A stretch of 64,000 nt of DNA from an uncultured Actinomycetes bacterium (GTDB lineage: Bacteria > Actinomycetota > Actinomycetes > S36-B12 > UBA10799). The position numbers were made by a program, and so were the translations under genes. The notes under the pieces are model-generated. The model made no database searches, was not told where the DNA came from, and worked only from the letters and a program-made list of their open reading frames with translations. Below are positions 1 through 64,000 of the stretch, one piece after another. The stretch lies in NCBI GenBank assembly GCA_946803585.1, contig CAMPEQ010000011.1, positions 620,001 through 684,000 of the forward strand, given 5' to 3'. Each line of letters opens with the position of its first letter. Within the stretch, counting starts at the first letter, position 1.

Positions 1-1
1 A

Positions 2-181
2 CCGGCCACCTCCGGTTACAAGAAATACAAGCTGAAGCAGACCTTCAAGATCGGCAAGAAGGCTAAGCGACAACTGTCATTGCCGACACCGGAGAACCGC
101 AGCAGTCCCGGCGCCAAGAGTTGGGCTCCTCATGAGCACCTTCAGGGCCCACGTCTGCGCCGAGCCCTAGCACGTAAGTGA
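2..181 (+). CDS. 3' end of a secreted/surface protein carrying a lysine-rich tail domain (partial)
   Basis: The gene enters from outside the window. Its visible residues (PATSGYKKYKLK..., then FKIGKKA) closely match the last 20 residues of the FG-GAP surface protein ending at 5476, so it is probably a paralogous cell-surface protein with the same C-terminal tail. In the paralogue a TAG stop follows the GKKA motif. Here the equivalent codon is AAG at 65-67, so the frame runs on for 38 further unrelated residues to TGA at 179-181. The extension looks like recent stop-codon loss or a sequencing error. Function of the upstream part is unknown. Confidence 0.6.
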   Translation, partial: PATSGYKKYKLKQTFKIGKKAKRQLSLPTPENRSSPGAKSWAPHEHLQGPRLRRALARK

Positions 182-375
182 CCCGGAAAGCCAACAGCTA
201 ACCGGCGCTGACTAGTTACCGAGGACCATGCCGGCCGCCACCGCCTGGGGAGCTCGTCGAGGGATTCGGCAGAGTCGCTTGACCCGGTGACGATGGTGGC
301 ATCGCTGGCCTCTGCGGAGAGTTTCGTCGGGTCACGCACAAGGACTCCCCGTACCCGGTTTCAAAGAGGATTAAC

Positions 376-612
376 GTGATCCGCTCGGCTGTTGGAGTCC
401 TCATCGTTGCTCTACTCACGGGCAGTTTGATGGCCATCGGCGGAGTGCCCTTCCCCACCCTCCCGACGATCACGCAGTGGGCGATCGCTGTTGGCGCATT
501 CGTTGTTGGTGTTGCGGGAGCTCAACTGGTTGCCGAAGCCATTCAACGTAGGAAACTGAAGCACATTCGGTCAGTGTGTCGGCAGCGCTATCAGATGCCG
601 CCAACTGCTTAA
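376..612 (+). CDS. Small two-helix membrane protein, function unknown
   Basis: A 78-residue protein from a GTG start with an AGAGGA ribosome-binding site at 365-370. Two hydrophobic stretches (about residues 4-22 and 32-52) are joined by a short loop and followed by a basic tail (QRRKLKHIRSVCRQR), so it probably sits in the cytoplasmic membrane with the tail inside. I do not recognise a family. It stands alone between the fragment at the window edge and a larger membrane protein on the same strand. The 194 bases before it (182-375) show no gene or clear regulatory element. Confidence 0.55.
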   Translation: MIRSAVGVLIVALLTGSLMAIGGVPFPTLPTITQWAIAVGAFVVGVAGAQLVAEAIQRRKLKHIRSVCRQRYQMPPTA

Positions 613-679
613 AGCCCTCTAAGCGCGTGTCAGGGATCGACGCCCATAAGCGGATCCTCAACTCAACGCGCGGTCATGC

Positions 680-1735
680 TTGACGCGAGATCGGACCGCA
701 TCGTCGTTGGCTGTTGGCGCGGTTAGCCTTAGCTTTGTGATCAGGTGTCCAGCATGTCGAGCTGAGTCCATGGATGAGGCGTTGAGCTGTTGGCAGTGTG
801 ATCATCGATTTCGTGCTGGTAGCGACGACGCGGATGAGGAATCAGAGATACCGTCGCGACAACGAGTGCGAGGGACCATTCACTTGCCTCCTGTCGTCGC
901 GCTGCGTATCGGGATCGGGTTCCTCTTGATCTCGGCGGCTCTTGCGGCTTTTCGTACGATCGATACGTTGGTTGTTCCCGGTGTGCCGGAGAGCCTCTTT
1001 CTCCAGCCGGCCGTGCTGTTGCTTACGGTGATTTTCGGGGTGATCCTCATAACCCGGAAGGGCCCGGCTTTTGCTGGCCTCGGCATTGGCGTTGTGTTGT
1101 TTTGTGGTTACGTTCTTGGGTCCAACTTCACCTACGTCTACAGGGTTTTTGTTCGAAGTGAGGATGTCACCGGATCCGGGCTCGATGTCATCGAAGTAAC
1201 CGATTGGTCTTTCACGCTGTCAACGGTGTGGCTACCCACGTTGATCGGCCTGACCGGTATCGCTGCTTTGGTTCTTGTTGCGATGTGGGTCGTGCGAACA
1301 CGCCGACACGTGCGCCCACCGATCCTGGCGGTAGTGGGTGCAGTCTGTTACGCGATTGGATCGTTGGTGTACTTCGTTGTGTCGCTGTTTCCCCCGACGG
1401 TGCCGCCAGGTTTCGCGCCGCTATCTTCCACTCAGACGATCGTGTCGGTTGCCGGGAACGCGACAAGTTTGCTTCTTGCGTTAGCGGCGATTGGACTGAC
1501 GCTAATAGCTGGATCGGCTTGGTCAGTTGTGGGAATCGGTGCTGCGTGGGCGGCAGCGGCCGCCGCGCAAGTCGTCGTCGCGCTACGAATTGGTGGAGAG
1601 TCCCTTTCCGCTGGAGACGGGTTCTGGGCTGCCGGACTCATGATCGCGACGATCGCGCTAATTCGTCTTCGAATGTCAGGCACCCCCGCCGTAGTTGGAG
1701 CCTCCTCCGAAAGTGATGAGTCGCAGCAAAGCTAA
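680..1735 (+). CDS. Polytopic membrane protein with N-terminal zinc ribbon
   Basis: The protein has up to 351 residues. Near the N-terminus CPAC and, 14 residues later, CWQC form a four-cysteine zinc ribbon (IRCPACRAES ... LSCWQCDHRF). This is followed by an acidic linker and about eight hydrophobic segments. Such ribbon-plus-membrane proteins are frequent in Actinomycetota, usually without an assigned role. The start is uncertain: TTG at 680 gives the longest form, but an in-frame GTG at 737 places the ribbon at the extreme N-terminus and is equally plausible. Neither has a convincing ribosome-binding site. No partner gene is obvious nearby. Confidence 0.6.
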   Translation: MTRDRTASSLAVGAVSLSFVIRCPACRAESMDEALSCWQCDHRFRAGSDDADEESEIPSRQRVRGTIHLPPVVALRIGIGFLLISAALAAFRTIDTLVVPGVPESLFLQPAVLLLTVIFGVILITRKGPAFAGLGIGVVLFCGYVLGSNFTYVYRVFVRSEDVTGSGLDVIEVTDWSFTLSTVWLPTLIGLTGIAALVLVAMWVVRTRRHVRPPILAVVGAVCYAIGSLVYFVVSLFPPTVPPGFAPLSSTQTIVSVAGNATSLLLALAAIGLTLIAGSAWSVVGIGAAWAAAAAAQVVVALRIGGESLSAGDGFWAAGLMIATIALIRLRMSGTPAVVGASSESDESQQS

Positions 1736-1827
1736 GGGCATTCTTGAGAAGAGTTGGTCGTAGGTCGATCGTTCTACGGCCACAGGCAGATACTGCTATT
1801 GCGTGGGTCTTTGGGAAAGAACTGCTG

Positions 1828-2256
1828 CTAGATCGCTCCTGACTGATGCTTTGGTCGCAGCTTGGCCGAGTGTGTGGTGCATATCTGCGAGTTCCACTGC
1901 CAGAAAGAAAAGGTTGCCTGGGTGGTTGCTATTTCAGCGCGACGGTCGACCGTCTGCTGGCGCGACCGATCGCTCTCTTGGAACTCAGATGCCAAAATTA
2001 GAGGGGCCGTGTAGGACGCTTCGATGCTGAGGACAAGAACCAGACCCAGCAGGGCAGGGGCAGCCTCAAGAGAGGCCCCTGATCGAAGCCCCGCTGCAAT
2101 CCAAACGATCCAGAGTGCACAGACCACGCTCAGAACAAGGATGAACCGAACGCTCCCGATCGCTCTATACGCGAACTCTCCGTGCCTACGGAACGACTCG
2201 TTTGGCGACCAGCGGCGACTGCGTGGGGTCGAGAACAGATCTAGATTTCGTTGCAT
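1828..2256 (-). CDS. DUF1003-type membrane protein
   Basis: A 142-residue protein from ATG at 2256, preceded by GGGAG/GAGG. The core matches the DUF1003 pattern: a basic amphipathic lead-in (AYRAIGSVRF), a first membrane helix (ILVLSVVCALWIVWI), a second with the characteristic Ser-Ile-Glu-Ala-Ser-Tyr-Thr-Ala-Pro-Leu-Ile-Leu stretch, then a charged ESDR...DRRAE segment. The family is widespread and usually has an Asp-rich cytosolic tail; its function is unknown. Here the C-terminus after the family core is atypical, ending in a cysteine-containing stretch not expected for the family, possibly from a frameshift near 1900. Confidence 0.55.
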   Translation of the reverse strand: MQRNLDLFSTPRSRRWSPNESFRRHGEFAYRAIGSVRFILVLSVVCALWIVWIAAGLRSGASLEAAPALLGLVLVLSIEASYTAPLILASEFQESDRSRQQTVDRRAEIATTQATFSFWQWNSQICTTHSAKLRPKHQSGAI

Positions 2257-2454
2257 GTTCCTCAACTCCCAGCGTGAAGACGATCGGACCGTCGTGATGA
2301 CGGTACCGAGCAGTCTGTGCGTCTGCCCCGGACTTTCGCTCCTTGGCGTCTCAACTAGCCATAGCCAGCCCAACCGCAAGCGGGTACATGAATGGGTGCA
2401 ATCGCTCGTCTGGAAGCTGGCTAGTGCCACGCCACTAGTGAGTGGGAATACGGA

Positions 2455-2817
2455 CTAGCGGAGATGCCCACTGATCCAACGATCCAACGCGGGCAGATCC
2501 ATCGAACTGTCGACAACGGACCGGATCACCTCGTTGATCTGTTCCTGCGGCGCTGCCAGAGTGAGCCCGTTGCGTAAGGCGAACACCACCGCGCAGATCC
2601 AGCTCAATCGCTTGTTGCCGTCCACCAGTGGGTGCGATCGAATGATCCCCTCGACTAGGGCAGCGACCTTCGTCGACATCGCTGGATACGCGTCCTGGCC
2701 GAAAGCGGAGGCTTGCGGTCGGGCGATGGCTCCCGCGAGCAACCCGAGGTCGCGAATGACGAAACCGAAATCATCTGCCAGCAAGACAGCATCTTCAGTA
2801 TCGAGATAATCAATCAT
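2455..2817 (-). CDS. doc: Doc-type Fic toxin (death-on-curing family)
   Basis: A 120-residue protein with the Fic/Doc signature HPLVDGNKR at residues 62-70, including the catalytic His62 and the Asn68/Lys69/Arg70 phosphate-binding residues. Length and opening (MIDYLDTEDAVLLA) are typical of Doc rather than of large Fic AMP-transferases. By family knowledge Doc phosphorylates EF-Tu Thr382 and halts translation until neutralised. Its ATG overlaps the stop of the upstream ribbon-helix-helix gene by four bases, the usual antitoxin-toxin order. It lies in a stretch of relics and orphan genes, consistent with horizontal gain. Confidence 0.85.
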   Translation of the reverse strand: MIDYLDTEDAVLLADDFGFVIRDLGLLAGAIARPQASAFGQDAYPAMSTKVAALVEGIIRSHPLVDGNKRLSWICAVVFALRNGLTLAAPQEQINEVIRSVVDSSMDLPALDRWISGHLR

Positions 2818-3017
2818 TCGGCGAGGAGACGTAGAGCCTCAGCGTCGCGTTCCTTCACGAGTCGTCCCGCCGCCAGAATCTCGGCGGACCGAGATGCCCG
2901 GTTCACTCGATCGTTGATCGCAAGCCTCGCGACCTCGTGCATCGAGCGATGCTCACGTTCAGCCTGCATTCGTAAGCGCTCAGTCTCTTCCTCAGTCAGT
3001 CGCAATGTCATAGCCAT
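2814..3017 (-). CDS. Ribbon-helix-helix antitoxin of the Doc pair
   Basis: About 67 residues. MTLRLTEEETERLRMQAE followed by a second helix (SMHEVARLAINDRV) is a ribbon-helix-helix DNA-binding fold of CopG/Arc type. The C-terminal part (EILAAGRLVKERDAEALRLLAE) is probably the flexible region that wraps the toxin. It precedes and overlaps doc by four bases, so the two should be co-translated and the antitoxin should autorepress the operon. Two close ATG codons (3017 and 3011) are possible starts. I chose 3017, although no ribosome-binding site is clear. A longer start at 3044 seems less likely because its extra residues do not fit the fold. Confidence 0.75.
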   Translation of the reverse strand: MAMTLRLTEEETERLRMQAEREHRSMHEVARLAINDRVNRASRSAEILAAGRLVKERDAEALRLLAE

Positions 3018-3166
3018 ATCTAGATGGTACCGCTGTGACACCACAGTTTGTCTTGGACGCCGCGGTGGCCACCTCTAGCCGGACGCCGGTCGACAACCAA
3101 ACATCCCACCGTCCGCAACCACCAGTTGAACTCAGGGAATCACATATATGTAGCCGACCTTCGGCA

Positions 3167-3301
3167 ATGACGGGCCGCAGACTTGGGCCGGCCAGGCAAC
3201 GACTGGGGTCTAGCGGGACTGGCAAAGAAGTGACCGAGTCAATCGGCGTAAGTCGAGCGACTCCATACCGGCACCTGGGAAAGGGCGGTGAGAGCTCGTG
3301 A
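3167..3301 (+). pseudogene. Relic of a resolvase/invertase-like C-terminal helix-turn-helix
   Basis: The last 40 residues of this frame read as a Hin-type recombinase DNA-binding tail: GKEVTESIGVSRATPYRHL matches the usual 'GKTVKEIAxALGVSRATVYRHL' pattern. The catalytic serine-recombinase domain is missing: the sequence upstream does not encode it in any frame. It is therefore a decayed remnant or a very small stand-alone HTH protein. Its TGA overlaps the GTG of the next relic by four bases, suggesting the two were once one operon. Confidence 0.45.
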
Positions 3302-3474
3302 GCGACCAACTGGAGGAACAAGCAGGTTTGATGCGCGAACTCTCGACCCTTGTTGGCCGATTCGAGACGCTGGCCCCTGGCCGTAGTCTCACTCCCGACG
3401 GGCACATGGTCGGCAGCATCGGTGAGCTGCTACCGGCCAGCGCGCTACCTCGTTCACGAAAATACACGCGCTGG
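3298..3474 (+). pseudogene. Truncated DUF6998-like gene remnant
   Basis: From GTG at 3298 the frame encodes ...RFETLAPGRSLTPDGHMVGSIGE and then LLPAS. This resembles the conserved N-terminal core of DUF6998-type proteins, which I remember as 'RF..APGR.FTPDGH.VGSIGEV...YGL.LLPAS'. About eight residues between the two halves are missing, as if by an internal deletion. The frame then continues without similarity into the next gene. The end given here is approximate. Probably a non-functional remnant of a mobile, restriction-associated gene. Confidence 0.35.
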
Positions 3475-3544
3475 CTGATTAGCGAGAGCACCAGATCAAC
3501 AGTCTCCGGTCGCGAACCCGCCCGAACTATGAGAACTTCACACC

Positions 3545-5476
3545 ATGGTGAAAAGTGCGTCGGCCGTGTCAGGAAAGCGCCTAGTTTGTGCTGGAGCAAC
3601 CGGAGTGGTCGGTGCCGCACTGTTGGTGGGTTCCGGCGTCACCGGGGCATCCGCGGAGTTGACGAGTCCGATCGCGCTGCCCGGCGGTGCCGACTTCACG
3701 TTCACCGGCGCTGCGGCGGGAGATCAAAGCGGTAAGTCAGTATCGATCGCCGGGGACGTCAATGGCGACAGCATCGACGACTTCATCATCGGAGCACCGG
3801 ATGCCAGCAACAACGACCGCGTGTCCTCTGGGTCTAGCTACATCGTCTACGGCGGGGGGGCTGCCAGCGGTGCCGCAGATCTCGACTCGCTGAATCCCTC
3901 CACGACCGGTCTGCGAATCGATGGCGCTGCGGCAGGAGACGCCAGTGGGACATCAGTATCCGGAGCCGGAGACGTCAACGACGACGGTATCGACGATGTC
4001 ATCGTCGGAGCACCCGATTCGGAACCAAACGGGACTTCGTCAGGCTCTGCCTACGTCATCTACGGTCAGGCGAATAGCGCCGCCTTAAACATCGACCTTG
4101 CAGATGCTCTCGACCCGGCAAGCACCGGACTGAAGATTATTGGCGGCGCCAGCAACGACCGGGCCGGCTATTCGGTGTCCACTGCCGGTGACGTCAATGG
4201 CGACAGCATCTCCGACATCATCGTCGGAGCCCCTACGACCTCCGCGGGAGGGCCTCCCTTGGGCTCGGCCTTCATCATCTACGGCCAACCCAGCAACGAT
4301 GCTGCCGATATTGACCTGGCAGTTGCCCTTCAGCCGGCCAGCGACGGGCTTCGCATCTCCAGTGCGGATTGGTTCAGCTTCATGGGCGGCTCTGTCTCAG
4401 GGGCCGGAGACGTCAACGGCGACACCCTCGACGACGTAGTCATTGGCGCCTACGGAACCAATATCGGCACGGGGGCATCCTACGTCGTTTACGGAGTGGC
4501 CACCGAAGACGCGGACAACATCGACCTTGCGACACCTCTCGAGCCGACAAGCAACGGCTTCAGGGTCGAGGGTGCAGGCGAGTACTCATTCAGCGGCATG
4601 GCTGTGTCAGGAGCCGGGGATGTCAACGGCGACGGACTCGATGACGTCATCATCGGTGAGCCGGGCGGCGGTGAAGACGCGACGACACCGGGCAATGCCT
4701 ACGTTATTTATGGCACGCCCAAGTCTGATGCCCAGGACTTCGACTTGGCGACCACCCCACTCGACCCTGCCACCACCGGACTACAGATCGACGGAGCGGT
4801 GATCGGCGACAGCAACGGTCGGGCGGTATCAGCAGCGGGCGATGTCAACGGCGATCAGTTTGCCGATGTGATCGTGGGGGCAATACACGCAAACGACGAG
4901 GCCGGATCCGCCTCCGTCATCTACGGGACCGCGAGGAAGGATGCTGTAAACGTAGACCTTGCCACTGCTCTGAACCCAGCAACAACCGGGTTCCAGTTGG
5001 ACGGAGCTACGGACGGCGACTCTGTCGGAAGCTCGGTCTCTGGTGCCGGTGATCTCAACGACGACGGACTTGCCGATGTGGTCGTTGGCGCTCCTGGCGC
5101 CGATGTAAATGGTGAGGGATCCGGGTTCACCTCTGTGATCTACGGTGCGGTGGCGCCAGAGCCGACTCCAGCAGCGCAAGTTCCACTGAAGAACTGTGTG
5201 AAGGTACCCGTAGCGCTACCAAAGACCAGCAAAACCAAGCTCACCAAACCACGGTGTAAGACCAACGCCGGCCAAGCCGTCAAGGTCACTGCGCGAGCAG
5301 TCTCCAAGCGCGGAGACGTTCGTACCTTCAAACTCATCAAGAAGAAGGACGGCAAGACCCTCATCAAGACCTTCAAGACAAAGACCAGAGTGACCATCAA
5401 GTGGAAGGCTCCGGCAACGGACGACTACCGCAAATACAAGGTCAAAGAGACATACAAGATCGGCAAGAAAGCCTAG
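3545..5476 (+). CDS. Secreted FG-GAP (integrin-like) seven-bladed beta-propeller protein
   Basis: A 643-residue exported protein. Residues 1-37 form a signal peptide ending ASA. There follow seven FG-GAP/calcium-loop repeats, each with G-D-[VL]-N-[GD]-D-x-x-x-D-x-[IV]-[IV]-G and spaced 65-75 residues apart, enough to close one propeller like an integrin alpha head. A short linker (APEPTPAAQ) leads to a lysine-rich C-terminal domain of about 95 residues with two cysteines (NCVKVP, PRCKTN), probably a small beta-sandwich. The final 20 residues recur at the left edge of the window. Likely roles are adhesion or binding of polysaccharide or host/particle surfaces. No cell-wall sorting motif is visible. 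Confidence 0.85.
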   Translation: MVKSASAVSGKRLVCAGATGVVGAALLVGSGVTGASAELTSPIALPGGADFTFTGAAAGDQSGKSVSIAGDVNGDSIDDFIIGAPDASNNDRVSSGSSYIVYGGGAASGAADLDSLNPSTTGLRIDGAAAGDASGTSVSGAGDVNDDGIDDVIVGAPDSEPNGTSSGSAYVIYGQANSAALNIDLADALDPASTGLKIIGGASNDRAGYSVSTAGDVNGDSISDIIVGAPTTSAGGPPLGSAFIIYGQPSNDAADIDLAVALQPASDGLRISSADWFSFMGGSVSGAGDVNGDTLDDVVIGAYGTNIGTGASYVVYGVATEDADNIDLATPLEPTSNGFRVEGAGEYSFSGMAVSGAGDVNGDGLDDVIIGEPGGGEDATTPGNAYVIYGTPKSDAQDFDLATTPLDPATTGLQIDGAVIGDSNGRAVSAAGDVNGDQFADVIVGAIHANDEAGSASVIYGTARKDAVNVDLATALNPATTGFQLDGATDGDSVGSSVSGAGDLNDDGLADVVVGAPGADVNGEGSGFTSVIYGAVAPEPTPAAQVPLKNCVKVPVALPKTSKTKLTKPRCKTNAGQAVKVTARAVSKRGDVRTFKLIKKKDGKTLIKTFKTKTRVTIKWKAPATDDYRKYKVKETYKIGKKA

Positions 5477-5505
5477 CGCCGACTCCCACCCGTAGCGCCA
5501 CTGCG

Positions 5506-6189
5506 TCAGTTGCTGTCGGCGAGCACCGAGTTCACGGACGTTGCAAGGGCGTCGATGGCATCGACGATCATTCCTGCGCTCATCTCGTGCAGGTTGTAGC
5601 CGAGCACATGCGGATCAGGGATGTCATCGATGCCGTAGGGCAGGCCGTCCTCTTCCGGGCGCGGAGCGATTCCACGGGCCTCGTTCATTTCCGACACCAG
5701 CCAGCGCAGGCGCCCGACGGAATCGGCCGGCAACGCCGGGACCATCGCCAGTGTTCCGAGCGCCTCGGAGTCAATTGCCTCACCGACTGCTTTTGCTCGT
5801 GCGATCACGAGCGCTTCAGAGCCCACGACGTAAGCCGCGAGGCGCGCCGCGAGTTTGACCGGGAAGCACCTGCTACGAACCGACGGCTGCAACGCCACGA
5901 CCTTCCCGGCGTGGGTCCAGTCCGCAGTCAGGACGATATCGATGCCGGCGAGAAGCTCAGCGGTGAGTTGGCGGGATGCGTGACCGAGTTCAGCCGAGCC
6001 CGCGTAGGCCAGGGATAGCTCACAGCCCGGCATTCCCGGACGGGCATCGGTTCCGGCACTTGACACTGTGACCATCGCATCATCGGCACAGGCTTGTTCA
6101 ACTCTCGATCGGATAAGCAGTTCCATGGCTGGAGAACGACAGATGTTCATCGTGCAGACAGTGAGGATTCTGAATCCGCCGCTAGCCAT
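5506..6189 (-). CDS. Low-molecular-weight protein-tyrosine-phosphatase family protein
   Basis: 227 residues. The N-terminal ILTVCTMNICRSP is the LMW-PTP phosphate loop C-x5-R-S, with Cys12 as nucleophile and Arg18. The acid loop near the C-terminus reads DIPDPHVLG in place of the common DP(Y/F)G. The protein is longer than the usual 150 residues, with an inserted middle region. In Actinomycetota relatives act on tyrosine-phosphorylated proteins or arsenate. It converges with the FG-GAP gene (30 bases apart) and lies 14 bases downstream of the amidotransferase gene, so it may be co-transcribed with it. Confidence 0.8.
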   Translation of the reverse strand: MASGGFRILTVCTMNICRSPAMELLIRSRVEQACADDAMVTVSSAGTDARPGMPGCELSLAYAGSAELGHASRQLTAELLAGIDIVLTADWTHAGKVVALQPSVRSRCFPVKLAARLAAYVVGSEALVIARAKAVGEAIDSEALGTLAMVPALPADSVGRLRWLVSEMNEARGIAPRPEEDGLPYGIDDIPDPHVLGYNLHEMSAGMIVDAIDALATSVNSVLADSN

Positions 6190-6203
6190 TTGCGAGATCC
6201 GTC

Positions 6204-6830
6204 TCAGCCGCGACTGACGACTGGAGCGAGGCCTTCGCCGCGCTGGACCGCAGAGAGGTCACCGCACTCGACGAGCCAGTTGGCGAGCATCTGGTGCCCG
6301 TGCTCGGTGAGAACCGACTCGGGATGGAACTGCACACCCTCGATCAGCTTTGTTCGGTGGCGCAATCCCATGATGACGCCAGAGTCGGTGCGCGCCGTTA
6401 CTTCAAGTTCAGGCGGAACGGTGTCGTTCTCCACGGCTAGTGAGTGGTACCGCGTAGCCACGAACGGCGTCGGTAATCCCCGTAAAACGCCAGTGCCATC
6501 GTGGGTCACGGTCGAGGTCTTGCCATGTAACAGTTCGGGCGCCCGGTTTACGGTCGCGCCAAATGCCTCCGCAATTGCTTGGTGTCCGAGACAGACTCCG
6601 AAGATCGGGACTTCCCCACCGAGCTGCGTGACGATGTCCTCGCAGACCCCCGCCTGATCGGGTGTCCCTGGACCGGGCGACAACAGAATTCCATCGAATT
6701 CGCGGCACTGATCGACGCTGACTTCGTCATTGCGCAGCACAACAGTGTCGGCCCCCAACTGCTGCAAATACTGCACCAGATTGAAGACGAAGCTGTCGTA
6801 GTTGTCCACGACTAAGATCCGCGCACCCAT
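6204..6830 (-). CDS. pabA: Glutamine amidotransferase, aminodeoxychorismate/anthranilate synthase component II
   Basis: A 208-residue class I glutamine amidotransferase. It supplies ammonia from glutamine to chorismate for 4-amino-4-deoxychorismate (folate) or anthranilate (tryptophan). It opens with the typical ILVVDNYDSFVFNL and carries the oxyanion motif SPGPGTP, nucleophile Cys80 in GVCLGHQ and the His-Glu pair in QFHPES. In Mycobacterium the same gene type (Rv0013) sits next to crgA, as here. The synthase component I is not in the window, so PabA versus TrpG use cannot be settled. Confidence 0.88.
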   Translation of the reverse strand: MGARILVVDNYDSFVFNLVQYLQQLGADTVVLRNDEVSVDQCREFDGILLSPGPGTPDQAGVCEDIVTQLGGEVPIFGVCLGHQAIAEAFGATVNRAPELLHGKTSTVTHDGTGVLRGLPTPFVATRYHSLAVENDTVPPELEVTARTDSGVIMGLRHRTKLIEGVQFHPESVLTEHGHQMLANWLVECGDLSAVQRGEGLAPVVSRG

Positions 6831-6870
6831 CGAAGTTCCCCTCTTTGCCTACCAACACCATAAAGGTGGG

Positions 6871-6883
6871 TAGAGTCTGACTT
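6871..6883 (+). promoter_or_regulatory. Candidate -10 element of a leaderless crgA transcript
   Basis: TAGAGT at 6871-6876 fits the actinobacterial TANNNT -10 consensus and ends seven bases before the crgA ATG, which would make transcription start at or next to the start codon. No Shine-Dalgarno lies at normal distance. The -35 is not clear. Confidence 0.45.
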
Positions 6884-7132
6884 ATGCCCGAGTCGAGTTC
6901 CCGCAAGAAGACCACCTACACGCCGCCTCCCAAGAAGAACGCGGTCAAAATTGGTTCACCCCGTTGGGTTGCCCCATTGATGGTCGGGTTCTTCGTCCTG
7001 GGCTTGCTGTGGATCGTTGTCTACTACATCGCTCCCGATGCGCCGTTCATTGGTGACTTGACCTACTGGAACGTCGTGATCGGATTCGTGCTGATTGGAT
7101 GTGGCTTCGTCGTATCGACGAAGTGGAAGTAG
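6884..7132 (+). CDS. crgA: Cell division protein CrgA
   Basis: 82 residues with a short hydrophilic N-terminus rich in Lys and Pro (KKTTYTPPPKK), then two membrane helices (about 32-51 and 62-79) and the short tail STKWK. This matches CrgA in length and in the SPRW motif before helix 1. CrgA is an actinobacterial divisome component that interacts with FtsZ, FtsI and FtsQ and coordinates septal peptidoglycan synthesis with growth. It diverges from pabA, as in other members of the phylum. Confidence 0.9.
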   Translation: MPESSSRKKTTYTPPPKKNAVKIGSPRWVAPLMVGFFVLGLLWIVVYYIAPDAPFIGDLTYWNVVIGFVLIGCGFVVSTKWK

Positions 7133-7139
7133 TAAGACC

Positions 7140-7168
7140 CAGCGCCCGCCCCGATGAAGTGGGCGCTG
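7140..7168. terminator. Hairpin between convergent crgA and TMEM175-like gene
   Basis: A perfect 8-bp stem, CAGCGCCC (7140-7147) with GGGCGCTG (7161-7168), and a 13-nt loop lie between two convergent stop codons. There is no T tract, so bidirectional termination is inferred from position and GC-rich stem. Confidence 0.5.
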
Positions 7169-7171
7169 CGA

Positions 7172-8578
7172 CTAGGACGCCACACCCTGCGGCTCTTGTC
7201 GACGCTTCCGTAACTCCACGATCTTCTCGCCAATCGGTCGACTAATTCTGCCGTTCAGGATAATGATCACGTAGATGGCGCTAGCCCAGGCTACGTTCTG
7301 GGTGATCCACACAACAACGACGACTCCCAGGAACGCTGCCGCCATGACGAGTGAGCGAATCATCGACGTTACCCCGTCGGATTCACTCGCGGGCGCAACG
7401 GACAACTTCTTCCCGTACATCGCATAGACACCGATCGCGCTAAGCGAGACGGAAGTGAAGAACATCGCCAGCATGTAGATGACCATCGTCTCCGGAACAT
7501 CCGCAGCAGCCTGCAATGCTGAGGTCGTCGGTAGGAATGAGATGAACATCAGGAAGAACAAGTTGAGCCAGAGCAGGACAGTGTCAGCTCCCAAGACCCT
7601 TCGGAAGATCCGACAATGAGCCATCCAAAAGACACTGATCAGAAGAAAAGTTGTGAGGTAGTTCGACCAAGGTACGTCGCGTAGGCTCTCCAGAATTGCC
7701 GCATTTGTGATGTCCGAGGCCTCCGGGGGCCGTAGCTGGAGAGCAAGGATCGTCACTGCGATCGCTACCACTCCGTCTGTGAGGACCTTAATGCGATCAG
7801 TGTCGCTCCCGTTTCTGATTCGGGAGAGAACACTCCTGACCCTCGTTGCCTCCTGCTCATCGACGTCGGCCGCCGCGCTCCACTCCCCGTCGTCACTGTG
7901 GAGAATGATCTCCGTTGCCTGCTCTGGGACTGGCCAGATGCGGCGTAGGACCAATGCCACGACAACCAGCAGCAGCCACATAGTCAGGGAAAGTCGATAT
8001 ACGAGCGAACTTTCCGTTTCCCAACTGACCGCCGCCAGAATCGCACCCACTCCAAGAGTCACCGGGCTGTTGACAAGCTGGGACCGGACGTACTTGATCG
8101 TCCCAGACGGCAGTCGCGGAATCGTGAGTCGCTGACGCAGAGCTAGCTCCCACTGCAACCAGAGAATGACTCCAATCAGGACCAGAGGTATGAGCAGGGC
8201 GAGGAGGGCAACGGGTGAGCCATCGGACTCCCCAAGGAGTTGGGCAGGGTAGGGCAGCGCCGCAACTAGTGCGAGCATCGCAATATTGAGCCAGACCAGG
8301 GCCTTCGACGTCCGCTTGATATATCGGAAGATCAGGTGATGGCGCCACCATAGGAACGCCACGACCAGGAACGTCCCAAAGTAGACGCCATAAGCGCGAG
8401 CACTCTCGGCCACATACTCGCCGATCGGTTCTCCGCCGGCTTGACCGATGTTTTCCGGAATATCACCAAGGTCAAGGGCGATAAAGGTCATGGCAATAGC
8501 AAAGACCGCATCGGAGAACCCGAGCAGACGCTCATTTTGCTCTGATGTCGTGTCGACGCTCGAGATCTGTTCAGCCAT
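7172..8578 (-). CDS. Tandem TMEM175/DUF1211-family membrane protein
   Basis: 468 residues with about 12 membrane helices in two homologous halves. The first half starts with the hallmark R-x3-F-S-D motif (Arg17...FSD, residues 21-23, then AVFAIAMT), which lines the pore of TMEM175 potassium channels. The second half repeats the pattern near residue 268 as DRIKVLTDGVVAIAVT, with LTD replacing FSD. Bacterial TMEM175 proteins normally have one six-helix unit and form tetramers. A two-unit chain resembles the animal protein, which dimerises. A roughly 50-residue charged linker containing SDDGEWSAAADVDEQEATR separates the halves. Probable K+ or H+ leak channel. Confidence 0.75.
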   Translation of the reverse strand: MAEQISSVDTTSEQNERLLGFSDAVFAIAMTFIALDLGDIPENIGQAGGEPIGEYVAESARAYGVYFGTFLVVAFLWWRHHLIFRYIKRTSKALVWLNIAMLALVAALPYPAQLLGESDGSPVALLALLIPLVLIGVILWLQWELALRQRLTIPRLPSGTIKYVRSQLVNSPVTLGVGAILAAVSWETESSLVYRLSLTMWLLLVVVALVLRRIWPVPEQATEIILHSDDGEWSAAADVDEQEATRVRSVLSRIRNGSDTDRIKVLTDGVVAIAVTILALQLRPPEASDITNAAILESLRDVPWSNYLTTFLLISVFWMAHCRIFRRVLGADTVLLWLNLFFLMFISFLPTTSALQAAADVPETMVIYMLAMFFTSVSLSAIGVYAMYGKKLSVAPASESDGVTSMIRSLVMAAAFLGVVVVVWITQNVAWASAIYVIIILNGRISRPIGEKIVELRKRRQEPQGVAS

Positions 8579-8736
8579 GGTGCTAGCAAAGGTATCGACT
8601 GACTTCCTAGCGATGCAGCCTCACTCGCACTCCGCGCTCGCCTTCGGCCGATTGGTGTTCTGTTCGAGAAGAGGGCTAGGTGCGAGGCGCTTGGGCTACT
8701 CAATCGAACAGGTGTGTGAAACAACAGGCTTGTAAG

Positions 8737-8768
8737 TAATCCCCAGCCGGGGATAACTATGTGGATAA
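8737..8768. promoter_or_regulatory. Cluster of DnaA-box-like 9-mers outside oriC
   Basis: Three 9-mers lie within 32 bases: TAATCCCCA (+, 8737-8745), TTATCCCCG (-, 8748-8756) and a perfect TTATCCACA (-, 8760-8768). The 313-base gap that holds them (8579-8891) has no gene. Confidence 0.5.
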
Positions 8769-8779
8769 CTCGAAAATTG

Positions 8780-8849
8780 CTGAAACCCCACCCGAAGTGC
8801 CAGCAACCCTGCTAGTAGACAAGGCCCTGAACTCCGAATGGGGTTTCAG
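8780..8849. repeat. 11-bp inverted repeat with 48-nt spacer
   Basis: CTGAAACCCCA at 8780-8790 is exactly inverted as TGGGGTTTCAG at 8839-8849, between the thiolase stop and the TMEM175-like start, next to the DnaA-box cluster. It could be paired operator half-sites or the base of a long hairpin ending the thiolase transcript. Confidence 0.5.
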
Positions 8850-8891
8850 TTCGATCTATCTGAAAATCCCTGATATTACGGGGAGAAAGTG

Positions 8892-10040
8892 CTAGAGAAG
8901 CTCAAGAATGGTCGCGTTTGCCATTCCGCCACCCTCACACATTGTCTGCAGTCCGTAGCGGATGTTATCCCGCTTCATGTTGTGGATAAGTGTCGTTGTG
9001 AGCCGAGCACCGGATGCTCCAAGTGGGTGACCGAGTGCCATCGCCCCACCATTCGGGTTCAGTAGCGCGGGATCTGCGCCCGTCTCGGCCAGCCACGCAC
9101 CGACGACCGAAGCGAAAGCCTCATTGACCTCAAAGGTGCCAATGTCATCGATAGTCAGACCCGACTTGGCCAGGACCTTCTCGGTCGCAGGAATCGGCCC
9201 GGTCAGCATCATCACTGGGTCACTTCCGGCAACAACACCGGTGTGGAACCGCACGAGGGGAGTCAAGCCTAGTTCGGCAGCCTTCTCGCTCGTGGTCACG
9301 AGCAGTGCTGCGGACCCGTCAGAGATCTGTGAGGCGTTTCCGGCGCTCACCACTCCGCCTTCTTTGAACGGGGTCGGAAGGGTTCCGAGCTTCTCCACGT
9401 TCGAACCAGGTCGAATGCCCTGATCTGCAGTGAAGTCTCCGACCGCCACGATCTCCTCATCGAAGAGGCCGTCGGCGGTTGCCTTCGCTGCACGATCGTG
9501 CGATGTCACTGCGAGTTGATCGAGGTATTCCCGCGAGAGACCCCACTTCTCGGCGATCATCTCTGCCCCAACGCCCTGGTTGAAAATGATCCCGGGGTAA
9601 CGCTTCTGCATCTCTGGGCTAAACGGTCCGTCTCCGCCGACAATGTTGGAGCCCATTGGGATCCGCGACATCGACTCGACGCCACCGGCGATCACAATGT
9701 CGTTCATTCCGGAGAGCACGCTGGCGGCGGCGAAGCTCAGCGCCTGCTGGCTGGACCCACATTGGCGGTCGACGGTTGTAGCCGGAACAGACTCTGGGAA
9801 GCCGGCGGCCAACACCGCGTGACGCCCGACGTTGAATCCCTGCTCGCCGGTCTGTGACACACAGCCCCAGAAGACATCTTCGACAACAGCTGGGTCGATC
9901 CCGGTCTGCTCGACGATCGCCCGCAACGGAAGAGCGGCCAAGTCCACCGCGTGAATGCCCGAGAGCGCTCCCTTTACTGGCTTTCCGACACCAACTGGGG
10001 TTCGGACTGCTGCACAAATGACTGCGTCGCGCTGGCTCAC
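8892..10040 (-). CDS. Thiolase (acetyl-CoA C-acyltransferase)
   Basis: 382 residues, complete. It catalyses CoA-dependent thiolytic cleavage of 3-ketoacyl-CoA or condensation of two acyl-CoAs. Acyl-accepting Cys94 lies in DRQCGSS, followed by NEAFA, the His of ALGHPLGASGAR and the C-terminal Cys in MCEGGGMANA. It resembles steroid/fatty-acid degradation thiolases of actinobacteria. The GTG start at 10040 has an excellent AGGAGG six bases upstream. It lies 18 bases downstream of the rhomboid gene and is probably co-transcribed, though no functional link is obvious. No dehydrogenase partner is nearby. Confidence 0.92.
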   Translation of the reverse strand: MSQRDAVICAAVRTPVGVGKPVKGALSGIHAVDLAALPLRAIVEQTGIDPAVVEDVFWGCVSQTGEQGFNVGRHAVLAAGFPESVPATTVDRQCGSSQQALSFAAASVLSGMNDIVIAGGVESMSRIPMGSNIVGGDGPFSPEMQKRYPGIIFNQGVGAEMIAEKWGLSREYLDQLAVTSHDRAAKATADGLFDEEIVAVGDFTADQGIRPGSNVEKLGTLPTPFKEGGVVSAGNASQISDGSAALLVTTSEKAAELGLTPLVRFHTGVVAGSDPVMMLTGPIPATEKVLAKSGLTIDDIGTFEVNEAFASVVGAWLAETGADPALLNPNGGAMALGHPLGASGARLTTTLIHNMKRDNIRYGLQTMCEGGGMANATILELL

Positions 10041-10058
10041 AAATTCCTCCTGGAGTTA

Positions 10059-11057
10059 CTACAACTGGACTTTCGGACTCGGGTGACCGAACTCGTCGAC
10101 TTCGATTCTAGAATCCGCCGGATACTCAGATAGCTGCTGGGTACTGACGCCGGAGTTAGTAATGGTCGGTTGCTGGAACTGCGAACGAATCTGCTCAGTG
10201 CGCCACGCACACATCGCGACGAGGACTCCGGCGATGATTAGGAGGCCGACAACCTGAACCAGAACCTTTTGCCGCTCCGGTGCGTAGGCATAGACGGCCG
10301 CAACGGCCGCGCCGACAACCAACCCGCCTAAGTGAGCACGCCAGTCGATGGATCCACCCGGAATGAAGCCGATCACCAGGTTGATTCCCAGCAGAATCGC
10401 CACCTGGGTTACGTCGACGCGCAGTTGGCGTCCGGCGATCACTAGCGCCGCCATCAGACCGAAGATTGCGCCACTGGCTCCCACTGACACCGTGTTCAGC
10501 GGTGAGAAGCAGTAGGAGGCAACCGATCCTCCGAGCGCGGCCAGCAGGTAAAGCGCGATGAATCGAATATGGCCTAGTAGGCGCTCCAGGGGCGGCCCCA
10601 ACATGACCAAAACCAGCATGTTGAAGGCGATATGCAGGATGCTCCAGTGAAGAAACGCTGCCGTGATCAGTCGGTACCACTGACCGTCAATAGCAATGTA
10701 GATCGGTCGCATGCCGAAATCGGCTGCCAAACCATCGGCCCCTACTCCTGTCATGGAGATGAGGAACAGTGCAACGCAGGCACCAATGAGGGTGTAGGCG
10801 ACGAACGGAGTCCCGCCGGGGCGCTTAGTGACAGCCCCAGCGGCCACGGCTGCCCCGGAATAGACCGGAGCTGTCTTGGCACCCTCGGCTACGCAGGCCG
10901 GACACTGGAATCCGACTGGCGCGGCGACCATACATTCATGACAGATCGGTCGACCACAGCGTGTACAGCTGATTCGGGTCTCGCGATCGGGGTGAGCTGG
11001 GCAAACCGGCGCGGGGCCGGCTTGCCCGTACTCGGGTGGCGGTGAGCCCTGGCTCAA
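10059..11057 (-). CDS. Rhomboid intramembrane serine protease with N-terminal zinc finger
   Basis: 332 residues. Residues 19-56 contain a B-box-like zinc finger (CPAH...CTRCGRPICHECMV...CPAC). Six or more membrane helices follow, with the catalytic serine in GASGAIFG (Ser195) and the catalytic histidine in AHLGGLVVG (His242); the HxxxN motif (HIAFN, 142-146) supplies the oxyanion hole. It cleaves membrane proteins within or near their transmembrane segments; substrates are unknown. The start is TTG at 11057, immediately after the ppiA stop TAG, with GAGGG just upstream, so translation is coupled to ppiA. Confidence 0.9.
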   Translation of the reverse strand: MSQGSPPPEYGQAGPAPVCPAHPDRETRISCTRCGRPICHECMVAAPVGFQCPACVAEGAKTAPVYSGAAVAAGAVTKRPGGTPFVAYTLIGACVALFLISMTGVGADGLAADFGMRPIYIAIDGQWYRLITAAFLHWSILHIAFNMLVLVMLGPPLERLLGHIRFIALYLLAALGGSVASYCFSPLNTVSVGASGAIFGLMAALVIAGRQLRVDVTQVAILLGINLVIGFIPGGSIDWRAHLGGLVVGAAVAAVYAYAPERQKVLVQVVGLLIIAGVLVAMCAWRTEQIRSQFQQPTITNSGVSTQQLSEYPADSRIEVDEFGHPSPKVQL

Positions 11058-11588
11058 CTAGCCCTCGACACGGTTGATCGTGATCGAGTTAATGACCATA
11101 TCCTCGGTCGGTTTGTCATTGCGTCCGGTCGAGGTGTCGCCGATCTTGCTGACGATATCGCGGGATTCCTGGTTCGCGACCTCACCGAAGATGGTGTGCT
11201 TGTGGGTCAGCCACGGGGTCGGCACCAGGGTGATGAAGAACTGTGAGCCGTTGGTGTTGGGCCCGGCATTGGCCATCGCTAGCAAGAATGGGCGGTCAAA
11301 CTGTAGTTCCGGGTGGAACTCGTCGGCGAACTTGTAGCCCGGGCCACCGGTTCCGGTTCCGAGTGGATCCCCACCCTGAATCATGAAGTTCTCGATGACG
11401 CGGTGGAAGGTGGTGCCGTCATAGAGGGCGCCTTCACCGGTCTTGCGAGTCTTGGGGTCGTTCCACTCCTGAGTTCCATCGGCCAGGCCGACGAAGTTGC
11501 GCACAGTCTTAGGTGCGTGATCAGGGAACAGATTGACCAAGATATCGCCTTGGTTCGTGTGCAGAGTCGCAGTAAGAGTTTCAGCCAT
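11058..11588 (-). CDS. ppiA: Peptidyl-prolyl cis-trans isomerase, cyclophilin type
   Basis: A 176-residue cyclophilin. It has the catalytic-site signatures [17 protein letters not shown] (Arg of FHRV), [16 protein letters not shown] and HTIFGEV. There is no signal peptide, so it acts in the cytoplasm. ATG at 11588 preceded by GAGG is preferred over the upstream 11612 start, because [14 protein letters not shown] is the conserved N-terminus. It heads the ppiA-rhomboid-thiolase set. A ppiA gene near the gyrase/tRNA cluster is conserved in mycobacteria (Rv0009). Confidence 0.93.
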
Positions 11589-11642
11589 TTCTCGATCCTC
11601 ACATGGACGCAATCGGCGTAGTTAGGTCGGGTACCCGATCAC

Positions 11643-12221
11643 CTAGTCGGTGTTGAGCTTCACCTTTCGGCGCTCGATGAACAGGGTCGTGATCAGTTTT
11701 GACGCCGCGGCCAGCACCACGATGTTGAAGACCATCTGAACCAACACCACGAAGCGGCCCATTTGGCCCTTCGCCACGACATCGCCAAATCCGACCGTCA
11801 TTGATGTCGACACCGTGAAGTAGATCGCGTCCAGGTGAGTTTGTAGCCCGTCAATCTCCCCTGCTACCCCGCTAAGGCGGTAGAAGCTGACCGCGAAGAA
11901 CATCAGCATCGCGATGATGAGAACGAGCACGCTCAGGATTCGCAGCCGAGTGTCCCGTCGGGCGCGGCCAGTGAACTGCCGGATAATCATCACGAAGGCG
12001 GCTGTACACAGCAGGATCAAGCCGACGCTGAAGAACAGTACGTCAGCCCCATCAATCGGCGTCGACTTCGGCGGCACAAATATGAATCCGACAATCATGA
12101 TGATGCCGAGGGCAGCGATGCAAGCAAACTCGAGTCTGGTCGCGGGCAGCACATCCTGATCGGTCGTGTCATCAGTGCTGGCGGCAGAGTCGGGATTGGT
12201 TGGTTCTGTCTGGCTACTCAC
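11643..12221 (-). CDS. Potassium channel with TVGFG selectivity filter
   Basis: 192 residues with four hydrophobic helices. The last two flank a pore loop reading FTVSTSMTVGFGDVV (filter TVGFG, residues 142-146), the K+ selectivity filter with Phe for the more common Tyr. The first two helices (about 33-50 and 60-80) and an Arg-rich loop resemble a reduced voltage-sensor-like module, but there is no regularly spaced Arg S4. No RCK domain is attached. It lies 50 bases downstream of a Na+/H+ antiporter on the same strand, suggesting joint ion homeostasis. GTG start. Confidence 0.87.
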   Translation of the reverse strand: MSSQTEPTNPDSAASTDDTTDQDVLPATRLEFACIAALGIIMIVGFIFVPPKSTPIDGADVLFFSVGLILLCTAAFVMIIRQFTGRARRDTRLRILSVLVLIIAMLMFFAVSFYRLSGVAGEIDGLQTHLDAIYFTVSTSMTVGFGDVVAKGQMGRFVVLVQMVFNIVVLAAASKLITTLFIERRKVKLNTD

Positions 12222-12271
12222 GGTGGCGGTGTCACTTCCTGTCGATCTAGCGAGCTCGCGTCGTGAGAACG

Positions 12272-13567
12272 CTATCTGACGGATCCATTCGTCCCATGGT
12301 GTTCATGGGTAAACGCCGCTCCGCGTGGCGCGGGTTCTGAGCTCGGTAGGGACTCCTGTGTCGGTTGCTCTCGTGCCACCCACGCGCCGTAGCGTTTGGC
12401 CAGCGGTGTGGCACTAATCCCATGGGCGAACACACTCAAAACGACCGCCACCAATAGGGCGCTGAGAACCGGATGTAAGACGACGTCTGCCTCACCGAGT
12501 TCTTCGATCGCCAGCAACGCAAAAACGACCGTTGCCAGCCCGCGCGGACCGAACCAGCCCACAATAGCGACCGTTGGCAGACGGAAATCGGTGCCCAACA
12601 AACTAAGCCAAACCGGCGCGAATCGCAAGACAGTCAGGGCGGCGACAGCAACAACAACGGGTTGCCAACTTAGGCCCGTCGCGAGCACTCCAACTATCAG
12701 CCCACCAGCGAGGAACCACACGAACCAGCCGCCTAGATCAGCCACCGTTTCCAACAGACTCGCGGTTGGTGGATTCTGACGTAGAAGTGGCGAGGACGCG
12801 CCGAACGTGATCCCACCGACAAACGCCGCGATGAACGCGTTCGCTCCCACCACCTCTGCGACCAGGAAGATGAGAACTGGGACGAGCAGTACGGTCACAG
12901 CTTGGGAGGTCTTGGAGCTATCCATGTGGCGGGCGGAGTACTGCAGAAGCCGAGCGGTCAGGACGGCCAAGCCAATTCCAACGGTGAGGGCTAGTGCAAC
13001 TGGAATTACCGCAATCTCCAGGACTGCCGGGGTGCCATCCCCTTCGTTTGCGGCAAGCACGGCAAGGGCGAACAGCACGATCGGAGTCGCAAGGCCGTCA
13101 TTGAGGCCGCTCTCGACGTTGAGCATTCGCCGTACCCGTAACGGCACCACCGGGTTCATCACCGTTGGCGCACCGAGGCCGGCATCGGTCGGGGTGATCG
13201 CGGCCGCGATTAGGAGGGCACCCATCACACCAACAGCAGGCATGAGCCACGAGGTGAGACCGAAAGTCAGCAAGACGGCCAGCGGAAATCCGATACCCAG
13301 CAGACGGGCGGGAACCCGCCAATCGGAACCGAGGGACTTCAGTCGCACCGTGGAGGCATCGTGGAATAGGACTAGGGCCAGCGTCACCTCGGCCGCGAAC
13401 TGTACGACTCCGTTGTCAGCCTCTAGCTGATCAAATAACCCGAATGAAGCTGCCCCGGCCACGAGGAACACCATCGGAGCCGTCACTAGATGGCGGGTAA
13501 ACCATCGGCTATAGAGCGCAAAACCCACCATCACGACCACCACAACGGTCATCGTTAGCGCGGTCAC
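12272..13567 (-). CDS. Cation:proton antiporter (CPA1/NhaP-like)
   Basis: 431 residues with about 12 membrane helices. ITPTDAGLG and, further on, NVESGLNDGLATPIV are the ion-binding motifs of CPA1 Na+(K+)/H+ exchangers; the Asp of LNDG is the likely transport carboxylate. The C-terminal tail after helix 12 is short and charged (REQPTQESLPSSEPAPRG). GTG start at 13567 with GGTGAT just upstream. It neighbours the K+ channel on the same strand and the lipase upstream. Confidence 0.88.
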   Translation of the reverse strand: MTALTMTVVVVVMVGFALYSRWFTRHLVTAPMVFLVAGAASFGLFDQLEADNGVVQFAAEVTLALVLFHDASTVRLKSLGSDWRVPARLLGIGFPLAVLLTFGLTSWLMPAVGVMGALLIAAAITPTDAGLGAPTVMNPVVPLRVRRMLNVESGLNDGLATPIVLFALAVLAANEGDGTPAVLEIAVIPVALALTVGIGLAVLTARLLQYSARHMDSSKTSQAVTVLLVPVLIFLVAEVVGANAFIAAFVGGITFGASSPLLRQNPPTASLLETVADLGGWFVWFLAGGLIVGVLATGLSWQPVVVAVAALTVLRFAPVWLSLLGTDFRLPTVAIVGWFGPRGLATVVFALLAIEELGEADVVLHPVLSALLVAVVLSVFAHGISATPLAKRYGAWVAREQPTQESLPSSEPAPRGAAFTHEHHGTNGSVR

Positions 13568-13594
13568 GCCATCACCGGTGAGAGTCGATCGTGT

Positions 13595-13638
13595 CTGTAG
13601 GGCAAATCGGTTGGTATCGCGACCGATTTGCCCGACAG
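13595..13638 (-). terminator. Hairpin repeat (family A, copy 1) downstream of the lipase gene
   Basis: GGGCAAATCGGT (13600-13611) pairs perfectly with ACCGATTTGCCC (13622-13633) across a 10-nt loop, extended by CTGT/ACAG after a one-base mismatch. It lies 32 bases after the lipase stop and is the likely terminator. A second copy with an identical right arm is at 34915-34948. Confidence 0.6.
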
Positions 13639-13670
13639 AACGGTTCCAGCCTCATTGCGGGTACCCGAAC

Positions 13671-14933
13671 CTACTTGGCGGGGGTCACGGGAGGAGTGAA
13701 AGCGCAGTTCGGGGTTTGCGTTTCACCGGCGAATCGCTCCTGGATCCAGTCCGTCTCCAACGGCCAACCCGCGAGCAGAGTGTTGTTATGTGTCATGGGT
13801 CCGGCAAGTGAACCGGTCGCGAGTTGACCCAACCAGTTGACCTGAAGATTAGACCCGGCCTCACACCATTCCACCTGTAGTTTGGCGCTGGTATTGGCCA
13901 GCACGACACCGTCACCGATTGCCTGGGTGAGCATCATCGGTATCGACGGAGGCAGCGGCTTTGGTGTCTGTTCCTCCAGGGCTTTGGCGAACCCAGGTGC
14001 CCCGATTGGTGATCGAGAGAACATCTCCTTGCCAAACGTCGTTTGAATCTGAGCCGTAAGCCCTGCCGCTTCGATGCACTTGTAGGCAATATCGCGGTAT
14101 TCGCTTTGACCGTTGTCAGTCAGCACGTCGGCGGGGTTGATCTCTGGGTAGACAAGTGGCCACGACACGAGCACATCAGGACCGATCACCCAGCCAATCA
14201 AAGTGTTCCATTGCTGATCGAGTAGCGATGCAAGCTCTACGGCGGGGGCGGTAACCGTGACTCCTAGGAGCTCGAGCTCCGGAGCCAACTTCTCGCTGAG
14301 CGCACCGGTCCAGATCGCCGAGTGACCGCCTTGTGATTGCCCCATGACGACGTACTTGGATCCCGCCTGGCTCCCCGGGAAGTTCTGCGCGACCCTCACG
14401 GAGTTGACCACGTCCTCGGCTTCACTCTCGCCGATCAAGTAGTAAGGATCACCGGGCGTTCCAAGGCCAACGTAGTCAGTGGCAGTGACCACCCAGCCCA
14501 GGTCGGCCATCGTCTGAATGAACGGAACGCTGACCGGTTGATCTGGGTTTCGAGAGGGCGCGCAAGCATCTCCGAACCCGGTTGTTCCGTGCGCGTAAGC
14601 AACAACGGGACGCTCGCCGGTAGCCGGAGCCGTTGGGATGAACAGCAATCCGCCGGTGACGGCAGCCTCACCAGAAGGGATACGCGATACAGACAGCGTC
14701 CGATACACCTTGACGTCAGTCAGCGCATCCTCGAAGTACGTCACCGGCTCGGAACGGATAATCGTGCCGGGTTTTGTCGACGGGAGGGGGCTCGGCGGGG
14801 TGTAGAAGGGGTCGAGATCAGCTTGCTGCTGCGCGGACTCTTCCTTCGGTGCAACCACGGCGATGGTGAGGGTTACTGCGCCGGCCACAACAATCGCCAG
14901 GACCACGATCAGGATTACTTTCAATGCGCGCAT
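13671..14933 (-). CDS. Secretory lipase-family alpha/beta hydrolase
   Basis: 420 residues. An N-terminal hydrophobic segment (residues 7-27) serves as a signal or membrane anchor and is followed by a Pro-rich stretch. The hydrolase domain resembles the LIP/secretory lipase family: AHGTTGFGDACAPS carries the oxyanion region and VVMGQSQGGHSA the nucleophile elbow with Ser200. An Asp and a His (PMTHNNTL) near the C-terminus could complete the triad. It probably hydrolyses esters or lipids at the cell surface. It is not part of the conserved oriC gene order and looks like an insertion between ppiA and the tRNA cluster, together with the antiporter and K+ channel. Confidence 0.85.
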   Translation of the reverse strand: MRALKVILIVVLAIVVAGAVTLTIAVVAPKEESAQQQADLDPFYTPPSPLPSTKPGTIIRSEPVTYFEDALTDVKVYRTLSVSRIPSGEAAVTGGLLFIPTAPATGERPVVAYAHGTTGFGDACAPSRNPDQPVSVPFIQTMADLGWVVTATDYVGLGTPGDPYYLIGESEAEDVVNSVRVAQNFPGSQAGSKYVVMGQSQGGHSAIWTGALSEKLAPELELLGVTVTAPAVELASLLDQQWNTLIGWVIGPDVLVSWPLVYPEINPADVLTDNGQSEYRDIAYKCIEAAGLTAQIQTTFGKEMFSRSPIGAPGFAKALEEQTPKPLPPSIPMMLTQAIGDGVVLANTSAKLQVEWCEAGSNLQVNWLGQLATGSLAGPMTHNNTLLAGWPLETDWIQERFAGETQTPNCAFTPPVTPAK

Positions 14934-15006
14934 GGCGACAGCCTAGGGACTACCCAACCTAGATTCGACTTGATATGTCGCGACGCGAAAAACAACGGGG
15001 AGAGTG

Positions 15007-15079
15007 TGGAGCCTAGGAGATTCGAACTCCTGACATCTGCCTTGCAAAGGCAGCGCTCTACCAACTGAGCTAAGGCCCC
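15007..15079 (-). tRNA. tRNA-Ala(TGC)
   Basis: 73 nt with a complete cloverleaf. Acceptor GGGGCCT pairs with AGGCTCC, the D arm contains AGCTCAGTTGGTAGAGC, the anticodon loop is TTGCAAA (TGC), and the T arm is AGGAGTTCGAATCTCCT. The 3' CCA is not encoded, so the pcnA product must add it. In many actinobacteria tRNA-Ile and tRNA-Ala lie downstream of gyrA. Confidence 0.97.
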
Positions 15080-15088
15080 GGGTGACGA

Positions 15089-15214
15089 CTAGCGAAGATC
15101 GGGCTCGCTTGTCGCCTCGTTCCACAGATCTTTCTCTGCCTGGTTCGCCGACACCTGGCGGTAGACGACGTACGCAGCTGCTGCAAGTGCTCCGATGAGC
15201 AATAATTTCTTCAT
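15089..15214 (-). CDS. DLW-39 family small membrane protein
   Basis: 41 residues. MKKLLLIGALAAAAYVVYRQ is a single N-terminal membrane helix, followed by VSANQAEKDLWNEATSEPDL. The DLW motif and length are diagnostic of the actinobacterial DLW-39 family, which is found near the gyrA/tRNA cluster and has no known function. The gene lies between tRNA-Ile and tRNA-Ala: its ATG begins one base after the tRNA-Ile discriminator base, and its stop is nine bases before tRNA-Ala. There is no room for a Shine-Dalgarno outside the tRNA itself, so the mRNA is probably leaderless after tRNA processing. Confidence 0.88.
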   Translation of the reverse strand: MKKLLLIGALAAAAYVVYRQVSANQAEKDLWNEATSEPDLR

Positions 15215-15215
15215 G

Positions 15216-15290
15216 TGGGCCTAGGTGGACTTGAACCACCGACCTCTTCCTTATCAGGGAAGCGCTCTAACCAGGCTGAGCTATAGGCCC
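15216..15290 (-). tRNA. tRNA-Ile(GAT)
   Basis: 75 nt. Acceptor GGGCCTA pairs with TAGGCCC, the D arm is AGCTCAGCCTGGTTAGAGC, the anticodon loop is CTGATAA (GAT), and the T arm is GGTGGTTCAAGTCCACC. No 3' CCA is encoded; the discriminator A is followed by C and then the ATG of the DLW-39 gene. Confidence 0.97.
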
Positions 15291-15382
15291 ATTGGGGAAC
15301 CGACTCGCTAGATTACCTCGCCGGCCTCGTGCTGTCGAAGGCAGAGTGCTCGATGTGAGCAACTCCTCTCTGAGGATCGAAC

Positions 15383-15793
15383 TTAGTGGTCTTCAGACAG
15401 GGTGACTTCCACCCCGCCTGTGAACCCGGTTGTGACGTTGTAAATCGCTGCCGTGACGGTTGCCAGGGCTGATGTTAGGACGATCTCGAAGGCCGCGAGT
15501 AGCAGCGCGAAGCCCATGATTCGACCAAAGGAAAGTGCGCCGGCCACGTCTACGCCCGCAGCTCCAGATCCACCGAGGTCGTTAACGGTCGAGTTGATTG
15601 ACTCGAAAGTCCCAGTAACCGTCAACAGCATCCACAGCAGGAACGTCGCGACGAGCATCACGATGGCCAGGCCAATGGACAACACGAATGCGGTCTTCAT
15701 GACCGTCCACGGGTCCAGTCGGGTCAAGTAGAGCCGCGCCTGGCGCGTTCCAGTGCCGGTTGTCGGCGCGGATTCGGTACTTGTGCCACTCAC
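15383..15793 (-). CDS. DUF3566 transmembrane protein
   Basis: 136 residues: a polar Thr/Ser-rich start, the conserved lead-in RQARLYLTRLDPWTVMKTAF, a membrane helix (about 34-58), the family motif FESINSTVNDLGG, and a second helix around the conserved FGRIMGFALLLAAFEIVLTSALATVTAAIYN. This fits DUF3566, which regularly follows gyrA in Actinomycetota (Rv0007 in M. tuberculosis). Its role is unknown; a membrane link to DNA gyrase or division has been supposed only from gene order. It starts 75 bases after the gyrA stop and is probably co-transcribed. Confidence 0.92.
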   Translation of the reverse strand: MSGTSTESAPTTGTGTRQARLYLTRLDPWTVMKTAFVLSIGLAIVMLVATFLLWMLLTVTGTFESINSTVNDLGGSGAAGVDVAGALSFGRIMGFALLLAAFEIVLTSALATVTAAIYNVTTGFTGGVEVTLSEDH

Positions 15794-15868
15794 TGGTGCC
15801 TATCCTTCCCTGCGGGAATAACCCAGCAGAACTTTGATGTCGTGTCGTTCATCATGCCCGTGTGCGCG

Positions 15869-18502
15869 CTACTCAGCGGGCTTTTGCGGTGAATCGCCTG
15901 TCGTGTCGGGAGCCGTTGGCTCAGTGCTATCTGCGCCATTCTCCCCGTCGGTCGTCGCCTCAGAGGCAGCGGCGTCGATTTGGGTCTCGTCGGCGTCCTC
16001 GATTGCCTCCGATTCTTCCTCATCATCAAGTTCGGCTGCACGCGCTACCGCGACAAGACTTCGGTCACCCGACAGACCCATCAGAGATACGCCCATAGTG
16101 TCGCGGCCGGTGGAGCGGACTTCTGCAACGCGGGTGCGAATCACTACGCCATCGTTGGCCACTGCAAAGAGTTCATCAGTCTCATCACAAACAACGGCTC
16201 CCACCAACGATCCCCGTTGCTCAACTAGACGCATAGCGCGAACACCCAAGACGCCACGGCCCTTAGTCGCCCATTCCGTCAAAGGAGTGCGCTTTGCGTA
16301 GCCACCATCAGTCACCGTGACCAAGTTGGCTCCATCGCGCACCACGTCCATCGCGAGTAGGGAGTCGCCATCACGGAATCGCATCCCAATAACCCCGGAG
16401 GTTGACCGTCCCATTGACCGCAACGATGAATCATCGGCCTTGAAACGGGCCGACATTCCCTTGCGCGATACCAACACGAGTTCGTCATTGTCAGAGACCA
16501 ACCGTGCAGAGATCAACTCGTCGTCGTCGCGCAGGTTGATCGCAATGATTCCGCCGGTGCGATTGGTGTCGTAGTCGCTCAACTTTGTCTTTTTGACCAT
16601 TCCGCCGCGAGTTGCGAGCACGAGACCCTCAGCCTGCTCATAGTTGTTGAGGATCATCACCTCGGCGATCTCCTCGTCTGGTTGGAACGCCAGCAGATTC
16701 GCGACGTGCTGACCGCGAGCGTCTCGCGCCAACTCGGGTAGTTGGTAGGCCTTCGTGCGATAGACGCGACCGAAGTTCGTAAAGAACAACACCCAGTCAT
16801 GGGTCGAGGTAACGAAGAGATGATTGACCACGTCATCGGCGCGGAGTTGAGCACCACGGACACCACGACCGCCGCGACGCTGGGCCCGATAGGCATCAGT
16901 CAACGTGCGCTTTGCGTAGCCGCCATTGGTGATCGTCACAACGACGTCGCGGACCGGAATCAGGTCCTCGTCATTGGATAGGTCATCGGCCAAGATGATG
17001 GTCGATCGACGCTCGTCACCGAACTTGGTGGCGATCTCCTGGAGTTCCTCGGCGACGATAGTCCGTTGGCGCGACGGGCTAGCAAGGATGTCCTTGTAGT
17101 CCTCAATGAGACGCATGAGCTCGTCGTACTCATCGATGATCTTCTGGCGTTCAAGCGCCGCGAGGCGACGAAGCTGCATATCCAGAATGGCGGTTGCCTG
17201 GATCTCATCGATCGACAGCAACTCCATCAACCCGACGCGAGCCTCATCCACGGTTGGTGATCGACGGATCAAGGCGATCACGTCATCGAGGGCATCGAGA
17301 GCCTTTAGTAAGGCAATCAGGATGTGAGCGCGTTCCTCAGCCTTGCGCAGCCGGAAGCGCGTGCGACGTTGAATAACCTCGAGCTGATGTGAGATCCAGT
17401 GGGTGACGAACCCGTCGAGGGCCAGCGTCCGCGGGACGCCATCAACGAGAGCGAGCATATTCGCGCTGAAGTTGTCCTGTAGTTGGGTGTGCTTGTAAAG
17501 CTGGTTGAGTACCACGCGTGGTTGGGCATCGCGCTTCAAGATGACGACCAGGCGCTGGCCAGTCCGGTCAGAGGAATCATCGCGCAGGTCGGCGATCCCG
17601 GTGATCTTTCCGCCGTCGGTCAGCTCCGCGATCTTCAGTGCGAGATTGTCTGGATTCACCTGGTAGGGCAACTCAGTGATGATCAAACAGGTACGGCCGC
17701 GGTTGTCCTCTTCGATATCGATAACGGCGCGCATCGTGATCGATCCACGACCAGTGCGATACGCGTCGTCGATACCCCGTCGACCCACAATGAGGGCACC
17801 GGTCGGGAAGTCTGGGGCCGGAATCCGGTTAATGAGTTCTTCCAGAAGTTCCTCGCGCGGAGCCTCTGGATTGGCCAGCGCCCACTGAATACCGTCGTTT
17901 AGTTCACGCAGATTGTGGGGTGGAATGTTGGTTGCCATTCCAACAGCGATTCCAGATGATCCGTTAGCGAGTAAGTTCGGGAACCGCGACGGTAGTAGGA
18001 CTGGCTCTTGGTTACGGCCGTCGTAGTTGGCGACAAAGTCGACCGTCGCCTCGTCGATATCGCGAACCATCTCCATCGCCAGTGGCGACAGACGACACTC
18101 GGTATACCGGTGGGCAGCGGCCGGATCGTTACCAGGTGACCCAAAGTTCCCTTGACCGTCAACTAAGGGATAGCGCATCGACCACGGCTGAACAAGCCGC
18201 ACGAGGGCGTCATAAACGGAACTGTCACCGTGGGGGTGGTAGTTACCAAGGACGTCACCGATGACGCGGGTGCACTTGAAGTAGCCTCGGTCTGGCCGGT
18301 AGCCACCGTCGTACATCGCGTACAACACCCGGCGGTGCACCGGCTTGAGGCCATCGGCGACCGCTGGCAGTGCGCGGCCAACGATCACGCTCATTGCGTA
18401 GTCGAGGTAGGACCGCTGCATCTCGGTCTGGATCTCGACGGGCTCGATGCGGCCGTGGGGGCCGTGATCGATTGGTGCGTCGGTCGTTGTGTCGTCAGCC
18501 AC
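15869..18502 (-). CDS. gyrA: DNA gyrase subunit A
   Basis: 877 residues. It breaks and rejoins DNA in the A2B2 gyrase that introduces negative supercoils. The catalytic Tyr133 is in [10 protein letters not shown]. The quinolone-determining region reads [14 protein letters not shown], with Ser at the position equal to E. coli Ser83, the susceptible form; mycobacteria have Ala there. The GyrA box QRRGGRGV, needed for DNA wrapping, opens the C-terminal beta-pinwheel. The acidic, low-complexity tail (after about 830) is typical of actinobacteria. GTG start at 18502, 94 bases downstream of gyrB. Confidence 0.98.
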
Positions 18503-18596
18503 GGTGAGTCTGTTTCCCTTCGTTACTGGTCTTGGCTATCCGCGTGGAACTCTGCGGCGGAGCGTGACCAGTGGTGGTCCGTCGGTGGTAACTAGC

Positions 18597-20579
18597 TCAG
18601 ATGTCGAGGAATCGAACGTCCTTGGCGTTGCGCTGAATGAACTTGCGGCGGGAGTCGACGTCCTCGCCCATCAGCATCGAGAACATCTCGTCGGCCTGAG
18701 CCGCGTCATCAAGAGTGACTTGGAGAAGGACCCGACCTTGTGGATCCATCGTGGTCTCCCACAACTCCGGTGCGTTCATCTCACCGAGTCCCTTGTAGCG
18801 CTGGATCGACTCCTTAGGAAGCTTCTTTCCGGCAGCTTGGCCAGCCTCGACAAGGGCGTCACGTTCCCGGTCAGAGAAGGCGTACTCCGGTACCTCACGA
18901 GACCACTTGATCTTGTATAGCGGCGGCTGGGCTAGGTACACGTGGCCGCCCTCAAGTAGTGGCCGCATGAACCGGAACAGCAGCGTCAGCAGCAGCGTAC
19001 GAATGTGTTGTCCGTCGACGTCGGCATCGGCCATCAAGACGAGTTTGTGATAGCGCAGCTTGTCGATATCGAACTCTTCTTGAATCCCCGCGCCGAGAGC
19101 CGAGATCATCGCCTGAACCTCATTATTGGCCAGTACCTTGTCCAGCCGTGCTCGCTCCACATTGAGGATCTTTCCGCGGATTGGCAGGATCGCCTGAGTC
19201 GCTGGGTCCCGGCCACTTCGGGCTGAGCCCCCGGCCGAATCTCCCTCGACGATGAATATCTCACACAACGATGGATCCGTTGAGGAGCAATCGATCAGCT
19301 TGCCGGGTAGGCCTCCGCCGCCGAGTAGACCCTTGCGACCACGAGCGAGGTCGCGGGCCTTTCGGGCTGCCACGCGGGCGATCTGCGCTGAAACGGACTT
19401 ACGAGCGATCTCCTTGCCTTCAGCTGGGTTTTGTTCGAACCATTCGCTGAGTTGCTCATTGACCATCTTTTGAACGAACGTCTTAGCTTCGGTATTACCG
19501 AGCTTGGTCTTAGTCTGACCCTCAAACTGCGGCTCGCGGAGCTTGACAGAAACGATCGCGGTCAAGCCTTCTCGTACATCGTCGCCGGAGAGGTTGGTGT
19601 CCTTCTCCTTCAGCACACCCCATTCGCGGGCGAACTTGTTCACTAACGAAGTCAGCGCAGTTCGGAATCCCTCCTCATGTGTGCCGCCCTCCGTCGTGCC
19701 GATGGTGTTGGCGAATGTGTAGACCGATTCGGAGTAGACATTCGACCACTGCATCGCGACCTCGGCGCTGATCCCTCGATCGACGTCCTCGCCCTCGAAC
19801 CAAATGACGTTCTGGTGTGCGGGACCCTTCTTCGCGTTCAGGTACGTCACGAAGTCCGCGATTCCGCCGTCGTACTTGTAGGTTACCGAGCGGATTGCCT
19901 CGGTATCTGGCGTTCCGTCGCCATCAATGTCGGTGATGTCCTCGTCGGCAACGGGGGCCACTGTTCGCTCATCGGTTAGCGACAGCGACAGACCGCGGTT
20001 GAGGAAGGCCATCTCCTGGAACCGGCGAGACAAGATCTCGAAGTCGAAATGGGTCGTCTCGAAGATCTCTTCGTCCGGCCAGAAGGTGACCGTGGTTCCG
20101 CTGCGGTCGGTGTCCTCACCTTTGGCGAGCGGAGCCTCCGGAACGCCTCGGTTGTAGCTCTGGCGCCAGATGTGGTCTTCGCGGTGAACTTCGACCTCGA
20201 CGTGGGAAGAAAGCGCATTGACGACAGAGACACCGACGCCGTGTAGCCCGCCGGAGACTGCGTATCCCTCGCCGCCGAACTTTCCGCCGGCATGTAGGAC
20301 GGTCAACACGACCTCAACGGCTGGCTTACCTTCGGTCGCCACAATGTCGACTGGGATACCGCGGCCGTTGTCCTGAACTCGGACTGCACCGTCGGCAAGA
20401 ATCGTCACGGTGATGTGATCACAGTGACCTGCTAACGCCTCGTCGACTGAGTTATCGACGACCTCATAGACCAGGTGGTGAAGACCCCGTTCGCCGGTAG
20501 ATCCGATGTACATTCCGGGGCGCTTACGGACAGCATCCAGGCCCTCGAGGACTGTAATTGCACTAGCGTCGTATGACAC
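18597..20579 (-). CDS. gyrB: DNA gyrase subunit B
   Basis: 660 residues. ATPase and TOPRIM subunit of gyrase. Motifs in order: [29 protein letters not shown] (GHKL ATP site with its catalytic Glu and Asn), [24 protein letters not shown], then the [23 protein letters not shown] and [10 protein letters not shown] metal site. The GTG start at 20579 gives the short N-terminus [21 protein letters not shown], although no strong ribosome-binding site precedes it. It follows dciA by 91 bases, and that gap may hold its own promoter. Confidence 0.98.
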
Positions 20580-20670
20580 CTGTGAATACTACCCGAACGG
20601 ACGAAATTCCTGAGGAAAACGAGGGGTTTTCCACCGGGAACATTGCCTAATTCTGCACCATTTTCAGCTA

Positions 20671-21201
20671 TCAGCCGAAGGTGTCTCGATCCCCTCGTCC
20701 CTTTACCCATTTGCGGCCCTTATGACCACCTCTGGTCGCCGGTCCAAGGACATCGATCGTCCGGACAATTCCCGGTCCAACCTCATCGTCAAGTTTACCC
20801 TGGAGCATCGGAATGAGCATCCTGATCTGGGTCGCCCAGGTGGTGGATTCAGCCCGTAGGACAAGACGTCCTTCGTTGTCATCGAAGGACTCGGGTTCGA
20901 CATGAGCCGCCAGATTCTCCCCAGCGATCGACGGCCAGCGGCCAATCACCGATCCCACCGCTGAACGGTGTTCCCATCCCTGATCGGCCATCAACTTGCT
21001 GACGGTCGGACCGACTAGTTGGGGATCTCGCGTGTCTGCCCCACTGCCCGTGAACTGACTTGGCGCTCCACGTCTACGTGCTGGATTGGACGACTGCGAC
21101 TTGTTGTAGCGGCGAACGCTCGCCAACGTCACGGCCGGTAGATCGGAAGTGTCCTCAGCCGGGCGACTCTTGCTCGATTTGGGGCGTAAATCACTAGCCA
21201 T
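20671..21201 (-). CDS. dciA: DciA-family replicative helicase loader (DUF721)
   Basis: 176 residues. The N-terminal 60 are basic and Ser-rich (probably disordered). The C-terminal half is the DUF721 domain, with WPSIAGENLAAHVEPESF, LVLRAESTTWATQIRMLIPML and a basic glycine-rich end. DciA recruits or loads the replicative DnaB helicase in bacteria that lack DnaC/DnaI. Its start overlaps the end of recF by eight bases, and in actinobacteria the order dnaN-recF-DUF721-gyrB-gyrA is standard. Confidence 0.93.
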   Translation of the reverse strand: MASDLRPKSSKSRPAEDTSDLPAVTLASVRRYNKSQSSNPARRRGAPSQFTGSGADTRDPQLVGPTVSKLMADQGWEHRSAVGSVIGRWPSIAGENLAAHVEPESFDDNEGRLVLRAESTTWATQIRMLIPMLQGKLDDEVGPGIVRTIDVLGPATRGGHKGRKWVKGRGDRDTFG

Positions 21202-22342
21202 CTGAGGTCACGTTCCCCGGCGTGACCGTGAAGGTCTGAGCAGCCGTCACTCTCGGCACATCCTCAGCTACCGCAGCAGTGATGATCGCCTGCTCAGCCC
21301 CGGCGGCGACGTCGGCAAGTGCAGCACGACGTTGGCTGTCGAGTTCAGCGAAGACATCATCCAGGATCAGCACCGGGTCGCCCGCGTCGTCACCGAGGCC
21401 GCGCATGAGCTCAAATGACCCAAGGCGAAGGGCGAGCGCCATCGACCAGCACTCACCGTGGGAGGCATAGGTCTTTGCTAAGAGCCCATCAACCAGTAGC
21501 GTCAGATCGTCTCGGTGGGGTCCAACGAGGGTGACCCCGCGGGCGAACTCCTCAGGTCGTCGGTCGGATAGCTCTTGGCGTAGAAGGTCCTCGAGTTCGG
21601 AAACCTCGCGTGGGAGTCCGTCATGGTCCTTGAACGCCGCGAGTGAGCGCGCCTGATAGCTCACGGTCCCGGACTTACCACCGGCAACAAGTGCGTAGGC
21701 CTGGGCAACCAGTGGAGCGAGCTCATCGAGTAGCGAGAGTCGGCCGAACAGTAGTGCACCTCCGGTGGCAACGAGTTGGTCGTCCCAGACCGCGAGCGTC
21801 GATTCGGTATCTGCCCGGGCTGTGGCTCCTCGGGTGCCGGCAATCGAACGCAGGAGGGCGGTGCGTTGACGAACCACCCGCTCGTAGTCGGTCTTTACCG
21901 CAAGGTAGCGGGGAGAACGCTGAATGAGGACCTCGTCGATGAATCGACGGCGCTCACCAGGATCGCCTTTGGATAGCGCTAGATCCTCCGGTGCAAACAC
22001 GACTGTCCGTAGAAGCCCGACGAAGTCCTTACCTCGCACAGGTGATCCAGAGACCTGTAAACGATTCGCCTTCCCGGGATTGATCGCAATCTCGAGGCTG
22101 ATCTGGCGGTCACCCCGGATAGCTGCTGCGCGAATAACGGCTTGGCCTGCACCCTGACGAATAAGGGGGAGGTCGACTGCAACTCGGTGGCTATTCAGCG
22201 TTGAGGTGTAGCCAACCGCCTCAGCGATATTTGTCTTGCCCACGCCGTTGGGACCTACCAGAATATTGACGCCCGGTCGGAACCGGAGTTCGACATCCTC
22301 GTAGCTGCGATAGTCCTTCAGTGAGACGAAACCAACCTGCAT
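21194..22342 (-). CDS. recF: DNA replication/repair protein RecF
   Basis: 382 residues. SMC-like ATPase that helps load RecA at gaps behind the fork. Walker A is GPNGVGKT (residues 30-37); the ABC-type signature falls in the ALSKGDPGERRRFID segment (LSKGDPGERR), and Walker B is DPVLILDDVFAELD. Full length for the family. ATG at 22342, 13 bases after the dnaN stop, so it belongs to the dnaN operon. Confidence 0.97.
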   Translation of the reverse strand: MQVGFVSLKDYRSYEDVELRFRPGVNILVGPNGVGKTNIAEAVGYTSTLNSHRVAVDLPLIRQGAGQAVIRAAAIRGDRQISLEIAINPGKANRLQVSGSPVRGKDFVGLLRTVVFAPEDLALSKGDPGERRRFIDEVLIQRSPRYLAVKTDYERVVRQRTALLRSIAGTRGATARADTESTLAVWDDQLVATGGALLFGRLSLLDELAPLVAQAYALVAGGKSGTVSYQARSLAAFKDHDGLPREVSELEDLLRQELSDRRPEEFARGVTLVGPHRDDLTLLVDGLLAKTYASHGECWSMALALRLGSFELMRGLGDDAGDPVLILDDVFAELDSQRRAALADVAAGAEQAIITAAVAEDVPRVTAAQTFTVTPGNVTSDG

Positions 22343-22355
22343 ATTCGCCTTGTGG

Positions 22356-23477
22356 CTAGGACGAGAGTCGTACTGGCATCAAGAGGTACTTGTAGTCATC
22401 AGCATTTACTCCGCCGGCAGCTGTGAGAACCGCTGGACGTGTCGATCCAGTGAACGAGACCTTAACCTCAGGCGAGTCGATTGCCCCGAGGCCATCAAGA
22501 AGATAGTTCGGATTGAAAGCGATCTCGATAACGTCGCCGTCAGTCGTGCATTCCAATGCTTCGGTCGCTTGGGCCTCATCGCCAGATCCAGCTTGGAGTG
22601 CGACCTCATCAGCAGTGAACGTCAGGCGAACCGGGGTGTTTCTCTCAGCCACTAGGGATACACGCTTGACTGCCTCCACGAGTGCAGCCTTCTGCACCGT
22701 ACTGACCGTGGTGGATTGCTCTGGAAGTAGCTGGCGGTACTTGGGGAACTCGCCGTCAAGTAGCCGGGTCGTCGTACGGCGACCGTCGCCCTCAAAGCCC
22801 ATCAGACCTTCGCCAGCTGATCCGGGGGCATAGGCCACCGAAACCGTGTCCGCTCCGGCGAGCAGTTTGGCGGTATCGGCTAAGACCTTGGCCGGGACAA
22901 GTGCGGCACCCTCGAAGCCGGGTTGATCAGGTCGCCATTCGAAGTCCCGGACTGCCAGACGATAGCGATCGGTCGCAGCCAGGGTGACTCGTGAGTCGTT
23001 GATCTCAACACGGACGCCAAGCAGCATGGGCAATGTGTCATCGCGACCAGCAGCGATCGCGACCTGGGCAACGGCCGCGGCAAACGACGATCCTGCTAGC
23101 GAGCCAACGGGATTAGGCATCTCTGGCAATGTTGGATATTCGTCGACCGGCAGAGTCGGGAGAACAAACGAGGAACGACCACACTGGAGCTCAACGCGTG
23201 AACCTTCGGTGGCGAACACAACCGGCTGGTTCGGTAGGGACCGCGAGATATCAGCGAGTAGGCGCCCAGAAACCAATGCTCGGCCAGGCTCGTCGACGGC
23301 CGCGTCGACGTGAACGTGTGCCGCGTTCTCAAGGTCAAAGCCCGAGAGAGTCAACTCGTTGGAGCCAGCTTCAATGAGAAGTCCCGAGAGAGTCGGAATG
23401 GACGGCCGGTTTGGCAACGCCCGAGCTGCCCAGGCAACTGCATCTGCCAAGACGTCTCGCTCAACCCGTAACTTCAC
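22356..23477 (-). CDS. dnaN: DNA polymerase III sliding clamp (beta subunit)
   Basis: 373 residues from the GTG at 23477, which follows AGAGAGGG at eight bases. Longer frames to 23561 add residues that do not belong to the clamp. MKLRVERDVLADAVAWAARALPNRPSIPTLSGL is the expected opening, and the protein ends in the typical LLMPVRL segment. It is a ring-shaped dimer that tethers polymerase to DNA. It leads the dnaN-recF-dciA-gyrB-gyrA run. Its promoter should lie at the edge of the origin region to its right. Confidence 0.98.
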   Translation of the reverse strand: MKLRVERDVLADAVAWAARALPNRPSIPTLSGLLIEAGSNELTLSGFDLENAAHVHVDAAVDEPGRALVSGRLLADISRSLPNQPVVFATEGSRVELQCGRSSFVLPTLPVDEYPTLPEMPNPVGSLAGSSFAAAVAQVAIAAGRDDTLPMLLGVRVEINDSRVTLAATDRYRLAVRDFEWRPDQPGFEGAALVPAKVLADTAKLLAGADTVSVAYAPGSAGEGLMGFEGDGRRTTTRLLDGEFPKYRQLLPEQSTTVSTVQKAALVEAVKRVSLVAERNTPVRLTFTADEVALQAGSGDEAQATEALECTTDGDVIEIAFNPNYLLDGLGAIDSPEVKVSFTGSTRPAVLTAAGGVNADDYKYLLMPVRLSS

Positions 23478-24102
23478 GTTTGTGCCCTCTCTCGGTGCGC
23501 ACTGTCGATGCGCGTATTCCTGCGTTGACGTTCGGTTGTGCCGCGCAGTTTGGCGACCCACTAGCGGCGTGCTCGCTACCCAATATCCGCGGCTTACACA
23601 ACTTGAAAGTTAGCTAGCCCGCATCGTGCCACGTTCTACCGACAAATTCACGGAGCTTTCCCGGATAACTTTGGGAGTTTGTTAACTGATTTCTACCAGG
23701 TCGAACGCTAGCGGTGTCATCGGATCGTGAGCTGTGTGGAGGAGCTAACTAGATAATTAGTGGGTTGTAGTAATAGGGGGCGTGGACACTGTGGCTAACT
23801 ACTGTTTCCGCAGGTCACACTCCGAGAACAACAAGTGTGGAAGATGTGGTTCGTGTTGGGGATGAGTGCTGGAGGGATGTGGATAGCAGTTTCTTCTCCC
23901 CAACTCACAGAAGTGTAGTTCGACGATAGTTGCTGTTGTCCACGGACACCTCCAGACGTAATCCACAGAGTTATCCCCACCCTGTGTATACGTTGGGTAA
24001 CGACACACCCGGGGTGAATCTCACGCCGAGTAATCGGTAGATCACTACGTGCTCGCGGCGTTGCTGTGAATCGTGAGTGACTGCCGAAGTTATGATCGGG
24101 CA
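23478..24102. other. Chromosomal replication origin (oriC), dnaA-dnaN intergenic part
   Basis: 625 non-coding bases between dnaN and a small gene next to dnaA. DnaA-box-like 9-mers on both strands: GTGTCCACG (-, 23781-23789), CTATCCACA (-, 23878-23886), TTGTCCACG (+, 23936-23944), TAATCCACA (+, 23959-23967), TTATCCCCA (+, 23971-23979) and GTATACACA (-, 23983-23991). Most differ from TTGTCCACA by one or two bases, as is usual for actinobacterial origins. AT-richer stretches around 23640-23700 and 23745-23775 are candidates for the unwinding element. Perfect boxes also occur on the other side of dnaA. Confidence 0.85.
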
Positions 24103-24318
24103 ATGAATACGAAGAAGAAATGGAGTGACCTCGAGCCGCGGACTCAACGAGCTCTTGTCGGGCTATCGGCTGTCGAAGTGCTTGCCACAACCTGGGCGCT
24201 CATTGACATTGTCGGGCGTGACGCATCGCGTATTAGAGGACCGAAGCCACTTTGGTTCGCGTCTCTCGTTGTGCAGCCGGTCGGGCCGATCGCCTACCTA
24301 GTGGTTGGTAGAAAGTAG
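24103..24318 (+). CDS. PLDc_N-like two-helix membrane protein
   Basis: 71 residues with two hydrophobic helices (about 20-37 and 50-68). The second half, with IRGPKPLWFASLVVQPVGPIAYLVVGRK, is the classical PLDc_N/short membrane-anchor pattern ('RGPKWLW....NPVGPIAYLxFGRR') also found at the front of cardiolipin synthases. A stand-alone copy has no known function. TATGAT at 24091-24096 is a strong -10 ending six bases before the ATG, so the transcript is probably leaderless. Its position inside the origin region, opposite in strand to dnaA and dnaN, is unusual. Confidence 0.75.
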   Translation: MNTKKKWSDLEPRTQRALVGLSAVEVLATTWALIDIVGRDASRIRGPKPLWFASLVVQPVGPIAYLVVGRK

Positions 24319-24378
24319 CAATCGACGGCGAAGTAGACCCCTCTTGGACTCGAGAATCTAGTCCAACGCTTGGCCTCA

Positions 24379-25866
24379 CTAGTTTCTTGCGGCTGCCTTC
24401 ACCCGACTGGTGATCTCAGTGACCTGGTTGTAGAGGTTCCGGTCTGACTTCAGGTTGTCCTGGATCTTGCGCTCAGCGTGCATGACGGTGGTGTGATCGC
24501 GTCCTCCAAAGTACTTGGCGACCGCAGGAAGCGACAGGTCTGTCAGCTCACGGGTGAGGTAGATAGCCACGTGCCTGGCATGAACCAGCGTGCGCGCCCT
24601 CGATTTGCCGGTGAGATCGGCAACAGTGACCCCGAAGTACTCAGCGCTTTGGTGCTGGATGAGCGGGGCAGTCAACTGTGGTCCGTGCTGATCAGTGATT
24701 AGGTCCTTGAGAACTACCTCGGCTAGGTCGACGTCGACTGGGGCGCCGTTCAAGCTGGCGAACGCAGTGACTCGCACGAGGGCGCCTTCAAGCTCACGGA
24801 TGTTCGTCGCAATCTTGCTGGCGATGAACTCCAGCACCTCCGGGCGAACCTCGATACGTTCCTGTGCGGACTTTTTACGCAGGATGGCGATACGTGTCTC
24901 TAGATCGGGTGGTTGAACGTCAGTGATCAGGCCCCACTCGAAACGAGACCGCATCCGGTCCTCGAAGCCAGGGAGCTTTTTGGGCGGCAAATCGGAGGTA
25001 ATAACGATCTGCTTGTTGGCGTTGTGAAGGGTGTTAAAGGTGTGGAAGAACTCTTCCTGGGTTGCGTTCTTCTCCGACAGGAACTGGATATCGTCAATCA
25101 GAAGGACATCAACGTCACGGTAGAGGCGTTTGAAGGCGACACCGCCATCGTTCTGAATCGAGTCGATGAACTGGTTCGTGAAGTCCTCGGAGCTGACGTA
25201 GCGAACCCGGGCACCGGAGTAAAGGGTTCGGGTGTAGTGGCCAATCGCGTGGAGAAGGTGGGTCTTTCCTAGCCCGCTCTCGCCATAGATGAACAGCGGG
25301 TTGTATGCGCGAGCCGGCTGTTCAGAGACGGCCACGGCGGCCGCGTGGGCGAACCGATTACTTGATCCGATAACAAAGGTCTCGAACACGTACTTCGGAT
25401 TAAGGCCATGGGCCTCGTCGGTGCGGGTCACCGGAGTTGAGGGTGCCGTTCGGCCGGAATCGCGGACGTCGATGATGTTTGACGGAGGCCAAGGATGGGA
25501 GTCGACGGGTTGACCGAGGGATTCTTGGGAAGGGATATGTCCTGGATCGCGAGAATAGGTGTCGGCTAGCGAGTCGGTAGTCGCCTCATCGAGCGACTGA
25601 GCCACAGATGGATCCACGATCACTCGAATATCCATGGTTCGGTGGACGACTCGTTCTAGCGCATCGATGACCTGGGGCTTTAGGTGCGATTCCAAGATGT
25701 CTCGAGTGAACTCGTTCGGTGCGGCCAACTCAATCGAATCGTGGCTGAGTTGCTGGGGGACGGTGAGAGCGACGAAGGCTCGTTGCTGAGCCGACATGGC
25801 TGCGTCATCAGCGAGGTTACTCAGGGTCTCAGTCCAAACGTGTCGGACGTCGAGGGTGTTCTCCAC
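24379..25866 (-). CDS. dnaA: Chromosomal replication initiator protein DnaA
   Basis: 495 residues. Domain I (1-85) is followed by a variable linker (90-150), then the AAA+ domain with Walker A GESGLGKT (195-202) and Walker B DVLLIDDIQFL (253-263). Domain IV has the box-recognition signature GGRDHTTVMHAERK. GTG start at 25866 with GAGAGG about 11 bases upstream. It is transcribed leftward toward oriC and dnaN, divergent from rpmH. Putative boxes in its promoter region suggest autoregulation. Confidence 0.98.
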   Translation of the reverse strand: MENTLDVRHVWTETLSNLADDAAMSAQQRAFVALTVPQQLSHDSIELAAPNEFTRDILESHLKPQVIDALERVVHRTMDIRVIVDPSVAQSLDEATTDSLADTYSRDPGHIPSQESLGQPVDSHPWPPSNIIDVRDSGRTAPSTPVTRTDEAHGLNPKYVFETFVIGSSNRFAHAAAVAVSEQPARAYNPLFIYGESGLGKTHLLHAIGHYTRTLYSGARVRYVSSEDFTNQFIDSIQNDGGVAFKRLYRDVDVLLIDDIQFLSEKNATQEEFFHTFNTLHNANKQIVITSDLPPKKLPGFEDRMRSRFEWGLITDVQPPDLETRIAILRKKSAQERIEVRPEVLEFIASKIATNIRELEGALVRVTAFASLNGAPVDVDLAEVVLKDLITDQHGPQLTAPLIQHQSAEYFGVTVADLTGKSRARTLVHARHVAIYLTRELTDLSLPAVAKYFGGRDHTTVMHAERKIQDNLKSDRNLYNQVTEITSRVKAAARN

Positions 25867-26408
25867 GGTGATGTGAGCCTCTCGTTACAAAGTGTGGGGG
25901 TCGCGGTCGCAGTGATACCCAGGGGTGAAATCCGGTTGAAAGCGGTAGTGAAACCGACCGAAAGGTCACAGCTGGAGTGGATATCGTTGTGGAATCCGCT
26001 GGCTAGCACGCTGGACACTAGCCGCAGGATTGACCACCTTCAAGGGGTTATCCACAACTCGCCGAAATTTTTCACTCTGGCATCGGCGCGTCGCTTTTTG
26101 CGTGTGTGGACAAGGTGTAGTGGCATTCCTGGGTAGAACCTAGGGCGGTGCGCGTGACCCTCTACCGGTGGCATACTCTTGTCGTACGATTGTCGGTGTA
26201 GCGCGTGGATCTAGGATGTCGAGTCGTATGACTCACGGAAACAACCACGCGAAATATACTCACGCGAAATACTGCGGATAGTTCCACAAGAGCGTCAATC
26301 AAGAGTGGCAGCGCCGGAGTCGTCACAAACCTCAGTAACAGCCAGGGTGATTCGGGAACACAGTATGTGTACCCGGTACATCCTGGTGACCGCCTAGCAG
26401 GAGTCAAC
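25867..26408. promoter_or_regulatory. dnaA-rpmH divergent regulatory region with two perfect DnaA boxes
   Basis: 542 non-coding bases. TTATCCACA (+, 26048-26056) and TTGTCCACA (-, 26105-26113) are exact DnaA boxes, in opposite orientations 48 bases apart. A possible leftward dnaA promoter is TTCAAC (25940-25935), a 17-base spacer and TATCAC (25917-25912); this match is modest. The right part must hold the rpmH promoter, but no convincing -35/-10 pair was picked out. The region may be a second half of a bipartite origin or simply the autoregulatory dnaA promoter. Confidence 0.7.
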
Positions 26409-26546
26409 ATGTCGAAGCGCACGTACCAACCCAATAACCGCCGCCGTCACAAGAAGCACGGCTTCCGTCTGCGTATGCGTACGCGCGCGGGCCGTTCGAT
26501 TCTTTCGGCACGTCGCCGTAAGGGTCGGTCAGAGGTCTCGGTCTGA
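26409..26546 (+). CDS. rpmH: 50S ribosomal protein L34
   Basis: 45 residues, very basic, with the invariant opening [19 protein letters not shown] and [22 protein letters not shown] lies six bases before the ATG. L34 lines the tunnel side of the 50S subunit. It begins the conserved rightward run rpmH-rnpA-yidD-yidC-jag-rsmG-parA-parB; rnpA starts 16 bases later. Confidence 0.98.
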
Positions 26547-26562
26547 GCGCGTAGGGTTTTCG

Positions 26563-26934
26563 GTGTTACCGGCGCGCTTCCGACTCCGTGATTCGGAGCA
26601 GATGTCGGCGACAGTCCGACGTGGAGCGCGTGTAGGACGTCGCTATCTAGTCGTTCACTTCCTATTAGCGCCACACTCAGCCAGCGAACAACAGACTGGG
26701 ACGAGCGTGCATCCACCTAGGATCGGCTTAGCGGTGAACAAAGCCGTCGGTGGATCGGTTGTTCGACACCGGGTTGCCCGTCGGCTACGGCATGTCGCAG
26801 CTAGGCACATCGAGCAGTTGCCGGCCGGTTGTTCGGTAGTTATTCGGGCACGACCAGCGGCCGCCACCGCGACGAGCGTCGAACTAGACCAAGACCTATC
26901 AGCCCTATTGTTGCGGGTAGCGCCATGCTCGTAA
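26563..26934 (+). CDS. rnpA: Ribonuclease P protein component
   Basis: 123 residues from GTG at 26563. The family pattern is clear: [14 protein letters not shown] at the N-terminus, the central R-x-G-L-A-V-x-K strand ([28 protein letters not shown]) with the RNA-binding basic helix, and a C-terminal VVIRARPAA strand. It binds the RNase P RNA and the 5' leaders of pre-tRNAs. A Gly/Ser/Glu insert ([12 protein letters not shown]) lies between strands. The stop overlaps the yidD start by 10 bases. Confidence 0.95.
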
Positions 26935-27269
26935 AAACGAAGCGGGTGCTGCATATCATTGGGCTACCGTTCACTTGGCTGCTAATTGGCATCATTCGCA
27001 TCTACCAACTGGCGATTTCTCCGCTTCTGGGCCCAAAGTGCAAGTTTTATCCGTCGTGTTCTGCGTACGCAGTGGATTCTTTGCGTAATCATGGACCTAT
27101 CAAGGGAAGCTTGCTGTCGGGATACCGAATCTGTCGGTGTCACCCCTGGCAGCTAGGTGGACTTGATCCAACACCTCCCAAAGGGGCCTGGCGCCCTGAC
27201 ATCAATCCTGATGGAACACCCCGCGACAGCGCTGGGCCGGACCGTCAACTGACTGACCTCGGAGTCTGA
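26925..27269 (+). CDS. yidD: Membrane protein insertion efficiency factor YidD
   Basis: 114 residues from ATG at 26925, inside the end of rnpA. An N-terminal hydrophobic helix ([18 protein letters not shown]) precedes the family core [44 protein letters not shown], whose three-cysteine pattern is diagnostic. YidD assists YidC-dependent insertion at the inner membrane. The acidic, Pro-rich tail is longer than in E. coli, as in other actinobacteria. yidC follows after one base. Confidence 0.95.
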
Positions 27270-27270
27270 G

Positions 27271-28383
27271 TTGTTCTTACTTGAATGGCTAGAAATGGCC
27301 GTTGCGTGGGTGTTGGTTGCCTTTCACACGCTACTGAGCCCAATCTTCGGCCCAGAGAGCGGTTGGTCGTGGACATTTTCGATCGTCGGCCTCGTGATCG
27401 TTATCCGAATCATGTTGATTCCGCTCTTTGTGAAGCAGATCAAAGCGCAGCGGAATATGCAGCTCATTCAGCCGCGGATTAAGGAACTACAAAAGAAGTA
27501 CGCCGGCGACCGTGAGAAGCAGTCGGCGGAAATGATGAAGATATACCGCGAAACTGGGACAAATCCCCTCGCGTCCTGCCTTCCGATTCTCCTCCAAGCA
27601 CCGATTTTCTTCGCCCTGTTTAGGGTGTTGCAGTACGGCATCGCATCCGAAGAAGGCGTTGGCGCTCTCACGCCAGAGCTCGCTACGCAGGCTCACGACG
27701 CTTCGATCTTCGGAGTGCCGATCTACGCGACGTTTGCGAACGCGGATGAGACTCCGTACCCAACAAACACGATGATCCTGTGTGTCATCTTGATTATTAC
27801 GATGTCCGCGACGACGTTCCTCACTCAGCGACAGTTGATTGTGAAGAACACTGCCCCAGGCAATCCGATGGTCAAGCAGCAGAAAATCCTCATGTACGTC
27901 TTCCCCATCATCTTCGCTGTGGGTGGCTTCAACTTCCCGATCGGTGTCCTTATCTACTGGACGACGACCAACATTTGGTCGATGGGCCAGCAGTTCTACG
28001 TGATCCGAAATAACCCGCAGCCGGGTACACCAGCGGCAAAGGCACAAGAGGACCGTAAGAAGGAGAAAGAGCAGCGCAAGGCGATCAAGAAGGGCGAGAT
28101 TCCGGAACCTGTTCCCGCGGAAATTTCCTCCGAAAAGGGCGTGACGACGCAGAATCGGCAGCAGCCCAAGCGCCAACCCAAGAGTAAACGGCAGCCAAAG
28201 CCTGGTTCAGGAACGACTGGATCCGGTTCAACCGGCTCGAATAAGTCATCTTCGACGAATAAGTCGGGCTCCAATAGCAAGAAGCAATCGAACGGTTCTC
28301 AATCCGGATCTAAATCCAAGAACTCGTCGTCAGGCGGAAAGAAGCCCGGTAGTCAGGGTAAAGGTGGCAACAAATCTAGTTAG
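27271..28383 (+). CDS. yidC: Membrane protein insertase YidC/Oxa1
   Basis: 370 residues. About five membrane helices form the Oxa1 core: hydrophobic segments near 8-24, 33-52 (the GLVIVIRIMLIPLFVKQ helix holds the substrate-groove Arg), 100-125, 170-190 and 208-235. The cytosolic hairpin QRNMQLIQPRIKELQKKYAGDREK and the ...NPLASCLPILLQAPIFFALF motif are conserved. The final 110 residues are a Lys/Ser/Gly-rich disordered tail, probably contacting ribosomes. TTG start at 27271 with GGAG seven bases upstream; an in-frame ATG at 27295 would remove part of helix 1. Confidence 0.95.
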   Translation: MFLLEWLEMAVAWVLVAFHTLLSPIFGPESGWSWTFSIVGLVIVIRIMLIPLFVKQIKAQRNMQLIQPRIKELQKKYAGDREKQSAEMMKIYRETGTNPLASCLPILLQAPIFFALFRVLQYGIASEEGVGALTPELATQAHDASIFGVPIYATFANADETPYPTNTMILCVILIITMSATTFLTQRQLIVKNTAPGNPMVKQQKILMYVFPIIFAVGGFNFPIGVLIYWTTTNIWSMGQQFYVIRNNPQPGTPAAKAQEDRKKEKEQRKAIKKGEIPEPVPAEISSEKGVTTQNRQQPKRQPKSKRQPKPGSGTTGSGSTGSNKSSSTNKSGSNSKKQSNGSQSGSKSKNSSSGGKKPGSQGKGGNKSS

Positions 28384-28432
28384 CTACTAGCGAGGAACCA
28401 CACCTGCATATCGCGGACTTCCGTGGTTCTCT

Positions 28433-28448
28433 CGTTTCACGTGAAACA
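28433..28448. promoter_or_regulatory. parS site 1 (15/16 match)
   Basis: CGTTTCACGTGAAACA differs from the parS consensus TGTTTCACGTGAAACA only in the first base. It lies between yidC and jag, about 2.2 kb before parB, and should be a nucleation site for the ParB-CTP sliding clamp. Confidence 0.9.
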
Positions 28449-28500
28449 TGACAGCACGATGCCGGGGCACTGACCCCAGCACTCAATGGGAGGCTTGAAC

Positions 28501-29073
28501 ATGACAACCACCAACGATTCCGAATCGAACTCCACCACACCAGACGAAGAAGTGGTGGTCGATGCTGTTGTTGAGGACTCCGAAGGAAATGAAGCAGCTC
28601 CGACCAAGGCGACGGATAGGTTGGCCGAGCTTGAGAACGAAGGCGATATCGCCGCGGACTACCTCGAAGCCTTGCTAGATATTGCTGACCTAGATGGCGA
28701 CATCGACATGGATGTTGAGGGGGATCGCGCAATGGTCGCGATTGTTGGAGACAACCTCAACCAGTTGGTGGGTTCCAATGGCAAGGTATTGGACGCACTC
28801 CAGGAACTCACTCGGCTAGCGGTTACCCAACAAACTGGCGATCGGTCACGGCTAATGCTCGACGTAGCTGGGTTCCGGGCGGCACGTCGGCAGCAGTTGA
28901 CCGATCTCGGGTCGGAAGCGTGCGCGCAGGCTAAGGATGAGGGACAGTCCGTCAAGCTCTCCCCTATGACTCCGTTCGAGCGCAAGATTGTGCATGATGC
29001 GGTTGCTGCGGCCGGACTCAAGAGTGAGTCTGAGGGTGACGAGCCCAACCGGTTCGTCGTCGTTATCCCGTAA
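28501..29073 (+). CDS. jag: Jag/KhpB RNA-binding protein (KH-R3H)
   Basis: 190 residues from ATG at 28501 preceded by GGGAGG. The acidic N-terminal 55 residues replace the Jag_N domain. A KH domain (VGDNLNQLVGSNGKVLDALQELTRLAV) is followed by an R3H domain (LSPMTPFERKIVHDAVAA...SEGDEPNRFVVVIP). In other bacteria KhpB forms a heterodimer with KhpA and regulates cell division and envelope mRNAs. It is always next to yidC in this cluster. Confidence 0.92.
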   Translation: MTTTNDSESNSTTPDEEVVVDAVVEDSEGNEAAPTKATDRLAELENEGDIAADYLEALLDIADLDGDIDMDVEGDRAMVAIVGDNLNQLVGSNGKVLDALQELTRLAVTQQTGDRSRLMLDVAGFRAARRQQLTDLGSEACAQAKDEGQSVKLSPMTPFERKIVHDAVAAAGLKSESEGDEPNRFVVVIP

Positions 29074-29134
29074 GCGCTTGCTGAGTGGGCAAGAGTGCTT
29101 TCCCACACGTTCCGGAAATGCCACCGTCAGCTCG

Positions 29135-29150
29135 TGTTTCACGTGAAACA
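29135..29150. promoter_or_regulatory. parS site 2 (perfect)
   Basis: TGTTTCACGTGAAACA, an exact 16-bp parS palindrome, eight bases before the rsmG GTG start. It is 686 bases past site 1. Confidence 0.97.
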
Positions 29151-29158
29151 ATGAAGGC

Positions 29159-29833
29159 GTGACGAACTGGCAAGAGATCGCAGCCCAACGGTATCCAACT
29201 GCCATCGCCGACCTCAATAGCTACGCAGATCTCCTCGCAACCCTTGGAATTGAGCGTGGGCTCATCGGGCCACGCGAGGTCGATCGCCTTTGGGAGCGAC
29301 ACCTCCTGAACTGCGCTGTTGTCGCGGATGTCTCTGAGGGCATGGTCCCACCTGAGTCCACGGTCGTGGATATTGGAACCGGGGCAGGTCTACCCGGTAT
29401 TGTCTGGGCGATTACCCGCCCGGACCTCACAGTTACGTTGGTGGATTCAATGCTCCGCCGGGTTGAGTTTCTCGAGCTGGCTGTGGAGAGACTGCAGCTT
29501 GGGAGCCGAGTGAATGTCGTCCGCGGGAGAGCAGAGGACCTAGTAGGGACGGTATCTGCCGATGTTGTGACCGCCCGGGCCGTTGCTCCCCTACCCAGAC
29601 TCCTTACGTGGTTGGGCCCATTCGTGTCTCAGGGCGGATCAATCGTTGCATTCAAAGGGCAAACTGCGGTGGAGGAAATCTCCCAAGCTGGTCACGAACT
29701 CGCCAAACTTGGGGCAGGATCTACGCAGGTACGGAAATGTGGCGATTGGCTCGTCCAGCCCACTGTCGTTGTGCAAGTTCAAGATGTTCAATCTAAGGGA
29801 GGAAGCCGTCGTGCGGGTTATCGCCGTCGCTAA
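29159..29833 (+). CDS. rsmG: 16S rRNA (guanine-N7) methyltransferase RsmG
   Basis: 224 residues from GTG at 29159. It methylates G527 of 16S rRNA. The SAM site is VVDIGTGAGLPGIVWAI, with LVDSMLRRVEFLE as the adenine-binding strand and VTARAVAPLPRLL as the family's acceptor loop. It ends in a basic tail (SRRAGYRRR) that overlaps the start of parA by 23 bases. Loss of this enzyme gives low-level streptomycin resistance in relatives. Confidence 0.95.
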   Translation: MTNWQEIAAQRYPTAIADLNSYADLLATLGIERGLIGPREVDRLWERHLLNCAVVADVSEGMVPPESTVVDIGTGAGLPGIVWAITRPDLTVTLVDSMLRRVEFLELAVERLQLGSRVNVVRGRAEDLVGTVSADVVTARAVAPLPRLLTWLGPFVSQGGSIVAFKGQTAVEEISQAGHELAKLGAGSTQVRKCGDWLVQPTVVVQVQDVQSKGGSRRAGYRRR

Positions 29834-30590
29834 CCAAAAGGGCGGCGTAGGAAAGACAACGACGGCGGTGAACGTCGCCGCCGCACTTGCTGACTCCGGC
29901 CACCAGGTTCTCCTGATTGACCTCGATCCACAAGGGAATGCGTCCCAGGCCCTCGGCCTCACGCGCGGTGCAGCCGAGGTCGACGTCTACGACGTCCTTG
30001 TTGACGGCCGCGCTGTTCAGGATGCGATTGTGTCGACGCGAGTCCCAGGAGTCGATTGCGTTCCTGCCTCGGTCGACCTTGCCGGAGCCGAGGTCGAACT
30101 GGTTGCGTTAGAGGGCAGAGAGACCAGACTGCGTGACGCCCTGAGAGCCTCCGAGCTCGGCGATAAGATTGTCCTTATCGATTGCCCGCCAAGCCTGGGA
30201 CTTCTCACCGTCAACGCACTCGCCGCCGCGAACGAGTTGTTCGTGCCAATTCAGGCCGAGTTCTATGCTCTGGACGGAGTAGGACAACTCATCCGAACGA
30301 TGGAGTTGGTGAGGAGTTCTCTGAACCCGGACCTACAAATCGGGCTCGTTGTGCTCACGATGGTGGGGGTAGCGAACAACTCCCAGAGTCAGATCGAGGA
30401 TGAGGTCAGCGCGTACTTCGGCGGGCGACTGGCGAGGACCCGGGTTCCACGTGACCCGACCGCGAATGCTGCGCCTGCCTTGGGTCTGACGGTGTTGAAC
30501 TTCGCCCCATCTTCACCCGCGGCAAGCGCATACCGCGAGCTAGCCCGAGAACTGAGCGACCTAACTACTTCCAGTGAACTAACCGACTAG
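29811..30590 (+). CDS. parA: Chromosome partitioning ATPase ParA
   Basis: 259 residues from GTG at 29811, chosen because AAGGGAGGA lies eight bases upstream and MRVIAVANQKGGVGKTTTAVNVAAAL is the canonical start. Deviant Walker A is KGGVGKTT; DLDPQGNAS and VLIDCPPSLGLLTVNAL complete the ATP site. ParA forms the gradient that moves ParB-parS origins apart. An earlier ATG at 29784 is possible but would lie farther from a ribosome-binding site. Confidence 0.96.
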   Translation: MRVIAVANQKGGVGKTTTAVNVAAALADSGHQVLLIDLDPQGNASQALGLTRGAAEVDVYDVLVDGRAVQDAIVSTRVPGVDCVPASVDLAGAEVELVALEGRETRLRDALRASELGDKIVLIDCPPSLGLLTVNALAAANELFVPIQAEFYALDGVGQLIRTMELVRSSLNPDLQIGLVVLTMVGVANNSQSQIEDEVSAYFGGRLARTRVPRDPTANAAPALGLTVLNFAPSSPAASAYRELARELSDLTTSSELTD

Positions 30591-30643
30591 GACCTGGCCA
30601 GGCGACATATAGCCGATTCCTAGCAAGAAAATGGGGACAAAAC

Positions 30644-31756
30644 ATGACAAAAGCATCCGACAGCCGTCGAGGATTGGCAGCGTTGATTCCGACGGGCGAC
30701 CCAAAGAACGGTGATCGTGTTGTATCTGTAACGGACTCCAACCGCTCGGATAGCCGACCTACAACCTCCGAGACGCCACCCGGAGCGCGCAACACTAAGG
30801 CTGTTCGCCTCGATGAGAAGCGTCCGACTGTGGTGGATGCTGGACCTCCTGAGGTCGCAGCTACGACCGGAGCGCAAGGTGACTCGGCGAGCGCCCCAGC
30901 AGGTGGTGCCCGTCCAGTTGAAGGCCTTGAGCTCGTCAGCATTCGGCCGAACCAGATTGTTCCTAACCCCAAGCAACCCCGGACTGAGTTCGACCCTGAC
31001 GCCTTGATGGAGCTTGCCCACTCTCTTAGTGACGTTGGCTTTCTTCAGCCGGTGGTTGTCCGGCCGTTAGCCTCGACTAAGAGCGGTGCTCAGCCCCGAT
31101 ATGAACTTGTGGCTGGCGAGCGACGCTGGCGTGCCTCGCAGATCGCGGAGCTAGGAACGATTCCAGCGATCGTTCGGCTGACTGAGGACAATGATCTGCT
31201 GCGTGATGCCTTGCTGGAGAACTTACAGCGAGTTGCCCTCAATCCCCTTGAAGAAGCCGCCGCCTATGAGCAACTCTTGGTCGATTTTGGTGGAACTCAC
31301 GAGGAGCTAGCCGGGCGTCTTGGTCGATCTCGACCACAGGTGTCCAATACGTTGCGCCTACTCAAGCTTCCACCAGCTGTTCAGCGACGAGTAGCGGCCG
31401 GTGTGTTGTCAGCTGGACACGCCCGTGCACTGCTGGGTGCTAGTGATGCGCAGACGATGGAGTCGTTGGCCAAACGAGTTGTCTCCGAGGGCATCAGCGT
31501 TCGCGGTCTAGAAGAACTCGTGACCGTTGAGAAGCCAGCGAAGGAGCGCAAGAATTCGCGAGCGTCGACAGCCGTCGCGCCGGAGATCGCGGCCGTCGCT
31601 GAGCGTCTCTCGGATGCGCTCGACACCCGCGTACAGATCACGATGGGTCGATCAAAAGGCAAGATTGTTGTTGAGTTCTCTGGTGTTGAGGACCTACATC
31701 GGGTTGTGGGTCTACTCGACGAGTCGGTTCTTACTGACGCACTTCCGCCTGCTTAG
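30644..31756 (+). CDS. parB: Chromosome partitioning protein ParB
   Basis: 370 residues. A long disordered N-terminus with the ParA-stimulating basic motif (SRRGLAALIP, residues 7-16) precedes the CTP-binding domain (VRPLAST...YELVAGERRWRAS with the GERRWRA motif, and LRDALLENLQRVALNPLEEA). The HTH domain follows (GRLGRSRPQVSNTLRLLKLPP), then a C-terminal dimerisation domain. It binds the two parS sites upstream and clamps onto DNA using CTP. Its last 26 bases overlap a convergent gene. Confidence 0.97.
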   Translation: MTKASDSRRGLAALIPTGDPKNGDRVVSVTDSNRSDSRPTTSETPPGARNTKAVRLDEKRPTVVDAGPPEVAATTGAQGDSASAPAGGARPVEGLELVSIRPNQIVPNPKQPRTEFDPDALMELAHSLSDVGFLQPVVVRPLASTKSGAQPRYELVAGERRWRASQIAELGTIPAIVRLTEDNDLLRDALLENLQRVALNPLEEAAAYEQLLVDFGGTHEELAGRLGRSRPQVSNTLRLLKLPPAVQRRVAAGVLSAGHARALLGASDAQTMESLAKRVVSEGISVRGLEELVTVEKPAKERKNSRASTAVAPEIAAVAERLSDALDTRVQITMGRSKGKIVVEFSGVEDLHRVVGLLDESVLTDALPPA

Positions 31757-32279
31757 CCTTCGCCGTCCGATCAGCCCGTTGTTGTTGGGCGTCCCGCAAC
31801 CGAGCGCTCTCGAGACGGTTGTCCTTCGATTCCCGCCCGTACCGCCTCCACCACACGACAGCGGTGATACCAAGGCCGACAAGCATCACTGCGGAGACGA
31901 CAAGCGCGCCAATGGAGTTGAGCCAGGCTCGGGATGTTTCTACGCTCCACGCTTGGGTCGGATCAAGCGATGACCACAACGCGTTGATCTCCTTCCCAGG
32001 AGTGACATCGGCGGGAAGGGAGTCGACGTAACGCACATTTGTGGCCAAGACTGCGTTCCCGTCTCGGATGGTTCCTTCCCAGCGACAGTCTCGGAAATCG
32101 GGCGTCCCTTCGGCACACTTCTCTTGTTCGAAGGTGTAGGTGACTCCGATTGATCGCGCACCGTCGGCCCGGACCGAATCGAATAGGTCGATGGAGAGCG
32201 CCACTACCGAGAGCGCGAAGGCAAGGGCGCCAACGGTGGCCAGCACGGCTACCGTCAGAGTCCGTCGAATCCCAGTCAT
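31731..32279 (-). CDS. Membrane protein with extracellular Cys loop, unknown function
   Basis: 182 residues. Two membrane helices (about 10-32 and 123-145) flank an extracytoplasmic domain of about 90 residues with two cysteines (KCAEGTPDFRDCRWEG), probably a disulphide-bonded loop. The C-terminus is a charged cytosolic helix (RRYGRESKDNRLESARLRDAQQQRAD). I do not recognise a named family. It ends inside the 3' end of parB (26-base convergent overlap) and is separated from the ddl stop by only 12 bases; being on the opposite side of a short gap, it probably begins its own transcript. Confidence 0.7.
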   Translation of the reverse strand: MTGIRRTLTVAVLATVGALAFALSVVALSIDLFDSVRADGARSIGVTYTFEQEKCAEGTPDFRDCRWEGTIRDGNAVLATNVRYVDSLPADVTPGKEINALWSSLDPTQAWSVETSRAWLNSIGALVVSAVMLVGLGITAVVWWRRYGRESKDNRLESARLRDAQQQRADRTAKAKQAEVRQ

Positions 32280-32291
32280 ATTCTGGTCACC

Positions 32292-33248
32292 CTAGCTTTC
32301 TCTTGGTGTTCGCGAGGTTGCCCGTGCAACGAGGTCGGCTAGTACCGAAGTCACGTCTGTGGGGCTGGCCGCGATCGCTTGCGGAACAAGAGACGTCTCC
32401 GTCATACCCGGCGCCACATTGACTTCCAAGAACCAGACGGTACCGGCTTCATCCACCATGAGATCGCTTCGTGACCAGTCCCTTAGGCCAAGTACCCCGT
32501 GTGCTTGGATTGCCGTCGCTGCCGCTGCGGCCAGAACCTCATCGGTAAGCCGGGCTGGGGTGAAGAATTCAGTGGTGCCGGCGGTGTAGCGGGCTGAATA
32601 GTCGTAGAGACCACTGTCGGCAACGATCTCCACGACGGGCATTGCGTGGCAGCCATCGTCGTTCTCGGTGATCGCAACCGCAACTTCGGTCCCCTCGATG
32701 AAACGCTGAATGAGTACCACCTCGCCATAGGCAAACGCGGCGACCATCGCGGCGGGCAACTCCTCGGCTTCGCGCACGACGCTCACCCCGAGCGCGGATC
32801 CTCCACGGTTGGGTTTGACCACGAGCGGAAAGCCAAGTTGGTCGGTGATCGCCGCCAGTAGTACCGGCGCTCCCAGGTCGCGGAACATTGATTGGGGAAG
32901 AGCGATCGACTCTGGCACCGCTATTCCGGCATCCGCCAGCAGCGCTCCGGCGATCGCTTTGTCGAACGATCGACGGCAAGCGTGAGCACCGGACCCGACG
33001 AACGCTAGCCCAATCGACTGCAGTGCCTCTTGGAGCGACCCGTCCTCTCCCGCTACTCCGTGTACCAGCGGGAACGCGCAAGCTGGCGGATCAGCGATCA
33101 GATCGGGAAGTAGAGTCGCATCGACGTCTCGGACTTCAGCCTCGAATCCGGCATCGCGCAAATCCTCCGCAACTCGGCGCCCTGATCGGATCGAGACATC
33201 TCGTTCCGGTGAGAGTCCACCTGCAATAACGACAACGCGTGCGCTCAT
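32292..33248 (-). CDS. ddl: D-alanine--D-alanine ligase (ATP-grasp)
   Basis: 318 residues. It joins two D-Ala for the peptidoglycan pentapeptide. The N-terminal GGLSPERDVSIRSGRRVAEDL, the HGVAGEDGSLQEALQSIGLAFVGS loop and the ATP-grasp lysines (FDKAIAG, PLVVKPNRGGSALGVSVV) are present, as is the Mg-binding LEVNVAPGMTETSLVPQA. The catalytic Ser of 'SxGV' appears as S-A-L-G-V-S. The start is ATG at 33248, overlapping the aminotransferase stop by four bases. It may be a second Ddl besides the one in the mur cluster; D-Ala-D-Lac specificity cannot be judged here. Confidence 0.88.
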   Translation of the reverse strand: MSARVVVIAGGLSPERDVSIRSGRRVAEDLRDAGFEAEVRDVDATLLPDLIADPPACAFPLVHGVAGEDGSLQEALQSIGLAFVGSGAHACRRSFDKAIAGALLADAGIAVPESIALPQSMFRDLGAPVLLAAITDQLGFPLVVKPNRGGSALGVSVVREAEELPAAMVAAFAYGEVVLIQRFIEGTEVAVAITENDDGCHAMPVVEIVADSGLYDYSARYTAGTTEFFTPARLTDEVLAAAAATAIQAHGVLGLRDWSRSDLMVDEAGTVWFLEVNVAPGMTETSLVPQAIAASPTDVTSVLADLVARATSRTPRES

Positions 33249-34618
33249 GGCAACTCCGGGGAAGGCGTGCGGGGACCGCGCCGGGGTAGTCGGCCGGTAT
33301 TGGACGTCGGGCCAAAGGTCTCGACGAGCTCCATCTCCGTCTCGATGATCCCCGAGAGCCGTCGAACACCCTCGCGAATCCGATCCGGCTCGGGGAAGCA
33401 GTACGACAAACGCATCGCATCGCGGCCCTGATCGTCGACGTAGAAGCCCGTGCCGGGCACGTAGGCCACCAAGCCAGCAACAGCACGCGGCAACATCGCA
33501 GTCGTATCCAGCCCGTTCGGCAGCGTCACCCACGAGAAGAAGCCGCCGTCGGGCACAGTCCAGGTCGTGCCAGCAGGCATCATCTGCTCCATCGATTCAA
33601 GGAGGGCGTCGCGGCGCTGCCGGTACAACTCCCGGAAACCCTTGATTTGCTCCAACCAGGGTGCGGTCGCCAGATACTCAGACACCGTTAGCTGAGAGAA
33701 GTTCGACGGACAGAGCACGGATGCCTCGGAGGCCAGGACGAGCTTCTCGCGAACTCCATGTGGCGCCAACGCCCAACCAACCCGCAGCCCTGAGGCGATC
33801 GTCTTGGAGAAAGATCCGAGGTAGACCACTCCGTCGGCATCGTCAGCCCGAATCGCGCGCGGCACCTCGCCGTCAAACCCCAGCAGGCAATACGGGTCAT
33901 CCTCGAGTAGGAGTAAGCCCGCGCTCTTAGCGACCTGGAGGATGTCCGTTCGTCGAGCTGGCGGGGCAGTGATGCCCAGTGGGTTCTGATACGTCGGAAC
34001 CGTATAGATGAGCTTGGGCCGCTTACCGGCGGCACGGGCAGTGTCGATGGCTTCCGAGAGGGCGACGGGGTTGAGTCCGTCCTCATCAGTCATCACGTGG
34101 ACGACCTCGCATTGGTAGGACGAGAACACCCCAAGCGCGCCAACGTAGGAGGGTGATTCCACAAAGACCACGTCGCCGGGATCGCAGAAGACTCGAACCG
34201 TCAGATCCAATGCCATCTGTGACCCTGTGGTGATGACGACATCGTCGGGATGGGCGCGAATCCCGGATAGCTCCATCACGTCACAGATTTGCTCACGGAG
34301 TCGCTCGTCGCCCTGGCCTGTGCAGTATTGCAGGGCGGTTGCACCACGCTCTCGGATCAGCTTGGCGGTGGTATCGGCGAAGTCGTCCAACGGTAGAGCC
34401 TGCACGAAGGGAGCCCCACCGGCCAGTGACACGACCTCTGGTCGGTTAGCCACCGAGAACAATGCACGAATTGCCGAGGCGGTCATTCCCTGCGCACGCT
34501 CGGCGTAGGAGGTAACCCACGGATCGAGACGCGATCCACCGGGACTGCCTGCACTACCAGGCCTACCTGGACCGGAAGGATTACCTGGAATCGGAGGATG
34601 AGGAGTCTGCACCTTCAC
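33245..34618 (-). CDS. PLP-dependent aminotransferase (class I/II, 2-aminoadipate-like)
   Basis: 457 residues. A Pro/Gly-rich N-terminal tail of 30 residues precedes a fold-type I aminotransferase: SLAGGAPF, ALQYCTGQGDERLREQI, ITTGSQMALDLTVR, TVPTYQNPLGIT, LLEDDPYCLL (Asp to the PLP ring), and the Schiff-base Lys in YLGSFSKTIASGLRVGW. Closest in style to 2-aminoadipate/KAT-type MocR-lacking enzymes. Substrate unknown, but its four-base overlap with ddl and the same neighbour in actinobacterial oriC regions suggest amino-acid supply linked to the wall. GTG at 34618 or 34612 are both possible. Confidence 0.87.
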   Translation of the reverse strand: MKVQTPHPPIPGNPSGPGRPGSAGSPGGSRLDPWVTSYAERAQGMTASAIRALFSVANRPEVVSLAGGAPFVQALPLDDFADTTAKLIRERGATALQYCTGQGDERLREQICDVMELSGIRAHPDDVVITTGSQMALDLTVRVFCDPGDVVFVESPSYVGALGVFSSYQCEVVHVMTDEDGLNPVALSEAIDTARAAGKRPKLIYTVPTYQNPLGITAPPARRTDILQVAKSAGLLLLEDDPYCLLGFDGEVPRAIRADDADGVVYLGSFSKTIASGLRVGWALAPHGVREKLVLASEASVLCPSNFSQLTVSEYLATAPWLEQIKGFRELYRQRRDALLESMEQMMPAGTTWTVPDGGFFSWVTLPNGLDTTAMLPRAVAGLVAYVPGTGFYVDDQGRDAMRLSYCFPEPDRIREGVRRLSGIIETEMELVETFGPTSNTGRLPRRGPRTPSPELP

Positions 34619-34754
34619 TCACCTCCGAGTTCGCTCGGCCAAGCTCTTGGATGTTGTCCCGGCTCAGGATGGTGCGAGGGCGCAGTAGGCCGATCGTAAA
34701 GCCGATACCAATCGCTACGAGAAGTGTCACCACGATCTTCACGACGAGTCTCAC
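34581..34754 (-). CDS. Small single-pass membrane protein
   Basis: 57 residues from GTG at 34754 with GAGGG nine bases upstream: one membrane helix (VKIVVTLLVAIGIGFTIGLL) followed by a polar tail (RPRTILSRDNIQELGR...SSSSDSR). Its last 38 bases overlap the aminotransferase start in another frame, indicating coupling. No family recognised, and a longer in-frame start at 34907 lacks support. Confidence 0.5.
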   Translation of the reverse strand: MRLVVKIVVTLLVAIGIGFTIGLLRPRTILSRDNIQELGRANSEVSEGADSSSSDSR

Positions 34755-34914
34755 TGCCTGATCACCCTCTGCGGTCGCTCTTGCGGTCACTACTTGCGCC
34801 CAACTACTGCGCCCATCACCCGACCCCATCACCTTAAGAATCGCGTGCTCTGTGCATCCTACTCGCAGAAACGGACTACCTTGCCGACCATTTTGCTTGC
34901 AGGTCACCTCTACC

Positions 34915-34948
34915 GGGCGATTCGGTTGCCATGCCGACCGATTTGCCC
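34915..34948 (-). repeat. Hairpin repeat (family A, copy 2)
   Basis: Left arm GGGCGATTCGGT (34915-34926), 10-nt loop, right arm ACCGATTTGCCC (34937-34948). The right arm is identical to that at 13622-13633 and the left arm differs at two of 12 positions. It lies 12 bases after the stop of the lipoprotein gene and may terminate it. A degenerate third copy of one arm (TTGCCGACCATTTTGC) is at 34881-34896. Confidence 0.6.
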
Positions 34949-34959
34949 AGTACAGCGGC

Positions 34960-35547
34960 CTATTCGGAAGCGCTGGGATCCGCGGGGCTACTCGAGACGG
35001 GTTTGATGTTCTCTAAGCTCCGGCGAATGGTTGTCGCGGTGGCATCGAGCTCAGCATCGGCACCCGCGCGACTCGCGACACTGGCGACCTGTGCCTCTTC
35101 AAGGCATCGCTTCGCGACTTTGTTCTTCTTATTCTTCAGACATTTACGGACGGCTCGATTAAACGCCGAGGTCGTTGCCGACCATGTGACATAGGCGGAG
35201 TCGAAGTCCGAGATCATCGCTTCGCTGGGTCCAGGTGAATCCTCGGGGACAAAAGTGAGTTCCTTTGTCACTGTGGTCCACACCCCGAAGCGCTGATCGG
35301 TGACAACCAGTCCCTCCGCTGACTTGGTAAGCCAACGTTGGACGTCCCCTAGGTTGTCCGGCCCAGGGTATTCGCTGGCTGTCATCATGCGAACGTCCTC
35401 GTGGAGTGCGCCAAATGCGGCTGCCGCCTGCAGTCGGTTCGCCTGCTCGTCCTTTGAGATCAGGTCAAGATCTGCACACGAACTCATGCCCAAGACGGTG
35501 CTCAGCCCAACGACTACCGCAGCAAGTGCGCGGACCGGACGTGTCAT
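34960..35547 (-). CDS. Putative lipoprotein, unknown function
   Basis: 195 residues from ATG at 35547. An N-terminal signal (RPVRALAAVVVGLSTVLG) ends in MSSC, a lipobox-like site, so the protein is probably anchored outside the membrane by a lipidated cysteine. The rest is mostly helical (LDLISKDEQANRLQAAAAFGALHEDVRMM and later LENIKPV), with one extra cysteine pair (RKCLKNKKNKVAKRCLEE). No family recognised. The gene lies 42 bases after cwlM in the same direction. Confidence 0.65.
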   Translation of the reverse strand: MTRPVRALAAVVVGLSTVLGMSSCADLDLISKDEQANRLQAAAAFGALHEDVRMMTASEYPGPDNLGDVQRWLTKSAEGLVVTDQRFGVWTTVTKELTFVPEDSPGPSEAMISDFDSAYVTWSATTSAFNRAVRKCLKNKKNKVAKRCLEEAQVASVASRAGADAELDATATTIRRSLENIKPVSSSPADPSASE

Positions 35548-35589
35548 GGCCTCAGAGTAAGCCGAGTTACCGACCACCTCGACGGCAGG

Positions 35590-36717
35590 TCAGGTCTCGG
35601 ATGGTTCTTCAGAAGGATCAAAGAATCGCACGACCGCGGTAGCGACTGCCTCTGCGACTGCATCTCGAAAATCCCCGTCGGCTAGCCGTTGGGCATCCTG
35701 CTCGTTTGATAGGTAGCCGAACTCTATTCGGACCGCTGGCATCCGAGTAATCCGCAGCAAATCCCAGGTCTTGCCGTGCGCTCGGCAGTCAACGAGATCA
35801 GTGCGCGCGACGATCTCACTTTGGACAAGCTCAGCAAACCGACGACCCAAGACCGAATGATCGCGCGCGTGACCGTAGAAGTACGTCGAGACCCCCCGGC
35901 CGAGTCCCGTTGGCTCGATATCAGTGTGCAGGGAGACCACGAGGTCAGCCCCGGTCTCATTGGCGAAGGTTGCACGGGTGACCTCATCGACCTCTTCGTC
36001 GAGCTCGAAGGTCTTAGGGCGGGTTAAGAGCGCCTGTGTTCCGATTGCGGCCAGGCGACCCTGAATACGTCGCCCTAGATCGTCGGCCACAATCGACTCG
36101 GCGAGGCGGTGGGAGACATTGCCATAGTCGGGTCCGCCATGTCCGGGATCGATGACGACCACTTTGTTGGCCACCCCAGTGCGCGCTAGCGCGTGCTCGT
36201 GGTCAGATCGCAGGTTGGCGGCGGCCCCGCCGGTCACAGTTCGGGAAAGCCGGTCAAGGGCTCGCCAAACCTCTGGCCCACACGTCCCGTCGACGTCGGT
36301 GCCAACATTGCGCTGGAAGTCGCGCAAGGCCCGATCAGTATCGGGGCCGAATACCCCATCCACCCGACCGGAATCGAAGCCGAGAGTGTTGAGGCGTTGC
36401 TGTAGTTGCGCAATGTCGTCGCCGGCAACGAGGTGTCCGGCCGAGTAGGAGATGATCCGGTCGCCTAGATTCCACCGCGCCTCTTCCAGCCGGCGGAAGG
36501 TTCCCACGCCCACGGTGCCATCGACGTCAATCCCACGCTCCTGTTGGAAGGCGCGAACCGCGGCATCGACGTCCTCATCGAAAAGGTCCGGTTCACTGCG
36601 GCACACGCCGAGAAGCCCGAGGCGCTCGAGGCGGTCTCGGACTTCGGCGACTGCTGGATTGCGAACTCCGCGCGCCAGATGCAGCGTGGGGAGTTCGACC
36701 GGTGCTTGCACGATCAC
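35590..36717 (-). CDS. cwlM: CwlM-like N-acetylmuramoyl-L-alanine amidase family protein
   Basis: 375 residues. Two peptidoglycan-binding domain 1 repeats (about 20-75 and 95-155, each with 'DGxxGxxTxRAxxxFQ'-like cores) precede an Amidase_3 domain with VVIDPGHGGPDYG, the Glu in LAESIVADDLG, the His in VSLHTD and the last Glu in VRIEFGYLSN, so the zinc and catalytic residues all seem present. There is no signal peptide. In mycobacteria the orthologue is cytosolic and, when phosphorylated by PknB, activates MurA; the order parB-...-cwlM-trxA-trxB is the same here. The acidic C-terminus ends SEEPSET, with a Thr that could be a phosphosite. Confidence 0.88.
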   Translation of the reverse strand: MIVQAPVELPTLHLARGVRNPAVAEVRDRLERLGLLGVCRSEPDLFDEDVDAAVRAFQQERGIDVDGTVGVGTFRRLEEARWNLGDRIISYSAGHLVAGDDIAQLQQRLNTLGFDSGRVDGVFGPDTDRALRDFQRNVGTDVDGTCGPEVWRALDRLSRTVTGGAAANLRSDHEHALARTGVANKVVVIDPGHGGPDYGNVSHRLAESIVADDLGRRIQGRLAAIGTQALLTRPKTFELDEEVDEVTRATFANETGADLVVSLHTDIEPTGLGRGVSTYFYGHARDHSVLGRRFAELVQSEIVARTDLVDCRAHGKTWDLLRITRMPAVRIEFGYLSNEQDAQRLADGDFRDAVAEAVATAVVRFFDPSEEPSET

Positions 36718-36722
36718 AGTTG

Positions 36723-37049
36723 TTAGTTGATGTACTCGCTGAGATCGTTCAGCAGGGCGGCCTTTGGCTTAGCTCCGACGATCTGCTTGACGATCTGGCC
36801 ATTCTGGAACACGGCCATCGTCGGAATCGAGGTGATCCCGTAGTTGGCTGAGGTCGCTGGGTTCTCATCGACATTGAGCTTGGCGATGGTCAGCTTGTCC
36901 GAATGATCAGCCGCGATCTGCTCAAGAATCGGTGCGATCATCTTGCACGGGCCGCACCATTCTGCCCAGAAGTCGACGAGAACTGGCTTGTCGGACTGCA
37001 GAACGTCCGCGGTGAAGTTGGCGTCGTTGACAACAGTTGTTGCACCCAT
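36723..37049 (-). CDS. trxA: Thioredoxin
   Basis: 108 residues with the WCGPC active site (31-35) in VLVDFWAEWCGPCKMIAPILE and the cis-Pro segment SIPTMAVF. Cytosolic dithiol reductant for many enzymes, reduced by the TrxB encoded just upstream. Full length and no extra domains. Confidence 0.97.
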   Translation of the reverse strand: MGATTVVNDANFTADVLQSDKPVLVDFWAEWCGPCKMIAPILEQIAADHSDKLTIAKLNVDENPATSANYGITSIPTMAVFQNGQIVKQIVGAKPKAALLNDLSEYIN

Positions 37050-37142
37050 TGGTGCCTCCTTGTGTATTCAGCGTTCGCTAGTTAGCGTACGCCGCGAATC
37101 ACGTGGCCGGTCGGTCAGCCACGCAGGTTGTGGGGGTGATGG

Positions 37143-38108
37143 TTAGTCGTCTTGATCGGCCAACCATCGCTCGGTGTCTAGCGCCGCCGCACAGCCGGAA
37201 CCAGCAGCGGTAATCGCCTGACGGTAGGTGTGGTCGACCAGGTCACCACAGGCGAAGACGCCGGGGATGTTCGTGCGGGTACTACGACCTTCAACGAGTG
37301 CGTAGCCCTCGTCATCTAGGTCGACCTGACCCTTGATCAGTTCTGATCGTGGGTCGTGCCCAATCGCTACGAAGACACCAGTGACATCGAGAGTTCGCTC
37401 CTGACCGGTCACCCGGTTTCGAAGTGAGATGCCGGAGACCTTTGAATCGCCGAGTACGTCGAGTACCTCGGTATCCCAGATGACCTCGATCTTTGGGTTT
37501 GCCAGCGCGCGTTCGGCCATGATTTTGCTGGCGCGGAACTCGTCGCGACGATGAATGATATAGACCTTCTCAGCGAATCGGGTGAGGAAGGTTGCCTCCT
37601 CCATCGCCGAGTCGCCGCCGCCGACCACTGCGATCTCCTGACCGCGGAAGAAGAACCCGTCACACGTGGCGCACCAGGAGACGCCGTGGCCGGACAGGCG
37701 CTTTTCATTAGGAACGCCCAACTCACGGTAGCCCGAACCAGTCGAGAGGATGATCGACCGTGACCGGTAGACGTTGCCTTCGCTATCGGTGACGGTCTTG
37801 ATGTCACCAATCAGGTTCAACTCAACGGCGTCGTCGGTCACGATCGTCGTTCCGAACCGCTCGGCCTGTCCGCGCATCGCGGCCATCAGGTCAGGTCCCT
37901 GAATACCATCAACGAAACCGGGGTAGTTCTCGACTTCGGTGGTATTCATCAGTGCACCACCAGCGGTAACGGCACCTTCGATCATCAGCGGAGAAAGCTC
38001 GGCGCGCGCCGCGTAGATGGCCGCCGTGAAGCCCGCAGGACCGGACCCCACAATGATGACGTCACGGATGCCGTCAGTTGAGCCATCGTTCAAGACCGTG
38101 TCAGTCAA
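37143..38108 (-). CDS. trxB: Thioredoxin reductase
   Basis: About 321 residues. FAD site GSGPAG and NADPH site GGGDSA flank the redox-active CATC (about residues 146-149 from the chosen start); the closing [27 protein letters not shown] binds FAD. It reduces TrxA with NADPH. TTG at 38108 is preferred because AAGGGGA lies about six bases before it and [21 protein letters not shown] is a natural start; GTG at 38132 is an alternative. Gene order sigM-antisigma-(REC)-trxB-trxA suggests control by the SigM redox/envelope response. Confidence 0.96.
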
Positions 38109-38205
38109 CGGATTCCCCTTTAGTGATCGCACGCTCGCGAGCGCGCTGGTGAGCGCGGCGACGAAGTGCTGCGCAGTGGCTAGGTAACGATCCTAGACCG
38201 GTCAG

Positions 38206-39123
38206 TTATTCCGTGGCGGTAGAGACCAAGGTGTCAAGATCTAGCTCCTCGCCGTTATGGCAAAGCTGGCTCAAGACTGCTGACAGCTTGACGTTAGTGA
38301 TTGAGCCAGGCTCGGTGTCCGTGTCGGCGACAGTTACAGCGATCGGCGCGAAGGTCGCAACCCTGGTCGCCACAGCATCGTAGGCGGATTGGTCCGGCAG
38401 GGCCAGCAGCGCTACGAACCGTCCTCCTCCTAGCCGCGCCACTAGGTCGTCATCGCGGAAGCAGTTACGGAATTGGCTGCCAAAGTGCCGGAGCACAGTA
38501 TTGACGGTCTGTTCGGTGTGCTGCTGTTGTAGCTGTTCAAACTCGCGTAGGTCAGCGACAAACACACCGATTTTGTAGTTGTGGTGGCGAGCCTGGGTGA
38601 ATAGGCGGGTTCGGCCTTGTTCCAGGGCGAACCTGTTAGCGAGATCAGTGACTTGGTCACGCGTCGTCAAGTAGTGCAGCCGTTCGGTTGCCTCTGATCG
38701 GGCGATCGTGTGTTGGATAACGCGAGACACCCGGTACTCGGAGATCTCTGCCTTGTCGATGTAGTCCTGCGCACCGGCCGAAAGTGCCTCGGCCGCCTCG
38801 ACCCCACCTGCCAGAGCCACGACGGGGAGTCCGCCGGCCCCACGGATCAGCGCCTCGATCGTGTCAGTTCCCTTGGAGGTGGGCAAGGACGGATCGCACA
38901 GCACAATCGATGGGGAGAAGCTCTCGAGCAACTCCAGGGCTGTCGCGAGGTCGCAGGCTCGAGCGATCTTGCTCGCGGGAAACACCAGACTCAGATAGTG
39001 AATGGTTAAGTGCGCATCGGTGTCGTTGTCCGCAACTAGCAGTATTCGGGGGTCGGCCCGCAGACTGGAGACAACGTTCAGGTCTTGCCATTCGCGGCGT
39101 TGACCTGGTTCCGGCATGGTCAA
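38206..39123 (-). CDS. Response-regulator receiver fused to degenerate GGDEF domain
   Basis: 305 residues. The receiver domain (about 26-140) has acidic residues in ADNDTD, the phospho-acceptor Asp77 in VLCDPSLP and Lys124 in DYIDKAE. A GGDEF-like domain follows (about 150-300; DLTTRDQVTDLANR-like start, then RLGGGRFVALL at 232-236 where GGDEF is expected). The signature is GGGRF, so diguanylate cyclase activity is unlikely; it may bind another ligand or a partner. No histidine kinase is nearby. It lies between anti-sigma and trxB, which are adjacent in mycobacteria, so it looks like an inserted gene. Confidence 0.8.
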   Translation of the reverse strand: MTMPEPGQRREWQDLNVVSSLRADPRILLVADNDTDAHLTIHYLSLVFPASKIARACDLATALELLESFSPSIVLCDPSLPTSKGTDTIEALIRGAGGLPVVALAGGVEAAEALSAGAQDYIDKAEISEYRVSRVIQHTIARSEATERLHYLTTRDQVTDLANRFALEQGRTRLFTQARHHNYKIGVFVADLREFEQLQQQHTEQTVNTVLRHFGSQFRNCFRDDDLVARLGGGRFVALLALPDQSAYDAVATRVATFAPIAVTVADTDTEPGSITNVKLSAVLSQLCHNGEELDLDTLVSTATE

Positions 39124-39174
39124 ATCCTAGAGCGCGCACGTGGTGGTTAACCAATTACCGAATTCGGGTGGCCG

Positions 39175-39217
39175 GTGGGGAGTCTATTCGGGCGCATTTA
39201 ACGACCAGTTACCCCAC
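39175..39217. repeat. 43-bp hairpin repeat (family B, copy 1)
   Basis: Starts GTGGGG and ends CCAGTTACCCCAC, with TTTAACGA before the right arm. It is 33/43 identical to the element at 54436-54478 and the same length. Its left arm has decayed, so only six terminal bases still pair perfectly. It lies 25 bases after the anti-sigma stop. Confidence 0.55.
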
Positions 39218-39241
39218 AAGCAATGGAAAGTGCTGGGGAGG

Positions 39242-40147
39242 CTAGCGGGAGAGAACCGTGACGTGTTCGCGGACCATCCCCGGGTCGCTCGCGGTGCACT
39301 TGACACTCACTACATAGATCTCGACGTCCTCGTTGTCGCCATCGAGGGCAAAGACGGCAACCGGTTCGGCTGGCTGACTCGGCTCGCTGCGGTAGCTGGC
39401 GATATCAACGTGAATCGGGGTTCGGGTGTCCATTTCTCGCACGCAGTCGTTGATCTGGCCGAGCATGTGCTTGTTCATGACAGCGGGGGTCGAAGTCGGT
39501 GCCGCGCCTACTGGAGCCGACACCACCGGATCGACGGGTTCAAGTGTTGGTTCGAGATCCGCGAGGTCGGAGTCAGCCGCCGGTAGCTCGACCATCTCGT
39601 AGTCGGCGGAGTCGGTGACAGCCTGCTTCCATTCTGGAAGGGCGGAACTGATCTGGGTGACCAGGCCCTGCTTCTCATACACGGTTCCTGACGATGTCAT
39701 TGGGACAACTGCGGCCGTGAGGGCCGGCGTCGTCCCTTCACCGGAGATCAAGCTGGGAACCAGCACTACGCCGAGCACACCTGCCGCGGCGATTCCCGCC
39801 CCGGCTACCAACCAGCGATTCTTGCCGGGCCGACGGGAATCGAGAGCAATGACGGTGTCTGAGTCACCTGTGGCCGGTACCGTCGGGCTCTCGGCTGGTG
39901 CCTGAGCGGCGTAAGGGTTGGGCTCTGCTGCCAGGGCGGCCGAAATACGGTCGTGCACCGCGGCGGGCATTGGAGTCTCGGTCGCCTTGAGGGAGCCAAG
40001 CAGAGAACGCATCTCGGCGTCTAGTTGGTCGGGCAAGGTGGCGGGTGAATCCGCAGAGTTCGTCGCCGAATCCTCAATGGAGGCGCCGTCGTTTGCACCA
40101 GAACTCACTGAATCGTCCTCCGGTGCATCGCTGCCTGAATCGGTCAT
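39242..40147 (-). CDS. Anti-sigma-M factor-like membrane protein
   Basis: 301 residues. An acidic disordered N-terminus is followed by a helical sigma-binding segment (LPDQLDAEMRSLLGSL...PMPAAVHDRISAALAAE), one membrane helix (WLVAGAGIAAAGVLGVVLVPSLI, about 110-133) and an extracytoplasmic domain with two cysteines (NDCVREM, VSVKCTAS) and the strand pattern typical of mycobacterial RsmA. Its start overlaps the sigM stop by four bases, so one-to-one synthesis with the sigma factor is likely. Stimulus and site-1 protease are unknown. Confidence 0.85.
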   Translation of the reverse strand: MTDSGSDAPEDDSVSSGANDGASIEDSATNSADSPATLPDQLDAEMRSLLGSLKATETPMPAAVHDRISAALAAEPNPYAAQAPAESPTVPATGDSDTVIALDSRRPGKNRWLVAGAGIAAAGVLGVVLVPSLISGEGTTPALTAAVVPMTSSGTVYEKQGLVTQISSALPEWKQAVTDSADYEMVELPAADSDLADLEPTLEPVDPVVSAPVGAAPTSTPAVMNKHMLGQINDCVREMDTRTPIHVDIASYRSEPSQPAEPVAVFALDGDNEDVEIYVVSVKCTASDPGMVREHVTVLSR

Positions 40148-40782
40148 AGTCGGCCTTCACCTCCATCGTTTGCCGGTGATCCGACGCTAGGGTCCGCGCT
40201 CGGGTTCCGCACGTGAGCCAATCGGGTTGCCAGCTTTGCTCGCCCACGGGCGCAGCGGCTCTTCACCGTCCCGCTCGGGCACTGCAACATCGTCGCCGCC
40301 TCCTCGACCGAGTACCCCTCGACATCGACGAGAACGATCGCTGCACGCTGGTCTATGGGCAGCTCCGCGAGTGCCCGTTCGAGTTCGATCCGTAGCTCCC
40401 GGGTGCCGAGCGCATCGCGCTGATCGGCTAGCACCAGACTGCCAAAATCGGTGTCTTGTTCGGGTAGGGGAACGCTCGGACGGGCAGCCCGGCGCCGGAG
40501 TCGATCCAGGCAGGCATTAACGACGACTCGGTGCAGCCAGGTTGTGACCTGGGAATCGCCTCGGAAGGACCCAGCGTTCTTGTAAGCAGACAGGAGTGCC
40601 TCTTGAAGGCCATCTGCGGCTTCTTCTGGGTCGTTCGTGGTGCGCAAAGCGACTGCCCACAACCGATCGCGGTGACGATTGACAATCTCAGTGAAGGCCA
40701 AGTCACGTCCAGCGACATGGGCAGCCATGAGCTCGTGATCTGTGAGCGTCTGCAGCTCGCGCTCGTCGTTGTCCCCGTCCAT
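40144..40782 (-). CDS. sigM: ECF RNA polymerase sigma factor SigM
   Basis: 212 residues. Sigma-70 region 2 (about 30-100, NRHRDRLWAVALRTTNDPEEAADGLQEALLSAYKNAGSFRGDSQVTTWLHRVVVNACLDRLRR) and region 4 (about 130-190, ALAELPIDQRAAIVLVDVEGYSVEEAATMLQCPSGTVKSRCARGRAKL, here described in two parts) are intact. The order murJ-(kinase)-sigM-anti-sigma-trxB-trxA-cwlM matches mycobacterial SigM, a factor for envelope and redox stress genes. It probably controls its own operon; no promoter motif was verified. Confidence 0.93.
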   Translation of the reverse strand: MDGDNDERELQTLTDHELMAAHVAGRDLAFTEIVNRHRDRLWAVALRTTNDPEEAADGLQEALLSAYKNAGSFRGDSQVTTWLHRVVVNACLDRLRRRAARPSVPLPEQDTDFGSLVLADQRDALGTRELRIELERALAELPIDQRAAIVLVDVEGYSVEEAATMLQCPSGTVKSRCARGRAKLATRLAHVRNPSADPSVGSPANDGGEGRL

Positions 40783-40829
40783 TTCAGGTGCCAGCGTACG
40801 CGGATACCCAATCAGTTGGTGCCTCGACG

Positions 40830-42467
40830 CTACTGCCCGCTTAGCTGGACGAAGGAAATACCGCCGCGGAAGCCATTTCCCTCGAGCGGAACGGAGGTTG
40901 GAAGGATCACGACGTAGCGCGCACTGATCGGCGCGGGCTCCCGAAGCGAGATCACGGCGGGCGCCCCAATGACCTCCTTGAAGGCCTTGTACTTGTTGAT
41001 GTTCTTACTCAGTTTGTTGCCCTTAAGCAGTGTTAGGTCGGTGTTGTTCCCGACCAGACCGAGGTTGATTGTCCGTACCTGCCGCTTGGTTCCAAGATCA
41101 AGAACGAGTCCAGCAGCTCCGACCGGGTTTACCGACGACTGGTTGTAGACCGGGGTCAGCCAGGCGGAAGTGCGATCTGGATCGACTGCGAGGCTGGCGC
41201 CACCGGCGTTACTGATACCTGCCTTGTCGGGTTCGATCGTCGAGACGGACACGATGGGTAGATCGGACTCGACGACGACGCCAGCTGGCGGCGCAGGCAG
41301 GAGCGGTCGGGAATCGGCAGCGCCGCCGACCACTGTGGCCGCCTCCGCCGGATTGGGAACGACCGAGTCCTGACGCGCATCGCTGCCCTGCAGGCTCGGC
41401 TGGGTGCCGTTAGCTGGCTTGTCGGCCTCATTGGGAATCAACAACCGGGCTCCGACCAGCAGGCAGAAGATGGCTGAGATTGCGATCAGGCTAACTGCCA
41501 GCGCCCGCTTCATCACGGTCTTCCCGCTCGCAGGTGGTGCTGGTTGGGCGCCATCGAGATCGATCGGTCCACCGGTGTTATCCCGGAAGGGCAGCAGGCT
41601 CGCTCCCTCGTCCAGGCCGGTGAGGGCAGTCACGGCTGCGCTTGCGGTGGTGAACGGTTGGGAGCTTTTGATGGTCTCGGCGCTCGGAACAGCCGCCATC
41701 GATCGAATCACGAACTCGTCGAGGTCGGTGGTTGCTCCGGCACGTAGTTGGCTAGGAACGGTGTGCTTACCGCCCAATACCGGTGCTGCTGGCAGCGCCG
41801 ATAGGGCAGTTCCGGGCCAGTAGCCAGTGAGACAGGCCATCAGGATTGCGCCGATGTTGGCGATATCTGCATTCACCGGGTCGAAACCGGGCGATACTCC
41901 CCACCGCTTCGCGTCCAACATATGGCCGCGGAGGCGAACCTCTCCCTCCTCGGTGATCATGACCGAGGCCGGGCGAATACGTCCGTGGGTGATACCGGCT
42001 TGATGGATCTGCTCGACGGCGAGGGCGACTTCGTAGGTGATGTGGATCGCACGCCCAGCCGACATCGGTGTCGTCAACAGCTGTTCTAGCGGTATTCCCT
42101 CAACCCACTCTGAGACGACCACGACAGTGCCGTCGACATCGAGTACATCGATCACCTGCGCCACATGACGATCGACCACCCGTGCTGCGGCAACCGCTGC
42201 GGCGCGCATCTCCTCTTGTAACGGGTCGTTCGGGGTGATGAGACGTAGCGAGACCGTTCGCTTCAGGAGCTCATCCTGGGCCAACCAAAGGCCAGTCTTG
42301 TCGTCCCCAAGGATGTGGTCAATGAGGCGGTATCGGCCGATCTTGACTGGCTCCTCGTCGGAAGCCTGTGCGCGAGTTAGCACCTGCCCATCGTCCTGCG
42401 TCCGATTCCCCTGGGTGGGATCGTCGCTGGCATCGACCGTGGAGCCACGGTTCGACTTGGGCCACAT
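40830..42467 (-). CDS. Membrane-anchored pseudokinase with extracellular domain (MurJ partner)
   Basis: 545 residues. A disordered acidic start precedes a protein-kinase fold (about 42-265) that lacks the key catalytic residues: the VAIK lysine position reads SLRL, HRD-x-KPxN is HGRIRPASV, and DFG is not recognisable. A membrane helix (about 323-345) leads to a Pro/Ala-rich linker and an extracellular beta-rich domain of about 155 residues resembling a discoidin/F5-8 fold (ASLAVDPDRTSAWLTP). In M. tuberculosis a comparable pseudokinase and extracellular domain are fused to the C-terminus of MviN (Rv3910) and bind FhaA when phosphorylated. Here it is a separate gene 95 bases after murJ. Confidence 0.87.
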   Translation of the reverse strand: MWPKSNRGSTVDASDDPTQGNRTQDDGQVLTRAQASDEEPVKIGRYRLIDHILGDDKTGLWLAQDELLKRTVSLRLITPNDPLQEEMRAAAVAAARVVDRHVAQVIDVLDVDGTVVVVSEWVEGIPLEQLLTTPMSAGRAIHITYEVALAVEQIHQAGITHGRIRPASVMITEEGEVRLRGHMLDAKRWGVSPGFDPVNADIANIGAILMACLTGYWPGTALSALPAAPVLGGKHTVPSQLRAGATTDLDEFVIRSMAAVPSAETIKSSQPFTTASAAVTALTGLDEGASLLPFRDNTGGPIDLDGAQPAPPASGKTVMKRALAVSLIAISAIFCLLVGARLLIPNEADKPANGTQPSLQGSDARQDSVVPNPAEAATVVGGAADSRPLLPAPPAGVVVESDLPIVSVSTIEPDKAGISNAGGASLAVDPDRTSAWLTPVYNQSSVNPVGAAGLVLDLGTKRQVRTINLGLVGNNTDLTLLKGNKLSKNINKYKAFKEVIGAPAVISLREPAPISARYVVILPTSVPLEGNGFRGGISFVQLSGQ

Positions 42468-42562
42468 ACACCTACTGTATGCGAGGTTGAGGGCAAATTC
42501 CGAGCGAGTATCCGTCGGATGCTTGGTTGATCACACCCCGTGGCCGGGTTGACCTAGCTATT

Positions 42563-44329
42563 TCATGATCTACGAAGCCGACCCATGACGGCAGAGACCA
42601 TAGATTGGGTCTCTCGAATCCGTAGTAAGCGGGCGAATCCGAAGTAGGCAGTCAGCATCACAATCCCGCCAACTGCCAGGCCAATTGCGGCTGTCAGTTG
42701 GCTCGCGGTGAGCTGTCGGTAGAGGTTGTTGATGGTGTCTCCTTGAACGAACACCAGCCAGGCCACCATTACTGCAACCCCGACGCATGCAGCAAGAACG
42801 CCGGCCAGGACCATTCTGGATACTGCCCCGATTGTCTGGCGTGTCTGGAGGCCCCCGATCCGGCGCCGTAGCCACCACCAGGCGATTCCCAGGGTTAACC
42901 AATACGCCAGCCCATAGGCCAACGCCAACGAAGCCACCGCCAAGTTGGTGGGAGCGAGGGCAAAGAGGACTAACGTAAGCGGGATGGCGATGATGTTGTA
43001 GACCACGGTGATCAAGAACGGCGTTCGAGTGTCCTCGACTGCGTACCAACCGCGGAGTAGCGTGTAGAACAACGAGAACGGCAGTAGTCCGAAGGCGAAT
43101 ACCGAGACTACGAACCCGGTGTAGAGCGCCGGATCACCCTCGTTCTGCCCGAACCCAAACAGGACCGTTCCGATCAGTGGCCCGAAGACCGCCAGGAACG
43201 CTGCGCTCGGGACGATCAGCGACGAGATCAGTCTCATTCCGTCACCAATGTCGTTTCGCAGGGCGCCGAGGTTGCTATCGGCCGCCGCCCGGCTCATACG
43301 CGGGAATAGTGCGGTTACCAGGGAGATCGTGATCACCGATTGCGGCAGCATGAACACCAGGTAGGCGCGCTGATACGTCGCCAACCCTTGGGCAACTGTG
43401 CCAGTTTGCTCGGCAAAGTAGTTAGCCTCGGTGGCCAGGCGCGCGATGACCAGGAATCCCAGTTGGTTGATTAGGACTAAGCCGAGCGTCCAGCCTGCCA
43501 GCGTCCCTGCCTTGCCCAGACCGTGACCACGAAAGTCGAATCGCGGCCGCCACTTGTAGCCAACCCGGATGAGCACAGGCACCAGTACTGCCGCTTGAGC
43601 TGCTACTCCCAGTGTGGTGCCAATTCCTAGCCACGCTACTTGCCCGGAGGTGATCGTCTCAGAGGTGACGCTCGTCCCAGCCACGAAGATGAAACCGAGA
43701 GCGGTCACGATCATGACGACGTTATTGATGATTGGCGCGAACATCGGTGCGCCAAAGTGCATCCGGGAATTGAGGACTTGAGCGAGCACCGTGTACAGAC
43801 CGTAGAAGATGATCTGCGGTAGGCAGAACCGAGCGAATGCGGTGGCAAGTGAGATCTGTGATTCGGTGAACTCACTCGTGGAATACAGCTCGACGATGAG
43901 GGGTGCGAAGGCAACCGCGATCGCTGCGGCGATGATGAGAACGAGCCCGACTAACGTGATCAACCGGTCGGCGAAGCCGTCCCCGCCATCAGCATCAGAC
44001 TTCATATGCCGCACGAGTTGCGGGATCAAGACGGCGTTAAGCGCCCCGCCGATGATCAAGATGTAGAGGATGTTGGGTAGCGAGTTCCCCAGGGCGTAGG
44101 TATCGGCCAGAATCGCCGAACCCAATGCTGCGGCGATGGTGATATCGCGGGCGACCCCGGTGATCCGTGAAGTAATCGTCCCGGCTGCCATGACCGCACT
44201 ACTACGAGCGACTGAGCCGCTCGCATCGTTCTCGATTTGCCCAACCTCGCCGGCATCAGCGCCGAGCAGTTCGTCGGCAGGGATCGGCTCGATCAGCTCC
44301 TCGTCGTTCCCCTCGCCAGGCCCACTCAT
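42563..44329 (-). CDS. murJ: Lipid II flippase MurJ (MviN)
   Basis: 588 residues with about 14 membrane helices. The MviN pattern is present: SSAVMAAGTITSRITGVARDITIAAALG, LPNILYILIIGGALNAVLIPQLVRHMK (the functional Arg/Lys cavity residues), FFARFCLPQIIFYGLYTVLAQVLNSRMHFGAPMFAPIINNVV-like segment, and the FSLFYTLLRGWYAVEDTRTPF stretch. It moves lipid II across the membrane for wall synthesis. A short acidic N-terminal cytosolic tail precedes helix 1. Its start overlaps the DUF6049 stop by four bases. Confidence 0.95.
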   Translation of the reverse strand: MSGPGEGNDEELIEPIPADELLGADAGEVGQIENDASGSVARSSAVMAAGTITSRITGVARDITIAAALGSAILADTYALGNSLPNILYILIIGGALNAVLIPQLVRHMKSDADGGDGFADRLITLVGLVLIIAAAIAVAFAPLIVELYSTSEFTESQISLATAFARFCLPQIIFYGLYTVLAQVLNSRMHFGAPMFAPIINNVVMIVTALGFIFVAGTSVTSETITSGQVAWLGIGTTLGVAAQAAVLVPVLIRVGYKWRPRFDFRGHGLGKAGTLAGWTLGLVLINQLGFLVIARLATEANYFAEQTGTVAQGLATYQRAYLVFMLPQSVITISLVTALFPRMSRAAADSNLGALRNDIGDGMRLISSLIVPSAAFLAVFGPLIGTVLFGFGQNEGDPALYTGFVVSVFAFGLLPFSLFYTLLRGWYAVEDTRTPFLITVVYNIIAIPLTLVLFALAPTNLAVASLALAYGLAYWLTLGIAWWWLRRRIGGLQTRQTIGAVSRMVLAGVLAACVGVAVMVAWLVFVQGDTINNLYRQLTASQLTAAIGLAVGGIVMLTAYFGFARLLRIRETQSMVSAVMGRLRRS

Positions 44330-46488
44330 GACGTAGTCCCGGGATCGCTACCGGGCGCGCCGCCTGCGTCACTACTCGGCCCGGAACCCGAGTCGCCATC
44401 GGTCCCCGGTGAATCCTTCGCGTCGCGATCGGCCCTGGCTTGGCGCCGACGCCGGATGGAGTTGATAGCTAGTAAGGCCGTCAGCAGGACGAAGGCGATT
44501 CCGACCACCCAGGACGCGGCTTGGGCATACGCGGTGCTGCGCAGAATGACCTCGGCCGGCTTACCGATCGGGTCGCCGGCGGGATTCGTGAGTTGGACAT
44601 CGACCGCGAGCTCACCGTTGCCGATCACCTGCGCGTCGATCTCTGTGCTGACCTTGCGGTTCGCTGGGATTGAGATCGGTTCGAGGTCGTTGGTGATAAG
44701 CCGGACTTTGGGTGTCCCGTTGAGGGTGAGGCCAACTGTGACGGGAACGGGTAGGTCGTTGGCGATTGTGATGGGGATAGCCCCCGCCCCGCTGGAGATA
44801 TTGATGACTCCGCCGCCGATGACTTGAACCTTTGAAATGTCAGCGTCGAGCTCATCGTCGATGATGCGCAGGAGTTGCTCGCTCTCAGCGACTTCCGAGC
44901 GCCAAGCACCCGATGTCGTACGGAGCAACGCTGCCGCGTACGGCTCGGTGAGAGATCCTTGGTTGGCCATGATGGAGCCAAAGAGCCGTAGTTTCTTCTG
45001 AGACGCCGACACTTTCTTGAGGTGATCTGCCCGGCGCAATGCTCGTTTGGACTCATGCGAGACGGGCGAGAGCGAACGGGATGTGTCCGGATCAGATGAT
45101 GCGATGAGCTTGGCCAACGGAATCGAGGCGAGCCAGGGTGCAGTCGAGATTGCCTCGATGATTCCGCTGACGGTCGCCGGGTTGGGATCCCACTGTGCTG
45201 CAGGGCCGACGACGACCGGAGCCCCGGTGGTCGTAGCGGTCGTTGCTAGCACTCCTGTCTCGGCCAGAAATCGTTGTCGGGCGATGAGGGCCTCGGCGGG
45301 TGTGCTCTGGGCATTTCCGAGTGATCGTGAGAGCACCGGATCGGTCACGATGGCCTGCAGCGGACCGGCATCAGTTCGAATCAGCGCCGTCGTATTCGAC
45401 CCCGAGTCCCCACCGGAGCCTGGTTGCAGAGCGGAGTCCTTGAGAACTACGGTCCTCACTCCCGCTCGCTGAAGGACGCCGAGAGCTTCGCGGTCAGTCC
45501 GTTGGCCAATGGGCCAGCCGAGCGTATCGGTCGGCTCGAGGCCAAGCTGTTCAGTGAGCAGTTCCGGGGCGATAGTGGTCGCGGCAATGACGTCCTCACC
45601 CATCTTGGCTTCAGTGAGGGCGGTGACGTCCGGATTGGCGTAGGACCAGCCGTAGACCGAAGCGGTCGGTAGCCCGGCGCGGGCGCGAGTCAGCCACGAG
45701 GCGGCCGGTCCCGGAGATCCACCGCTGACTGGAGTTCCGTTGACACCCATGACCTGATACGGCCCAGCTGCAACTGCGGCTGACTGGATCACCTGTGGGT
45801 CGATCACCCAGTCGATCTTGCGATTCGCGCTCAGACCCAATTCCAGCAGGGTATTGAGGCGGCCATTCTGACCCAGTTCAGTCGGGGTCCGGTCGGTCAA
45901 GAACACCCCCGACGCGTCACGGTTTGGCCAATCACTAATCGGCCATAACCAGGCAACTTCGGTCGGCAGGACGAGGTCTGGGTCGGGAAACCAGGGCAGG
46001 AAGGTCCGAGTTGATGCCGAGAACGTGTTGTCGGCATCGGCAATGGCATCGACCCTCAGGTAGTAGACCCCGTTGGCAGTCAACTGCAGGTCGCGCATTC
46101 GCACACTGAGCTGCCAGGGCACCGTCGATCCAGCGGGTATCGAGGCGAGTTCCGTTGTGCCGTCGGTAACACCGCGGGTGAACGGACTGAAAGCGTCGGT
46201 GCTGATCTCCTCAAGCTCTTCGCGGTCAGTGATGGGGCTCTCCCCAAGCCGTAGATCGACCGAGAGCGAGCCAACGTCGGAGTCGGTCGTGTTCGTGACG
46301 GTTCCAGTCAGCGTCAGACGGCCTTTGAGCTGCGGAACAATCGGCGTCAAAGTGTTGAGCGCAACGGCTAGTGGTGCGACAGGCTCATCCTCACTTGGCG
46401 CGGCGACGGCGGCAGGGGCAAGCCAGCCGACCGTCAGAGCGACGATGAGCGACAGGGCAGCGGCCACTCGAACAGTGGGCGACCTCAT
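44326..46488 (-). CDS. DUF6049 family secreted/membrane protein
   Basis: 720 residues. A signal peptide (about 1-30, ...APAAVAAP) is followed by a large extracellular part with strand-rich domains at both ends ([27 protein letters not shown], and [19 protein letters not shown] near 580), a central glycosidase-like region, and a C-terminal membrane helix ([20 protein letters not shown], about 665-685) with a basic cytosolic tail. It is the homologue of mycobacterial Rv3909, always between Nudix and murJ. Its function is unknown but its position ties it to lipid II export or sensing. Confidence 0.85.
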
Positions 46489-46997
46489 TCGGTGACCGCC
46501 AATAGGTTGGGAACCTCATCGAGGAGGCGTCGCTCATCGGCGTATGCCAGCCGCTGTCCGACCTCAGCTAGGTCCACCCACTCGACCTCAACGACCTCCG
46601 GATCCTCGTCGCTGATCTCGCCGCCCACCTTCTCGAGGAGGAAGTGGTGGACCGTCTTGTGAATCCGTCGGCCGTCGGCGACGAACCAGAAATCGATCGC
46701 TCCCAAGGGCGCGATGATCCGGCCCTCGATACCCGTTTCCTCTTGTACCTCGCGCATGGCGGCCTGCTCGGCAGTCTCTCCGGGTTCTAGGTGGCCCTTG
46801 GGAAGCGACCACATCAAACGCCCGCGGCGGTCGAGGCGACCGATGAGGGCAGCGCGGTTGGGTTGCGCTGAGCGGTCGACGACTAGTCCGCCGGCGCTGG
46901 TTTCCTCACTCGGTGGGATGCGCCGCGGCGCCCGAATCGCGGTGGGCGGAGGGATTTCGTGGCCGCCAGGGTCACGATGAGAGTTTTCGGCAGCCAT
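46485..46997 (-). CDS. Nudix hydrolase (MutT4-like)
   Basis: About 170 residues from ATG at 46997. A perfect Nudix box, [23 protein letters not shown], follows an Arg/Pro-rich N-terminus and [17 protein letters not shown]. Such enzymes hydrolyse nucleoside diphosphate-X compounds such as oxidised dNTPs or Ap4A. Its stop overlaps the DUF6049 start (ATGA), so it heads the murJ-sigM operon, divergent from pcnA (54 bases between starts). A longer start at 47036 is possible but would reach into the pcnA promoter. Confidence 0.9.
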
Positions 46998-47051
46998 GAA
47001 CGTGAGGATAGTCGTCTCAACCGCCACGTCACGCAACTATCGTGTCCTGTT

Positions 47052-48500
47052 GTGACCACTAACCAAGGAACTGCGCCGTTGCGGATGTCTATCGACGCCC
47101 TCGGCGACGTTCTACCCGTAGCCACCGAGCTCGGTGAACGCTTCGCTTCGATGGACTTCGAGTTGGCCCTGGTGGGCGGATCTGTCCGTGACGCGATGCT
47201 GGGTCGGCTCGGAAATGACCTCGATTTCACCACAAATGCGGTGCCTGACGACGTTCTGCGGATTCTGCGGGGCTGGGCCGATGCAATCTGGGAAGTGGGA
47301 ATAAGGTTCGGGACCGTCGGCGCGGTGAAGGACGGCTACCAACTAGAAATCACCACATATCGGGCAGAGAGCTACGACGAGCAGTCCCGTAAGCCGGTCG
47401 TAAGATTTGGCGACACGCTCGCCGGTGATCTAGTCCGGCGAGATTTCACCATTAATGCGATGGCGATAACCCTCCCAACGATCGAATTCGTGGACCTACA
47501 TGGAGGCGTCAGCGATTTGGCGGCGGGGATTATCCGCACGCCGGGGACCCCGGAGGATTCCTTCGGTGACGACCCGCTGCGAATGATGCGGGCCGCGAGG
47601 TTTGCCTCCCAGCTCGAGTTTGCGGTTGATCCGGCGGCAATCTCGGCAATGACAGCGATGGCTTCACGCCTGGAGATCGTCTCGCAGGAGCGAGTTCGCG
47701 ATGAGCTGTCCCGACTGCTGTTGGGTGACGATCCCCGCCGCGGGCTGCAGCTATTAGTTGATACCGGGCTGACTGCTTACGTCCTTCCCGAGCTTCCAGC
47801 ACTGGCACTCGAGATCGACGAGCACCATCGTCATAAAGACGTCTACGAGCACAGCCTGATCGTGTTGGAACAGGCTATTGATCTTGAGACCAGCCATGAG
47901 CCCATGACTAACCCCGATTTGATCCTGCGTCTGGCTGCGCTGCTGCACGACATCGGTAAACCGAAGACTCGCCGATTCGAGAGCAACGGTGGCGTCTCCT
48001 TCCATCACCACGAGGTGGTCGGCGCCAAACTCACCCGAAAGCGGCTTAAGGCGCTGCGATACCCCAACGATGTGATCGAGCGAGTCAGCAAACTCGTCGA
48101 GCTCCACCTGCGCTTCCATGGCTACTCGTCCGGGCAATGGACAGATGCTGCCGTGCGCCGCTACGTCCGAGATGCCGGCGATGAGCTACCACGCCTTCAC
48201 AAGCTGACGCGTGCTGACTCGACTACCCGCAATAGGCGCAAAGCTGCCGCGCTGCAGGCGTCCTACGACAGCCTGGAACAGCGGATCGCGGTGCTCAGCG
48301 AGGAAGAAGAGATGAAGGCTGTCCGACCGGATCTCGACGGTCAGCAGATCATGGAGATTCTGGGAATACCGCCGGGTCGCGATGTCGGTGTTGCGTACAA
48401 GTATCTGCTGGAACGCCGACTCGACAGGGGACCCGTTGACGTGGAGACCGCTGAGGCGGAGCTACGTGAATGGTGGGCCACTCGAAATCTGTCAGACTGA
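47052..48500 (+). CDS. pcnA: CCA tRNA nucleotidyltransferase / poly(A) polymerase family
   Basis: 482 residues from GTG at 47052. The nucleotidyltransferase head has LVGGSVRDAMLGRLGNDLDFTTNA with the DxD metal pair, then RRDFTINAMA and DPLRMMRAARFA. An HD domain follows (RLAALLHDIGKPKT...FHHHEVVGAKLTRKRLKAL). It builds the 3' CCA on tRNAs, needed because both tRNA genes here lack it. TATCGT at 47039-47044, seven bases before the GTG, suggests a leaderless transcript. The final nine bases overlap the convergent MFS gene. Confidence 0.93.
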   Translation: MTTNQGTAPLRMSIDALGDVLPVATELGERFASMDFELALVGGSVRDAMLGRLGNDLDFTTNAVPDDVLRILRGWADAIWEVGIRFGTVGAVKDGYQLEITTYRAESYDEQSRKPVVRFGDTLAGDLVRRDFTINAMAITLPTIEFVDLHGGVSDLAAGIIRTPGTPEDSFGDDPLRMMRAARFASQLEFAVDPAAISAMTAMASRLEIVSQERVRDELSRLLLGDDPRRGLQLLVDTGLTAYVLPELPALALEIDEHHRHKDVYEHSLIVLEQAIDLETSHEPMTNPDLILRLAALLHDIGKPKTRRFESNGGVSFHHHEVVGAKLTRKRLKALRYPNDVIERVSKLVELHLRFHGYSSGQWTDAAVRRYVRDAGDELPRLHKLTRADSTTRNRRKAAALQASYDSLEQRIAVLSEEEEMKAVRPDLDGQQIMEILGIPPGRDVGVAYKYLLERRLDRGPVDVETAEAELREWWATRNLSD

Positions 48501-49781
48501 CAGATTCTCGGGGGCAGGTGCCGCGCTGCTGCGCCCACGGTAGTACCAAACGGCGGCGGAGAGCAGCATCACGCCGATCACGATGAGGTCTAGGGGGGAC
48601 TGCCCGCTCGCAGGGCTCGTCACCGCAACGAAGGCCACCCCGACAACCAGCCCGATATTGATGACGACGTCGTAGAGCGCGAAAACGCGGCCGCGATGAT
48701 CGTCATGGATGAGTTCCTGCACGACGGTGTCGGCACAGATCTTTACTGCTTGCCCACTGACCCCGAGTGCGGCGCCACCGATCAACAGCGCCGGCATAGT
48801 TCCGATCGCGATACCAGCGGTGGTCACTAGGGCGGCGAGTAACAACATGATCGAGGTGTAGGGCACAACTCCGATCGCTTTGGTCACCCTCGGGGTGATC
48901 ACTGCGGCAACGAAGGCGCCTCCGGCTGCGGCGCCGATCACCAGGCTGATCTGGCCGAGTGCTTGCTCCGGGTCGGTGATTGGGTTCAGCGTATTGCGCA
49001 CCAACAAGATGACGAGCGCGGTCACCACACCGAAGGCTGTCCGATGGATCGTGACCACTACGACGGCTCGGAAAGCAGCCTTGGTTTGCCACAAGACCTT
49101 GGTACCTTCGACGAACCCCACGGCCACTCCCGCGAGGGTGTCGCGCGCCTGCGAGCCGTCGGGTCCTAGCAGTGACTTGGGCATCCGAAGTGATAGCAGT
49201 CCCGAGGCCACGAATCCGCCGGCCGCAATCATGAGCAGTGTGACCGATCCTGCGTCGCCCCCGCCCAACGCCCCTCGCACCAGGATCCCGCACAGCCCGC
49301 CGAGGGCAGCGAACAACGTTCCGATGGTCGGGGAGAAGGCGTTGGCGGCTACTAGCTGTTCGCGCGTGACGGTGTGCGGGAGTGACGCAGAGAGGCCGGC
49401 CAAGATGAAGCGATTGATACCCAGCGCGATGAGCACGACAATTCCCAGGCTCAGGTCGGCGCTTCCGTTTGATGTTTGCCAGGCCACCATGAGTACGACG
49501 AGAGCTCGGATCAGGTTGCCGAACAGCAGGACCTGGCGACGACTCCATCGGTCGAGGAGGACTCCGGCGAACGGACCGATGATTGAGTACGGCAGGTAGA
49601 GAATCGCGAAGGCGGTAGCGATTGAAGCCGCGGACGGTTGGCGTTCCGGTGAGAACAACACGAACGTGGCCAGGGCGGCTTGGAACAGCCCATCGCAGAA
49701 CTGGCCAGTGACGCGGACGGTGAAGAGTTGCCGGAAGCGGACAGAACTCAAGACCGCACGGAACTCACCCGCAACAGCCAC
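48492..49781 (-). CDS. MFS transporter
   Basis: 429 residues with 12 membrane helices (GTG start at 49781). The N-half has FRQLFTVRVTGQFCDGLFQAALATFVLF and FAGVLLDRWSRRQVLLFGN, the A-like motif between helices 2 and 3, and the HDDHRGRVFALYDVVINIGLVVG repeat between helices 10 and 11. Resembles drug- or lipid-type exporters of the enterobactin-exporter (EntS-like) group. Substrate unknown. It converges on pcnA with a nine-base overlap. No regulator is nearby. Confidence 0.88.
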   Translation of the reverse strand: MAVAGEFRAVLSSVRFRQLFTVRVTGQFCDGLFQAALATFVLFSPERQPSAASIATAFAILYLPYSIIGPFAGVLLDRWSRRQVLLFGNLIRALVVLMVAWQTSNGSADLSLGIVVLIALGINRFILAGLSASLPHTVTREQLVAANAFSPTIGTLFAALGGLCGILVRGALGGGDAGSVTLLMIAAGGFVASGLLSLRMPKSLLGPDGSQARDTLAGVAVGFVEGTKVLWQTKAAFRAVVVVTIHRTAFGVVTALVILLVRNTLNPITDPEQALGQISLVIGAAAGGAFVAAVITPRVTKAIGVVPYTSIMLLLAALVTTAGIAIGTMPALLIGGAALGVSGQAVKICADTVVQELIHDDHRGRVFALYDVVINIGLVVGVAFVAVTSPASGQSPLDLIVIGVMLLSAAVWYYRGRSSAAPAPENLSV

Positions 49782-49895
49782 GCGCTGACCGTATCTCGTT
49801 AGCGGCCAGAATCCCGCCTACGGGCATACCGTCAGATCTGGTAGTCGCGTGTACCTAGCGCCTGTACAGAGCTCCCGGGGCAGTATTCCGCGGGG

Positions 49896-50549
49896 TCAGT
49901 CAGAGCCGAAAATCTCCGGGTTGACGGGCCCAACCATCGGCGTTTTTGCGGCAACCTTGGTGAGCTTGCGAACCTGCTTCTTCAGCAGTTTGCCCTTCTT
50001 CTTGCGTAGCTTGTCGCTGACCCCGGGGACGCCCTGGGCGCCGGCCATGATCCCAACCGGAACGCGTTTGACGAGCTTGCCGTTCTTCTTCTTTACGAGG
50101 TCGTAGCTCAAGATGAGTTGCCCATAGTTCGTGCCGTCATCAGTGCGAACCAATTCGATCTTTGTCTTGTGCTGCTTACCCTTGGCCTTGTACTTGTATG
50201 TGTACTTCTTGGTCTTAATGGTCGTTGACAGGCCAGAGAGATAGGCGTCGCTCGCTTCGGCGACCTTTGCTTTCGCAGCCTTCTTTCCCTTGATGTGGCC
50301 GGAGTTGATGTATAAGAATCCCGAGGTGGCGGCGTCGTCCCCTGCGGCACCCCAGTAGCTGTTTGCACAGGAAATCGCAAAGAAGCAGAGGCTCGGATCC
50401 CCAGGTTCGCCGAGCTTCTCCCACGCAAGCGGAGCCATCTTGAGTGACGATGGAGTCGGGGCACCGGCTAGGGCCGGGGCAGCACCGAGGCCGACAAGCG
50501 CGACACCCACTACAAGGGATGTGGAAAATCGGCGGGCCGTTAGGTGCAT
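49896..50549 (-). CDS. Lysine-rich secreted protein, paralogue 1
   Basis: 217 residues. Signal peptide (HLTARRFSTSLVVGVALVGLGAAPALA, cleavage after residue 28) and mature start GAPTPSSLKMAPLAWEKL. One cysteine pair (LCFFAISCANSYWG) is followed by strands rich in Lys and Tyr (KKYTYKYKAKGKQHKTKIEL, RVPVGIMAGAQ). It is a paralogue of the next gene upstream, with the same domain order. Family not recognised. GGGAG precedes the ATG by six bases. High Lys content in a GC-rich genome is notable. Confidence 0.75.
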   Translation of the reverse strand: MHLTARRFSTSLVVGVALVGLGAAPALAGAPTPSSLKMAPLAWEKLGEPGDPSLCFFAISCANSYWGAAGDDAATSGFLYINSGHIKGKKAAKAKVAEASDAYLSGLSTTIKTKKYTYKYKAKGKQHKTKIELVRTDDGTNYGQLILSYDLVKKKNGKLVKRVPVGIMAGAQGVPGVSDKLRKKKGKLLKKQVRKLTKVAAKTPMVGPVNPEIFGSD

Positions 50550-50643
50550 TGAACTCTCCCTAGCTGTTGGCAGACAAGATCCCGTACACGATGACCCAGA
50601 ATCCAGAAACTAGCAAGCGAATAGGTACTGCAAATGGACTAGC

Positions 50644-50680
50644 TGGTCCTGAGTTCCGTATGTTGGGGAACCCAGGACCA
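50644..50680 (-). terminator. Hairpin between the two lysine-rich genes
   Basis: TGGTCCTG (50644-50651) pairs with CAGGACCA (50673-50680) and GTTCC (50653-50657) with GGAAC (50667-50671), with one A/C mismatch and a 9-nt loop. It lies 66 bases past the stop of paralogue 2. Confidence 0.6.
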
Positions 50681-50746
50681 ACTCCAGCCGGTACTCACGC
50701 CGCTCGGCGGACGTGCTTTATAGAGCGGCTCGCGCGTCGCCAAGGA

Positions 50747-51466
50747 CTAGCGCACTAGTACCTCAACATCTACTTCGCCCTCCTCGTCGGGAACAACAGG
50801 TTCGAGCACTTCGAGCTCCGGCGTCTCTTCGTCAGGCGCGGGGTCGCTGTCGTCAGTTGGTATCGGACCAACCATTTGGATCTTCATTCCGATTGCGTTG
50901 AGTTTCGCGACCTGCTTCTTAAGGATCTTTCCCTTTTTCTTGTGGAGCTTGTTGCCCAACTTCGTCTCTTGCGCCTGGAACATGATGCCAACGGGGACCT
51001 TCTTCTTCAGCTTGCCGTTCTTATGCTGAACGTCAAAGCTAAGGATTAGTTGGGCGTTCAGTCCATCTTCCACGAACCGGTACGTCATGATTTTGGTCTT
51101 GTGCTTGACCTTCTTGGTCTTGTACTTGTACGTGTACTTCTTGAACTTGGCCGAACGGAACGCTTCGTCCTCCGCCAGGCTGTCCGTGACTTCGGCGATC
51201 TTCACCTTCGCAGCCTTCTTACCCTTGACGTATCCGTAGCTATCTATCAACCCGCTGTCCTCTTTGGTGGAAATCCAGGCCTTAGTTCCACACTCGCTGG
51301 CAAACACACAGGAGAGATCGCTGGCAGGAACCTTCTGCCACTTAACCTTCGCCATCTTCATCGAGCTAGGAGTAGGAGCACCAGCAAGCGCAGGTGCGGC
51401 TGACATACCGAGGAGGACAACTCCCGCGGCTAGACCAATGGTGAAACGTCGGGCTGTTGGACGCAT
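50747..51466 (-). CDS. Lysine-rich secreted protein, paralogue 2
   Basis: 239 residues from ATG at 51466 with GGAG seven bases upstream. Signal peptide (RPTARRFTIGLAAGVVLLGMSAAPALA, cleaved after residue 28) and mature GAPTPSSMKMAKVKWQKV mirror paralogue 1. A Cys pair (LSCVFASECG) and the strand segments FKKYTYKYKTKKVKHKTKIM and VPVGIMFQAQETK align with it. A C-terminal acidic extension (SDPAPDEETPELEVLEPVVPDEEGEVDVEVLV) is absent from paralogue 1. The pair therefore arose by tandem duplication. Function unknown. Confidence 0.75.
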   Translation of the reverse strand: MRPTARRFTIGLAAGVVLLGMSAAPALAGAPTPSSMKMAKVKWQKVPASDLSCVFASECGTKAWISTKEDSGLIDSYGYVKGKKAAKVKIAEVTDSLAEDEAFRSAKFKKYTYKYKTKKVKHKTKIMTYRFVEDGLNAQLILSFDVQHKNGKLKKKVPVGIMFQAQETKLGNKLHKKKGKILKKQVAKLNAIGMKIQMVGPIPTDDSDPAPDEETPELEVLEPVVPDEEGEVDVEVLVR

Positions 51467-51599
51467 ACAGATCTCCAGATTTCTTAGGGTGACAGACGAT
51501 CGACGGGCTACGGATGTAGGTACGTTTGAGAGAGTCTCGACCGCTTTGATCACCCGCGCAAGACCCTGTCACCCGAATGCTCTTGGACGGCCTCGGAAG

Positions 51600-51627
51600 G
51601 ACAATCAGCGGCTCGCTGCTGATTGTC
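51600..51627 (-). terminator. Hairpin downstream of the CDGSH gene
   Basis: GACAATCAGC (51600-51609) and GCTGATTGTC (51618-51627) form a perfect 10-bp stem with an 8-nt loop, 28 bases past the CDGSH stop. Confidence 0.65.
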
Positions 51628-51655
51628 GGCGTCGTGCCCTTCTAATCCTGTCGGT

Positions 51656-52354
51656 CTAGCCCATCAAACCGTCATCGAAGCCGACCTCGTAGTGGCTGCC
51701 GTCGCAGAACGGCTTGTTCGATGAGGCACCACAGCGACACAGCGCCTCTCGTTCCCGAACTTGGTACGACCGCCCCGACGCGCTGATTACCTCGATACCG
51801 CCGGTGAGGCGAATCGCAGAACTCGTGTGATCAGCCTGTGGATCTTCCACGATCTCAACGCGGAGATCGAGGGGTTGGTCGACCTCGGCACCGGTCTCGG
51901 AGTCGACCAGCACGATGCGCCCGCCGGGGCAGTGATTCGTCATCGAGCGCAGGTTGAGTTGTGCCTCGTCGCCCGCTTCGGTGACAAGGTTCCAGGCACT
52001 GCCATCAGCCGAACAGAAGCCCGCGTGGATGCACAGTGACTCGTTGTCTGCGAGGTCGTCGACCGGCCCGGCCGTGATCTCGGCGCCATCCAGCATGGGC
52101 TCAAACGACGCGGTCTCTTTCAGATCAACGTCGGCGTTCTTATGGGAGCCGTCGCAAAACGGCTTGTTCTGTGACGCTCCGCACCGGCACAGGGCGGCCG
52201 GATCGGATAACTCGAACTCTTTGCCGTCGCGGTAGGTGCGCGACCGCTCGTCGCCGTCGCGCTCGATGATTCGCTGGATGCAGGGCGGTGATCCGTAGAT
52301 CAGATAAGGACCATGCTCCGAGACCTTCACGTAGACCTTGTTGTCATCGGACAT
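51656..52354 (-). CDS. CDGSH iron-sulphur protein with two CDGSH motifs and a ferredoxin-like segment
   Basis: 232 residues from ATG at 52354 (GGAAGGA about nine bases upstream). Two CDGSH motifs, LCRCGASQNKPFCDGSH and LCRCGASSNKPFCDGSH, should each hold a [2Fe-2S] cluster through 3 Cys and 1 His. Between them LCIHAGFCSADGSAW and NHCPGGRIVLVD resemble the divergent ferredoxin segment (Fer4_19) that carries another cluster. Order: N-terminal module, motif 1 (about 56-71), Cys-containing middle, motif 2 near the C-terminus. Roles in redox or iron-sulphur transfer are inferred from the family. It follows ino1 past a terminator. Confidence 0.88.
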   Translation of the reverse strand: MSDDNKVYVKVSEHGPYLIYGSPPCIQRIIERDGDERSRTYRDGKEFELSDPAALCRCGASQNKPFCDGSHKNADVDLKETASFEPMLDGAEITAGPVDDLADNESLCIHAGFCSADGSAWNLVTEAGDEAQLNLRSMTNHCPGGRIVLVDSETGAEVDQPLDLRVEIVEDPQADHTSSAIRLTGGIEVISASGRSYQVREREALCRCGASSNKPFCDGSHYEVGFDDGLMG

Positions 52355-52423
52355 CTCGGGGTTCCTTCCGCCGGTGAATGTGCTGAATTCACCGTAGCGA
52401 TTTTCTGGGCGCAACGACACCAA

Positions 52424-52454
52424 AGGGGCCTCGTCGGTACTCCGACGGGCCCCT
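52424..52454 (-). terminator. ino1 terminator
   Basis: AGGGGCC-T-CGTCGG (52424-52437) and CCGACGGGCCCCT (52442-52454) form a 13-bp stem with one bulged base and a 4-nt loop, followed on the minus strand by TTT. It lies 40 bases after the ino1 stop. Confidence 0.8.
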
Positions 52455-52494
52455 CTAGTGGCGTGCTTCAGGTCGTGATTGCGATAGGTGCTAC

Positions 52495-53574
52495 CTAGCG
52501 CTCGATCTTGCCGGCGATGAAGTCCTCAACTGCGGTGTAGGCCTCATCGTCGGAGTACTGCACCGGCGGGCTCTTCATGAAGTACGAGCTCGCGGACAGG
52601 ATCGGTCCGCCAATACCGCGGTCCTTGGCGATCTTCGCGGCGCGAAGGGCGTCGATGATGATACCGGCCGAGTTTGGCGAATCCCAGACCTCGAGCTTGT
52701 ACTCCAGGCTCAACGGAATGTCACCGAAGTTGCGACCCTCAAGGCGAACGAACGCCCACTTGCGGTCATCGAGCCACGCGACGTAGTCCGACGGTCCGAT
52801 GTGCACGTTGCGGTCGGCGATCTTCTCCTGTAGCTGCGAGGTAACCGACTGGGTCTTGGAGATCTTCTTGGACTCCAGGCGCTCACGCTCGAGCATGTTC
52901 ATGAAGTCCATGTTGCCGCCGACGTTGAGCTGGTACGTGCGGTCAACGGTGACGCCACGGTCTTCGAACAGCTTCGCAAGCACGCGGTGGGTGATGGTGG
53001 CACCGACCTGGCTCTTGATGTCATCGCCAACGATCGGGACACCGGCATCGGTGAACTTCTGCGCCCACTCTGGAGTTCCAGCGATGAAAACGGGCAGGGC
53101 GTTGACGAACGCAACCTTGGCATCGATGGCGCACTGGGCGTAGTACTTCGCGGCATCTTCGGAGCCGACGGGTAGGTAGCAGACGAGGACGTCAACTTCG
53201 GCGGCCTTCAGCGCGGCAACGACGTCGACCGGCTCCTGCTCGGACTCGGTGACCATCTCGCGGTAGTACTTGCCGAGGCCGTCGTAGGTGTGACCCCGCT
53301 GGACGGTCACGCCGGTTGGCGGAACGTCGCAGATCTTGATGGTGTTGTTCTCGCTTGCCGTGATGGCATGTGCGAGGTCTTGGCCGACCTTCTTGGCGTC
53401 AACATCAAACGCAGCAACGAACTCAACGTCGCTGACGTGGTACTCGCCGAACTTGACGTGCATAAGCCCAGGTACGCGATCGTTTGGATCGGCGTCCTTG
53501 TAGTACTCGATACCTTGGACGAGGGATGAGGCACAGTTGCCGACACCGACAATCGCCACGCGAATCGAACCCAT
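52495..53574 (-). CDS. ino1: Inositol-3-phosphate synthase
   Basis: 359 residues from ATG at 53574 (AGGA eight bases upstream). It turns glucose 6-phosphate into inositol 3-phosphate with NAD+. The Rossmann motif is [46 protein letters not shown] and [11 protein letters not shown] with its catalytic lysines are family features, as is the C-terminal [17 protein letters not shown]. The product feeds mycothiol and phosphatidylinositol. It follows the PadR gene by 19 bases. Neighbours PadR, DUF5318, ponA and a GT87 gene match mycobacterial Rv0046c to Rv0051. Confidence 0.97.
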
Positions 53575-53593
53575 TTTGTCGTTCCTTTCGTTG

Positions 53594-54256
53594 TCAGATT
53601 CGCCCGGAGCGGCCTGTGCGCCCGGATTCAGCTGGTTGGTTGTTTGATGCACCTGAGGTGCGAGATTGTGTCCGAGCTCCGGCGTCAGGTTGAGTTGCCC
53701 CACCGGTGCCGGATTGTTCTGTTGCGATGAGCTCGGAGAGCCACCGCACTTCCCGTTCGACTCCATCGAGTCCGTGGCGGGCAAGTTCTTCGGTGTAGGA
53801 GTCGACCCGCTCAGCGCCTTGCGCGAATGAGGACCGCAGCGCGGTCAGTCGCTCCTCTAGTCGGCTTCGCCGACCCTGCAGGATCCGCATCCTGACCTCG
53901 CTGTCAGTGCGGGAGAAGAAGGCAAAGTGAACGCCGAAGCGTTCGTCGTCCCAGGTCTGGGGACCCGCGTCGGCAAGTAACTCGTCGAGGCGCTCTTTAC
54001 CGTCGCCGGTCAGTTGGTAGACGATCTTCGCGCGGCGACCGGATAAGGCGGGTGCACCGGCATCGGCCGGTCCTGCCTCGGTGATCAGACCCTCGGCGAG
54101 CATTTGTTTAAGGCAGGGATAGAGCGAGCCGTAGGAGATAGCCCGAAAACTCCCGAGAACGGCGTTGATCCGCTTTCGAAGTTCATAGCCGTGCATGGGG
54201 CTGTCATGCAGCAATCCCAGAACCGCAAACTCCAGTACGTTCGAACGTTTCGCCAT
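53594..54256 (-). CDS. PadR-family transcriptional regulator
   Basis: 220 residues. The N-terminal winged helix ([24 protein letters not shown], then [20 protein letters not shown]) is the PadR pattern, followed by a long helical dimerisation arm (residues 100-180) and a disordered Gln/Pro-rich tail. Mycobacterial Rv0047c is in the same place, next to ino1, and ino1 repression is inferred from that. GGGGGTG precedes the ATG. A palindrome about 86 bases upstream fits its operator. Confidence 0.92.
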
Positions 54257-54341
54257 GCTGCACCCCCTTTTGTGGTCCCTAGCCGAAATAGTTAGTTCGC
54301 TTCACGAGTCACTTCACGATAGATCAGCCGATTCGAGAAAG

Positions 54342-54379
54342 ATATATCGACTCGATATATAGACCATACATATCGAGTC
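54342..54379. promoter_or_regulatory. Candidate PadR operator
   Basis: ATATATCGA-C-TCGATATAT (54342-54360) is a 9-bp perfect palindrome about one central base; a further half-like ATATCGAGTC follows at 54370-54379. AT-rich palindromes of this kind are typical PadR sites. The region lies between the divergent PadR/ino1 and DUF5318 genes. Confidence 0.65.
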
Positions 54380-54435
54380 CCCAATTGCCAAGCACATCGG
54401 CGGTTGTTTATCGCCGCTGTCATGCAGGTCACCTA

Positions 54436-54478
54436 GTGGGGTAACTAGCCGGTCAGGTTTAACGACTAGTTACCCCAC
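54436..54478. repeat. 43-bp hairpin repeat (family B, copy 2)
   Basis: GTGGGGTAACTAG (54436-54448) is perfectly inverted as CTAGTTACCCCAC (54466-54478) with a 17-nt loop. Related to 39175-39217. It lies between the divergent PadR and DUF5318 genes. Together with the PadR operator and the next promoter, it fills the 340-base gap 54257-54596. Confidence 0.7.
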
Positions 54479-54561
54479 CAACCGCAGGAACCGGAGGACC
54501 TGCTGCCGTACCCGCCCTCAAGCACGCTGTTTGCCGCCGGATCTCACTGATTCGTTCAGGT

Positions 54562-54596
54562 TTGCCGGTTGTGGCGCGACGACGTACCGTTGTCAG
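54562..54596 (+). promoter_or_regulatory. Candidate promoter of leaderless DUF5318 gene
   Basis: TTGCCG (54562-54567), a 17-base spacer and TACCGT (54585-54590), followed by six bases and the GTG at 54597. The spacing matches a sigma-A-type promoter whose transcript starts at the start codon. Confidence 0.55.
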
Positions 54597-55115
54597 GTGG
54601 CTGTTCCTCGTGGTGGCGGAAACCCAAGGGGCACACGCCCACAGGGGGGCGGCGCCAAACCTCCCAAGGTGCACCCGGAGCTCGCAGAACCGGAGATTGT
54701 GAAGGATCCCTTCGCACCGCGCCGCATCGTGGACTACACCCTGGAACGCCGCAGTGCGCTAGCCAGCCTCGTGCTCGTCGCGACCGGCGCAAGTGACCAC
54801 CTTGACCCACATCCGCATCTGTTGCGAGCGGCTCGCAACCACGGTGTTCCGGCGGGCGAACGATGCCCTTGGTGCAAAGGAACTGATTCACTCAACACCC
54901 TCAATTATGTATATGGAGATGAGCTCGGGCCGTACTCCGGCCGGATCCGGACCCAGAAGGAACTGGCGGCGATGGCCGACCAGCATGGGCAGTTCCGGGT
55001 GTACTTGGTGGAGGTGTGCACCTCTTGCGGGTGGAACCACCTCGTGCGCAGCTACGTCCTAGGCGATGGCGTACCGCGGCCCGCCTTGCGGGCTTCCCGA
55101 GACGCCTTGGACTGA
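54597..55115 (+). CDS. DUF5318 family zinc-ribbon protein
   Basis: 172 residues from GTG at 54597, chosen for the promoter just upstream; TTG at 54531 is the longer choice. RRIVDYTLERRSALASLVLVA, HPHLLRAARNHGVPAGERCPWCKGTDSLNTLNYVYGDELGPYSGRI and VYLVEVCTSCGWNHLVRSYVLG follow the DUF5318 pattern with two CxxC zinc-binding pairs. Mycobacterial Rv0049 is the orthologue by position. Function unknown. It precedes ponA by 141 bases. Confidence 0.87.
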   Translation: MAVPRGGGNPRGTRPQGGGAKPPKVHPELAEPEIVKDPFAPRRIVDYTLERRSALASLVLVATGASDHLDPHPHLLRAARNHGVPAGERCPWCKGTDSLNTLNYVYGDELGPYSGRIRTQKELAAMADQHGQFRVYLVEVCTSCGWNHLVRSYVLGDGVPRPALRASRDALD

Positions 55116-55256
55116 ATCTAAACCAAAAGTGAGATAGCAAACCATCTGGATCACCGGACGAATTTCGCCCGTATCGTCGTATCGTGGCGGCAAGGAATGC
55201 GCCGTCTCGACTGGTTCTTGTTCACTTTGTTTGCGACATTGACTTAGGCGGTACTC

Positions 55257-57428
55257 ATGGCAAAACGTAACGGGAAGCGCACCGACTCGACGTTGTCGAC
55301 GTCTGCGCAGCCGGGCGTGGCGCCAGCCAAGCGCAAACGCTTCATCGACTACCCGCGGGCCAAACACACGGGAGTTCGCCGCTGGATCCCATCGTGGAAG
55401 CTCATTCTGGGCGGCTTCGTCACCTTCATCCTGGTCTTGGTCGGCAGCTTTGCTGCCGCCGTCGCGTTCACGACGATCCCGGAACCCAACGATGTCTCCC
55501 GTTCGGAAAAGACGATCGTCTATTGGAACGATGGCGAGTCTGAGCTCGGCCGTCTTGGGGAGTCGAACCGCATTAGCGTGCCGTTTGATGAGATGCCCGA
55601 GAGCCTGCGGTACGCGACTTTGGCGGCAGAGGATCGTGAGTTCTACAGTCACGGCGGATTCGACCCGATGGCGTTAGTCCGAGCAGGTTGGAATGACCTC
55701 AGTGGCGGCACCACACAAGGTGGTTCCACGATCACCCAGCAGTACGCGAAGAACGCCTTCCTCAGCCACGAGCAAACCCTCACTCGCAAGGCACGCGAAC
55801 TCCTGCTCTCGGTGAAGCTTGAGACAGAGGTGTCCAAGGATCAGATCCTGGAGAACTACCTCAACACGATCTACTTCGGTCGCGGTGCCTATGGCGTTGA
55901 AACTGCCGCGCAGGCTTACTTCGGGAAGTCAGCGGATGATCTGAATTTGAGCCAGTCAGCTGCCCTGGCGGCAATTATCCAGGCTCCGAGTGCCTACGAG
56001 CCGGAGACGAATGCCGAACAACTCGAGGCCCGGTTCAATTACGTCATCGACGGGATGCTCGAGCAGGGATGGATCACTAAGACTGAGGCCAACGAGGCCG
56101 CCTTCCCCAAGTTCAAGAAGGCTAAGACGGTCCGTAGCTCCCTCAAGGGAACAAACGGCTACCTGCTGGAGTCAGTGAACCGCGAGATGCTGCGCCGGGG
56201 TTACACCGAGGAGCAACTGACAGTCGGTGGCTACCGGATCACCACCACGTTTGACAAGAAGGACCAGGCGGCGGCGGTGGACGCGGTTGCCAACACGGGA
56301 ATCAGCGGCGAGAAAGGCCTACGGATCGGTCTGACGTCGGTAGAGAACGATACCGGTGAGGTACTCGCGATGTATGGCGGCGCGGATTACCTAGAAAACC
56401 AGCTGTCCAACAGCGACCAGGCGACCGGGCTCGCTGGCTCGACGTTCAAACCGTTCGCGTTGGCGGCGGCCCTGGAGGACGGTATTGAACTCGATTCCTA
56501 CTGGGATGGGAACTCGCCGCGGACGATTGATGGCTACACGCTGCAGAACGAAAGCAACGTCTCCTACGGAACGATCAACCTCCTAACGGCGATGGAGAAG
56601 TCGGTCAACACCGTGTTCGTCGAGTTGGCGAACGAGGTCGGACCGGAGAACGTCCGCGAGGCTGCAATCCGGGCAGGCGTACCGGCTGACACGATCGGGT
56701 TGGAAGCAGATCCGACAACCGTGCTCGGAACCGCCTCGCCCACGACGATGGATATGGCATCGGCCTACGCAACGTTTGCCAACCGAGGTGAGCATGTTGC
56801 TCCCACGACGATCAAGCAGATCAGCCGTGGTGGAGCGGTGGAGTACGAGCACACGGTGGAACGCGATCGTGCGTTCGACACGGAGATCGCCGATGAGGTC
56901 AACTATTCGCTGCAGCGGGTGGTGACCAGCGGTACCGGTTACGCCGCATCAGGGATTGGTCGACCCGCGGCCGGTAAGACCGGCACGACCGATAACAACC
57001 GATCCGCGTGGTTCGTCGGGTACACCCCGCAAGTCACCACAGCGGTCATGCTCGTAAAGCAGAACGGCAAAGGGGAGTCAACGACTCTGTACGGCACTGG
57101 TGGGGGTGGCTCCGTTCACGGTGGTGCCTACCCAGCACAGATCTGGACGAGCTACATGCGCGTCGCGATGAGTGGGTTGGACTACGAGGAGTTTGAGGAT
57201 CCGCCTAATCGCTACGGGTCGTCGTACAACTCCTACTCCAACGACTACCAACCGTCGCGTCCGTCGCAATCGCCTTCTTCGTCGTCCTCCTCGAGCCCGT
57301 CGAATTCACCATCGAGGGTGCCGTCGCAGTCGCCTTCGCCATCGTCGTCGGCATCATCAAGCGCGACTAGTCCGAACGATGCCGCTGCCGACAATGCGAC
57401 TCGTAGGCCCCAACCGGTACGTCCTTAG
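55257..57428 (+). CDS. ponA: Class A penicillin-binding protein (transglycosylase/transpeptidase)
   Basis: 723 residues. A basic cytosolic start and one membrane helix (about 47-70) precede the GT51 transglycosylase domain with catalytic Glu125 in AAEDREFYSHGG and QGGSTITQQYAKN. The transpeptidase domain has the SxxK box STFK (395-398), SVN (449-451) and KTGT (574-577). A Ser/Pro-rich disordered tail ends the chain after about residue 650. It polymerises and crosslinks peptidoglycan. It is the homologue of PonA1 (Rv0050). Confidence 0.96.
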   Translation: MAKRNGKRTDSTLSTSAQPGVAPAKRKRFIDYPRAKHTGVRRWIPSWKLILGGFVTFILVLVGSFAAAVAFTTIPEPNDVSRSEKTIVYWNDGESELGRLGESNRISVPFDEMPESLRYATLAAEDREFYSHGGFDPMALVRAGWNDLSGGTTQGGSTITQQYAKNAFLSHEQTLTRKARELLLSVKLETEVSKDQILENYLNTIYFGRGAYGVETAAQAYFGKSADDLNLSQSAALAAIIQAPSAYEPETNAEQLEARFNYVIDGMLEQGWITKTEANEAAFPKFKKAKTVRSSLKGTNGYLLESVNREMLRRGYTEEQLTVGGYRITTTFDKKDQAAAVDAVANTGISGEKGLRIGLTSVENDTGEVLAMYGGADYLENQLSNSDQATGLAGSTFKPFALAAALEDGIELDSYWDGNSPRTIDGYTLQNESNVSYGTINLLTAMEKSVNTVFVELANEVGPENVREAAIRAGVPADTIGLEADPTTVLGTASPTTMDMASAYATFANRGEHVAPTTIKQISRGGAVEYEHTVERDRAFDTEIADEVNYSLQRVVTSGTGYAASGIGRPAAGKTGTTDNNRSAWFVGYTPQVTTAVMLVKQNGKGESTTLYGTGGGGSVHGGAYPAQIWTSYMRVAMSGLDYEEFEDPPNRYGSSYNSYSNDYQPSRPSQSPSSSSSSSPSNSPSRVPSQSPSPSSSASSSATSPNDAAADNATRRPQPVRP

Positions 57429-57494
57429 CGCAGCGTCCGGCAGGTCCCTAGCCTCACGGCGTTCCGCAGACCTGTGACGTTCGGCTAGCAAGGC

Positions 57495-60353
57495 TCAGTC
57501 CAGCGCCGAGATCTTTACCTTCTTGGGTTCACCGGAACCCTTGGCGCAGAAGCCAAACACCGAGGTCGTCTGACCTGGGTTGATCGTCACGCCCCAGGAC
57601 GGCGGGGTCACGATCACCTTTCGCTTCTTCGTTTTGACGGTGCCATTCCAGGTGTCCGTGAGCTTCGTGTTCTTTGGGAGTTTGAACTTCAGTTTCCAGT
57701 TCGACGACGCGGTTCCACCGCTGTTGGTGAACTGTCCCGTTCGACAGAAACCGCTTCCCCACGTCGAGTCCTTACTGAAGGTCACCGAGAGGTTCGCTGG
57801 GCCCGCCGGGGGCGGGGGCGTTGGCGTTGGCGTTGGGTCGGGTGTCGGATTGGGCGGATCGGTCGGGTGCGGCGTTGGCGTCGGATCTGGCGTCTCGCTC
57901 GGGGTCGGCGTCGGGTCAGGCGTATCGCTCGGCGTCGGGGTAGGCGTCGGTGTAGGTGACGGGGTCTCGCCACCAAAGTCGATCGCCTCCCGATTAATCA
58001 GCGCCGTGAGCACCGCCATCTTGTCTGGGTGCACGTTCGTCCAGTCGTCTTGCAGAACGCCGCCGGTATCCCCGGAATTCGGATTCCACGACCAGTAGGT
58101 CCAGCTCATTCCATTCCCCGACAGGTAGTCGGCGAACTGGCGCAACCATCGGCCCTCGACCGTGTCTGTCCCGACCTGCTTGGCGCCGAACTCTCCAACC
58201 AGGATCGGGGCGATGTTCTCGTCGTGGATGTAGCCGAATCCGCTAGACCATCGATCGGTCAGGATCTCGCTCACGTTGGGCTGATCGAACCAGGGTTGTG
58301 CGTGCACGCCGGGGCCGTACTCGTGTGGAGAGTAGACAAGGCGGTCTTCGACACTCAATCGGACCGGGTTGTTGCGGACTCCCTCAAGGTTGCCACCCCA
58401 CCAGTGCCGATCGAGTTCCTGACCACCGTCGACCTGACCTTCGATGCCTTCAACGACGACCAGCAGATCGGGGTTCTTGGCCAGAACCGCGTTGCCGGCG
58501 CGCTCAGCGGCGAGGCGCCAATCGGTTGCGGTTCCCGATCCCCAAGTTGCGGCACCGTGCGGCTCGTTCTTGAGATCAACCGCAACGACATTCGGATTGT
58601 CGGCATAGCGTGTTGCGAGTTCTTCCCAGCGGGCGATCCACTGGGCCTCTGTGTAGCCGTCGCCATACCAAAGGTCTTGCTGGTGGCTATCGTCTTGTTG
58701 GGAGTGGTTGTCGAGCAGGATGAGGAGATCGTTGCGCGCTGCCTCATCGATGATGATGTCCATGGCTTGGGCAGGCGTCTTACCCTGCAGCTCAGCGTTC
58801 TTACCGCCACCGAAGGTGATTCCCGACGTGCTCGAGGAGTCCAAAGCTTCGAGGGAGAACGGCATCCGAATCGTGTTGAATCCGTTCGCGCGGATCTGCG
58901 CCAGCATTTCCTTGTAGTCGCGGTTCCACAGCCCATGCGGGACGTGGTTGGCAGTCTCGAAACCGAACCAGTTGACCCCCGCGAGCACGATCTCCACCCC
59001 GTTCGCGTCGACGATCTTGTTGCCATTCGTCGACAGTGGAAGTGCGATGTTTCCTGGGGTAGGAGCGGGAGTTGTCGGGTCGGGCGTTGGGCTGGCCGAG
59101 GTTGAGGTGGTTGGGGTTGGCGTCGCCGTCGGTGTCGGTGTCGGTGTGAGCGTTGGAGTCGGAGTCGGAGTTGGAGTGGGGGTTGCGGTTGGGGTCTCGC
59201 TCATGGATGGCATCGGCCCTGGCAGGCTGGTTCCTTCTTCGCCGGTCACCAGATCACGCCAGGTTACGCGCGGGGCGTAAGGCGGGGCGTCGCTTCCGAG
59301 TAGGCAGAATCCTGTGTCGCGGTACATCTGACCGGCGTCAACGTTGGCCCATTCCGGGTGCGCGAGGGTCACAAGGTCATCGGCTTGTGAAGGCGTGGCA
59401 TTCCAGTAACTACTCAAGACCGAACCGTCAGGAACACGGAAGCCAGTCGTATTGACCTTGACTCGATTCGAGCTCGCGTTATGAACGGCGATCGAACCGC
59501 ACCAACCGGTACCCCAACTGGAGTCCATCTCGATATGGGTCATGACCCCCGTCATGGGCATGGTCATCGTCGGAGTTGGGGTCGGTGCGGGAGTCGTGGG
59601 GGATGGCGTTGGCGTCGTGGCTGAACTAGTCGGGCTGGGGGTTGGCGATGTGGGTTCCGGTGTCGGGGTGACCTCGCCTTCTGCTCCGAGCACAACGTCA
59701 CTGCAGGAGTAGAAGGCCTCGGAGCTGTCGCTGCGTTGCCAGATTGTGTAGAGGATGTGCTGGCCGGTGCGCTCGGGCAGATTCATCCGGTATGTCGTAG
59801 TGGGAGCTGCAGGCATCGGCCCGGTCTCGTTGACGAGCTCGAGGTCGTCCCAGGCGAGCACCTTGTTCGGATCGAACCCCTGTTTGGTCAGGTAGGTGCG
59901 GTAGTACTTCGTTGGATGTGGGGCGGAGTTGGTCCACGAGACCGTGTACTTGCCATCATCATCGGGTCGGAAGTCGGTGGTCGGCCACTGAGAACTGCCC
60001 GCGTCCACACCGCTGAACGCCTGGTTCCCGCCGCTGCAAATTTGCCCATCCGGCACGATCGCCTCGCTGTTGGAGTTGGCCGCGAAGTCGTTATCGGACA
60101 TCCAGTCGTACATGGGGTAGCTGTTGGGCTCGTCCCAGAGGGTCTGGCACATCTCGTTATCGCTTGGCGAACCCCAACTCGCGGGGTGCAGGAAGTAGCA
60201 GGCGTAGAGGCGAGACGGTGGCGTATCGACGGATCCGTGGGCGGTCGCGGGCGCCGTGCCCAGGCTGACGAGGAGAGCGGCTGGGAGCAACGCGGCTATG
60301 AGCACAACGAGGATCCGGCGGGCAGTGGGGGCCAGTTGCAAGGAGTTCAACAT
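57495..60353 (-). CDS. Secreted LPMO (AA10)-CBM2-GH5-CBM2 polysaccharide-degrading enzyme
   Basis: 952 residues, one of the largest in the window. The signal peptide ends at ATA and the mature chain begins with His39, as required of an AA10 lytic polysaccharide monooxygenase. The second copper His146 is in APHPTKYY and the axial Phe214 in EAFYSCSD. After a Thr/Pro linker comes a CBM2-like domain (about 270-370) with WGTGWCGSI, a second linker, then a GH5 glycosidase (about 434-790) with acid/base Glu597 in LKNEPHG and nucleophile Glu721 in VGEFGA. A third Thr/Pro-Asp linker leads to a C-terminal CBM2 (855-952). Oxidative and hydrolytic cellulose or mannan attack in one chain is inferred. Confidence 0.92.
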
Positions 60354-60549
60354 CGAAACCTGTCCGGGGGGAGACGGGGTGTGTGGTTCTCGGGCTGCTT
60401 CTAGTTGACGTGAGGTGGGTCACAGTGTCAAGTTGGCTGCCGGCATTTGGCCGCCCTGCGGACAAGTCCATCCTTTTGGGTGACCCTGACTAGGGCAACC
60501 CGATAAAGACGGGCGCGCACGAAGCCGATATTGGTCGTACTATCGGTAT

Positions 60550-61014
60550 GTGGGTTTCTTCATGAAGTTGCAGGGAGACAGCAAGACCGGTGCCGGTCAC
60601 GCTGGCCTGATGGACATGTTGAACGACATCTTTGCCCCCGGTAAAGAGCACAGCAAAGAACAGCAGCAATACGACGAGCGCGTCGGTCGACGTGAATCAA
60701 AGATCGCCGGGAAGCCGCTGGACTTTGGCTCGAACAAGATCGCGATCGTTGTTGACGATTCCGCTAAGAACGCTGAAGCGGCCTCGCCGGGTCAACTCGA
60801 CGCTGACCAGTCTGTCGCTAACCAGCCCGACGCTGACCAGTCTGTCGCTAACCAGCCCGACGCTGTCCAGTCTGTCGCTACCCAGTCCGAGACCCAACAT
60901 GTCGACGCCGAGCAACCGCACGCCCCCCGACCCGCGGTTGAGCAACCCACTGCTGAAGAGTCACCGGCTGAGACGCCAGCCAAGAAGGTTCGCTCCCACC
61001 GCAATCGCGGCTAA
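60550..61014 (+). CDS. DUF6191-like protein with three-copy repeat tail
   Basis: 154 residues. The core IFAPGKEHSKEQQQYDERVGRRESKIAGKPLDFGSNKIAI resembles DUF6191 ('FNPGxxH..EExERQ...PxDLxSGKVxI'). It is followed by an acidic tail with three copies of a ten-residue repeat (ADQSVANQPD and variants) and a basic end (KKVRSHRNRG). TACTAT at 60538-60543, six bases before the GTG at 60550, suggests a leaderless mRNA; ATG at 60562 is the alternative. No membrane segment. Function unknown. Confidence 0.6.
   Translation: MGFFMKLQGDSKTGAGHAGLMDMLNDIFAPGKEHSKEQQQYDERVGRRESKIAGKPLDFGSNKIAIVVDDSAKNAEAASPGQLDADQSVANQPDADQSVANQPDAVQSVATQSETQHVDAEQPHAPRPAVEQPTAEESPAETPAKKVRSHRNRG
60801..60890 (+). repeat. 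30-bp tandem repeat, three copies
   Basis: Units at 60801-60830, 60831-60860 and 60861-60890. The first two are identical and the third differs at three bases. Unit length is a multiple of three, so the frame of the host gene is kept. Confidence 0.95.
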
Positions 61015-61084
61015 CCGTCTGCTGTCCAGACCGCGTTGATCAGCGCCCAGGGGCTCTATTGGGCTCCTCGGAGCTATCTATTCG

Positions 61085-62476
61085 CTAGTTATGCTGCACC
61101 GATCGAGTCACCGGGCCGACCCGATCAGGGGCCAAGTCAAGAACACCACCGCCGGGATCATCGCGGTCCTGCTCCCAACCGTCGGTCCGTACCGGATCAT
61201 GTTGCGGCTGGTAGATATCGCGAATCACCATGACGACGAAGTAGATCGTCGCCGCTAGATGAACCACGATTGCTGCCGCGTACCAGCCAGCAGGTAGGCC
61301 CTTGCTCCCGTCAGCGAACCCGGCCAGGTACCACCAGATCGCGAAGTAGTAGATGACTTCGCCGGCTTGCCAGATCAGGAAGTCGCGCCAGCGTGGACGC
61401 GCCATCACAGCAAGGGGGATCAGCCAAAGGACGTACTGCGGTGAGTACACCTTGTTGGTCAGCAGGAATGCCGCGATCACCAGAAATGCGACTTGGGCGA
61501 TTCGAGCTCGCTGGGCGGAAGTGAAGATAATGCCGGCAATCCCGACGCACAGCAGAGCAAAGAGCCCAGTCGCGACGATGTTCACTACGTCGGCGGGTAC
61601 TCCGGCGTTCATGGTTGTGAGAACAAGCCAGATCGATCCGAAGTCCTCGCCACGTTCTGAACTGAAGGTGTAGAACCGCGCCCAGCCTTCGAAGTTGATG
61701 AACATGAAGGGCACGTTGACGACCGCCCACGCGATGACGGTCGTGGCGAGGAGCCGTCCGAAGGCCGACAGTCGACCGGCGCGGATACACAGTAGGAGTA
61801 ACGGCCCGAGCAGCAGTAGCGGGTAGAACTTCGCGGCAGCAGCTAGCCCTAACGCCACCCCCGCCCACGCCGGGTACCTTCGCGCCCACAGCAGCATGAA
61901 CACCGAGGTCAAGGCAACAGCGAACAAGTCCCAGTTGATCGTCGCTGTCAGAATCACCCCTGGCGCCAAGGCGAACATCGCCGCATCCCACTTGCGTCGC
62001 TTCACGGTCATGGCCGTGGCGACGACCGCAACGATGAGGCAGATCAGCAGCATGATTGCGTTGACGTAGTAGAACCACACGGTCTCGTTGCCGCTGCTCG
62101 GTGTTATCCAGTTGGCAACGACCATGAACAACCCGGTGCCGACGGGGTACTCCAACTGCTCGGTTCCTGGCAGCGGGTCGCTGACGTAAGGGAAGACGTT
62201 GTCGGCGAACCCGCGCAAGCTGTAGAGCGGCGCAATATCGGTGTAGCAGGCGTGGGTGTAGCGGCCCGGATCAGCCCAGTTCGTGAGTGAACAGGGCAGC
62301 TTACTGATGAGGTTGAGCGCGAACGCGCCGATCGTGAACAGGACGATGATCGGCAGTGGTCCCCAGAATCGCCAGTTGCTGTAGGCATGGACTCCGAGGG
62401 GTCCGCCGATGACCTCTGAGCTATCAGCAATGACCGAATCCGAGCGGGTCGGTGCGGTGACTGTCGGTTCGTTCAC
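61085..62476 (-). CDS. GT87/DUF2029-type membrane glycosyltransferase
   Basis: 463 residues with 10-12 membrane helices. Features of the polyprenol-phosphate mannose-dependent GT-C family include LEYPVGTGLFMVVANWI, the first-loop acidic pair in YTDIAPLYSLRG, and WARRYPAWAGVALGLAAAAKFYPLLLLGPLLLL. It should add mannose to lipoglycans such as lipomannan. In mycobacteria the gene after ponA1 (Rv0051) is of this type. GTG start at 62476. Substrate unknown. Confidence 0.85.
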   Translation of the reverse strand: MNEPTVTAPTRSDSVIADSSEVIGGPLGVHAYSNWRFWGPLPIIVLFTIGAFALNLISKLPCSLTNWADPGRYTHACYTDIAPLYSLRGFADNVFPYVSDPLPGTEQLEYPVGTGLFMVVANWITPSSGNETVWFYYVNAIMLLICLIVAVVATAMTVKRRKWDAAMFALAPGVILTATINWDLFAVALTSVFMLLWARRYPAWAGVALGLAAAAKFYPLLLLGPLLLLCIRAGRLSAFGRLLATTVIAWAVVNVPFMFINFEGWARFYTFSSERGEDFGSIWLVLTTMNAGVPADVVNIVATGLFALLCVGIAGIIFTSAQRARIAQVAFLVIAAFLLTNKVYSPQYVLWLIPLAVMARPRWRDFLIWQAGEVIYYFAIWWYLAGFADGSKGLPAGWYAAAIVVHLAATIYFVVMVIRDIYQPQHDPVRTDGWEQDRDDPGGGVLDLAPDRVGPVTRSVQHN

Positions 62477-62506
62477 GGTTGGCTGCTCACGACGCTATTC
62501 AAGGTC

Positions 62507-63796
62507 CTACTCAAGGCCGAGGATGCGGTCGAAGGCAGCAATTGTGTTGCGCACTCGGCAGTCGAGCTCATCGCCGACGGCTGGAACTCGACCACCCTTA
62601 CCTACTCCGGCCCGGACGTCATCAGCAGAGATCCACAGCATCGAGACCTGCATATGGGGCGGCTCGGAGAACCAGCGAAGTTTGTCGTCCCAGCTGAAGG
62701 GGGACCGTGCTCGACCGGAGGCTTCCAGCGCGCCAGTTCCAGCTGCAACTGCCCGCTGGCGCATGCTGGAGGCCGGACTCGGGGCTTCTAGTGCCACCCC
62801 GTTACTCGTACCGCCGCCAACGACGATCAACAGACCGTCTTTGGGTGCGCGCCGTTGCCGATACCCGACTGCCCTGCCCTTGGCTACTTGATGGACGGCC
62901 AGAATTGTTCCGCGCGCCTGTAGCGCTCCGGGGTCGCCAAGCCACAACCTGGTCCCAATTCGAACCCGCAAGGGGATCTCTGGCAGGGCTGCTCGTAGCT
63001 GTCCGAGTTCCTCGTCATCGACATGCGATATCCATACGGCGGCCGCATCGTCGGTAAGCGGGCAATCGCTATCCTCCAAGGCGCCGAGGGCGCGAATCCA
63101 CGTCAGCGTCCACGACCAAGCTTCCTTGACGCGCCCACTGGCCTGCTTGGGCAGCCGCTGGGAAGGGTTCGTGTTGTGCCAGCTGGTTTCTAGCGTCTCA
63201 ACGTGTGGCGCGAGTGGTTGTGCCAGCGGCAGATGCAAGGCGAGACCCTGCAGGTCGATCCGCCGCGAACGCAGGGCGGCTCGGACCGCATCGTCGGCCA
63301 GCAAAGCGCTGAGATCAGGTTCAGCGAGCCCAAATCGACGCATCGACGTCAGACCCTCAATAACGATCGGGACGGCGCGATCGTTCGACACCTCGGCAAT
63401 GCCCACAGTCGCTAGGGCGTGTAGTGCCTCGACGCTGGCAATGGTTCGCAGGATCCGATCGGCGAAAGGCCGCGATTCGATGTATTCCCAGACTTCGATA
63501 CTCGCTAGATCGCGTGGATCCCACGGCTGCATTACGAGGATTTGCCCCTCGAAGTAGCGCGCCGCCGCGGCTGCCTCGTGCGGTGTTCCGACGGCGATCC
63601 GATCGAGACCAAGACGGCCGGTTTCTCGAGCAAGGTTGGAGATCCCGAAGCCGTAACCGTTGCCCTTGGCTACCGGAACAATGTCGCCGTAGCGGGCGCC
63701 GGGCTTGCCCGCATGTAGTGCCTCGCGAACGTCATCGCGAACCTGATCGGCATGCTGGCGCCAACGTGGTCCGTCGACGTGGAGGGTAAACGTCAT
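62507..63796 (-). CDS. Alanine racemase-like PLP protein paired with a FemAB ligase
   Basis: 429 residues. The PLP Lys is Lys44 in IVPVAKGNGYGFG, the fold-type III barrel follows, and RRFGLAEPDL is present. The C-terminal part has VGYRQRRAPKDGLLIVVGGGTSNG where Alr carries a Gly-Tyr with the second catalytic Tyr; here Gly-Gly replaces it, so a normal two-base racemase mechanism is doubtful. Its start overlaps the stop of the upstream FemAB gene by four bases, as is usual in this family pair. Likely a role in bridge amino-acid supply rather than bulk D-Ala. Inference only. Confidence 0.8.
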   Translation of the reverse strand: MTFTLHVDGPRWRQHADQVRDDVREALHAGKPGARYGDIVPVAKGNGYGFGISNLARETGRLGLDRIAVGTPHEAAAAARYFEGQILVMQPWDPRDLASIEVWEYIESRPFADRILRTIASVEALHALATVGIAEVSNDRAVPIVIEGLTSMRRFGLAEPDLSALLADDAVRAALRSRRIDLQGLALHLPLAQPLAPHVETLETSWHNTNPSQRLPKQASGRVKEAWSWTLTWIRALGALEDSDCPLTDDAAAVWISHVDDEELGQLRAALPEIPLRVRIGTRLWLGDPGALQARGTILAVHQVAKGRAVGYRQRRAPKDGLLIVVGGGTSNGVALEAPSPASSMRQRAVAAGTGALEASGRARSPFSWDDKLRWFSEPPHMQVSMLWISADDVRAGVGKGGRVPAVGDELDCRVRNTIAAFDRILGLE

Positions 63797-64000
63797 TTGT
63801 CCTCCCCTTCGCTTTCGGTTTTGCTCTTCCGTCTCAAGCCACCGGTCAGCTTCGCCTTGATCTGGCTCCTGTTCATATACACGTTAAATGCGCGGGTGAT
63901 AGCTGGTCGCAGCGCGTAATCCCACTCGCCGACGTACTCAATCGCTTGACCACCGGTACCGAGTTTGAAGCGGATAAGGCCAAACAGTGGGTCGGATTCA
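63793..64000 (-). CDS. FemAB/FemX-type peptidoglycan bridge aminoacyltransferase, partial (C-terminus)
   Basis: The 68 visible residues end the chain: PLFGLIRFKLGTGGQAIEYVGEWDYALRPAITRAFNVYMNRSQIKAK... This is the typical C-terminal motif of lipid II:glycine glycyltransferase-like enzymes ('GLxRFKxGFGGxxVEYxGxWD'). It adds the first amino acid of the interpeptide bridge to lipid II using aminoacyl-tRNA. The rest of the gene lies past the right edge. ATGA overlap with the racemase-like gene. Confidence 0.9.
   Translation of the reverse strand, partial: ESDPLFGLIRFKLGTGGQAIEYVGEWDYALRPAITRAFNVYMNRSQIKAKLTGGLRRKSKTESEGEDK

Follow-up and report, generated by a model that had tools for sequence, protein, structure and literature searches.

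A predicted bicatalytic AA10-GH5 enzyme with two CBM2 modules from an uncultured actinomycete, and its fused and unfused relatives

Introduction

Natural chains that join an LPMO to a hydrolase are tests of whether tethering brings a benefit, and few have been characterised. Among AA10 proteins such fusions are uncommon, as an earlier note on this DNA had stated: a catalytic domain was present in 7 of 1222 CBM33/AA10 entries, in one case a GH5 (PMC3492096), Book et al. (2014) counted two genes carrying a GH domain (PMC4144037), and an AA10 tree from 2023 includes some members with GH5 ("cellulases/mannanases") or GH18 domains (PMC10067821). A review of the same year knew of one characterised natural LPMO-hydrolase chain, and in the AA10-CBM5-GH18 protein JdLPMO10A (Jd1381) of Jonesia denitrificans, for which synergy has been measured, the intact chain outperforms the separate pieces and the synergy needs the covalent link (PMC10154629). 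Caldibacillus cellulovorans secretes ManA, a single modular protein with an N-terminal AA10 LPMO and a GH5 mannanase (PMC12897692, PMC13219152), whose AA10 domain is active if correctly processed (PMC12897692).

The protein described here is encoded in the window, by which we mean the whole 64,000-nucleotide stretch of DNA that was analysed, and it shares the bicatalytic LPMO-hydrolase plan with both of these enzymes. Where JdLPMO10A has a chitinase and a single CBM5, the window protein has a predicted cellulase and two CBM2 modules; it differs from ManA in that its GH5 resembles the E1 endoglucanase rather than a mannanase, in that its binding modules are CBM2, and in that its host is an actinomycete and not a member of the Bacillota. 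The binding module of ManA is a CBM3, and Forsberg et al. (2025, FEBS J) have reportedly studied the enzyme since the 2023 review. A fusion of AA10 with an E1-like endoglucanase did not turn up in a literature of which our coverage was partial and in which the absence of the string "AA10-CBM2-GH5" is weak evidence. The AA10-hydrolase design is known but rare, and the window protein appears to be a new variation on it; the novelty given to the oxidative-hydrolytic fusion in the earlier note was in this respect overstated, AA10 plus GH5 having already been described in ManA (PMC12897692, PMC13219152), although its rarity stands.

Results

Architecture of the window protein

The gene is a 952-residue ORF at positions 57495..60353 on the minus strand, which the earlier note had left unstated, with an ATG start in the ORF reading of the window, and its product runs from a signal peptide through AA10 LPMO, CBM2 and GH5 to a second CBM2, as follows.

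60240..60353, minus strand: predicted Sec-type signal peptide, residues 1-38, cleaved between ATA and H (hydrophobic core and AXA site before the conserved mature His)
59682..60239, minus strand: AA10 LPMO domain, residues 39-224, copper brace His39/His146 (PF03067, E 4e-47; PDB matches; residue table)
59550..59681, minus strand: Thr/Pro linker 1, residues 225-268 (sequence)
59232..59549, minus strand: first CBM2, about residues 269-374, with Trp280, Trp317 and Trp335 (second PF00553 stretch; Trp positions)
59052..59231, minus strand: Thr/Pro linker 2, residues 375-434 (sequence)
57984..59051, minus strand: GH5 endoglucanase domain of E1-like sequence, residues 435-790, with Glu597 and Glu721 (PF00150, E 1.9e-52; PDB matches; residue set)
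57804..57983, minus strand: Thr/Pro linker 3, residues 791-850 (sequence)
57498..57803, minus strand: C-terminal CBM2, residues 851-952, with Trp865, Trp902 and Trp920 (best PF00553 stretch; Trp positions)

The Pfam LPMO_10 profile covers residues 39-220 at 161.7 bits against a cut-off of 23, the Cellulase (GH5) profile covers residues 449-760, and CBM_2 matches two separate stretches, the better of them at 857-943. The Pfam matches and the ORF agree with the single polypeptide, its four domains and its Thr/Pro linkers as the earlier note had described them. The predicted signal peptide ends in ...APATA and is followed by HGSV, so that the mature chain would begin with His39; with His146 also in place, both of the copper ligands that had been claimed are there. 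Each CBM2 module has three tryptophans in addition to its profile match, and we take these trios, which sit where the binding face is expected, to be the surface Trp triad of CBM2a. This triad has a role in binding. Sequence evidence settles the fold of the protein. We regard it as a real, conserved bicatalytic enzyme, in which a single ORF encodes two intact catalytic domains.

Conservation and neighbourhood

The same four-domain chain is encoded in a second genome of the genus (G003) and in one from another genus of the family (G007), with identities to the window protein of 81-82% in AA10 and 79-82% in GH5. Among these three chains AA10 has a dN/dS of 0.05-0.10 and GH5 one of 0.09-0.11, with higher values for the CBM2 modules, the ratios being rough as several dS values lie near saturation; both catalytic domains are clearly under purifying selection. 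A further member of the genus, G002, has a GH5 gene that is 71% identical, carries its own signal peptide and is without AA10, on a contig that ends there, and it has an AA10-CBM2-CBM2 protein as a separate gene. The adjoining ponA gene (55257-57428), in convergent orientation, had been singled out as an odd neighbour, but the adjacency is not conserved and carries little weight: no ponA lies in the 20 kb surrounding the G007 fusion. A GT87-type glycosyltransferase-like membrane protein (61085-62476) is encoded upstream of the window's fusion, on the same strand.

The GH5 domain

The best PDB matches of the GH5 domain are the endoglucanases 8fc0, 1vrx and 1ece, at ∼1e-97. The nearest type is the E1 endoglucanase of Acidothermus cellulolyticus (1ece), and all eight active-site residues checked (R496, H550, N596, E597, H677, Y679, E721 and W754) are identical in the window protein, in E1 and in 30 relatives; Glu597 and Glu721, named as catalytic in the earlier note, align with the catalytic pair of E1. 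By this residue set, the domain belongs with the E1-type endoglucanases, probably in subfamily 1. To our knowledge E1 has no LPMO domain, unlike the window protein. The window genome holds no second PF00150 protein besides the fusion protein.

The AA10 domain

In a residue table of window and reference rows, the second sphere of the window AA10 is Arg207-Asp209-Glu212-Phe214, spaced like Arg212-Asp214-Glu217-Phe219 in ScAA10C. Of the cellulose-active or mixed-active AA10s, 49% have this "REF" second sphere, as do some chitin-active AA10s (PMC11137697). Substrates are told apart by a surface pair, Phe-Trp for cellulose and Gln/Asn-Thr/Ser for chitin (PMC10067821, PMC9344471). At these positions the window has Met85/Ser143 in the table, the G003 and G007 chains have Met/Val and Met/Asn, respectively, and CbpD has Asn/Ser. 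Judged by its residues, Met85/Ser143 appears to be intermediate between the polar chitin pair and the Phe/Trp cellulose pair. In G036 an AA10 (L084:2771-3916; motifs FDWMEVN and WAPH) has Met/Trp at the positions of Met85/Ser143, nearer to the cellulose-type pair than the pairs of its neighbours.

The best PDB matches of the window AA10 are CbpD, ScLPMO10D and CjLPMO10A, followed by TfAA10A. The first three are chitin-active, and ScLPMO10D acts on chitin only (PMC10067821). Since the nearest solved AA10s are chitin-active, the two catalytic domains of the window protein may prefer different polymers. ScLPMO10D, CbpD and ScLPMO10C have the same His brace as the window AA10, and ScLPMO10D and ScLPMO10C share its Arg-Glu-Phe second sphere, but the surface pair of all three is unlike Met85/Ser143 and, according to their source papers, none is joined to a hydrolase, whereas the window AA10 is. 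The window genome has one other AA10, a CBP21-like AA10-Fn3-Fn3-CBM5/12 protein (L002:1408-2910) that is probably chitin-directed.

Fusions across the order and beyond

A survey of 166 genomes of the order found GH5 relatives in 35 and AA10 in 45, including five further AA10-GH5 fusions, of family f6 (G057, G058, G061, G069 and G042). The spacing within these varies, with a CBM2 between the catalytic domains in G057 and G058 and short linkers only in G061, G069 and G042; at the positions of window residues 85 and 143 they carry a polar Thr/Thr. G062 has an AA10-CBM2-CBM2 gene immediately ahead of a GH5 gene. Another five proteins are AA10-CBM2-CBM2-GH18 fusions (G030, G035, G066, G068 and G069), and their AA10s, at loci L071 to L075, fall on the same AA10 branch as that of the window. 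The G066 locus (L071:3438-10186) is a one-strand cluster of three genes encoding GH5-CBM2, AA10-CBM2-CBM2-GH18 and a second GH5-CBM2. Draft contigs end inside or beside these modular genes at L079, L072, L082 and L017, so that the fusion counts are lower bounds; the breaks are likely to come from the repetitive Thr/Pro linkers. A scan of genome contigs with just two peptide patterns, taken from a two-sequence alignment, returned one locus.

Trees of the separate domains, a check that the earlier note had proposed, both reject a single clade of the eight GH5-fused proteins (p-AU 0.001 for AA10 and 4e-6 for GH5). The five f6 fusions alone are likewise rejected as one clade (p-AU 0.008 and 0.007, respectively), and the three f1 fusions form one AA10 clade with support of 100/100. 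With a single fusion clade rejected in both domain trees, fusion, or splitting, recurred; AA10 and GH5 appear to have been joined (or split) more than once within the order, the trees alone being compatible with either direction.

Of 395 genomes sampled from the class, some of them members of the order and the whole no census, 71 have GH5 relatives, and at none of 18 loci inspected elsewhere in the class is there an AA10 within the 1.5-kb flanks of the GH5. The AA10 matches listed include one from G312 whose sequence, read by eye, also holds a CBM5-like module and a GH18-like domain. No plasmid record covered 80% of the query in a tblastn search, and the top rows matched the GH5 part only.

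Discussion

The domain identity and active-site residues of the window protein are plain, and we consider it probable that this is a secreted bicatalytic polysaccharide-degrading enzyme, in which AA10 oxidation is coupled to hydrolysis of β-1,4-glucan by a tethered GH5. The chain would be exported by the Sec route and cleaved before His39, whereupon the His39/His146 brace of the mature chain could take up copper. Both CBM2 modules would anchor the protein to a crystalline surface, presumably of cellulose as the shared substrate. There the AA10 would break surface chains by oxidation, most likely at C1, and close to these breaks the E1-like GH5 tethered to it would hydrolyse the loosened β-1,4-glucan, an arrangement that may give intramolecular synergy.

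That two genes were wrongly joined by annotation or assembly is scarcely credible: AA10 and GH5 are indeed separate neighbouring ORFs in G062, but here the ORF is uninterrupted, the same architecture recurs in three genomes of two genera, and the purifying selection on the joined-chain domains speaks against an artefact. A mannan-directed enzyme resembling C. cellulovorans ManA, whose plan is also AA10, CBM and GH5 (PMC12897692, PMC13219152), is very improbable, since the GH5 matches E1-type endoglucanases so closely and no mannanase is named among its PDB matches; the suggestion in the earlier note that mannan might be a target does not fare well for the same reason.

It is rather unlikely, to our mind, that the protein is a dual-substrate enzyme, in which a chitin-active or mixed LPMO and a GH5 β-glucanase would work together on a composite fungal or algal wall. 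CBM2 modules can also bind chitin, which we counted against the cellulose-directed reading. The top solved relatives of the AA10 are chitin-active, some AA10s of its type in the same order have a GH18 domain as fusion partner, the f6 GH5 fusions have their polar Thr85/Thr143 pair, and ScLPMO10D has the same Arg-Glu-Phe second sphere despite acting on chitin only (PMC10067821). However, the Met85/Ser143 pair appears to lie midway between the Asn/Ser of CbpD and the cellulose-type Phe/Trp, and chitin is probably already covered in the window genome by the CBP21-like AA10-Fn3-Fn3-CBM5 protein.

More tentatively, and with some doubt, we suggest that within one order AA10s have, on several independent occasions, acquired E1-like GH5 and GH18 partners, which would point to selection for tethered oxidative-hydrolytic enzymes, and that the surface of the window LPMO is shifting from the chitin-type to the cellulose-type pair. 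The order offers homologues of both kinds, fused and separate, in which the same GH5 can be compared with and without its LPMO, and LPMOs can be compared with different hydrolase partners. What interests us most in these data lay outside the earlier note: within a single order, AA10 appears to have been joined repeatedly to GH5 and to GH18.
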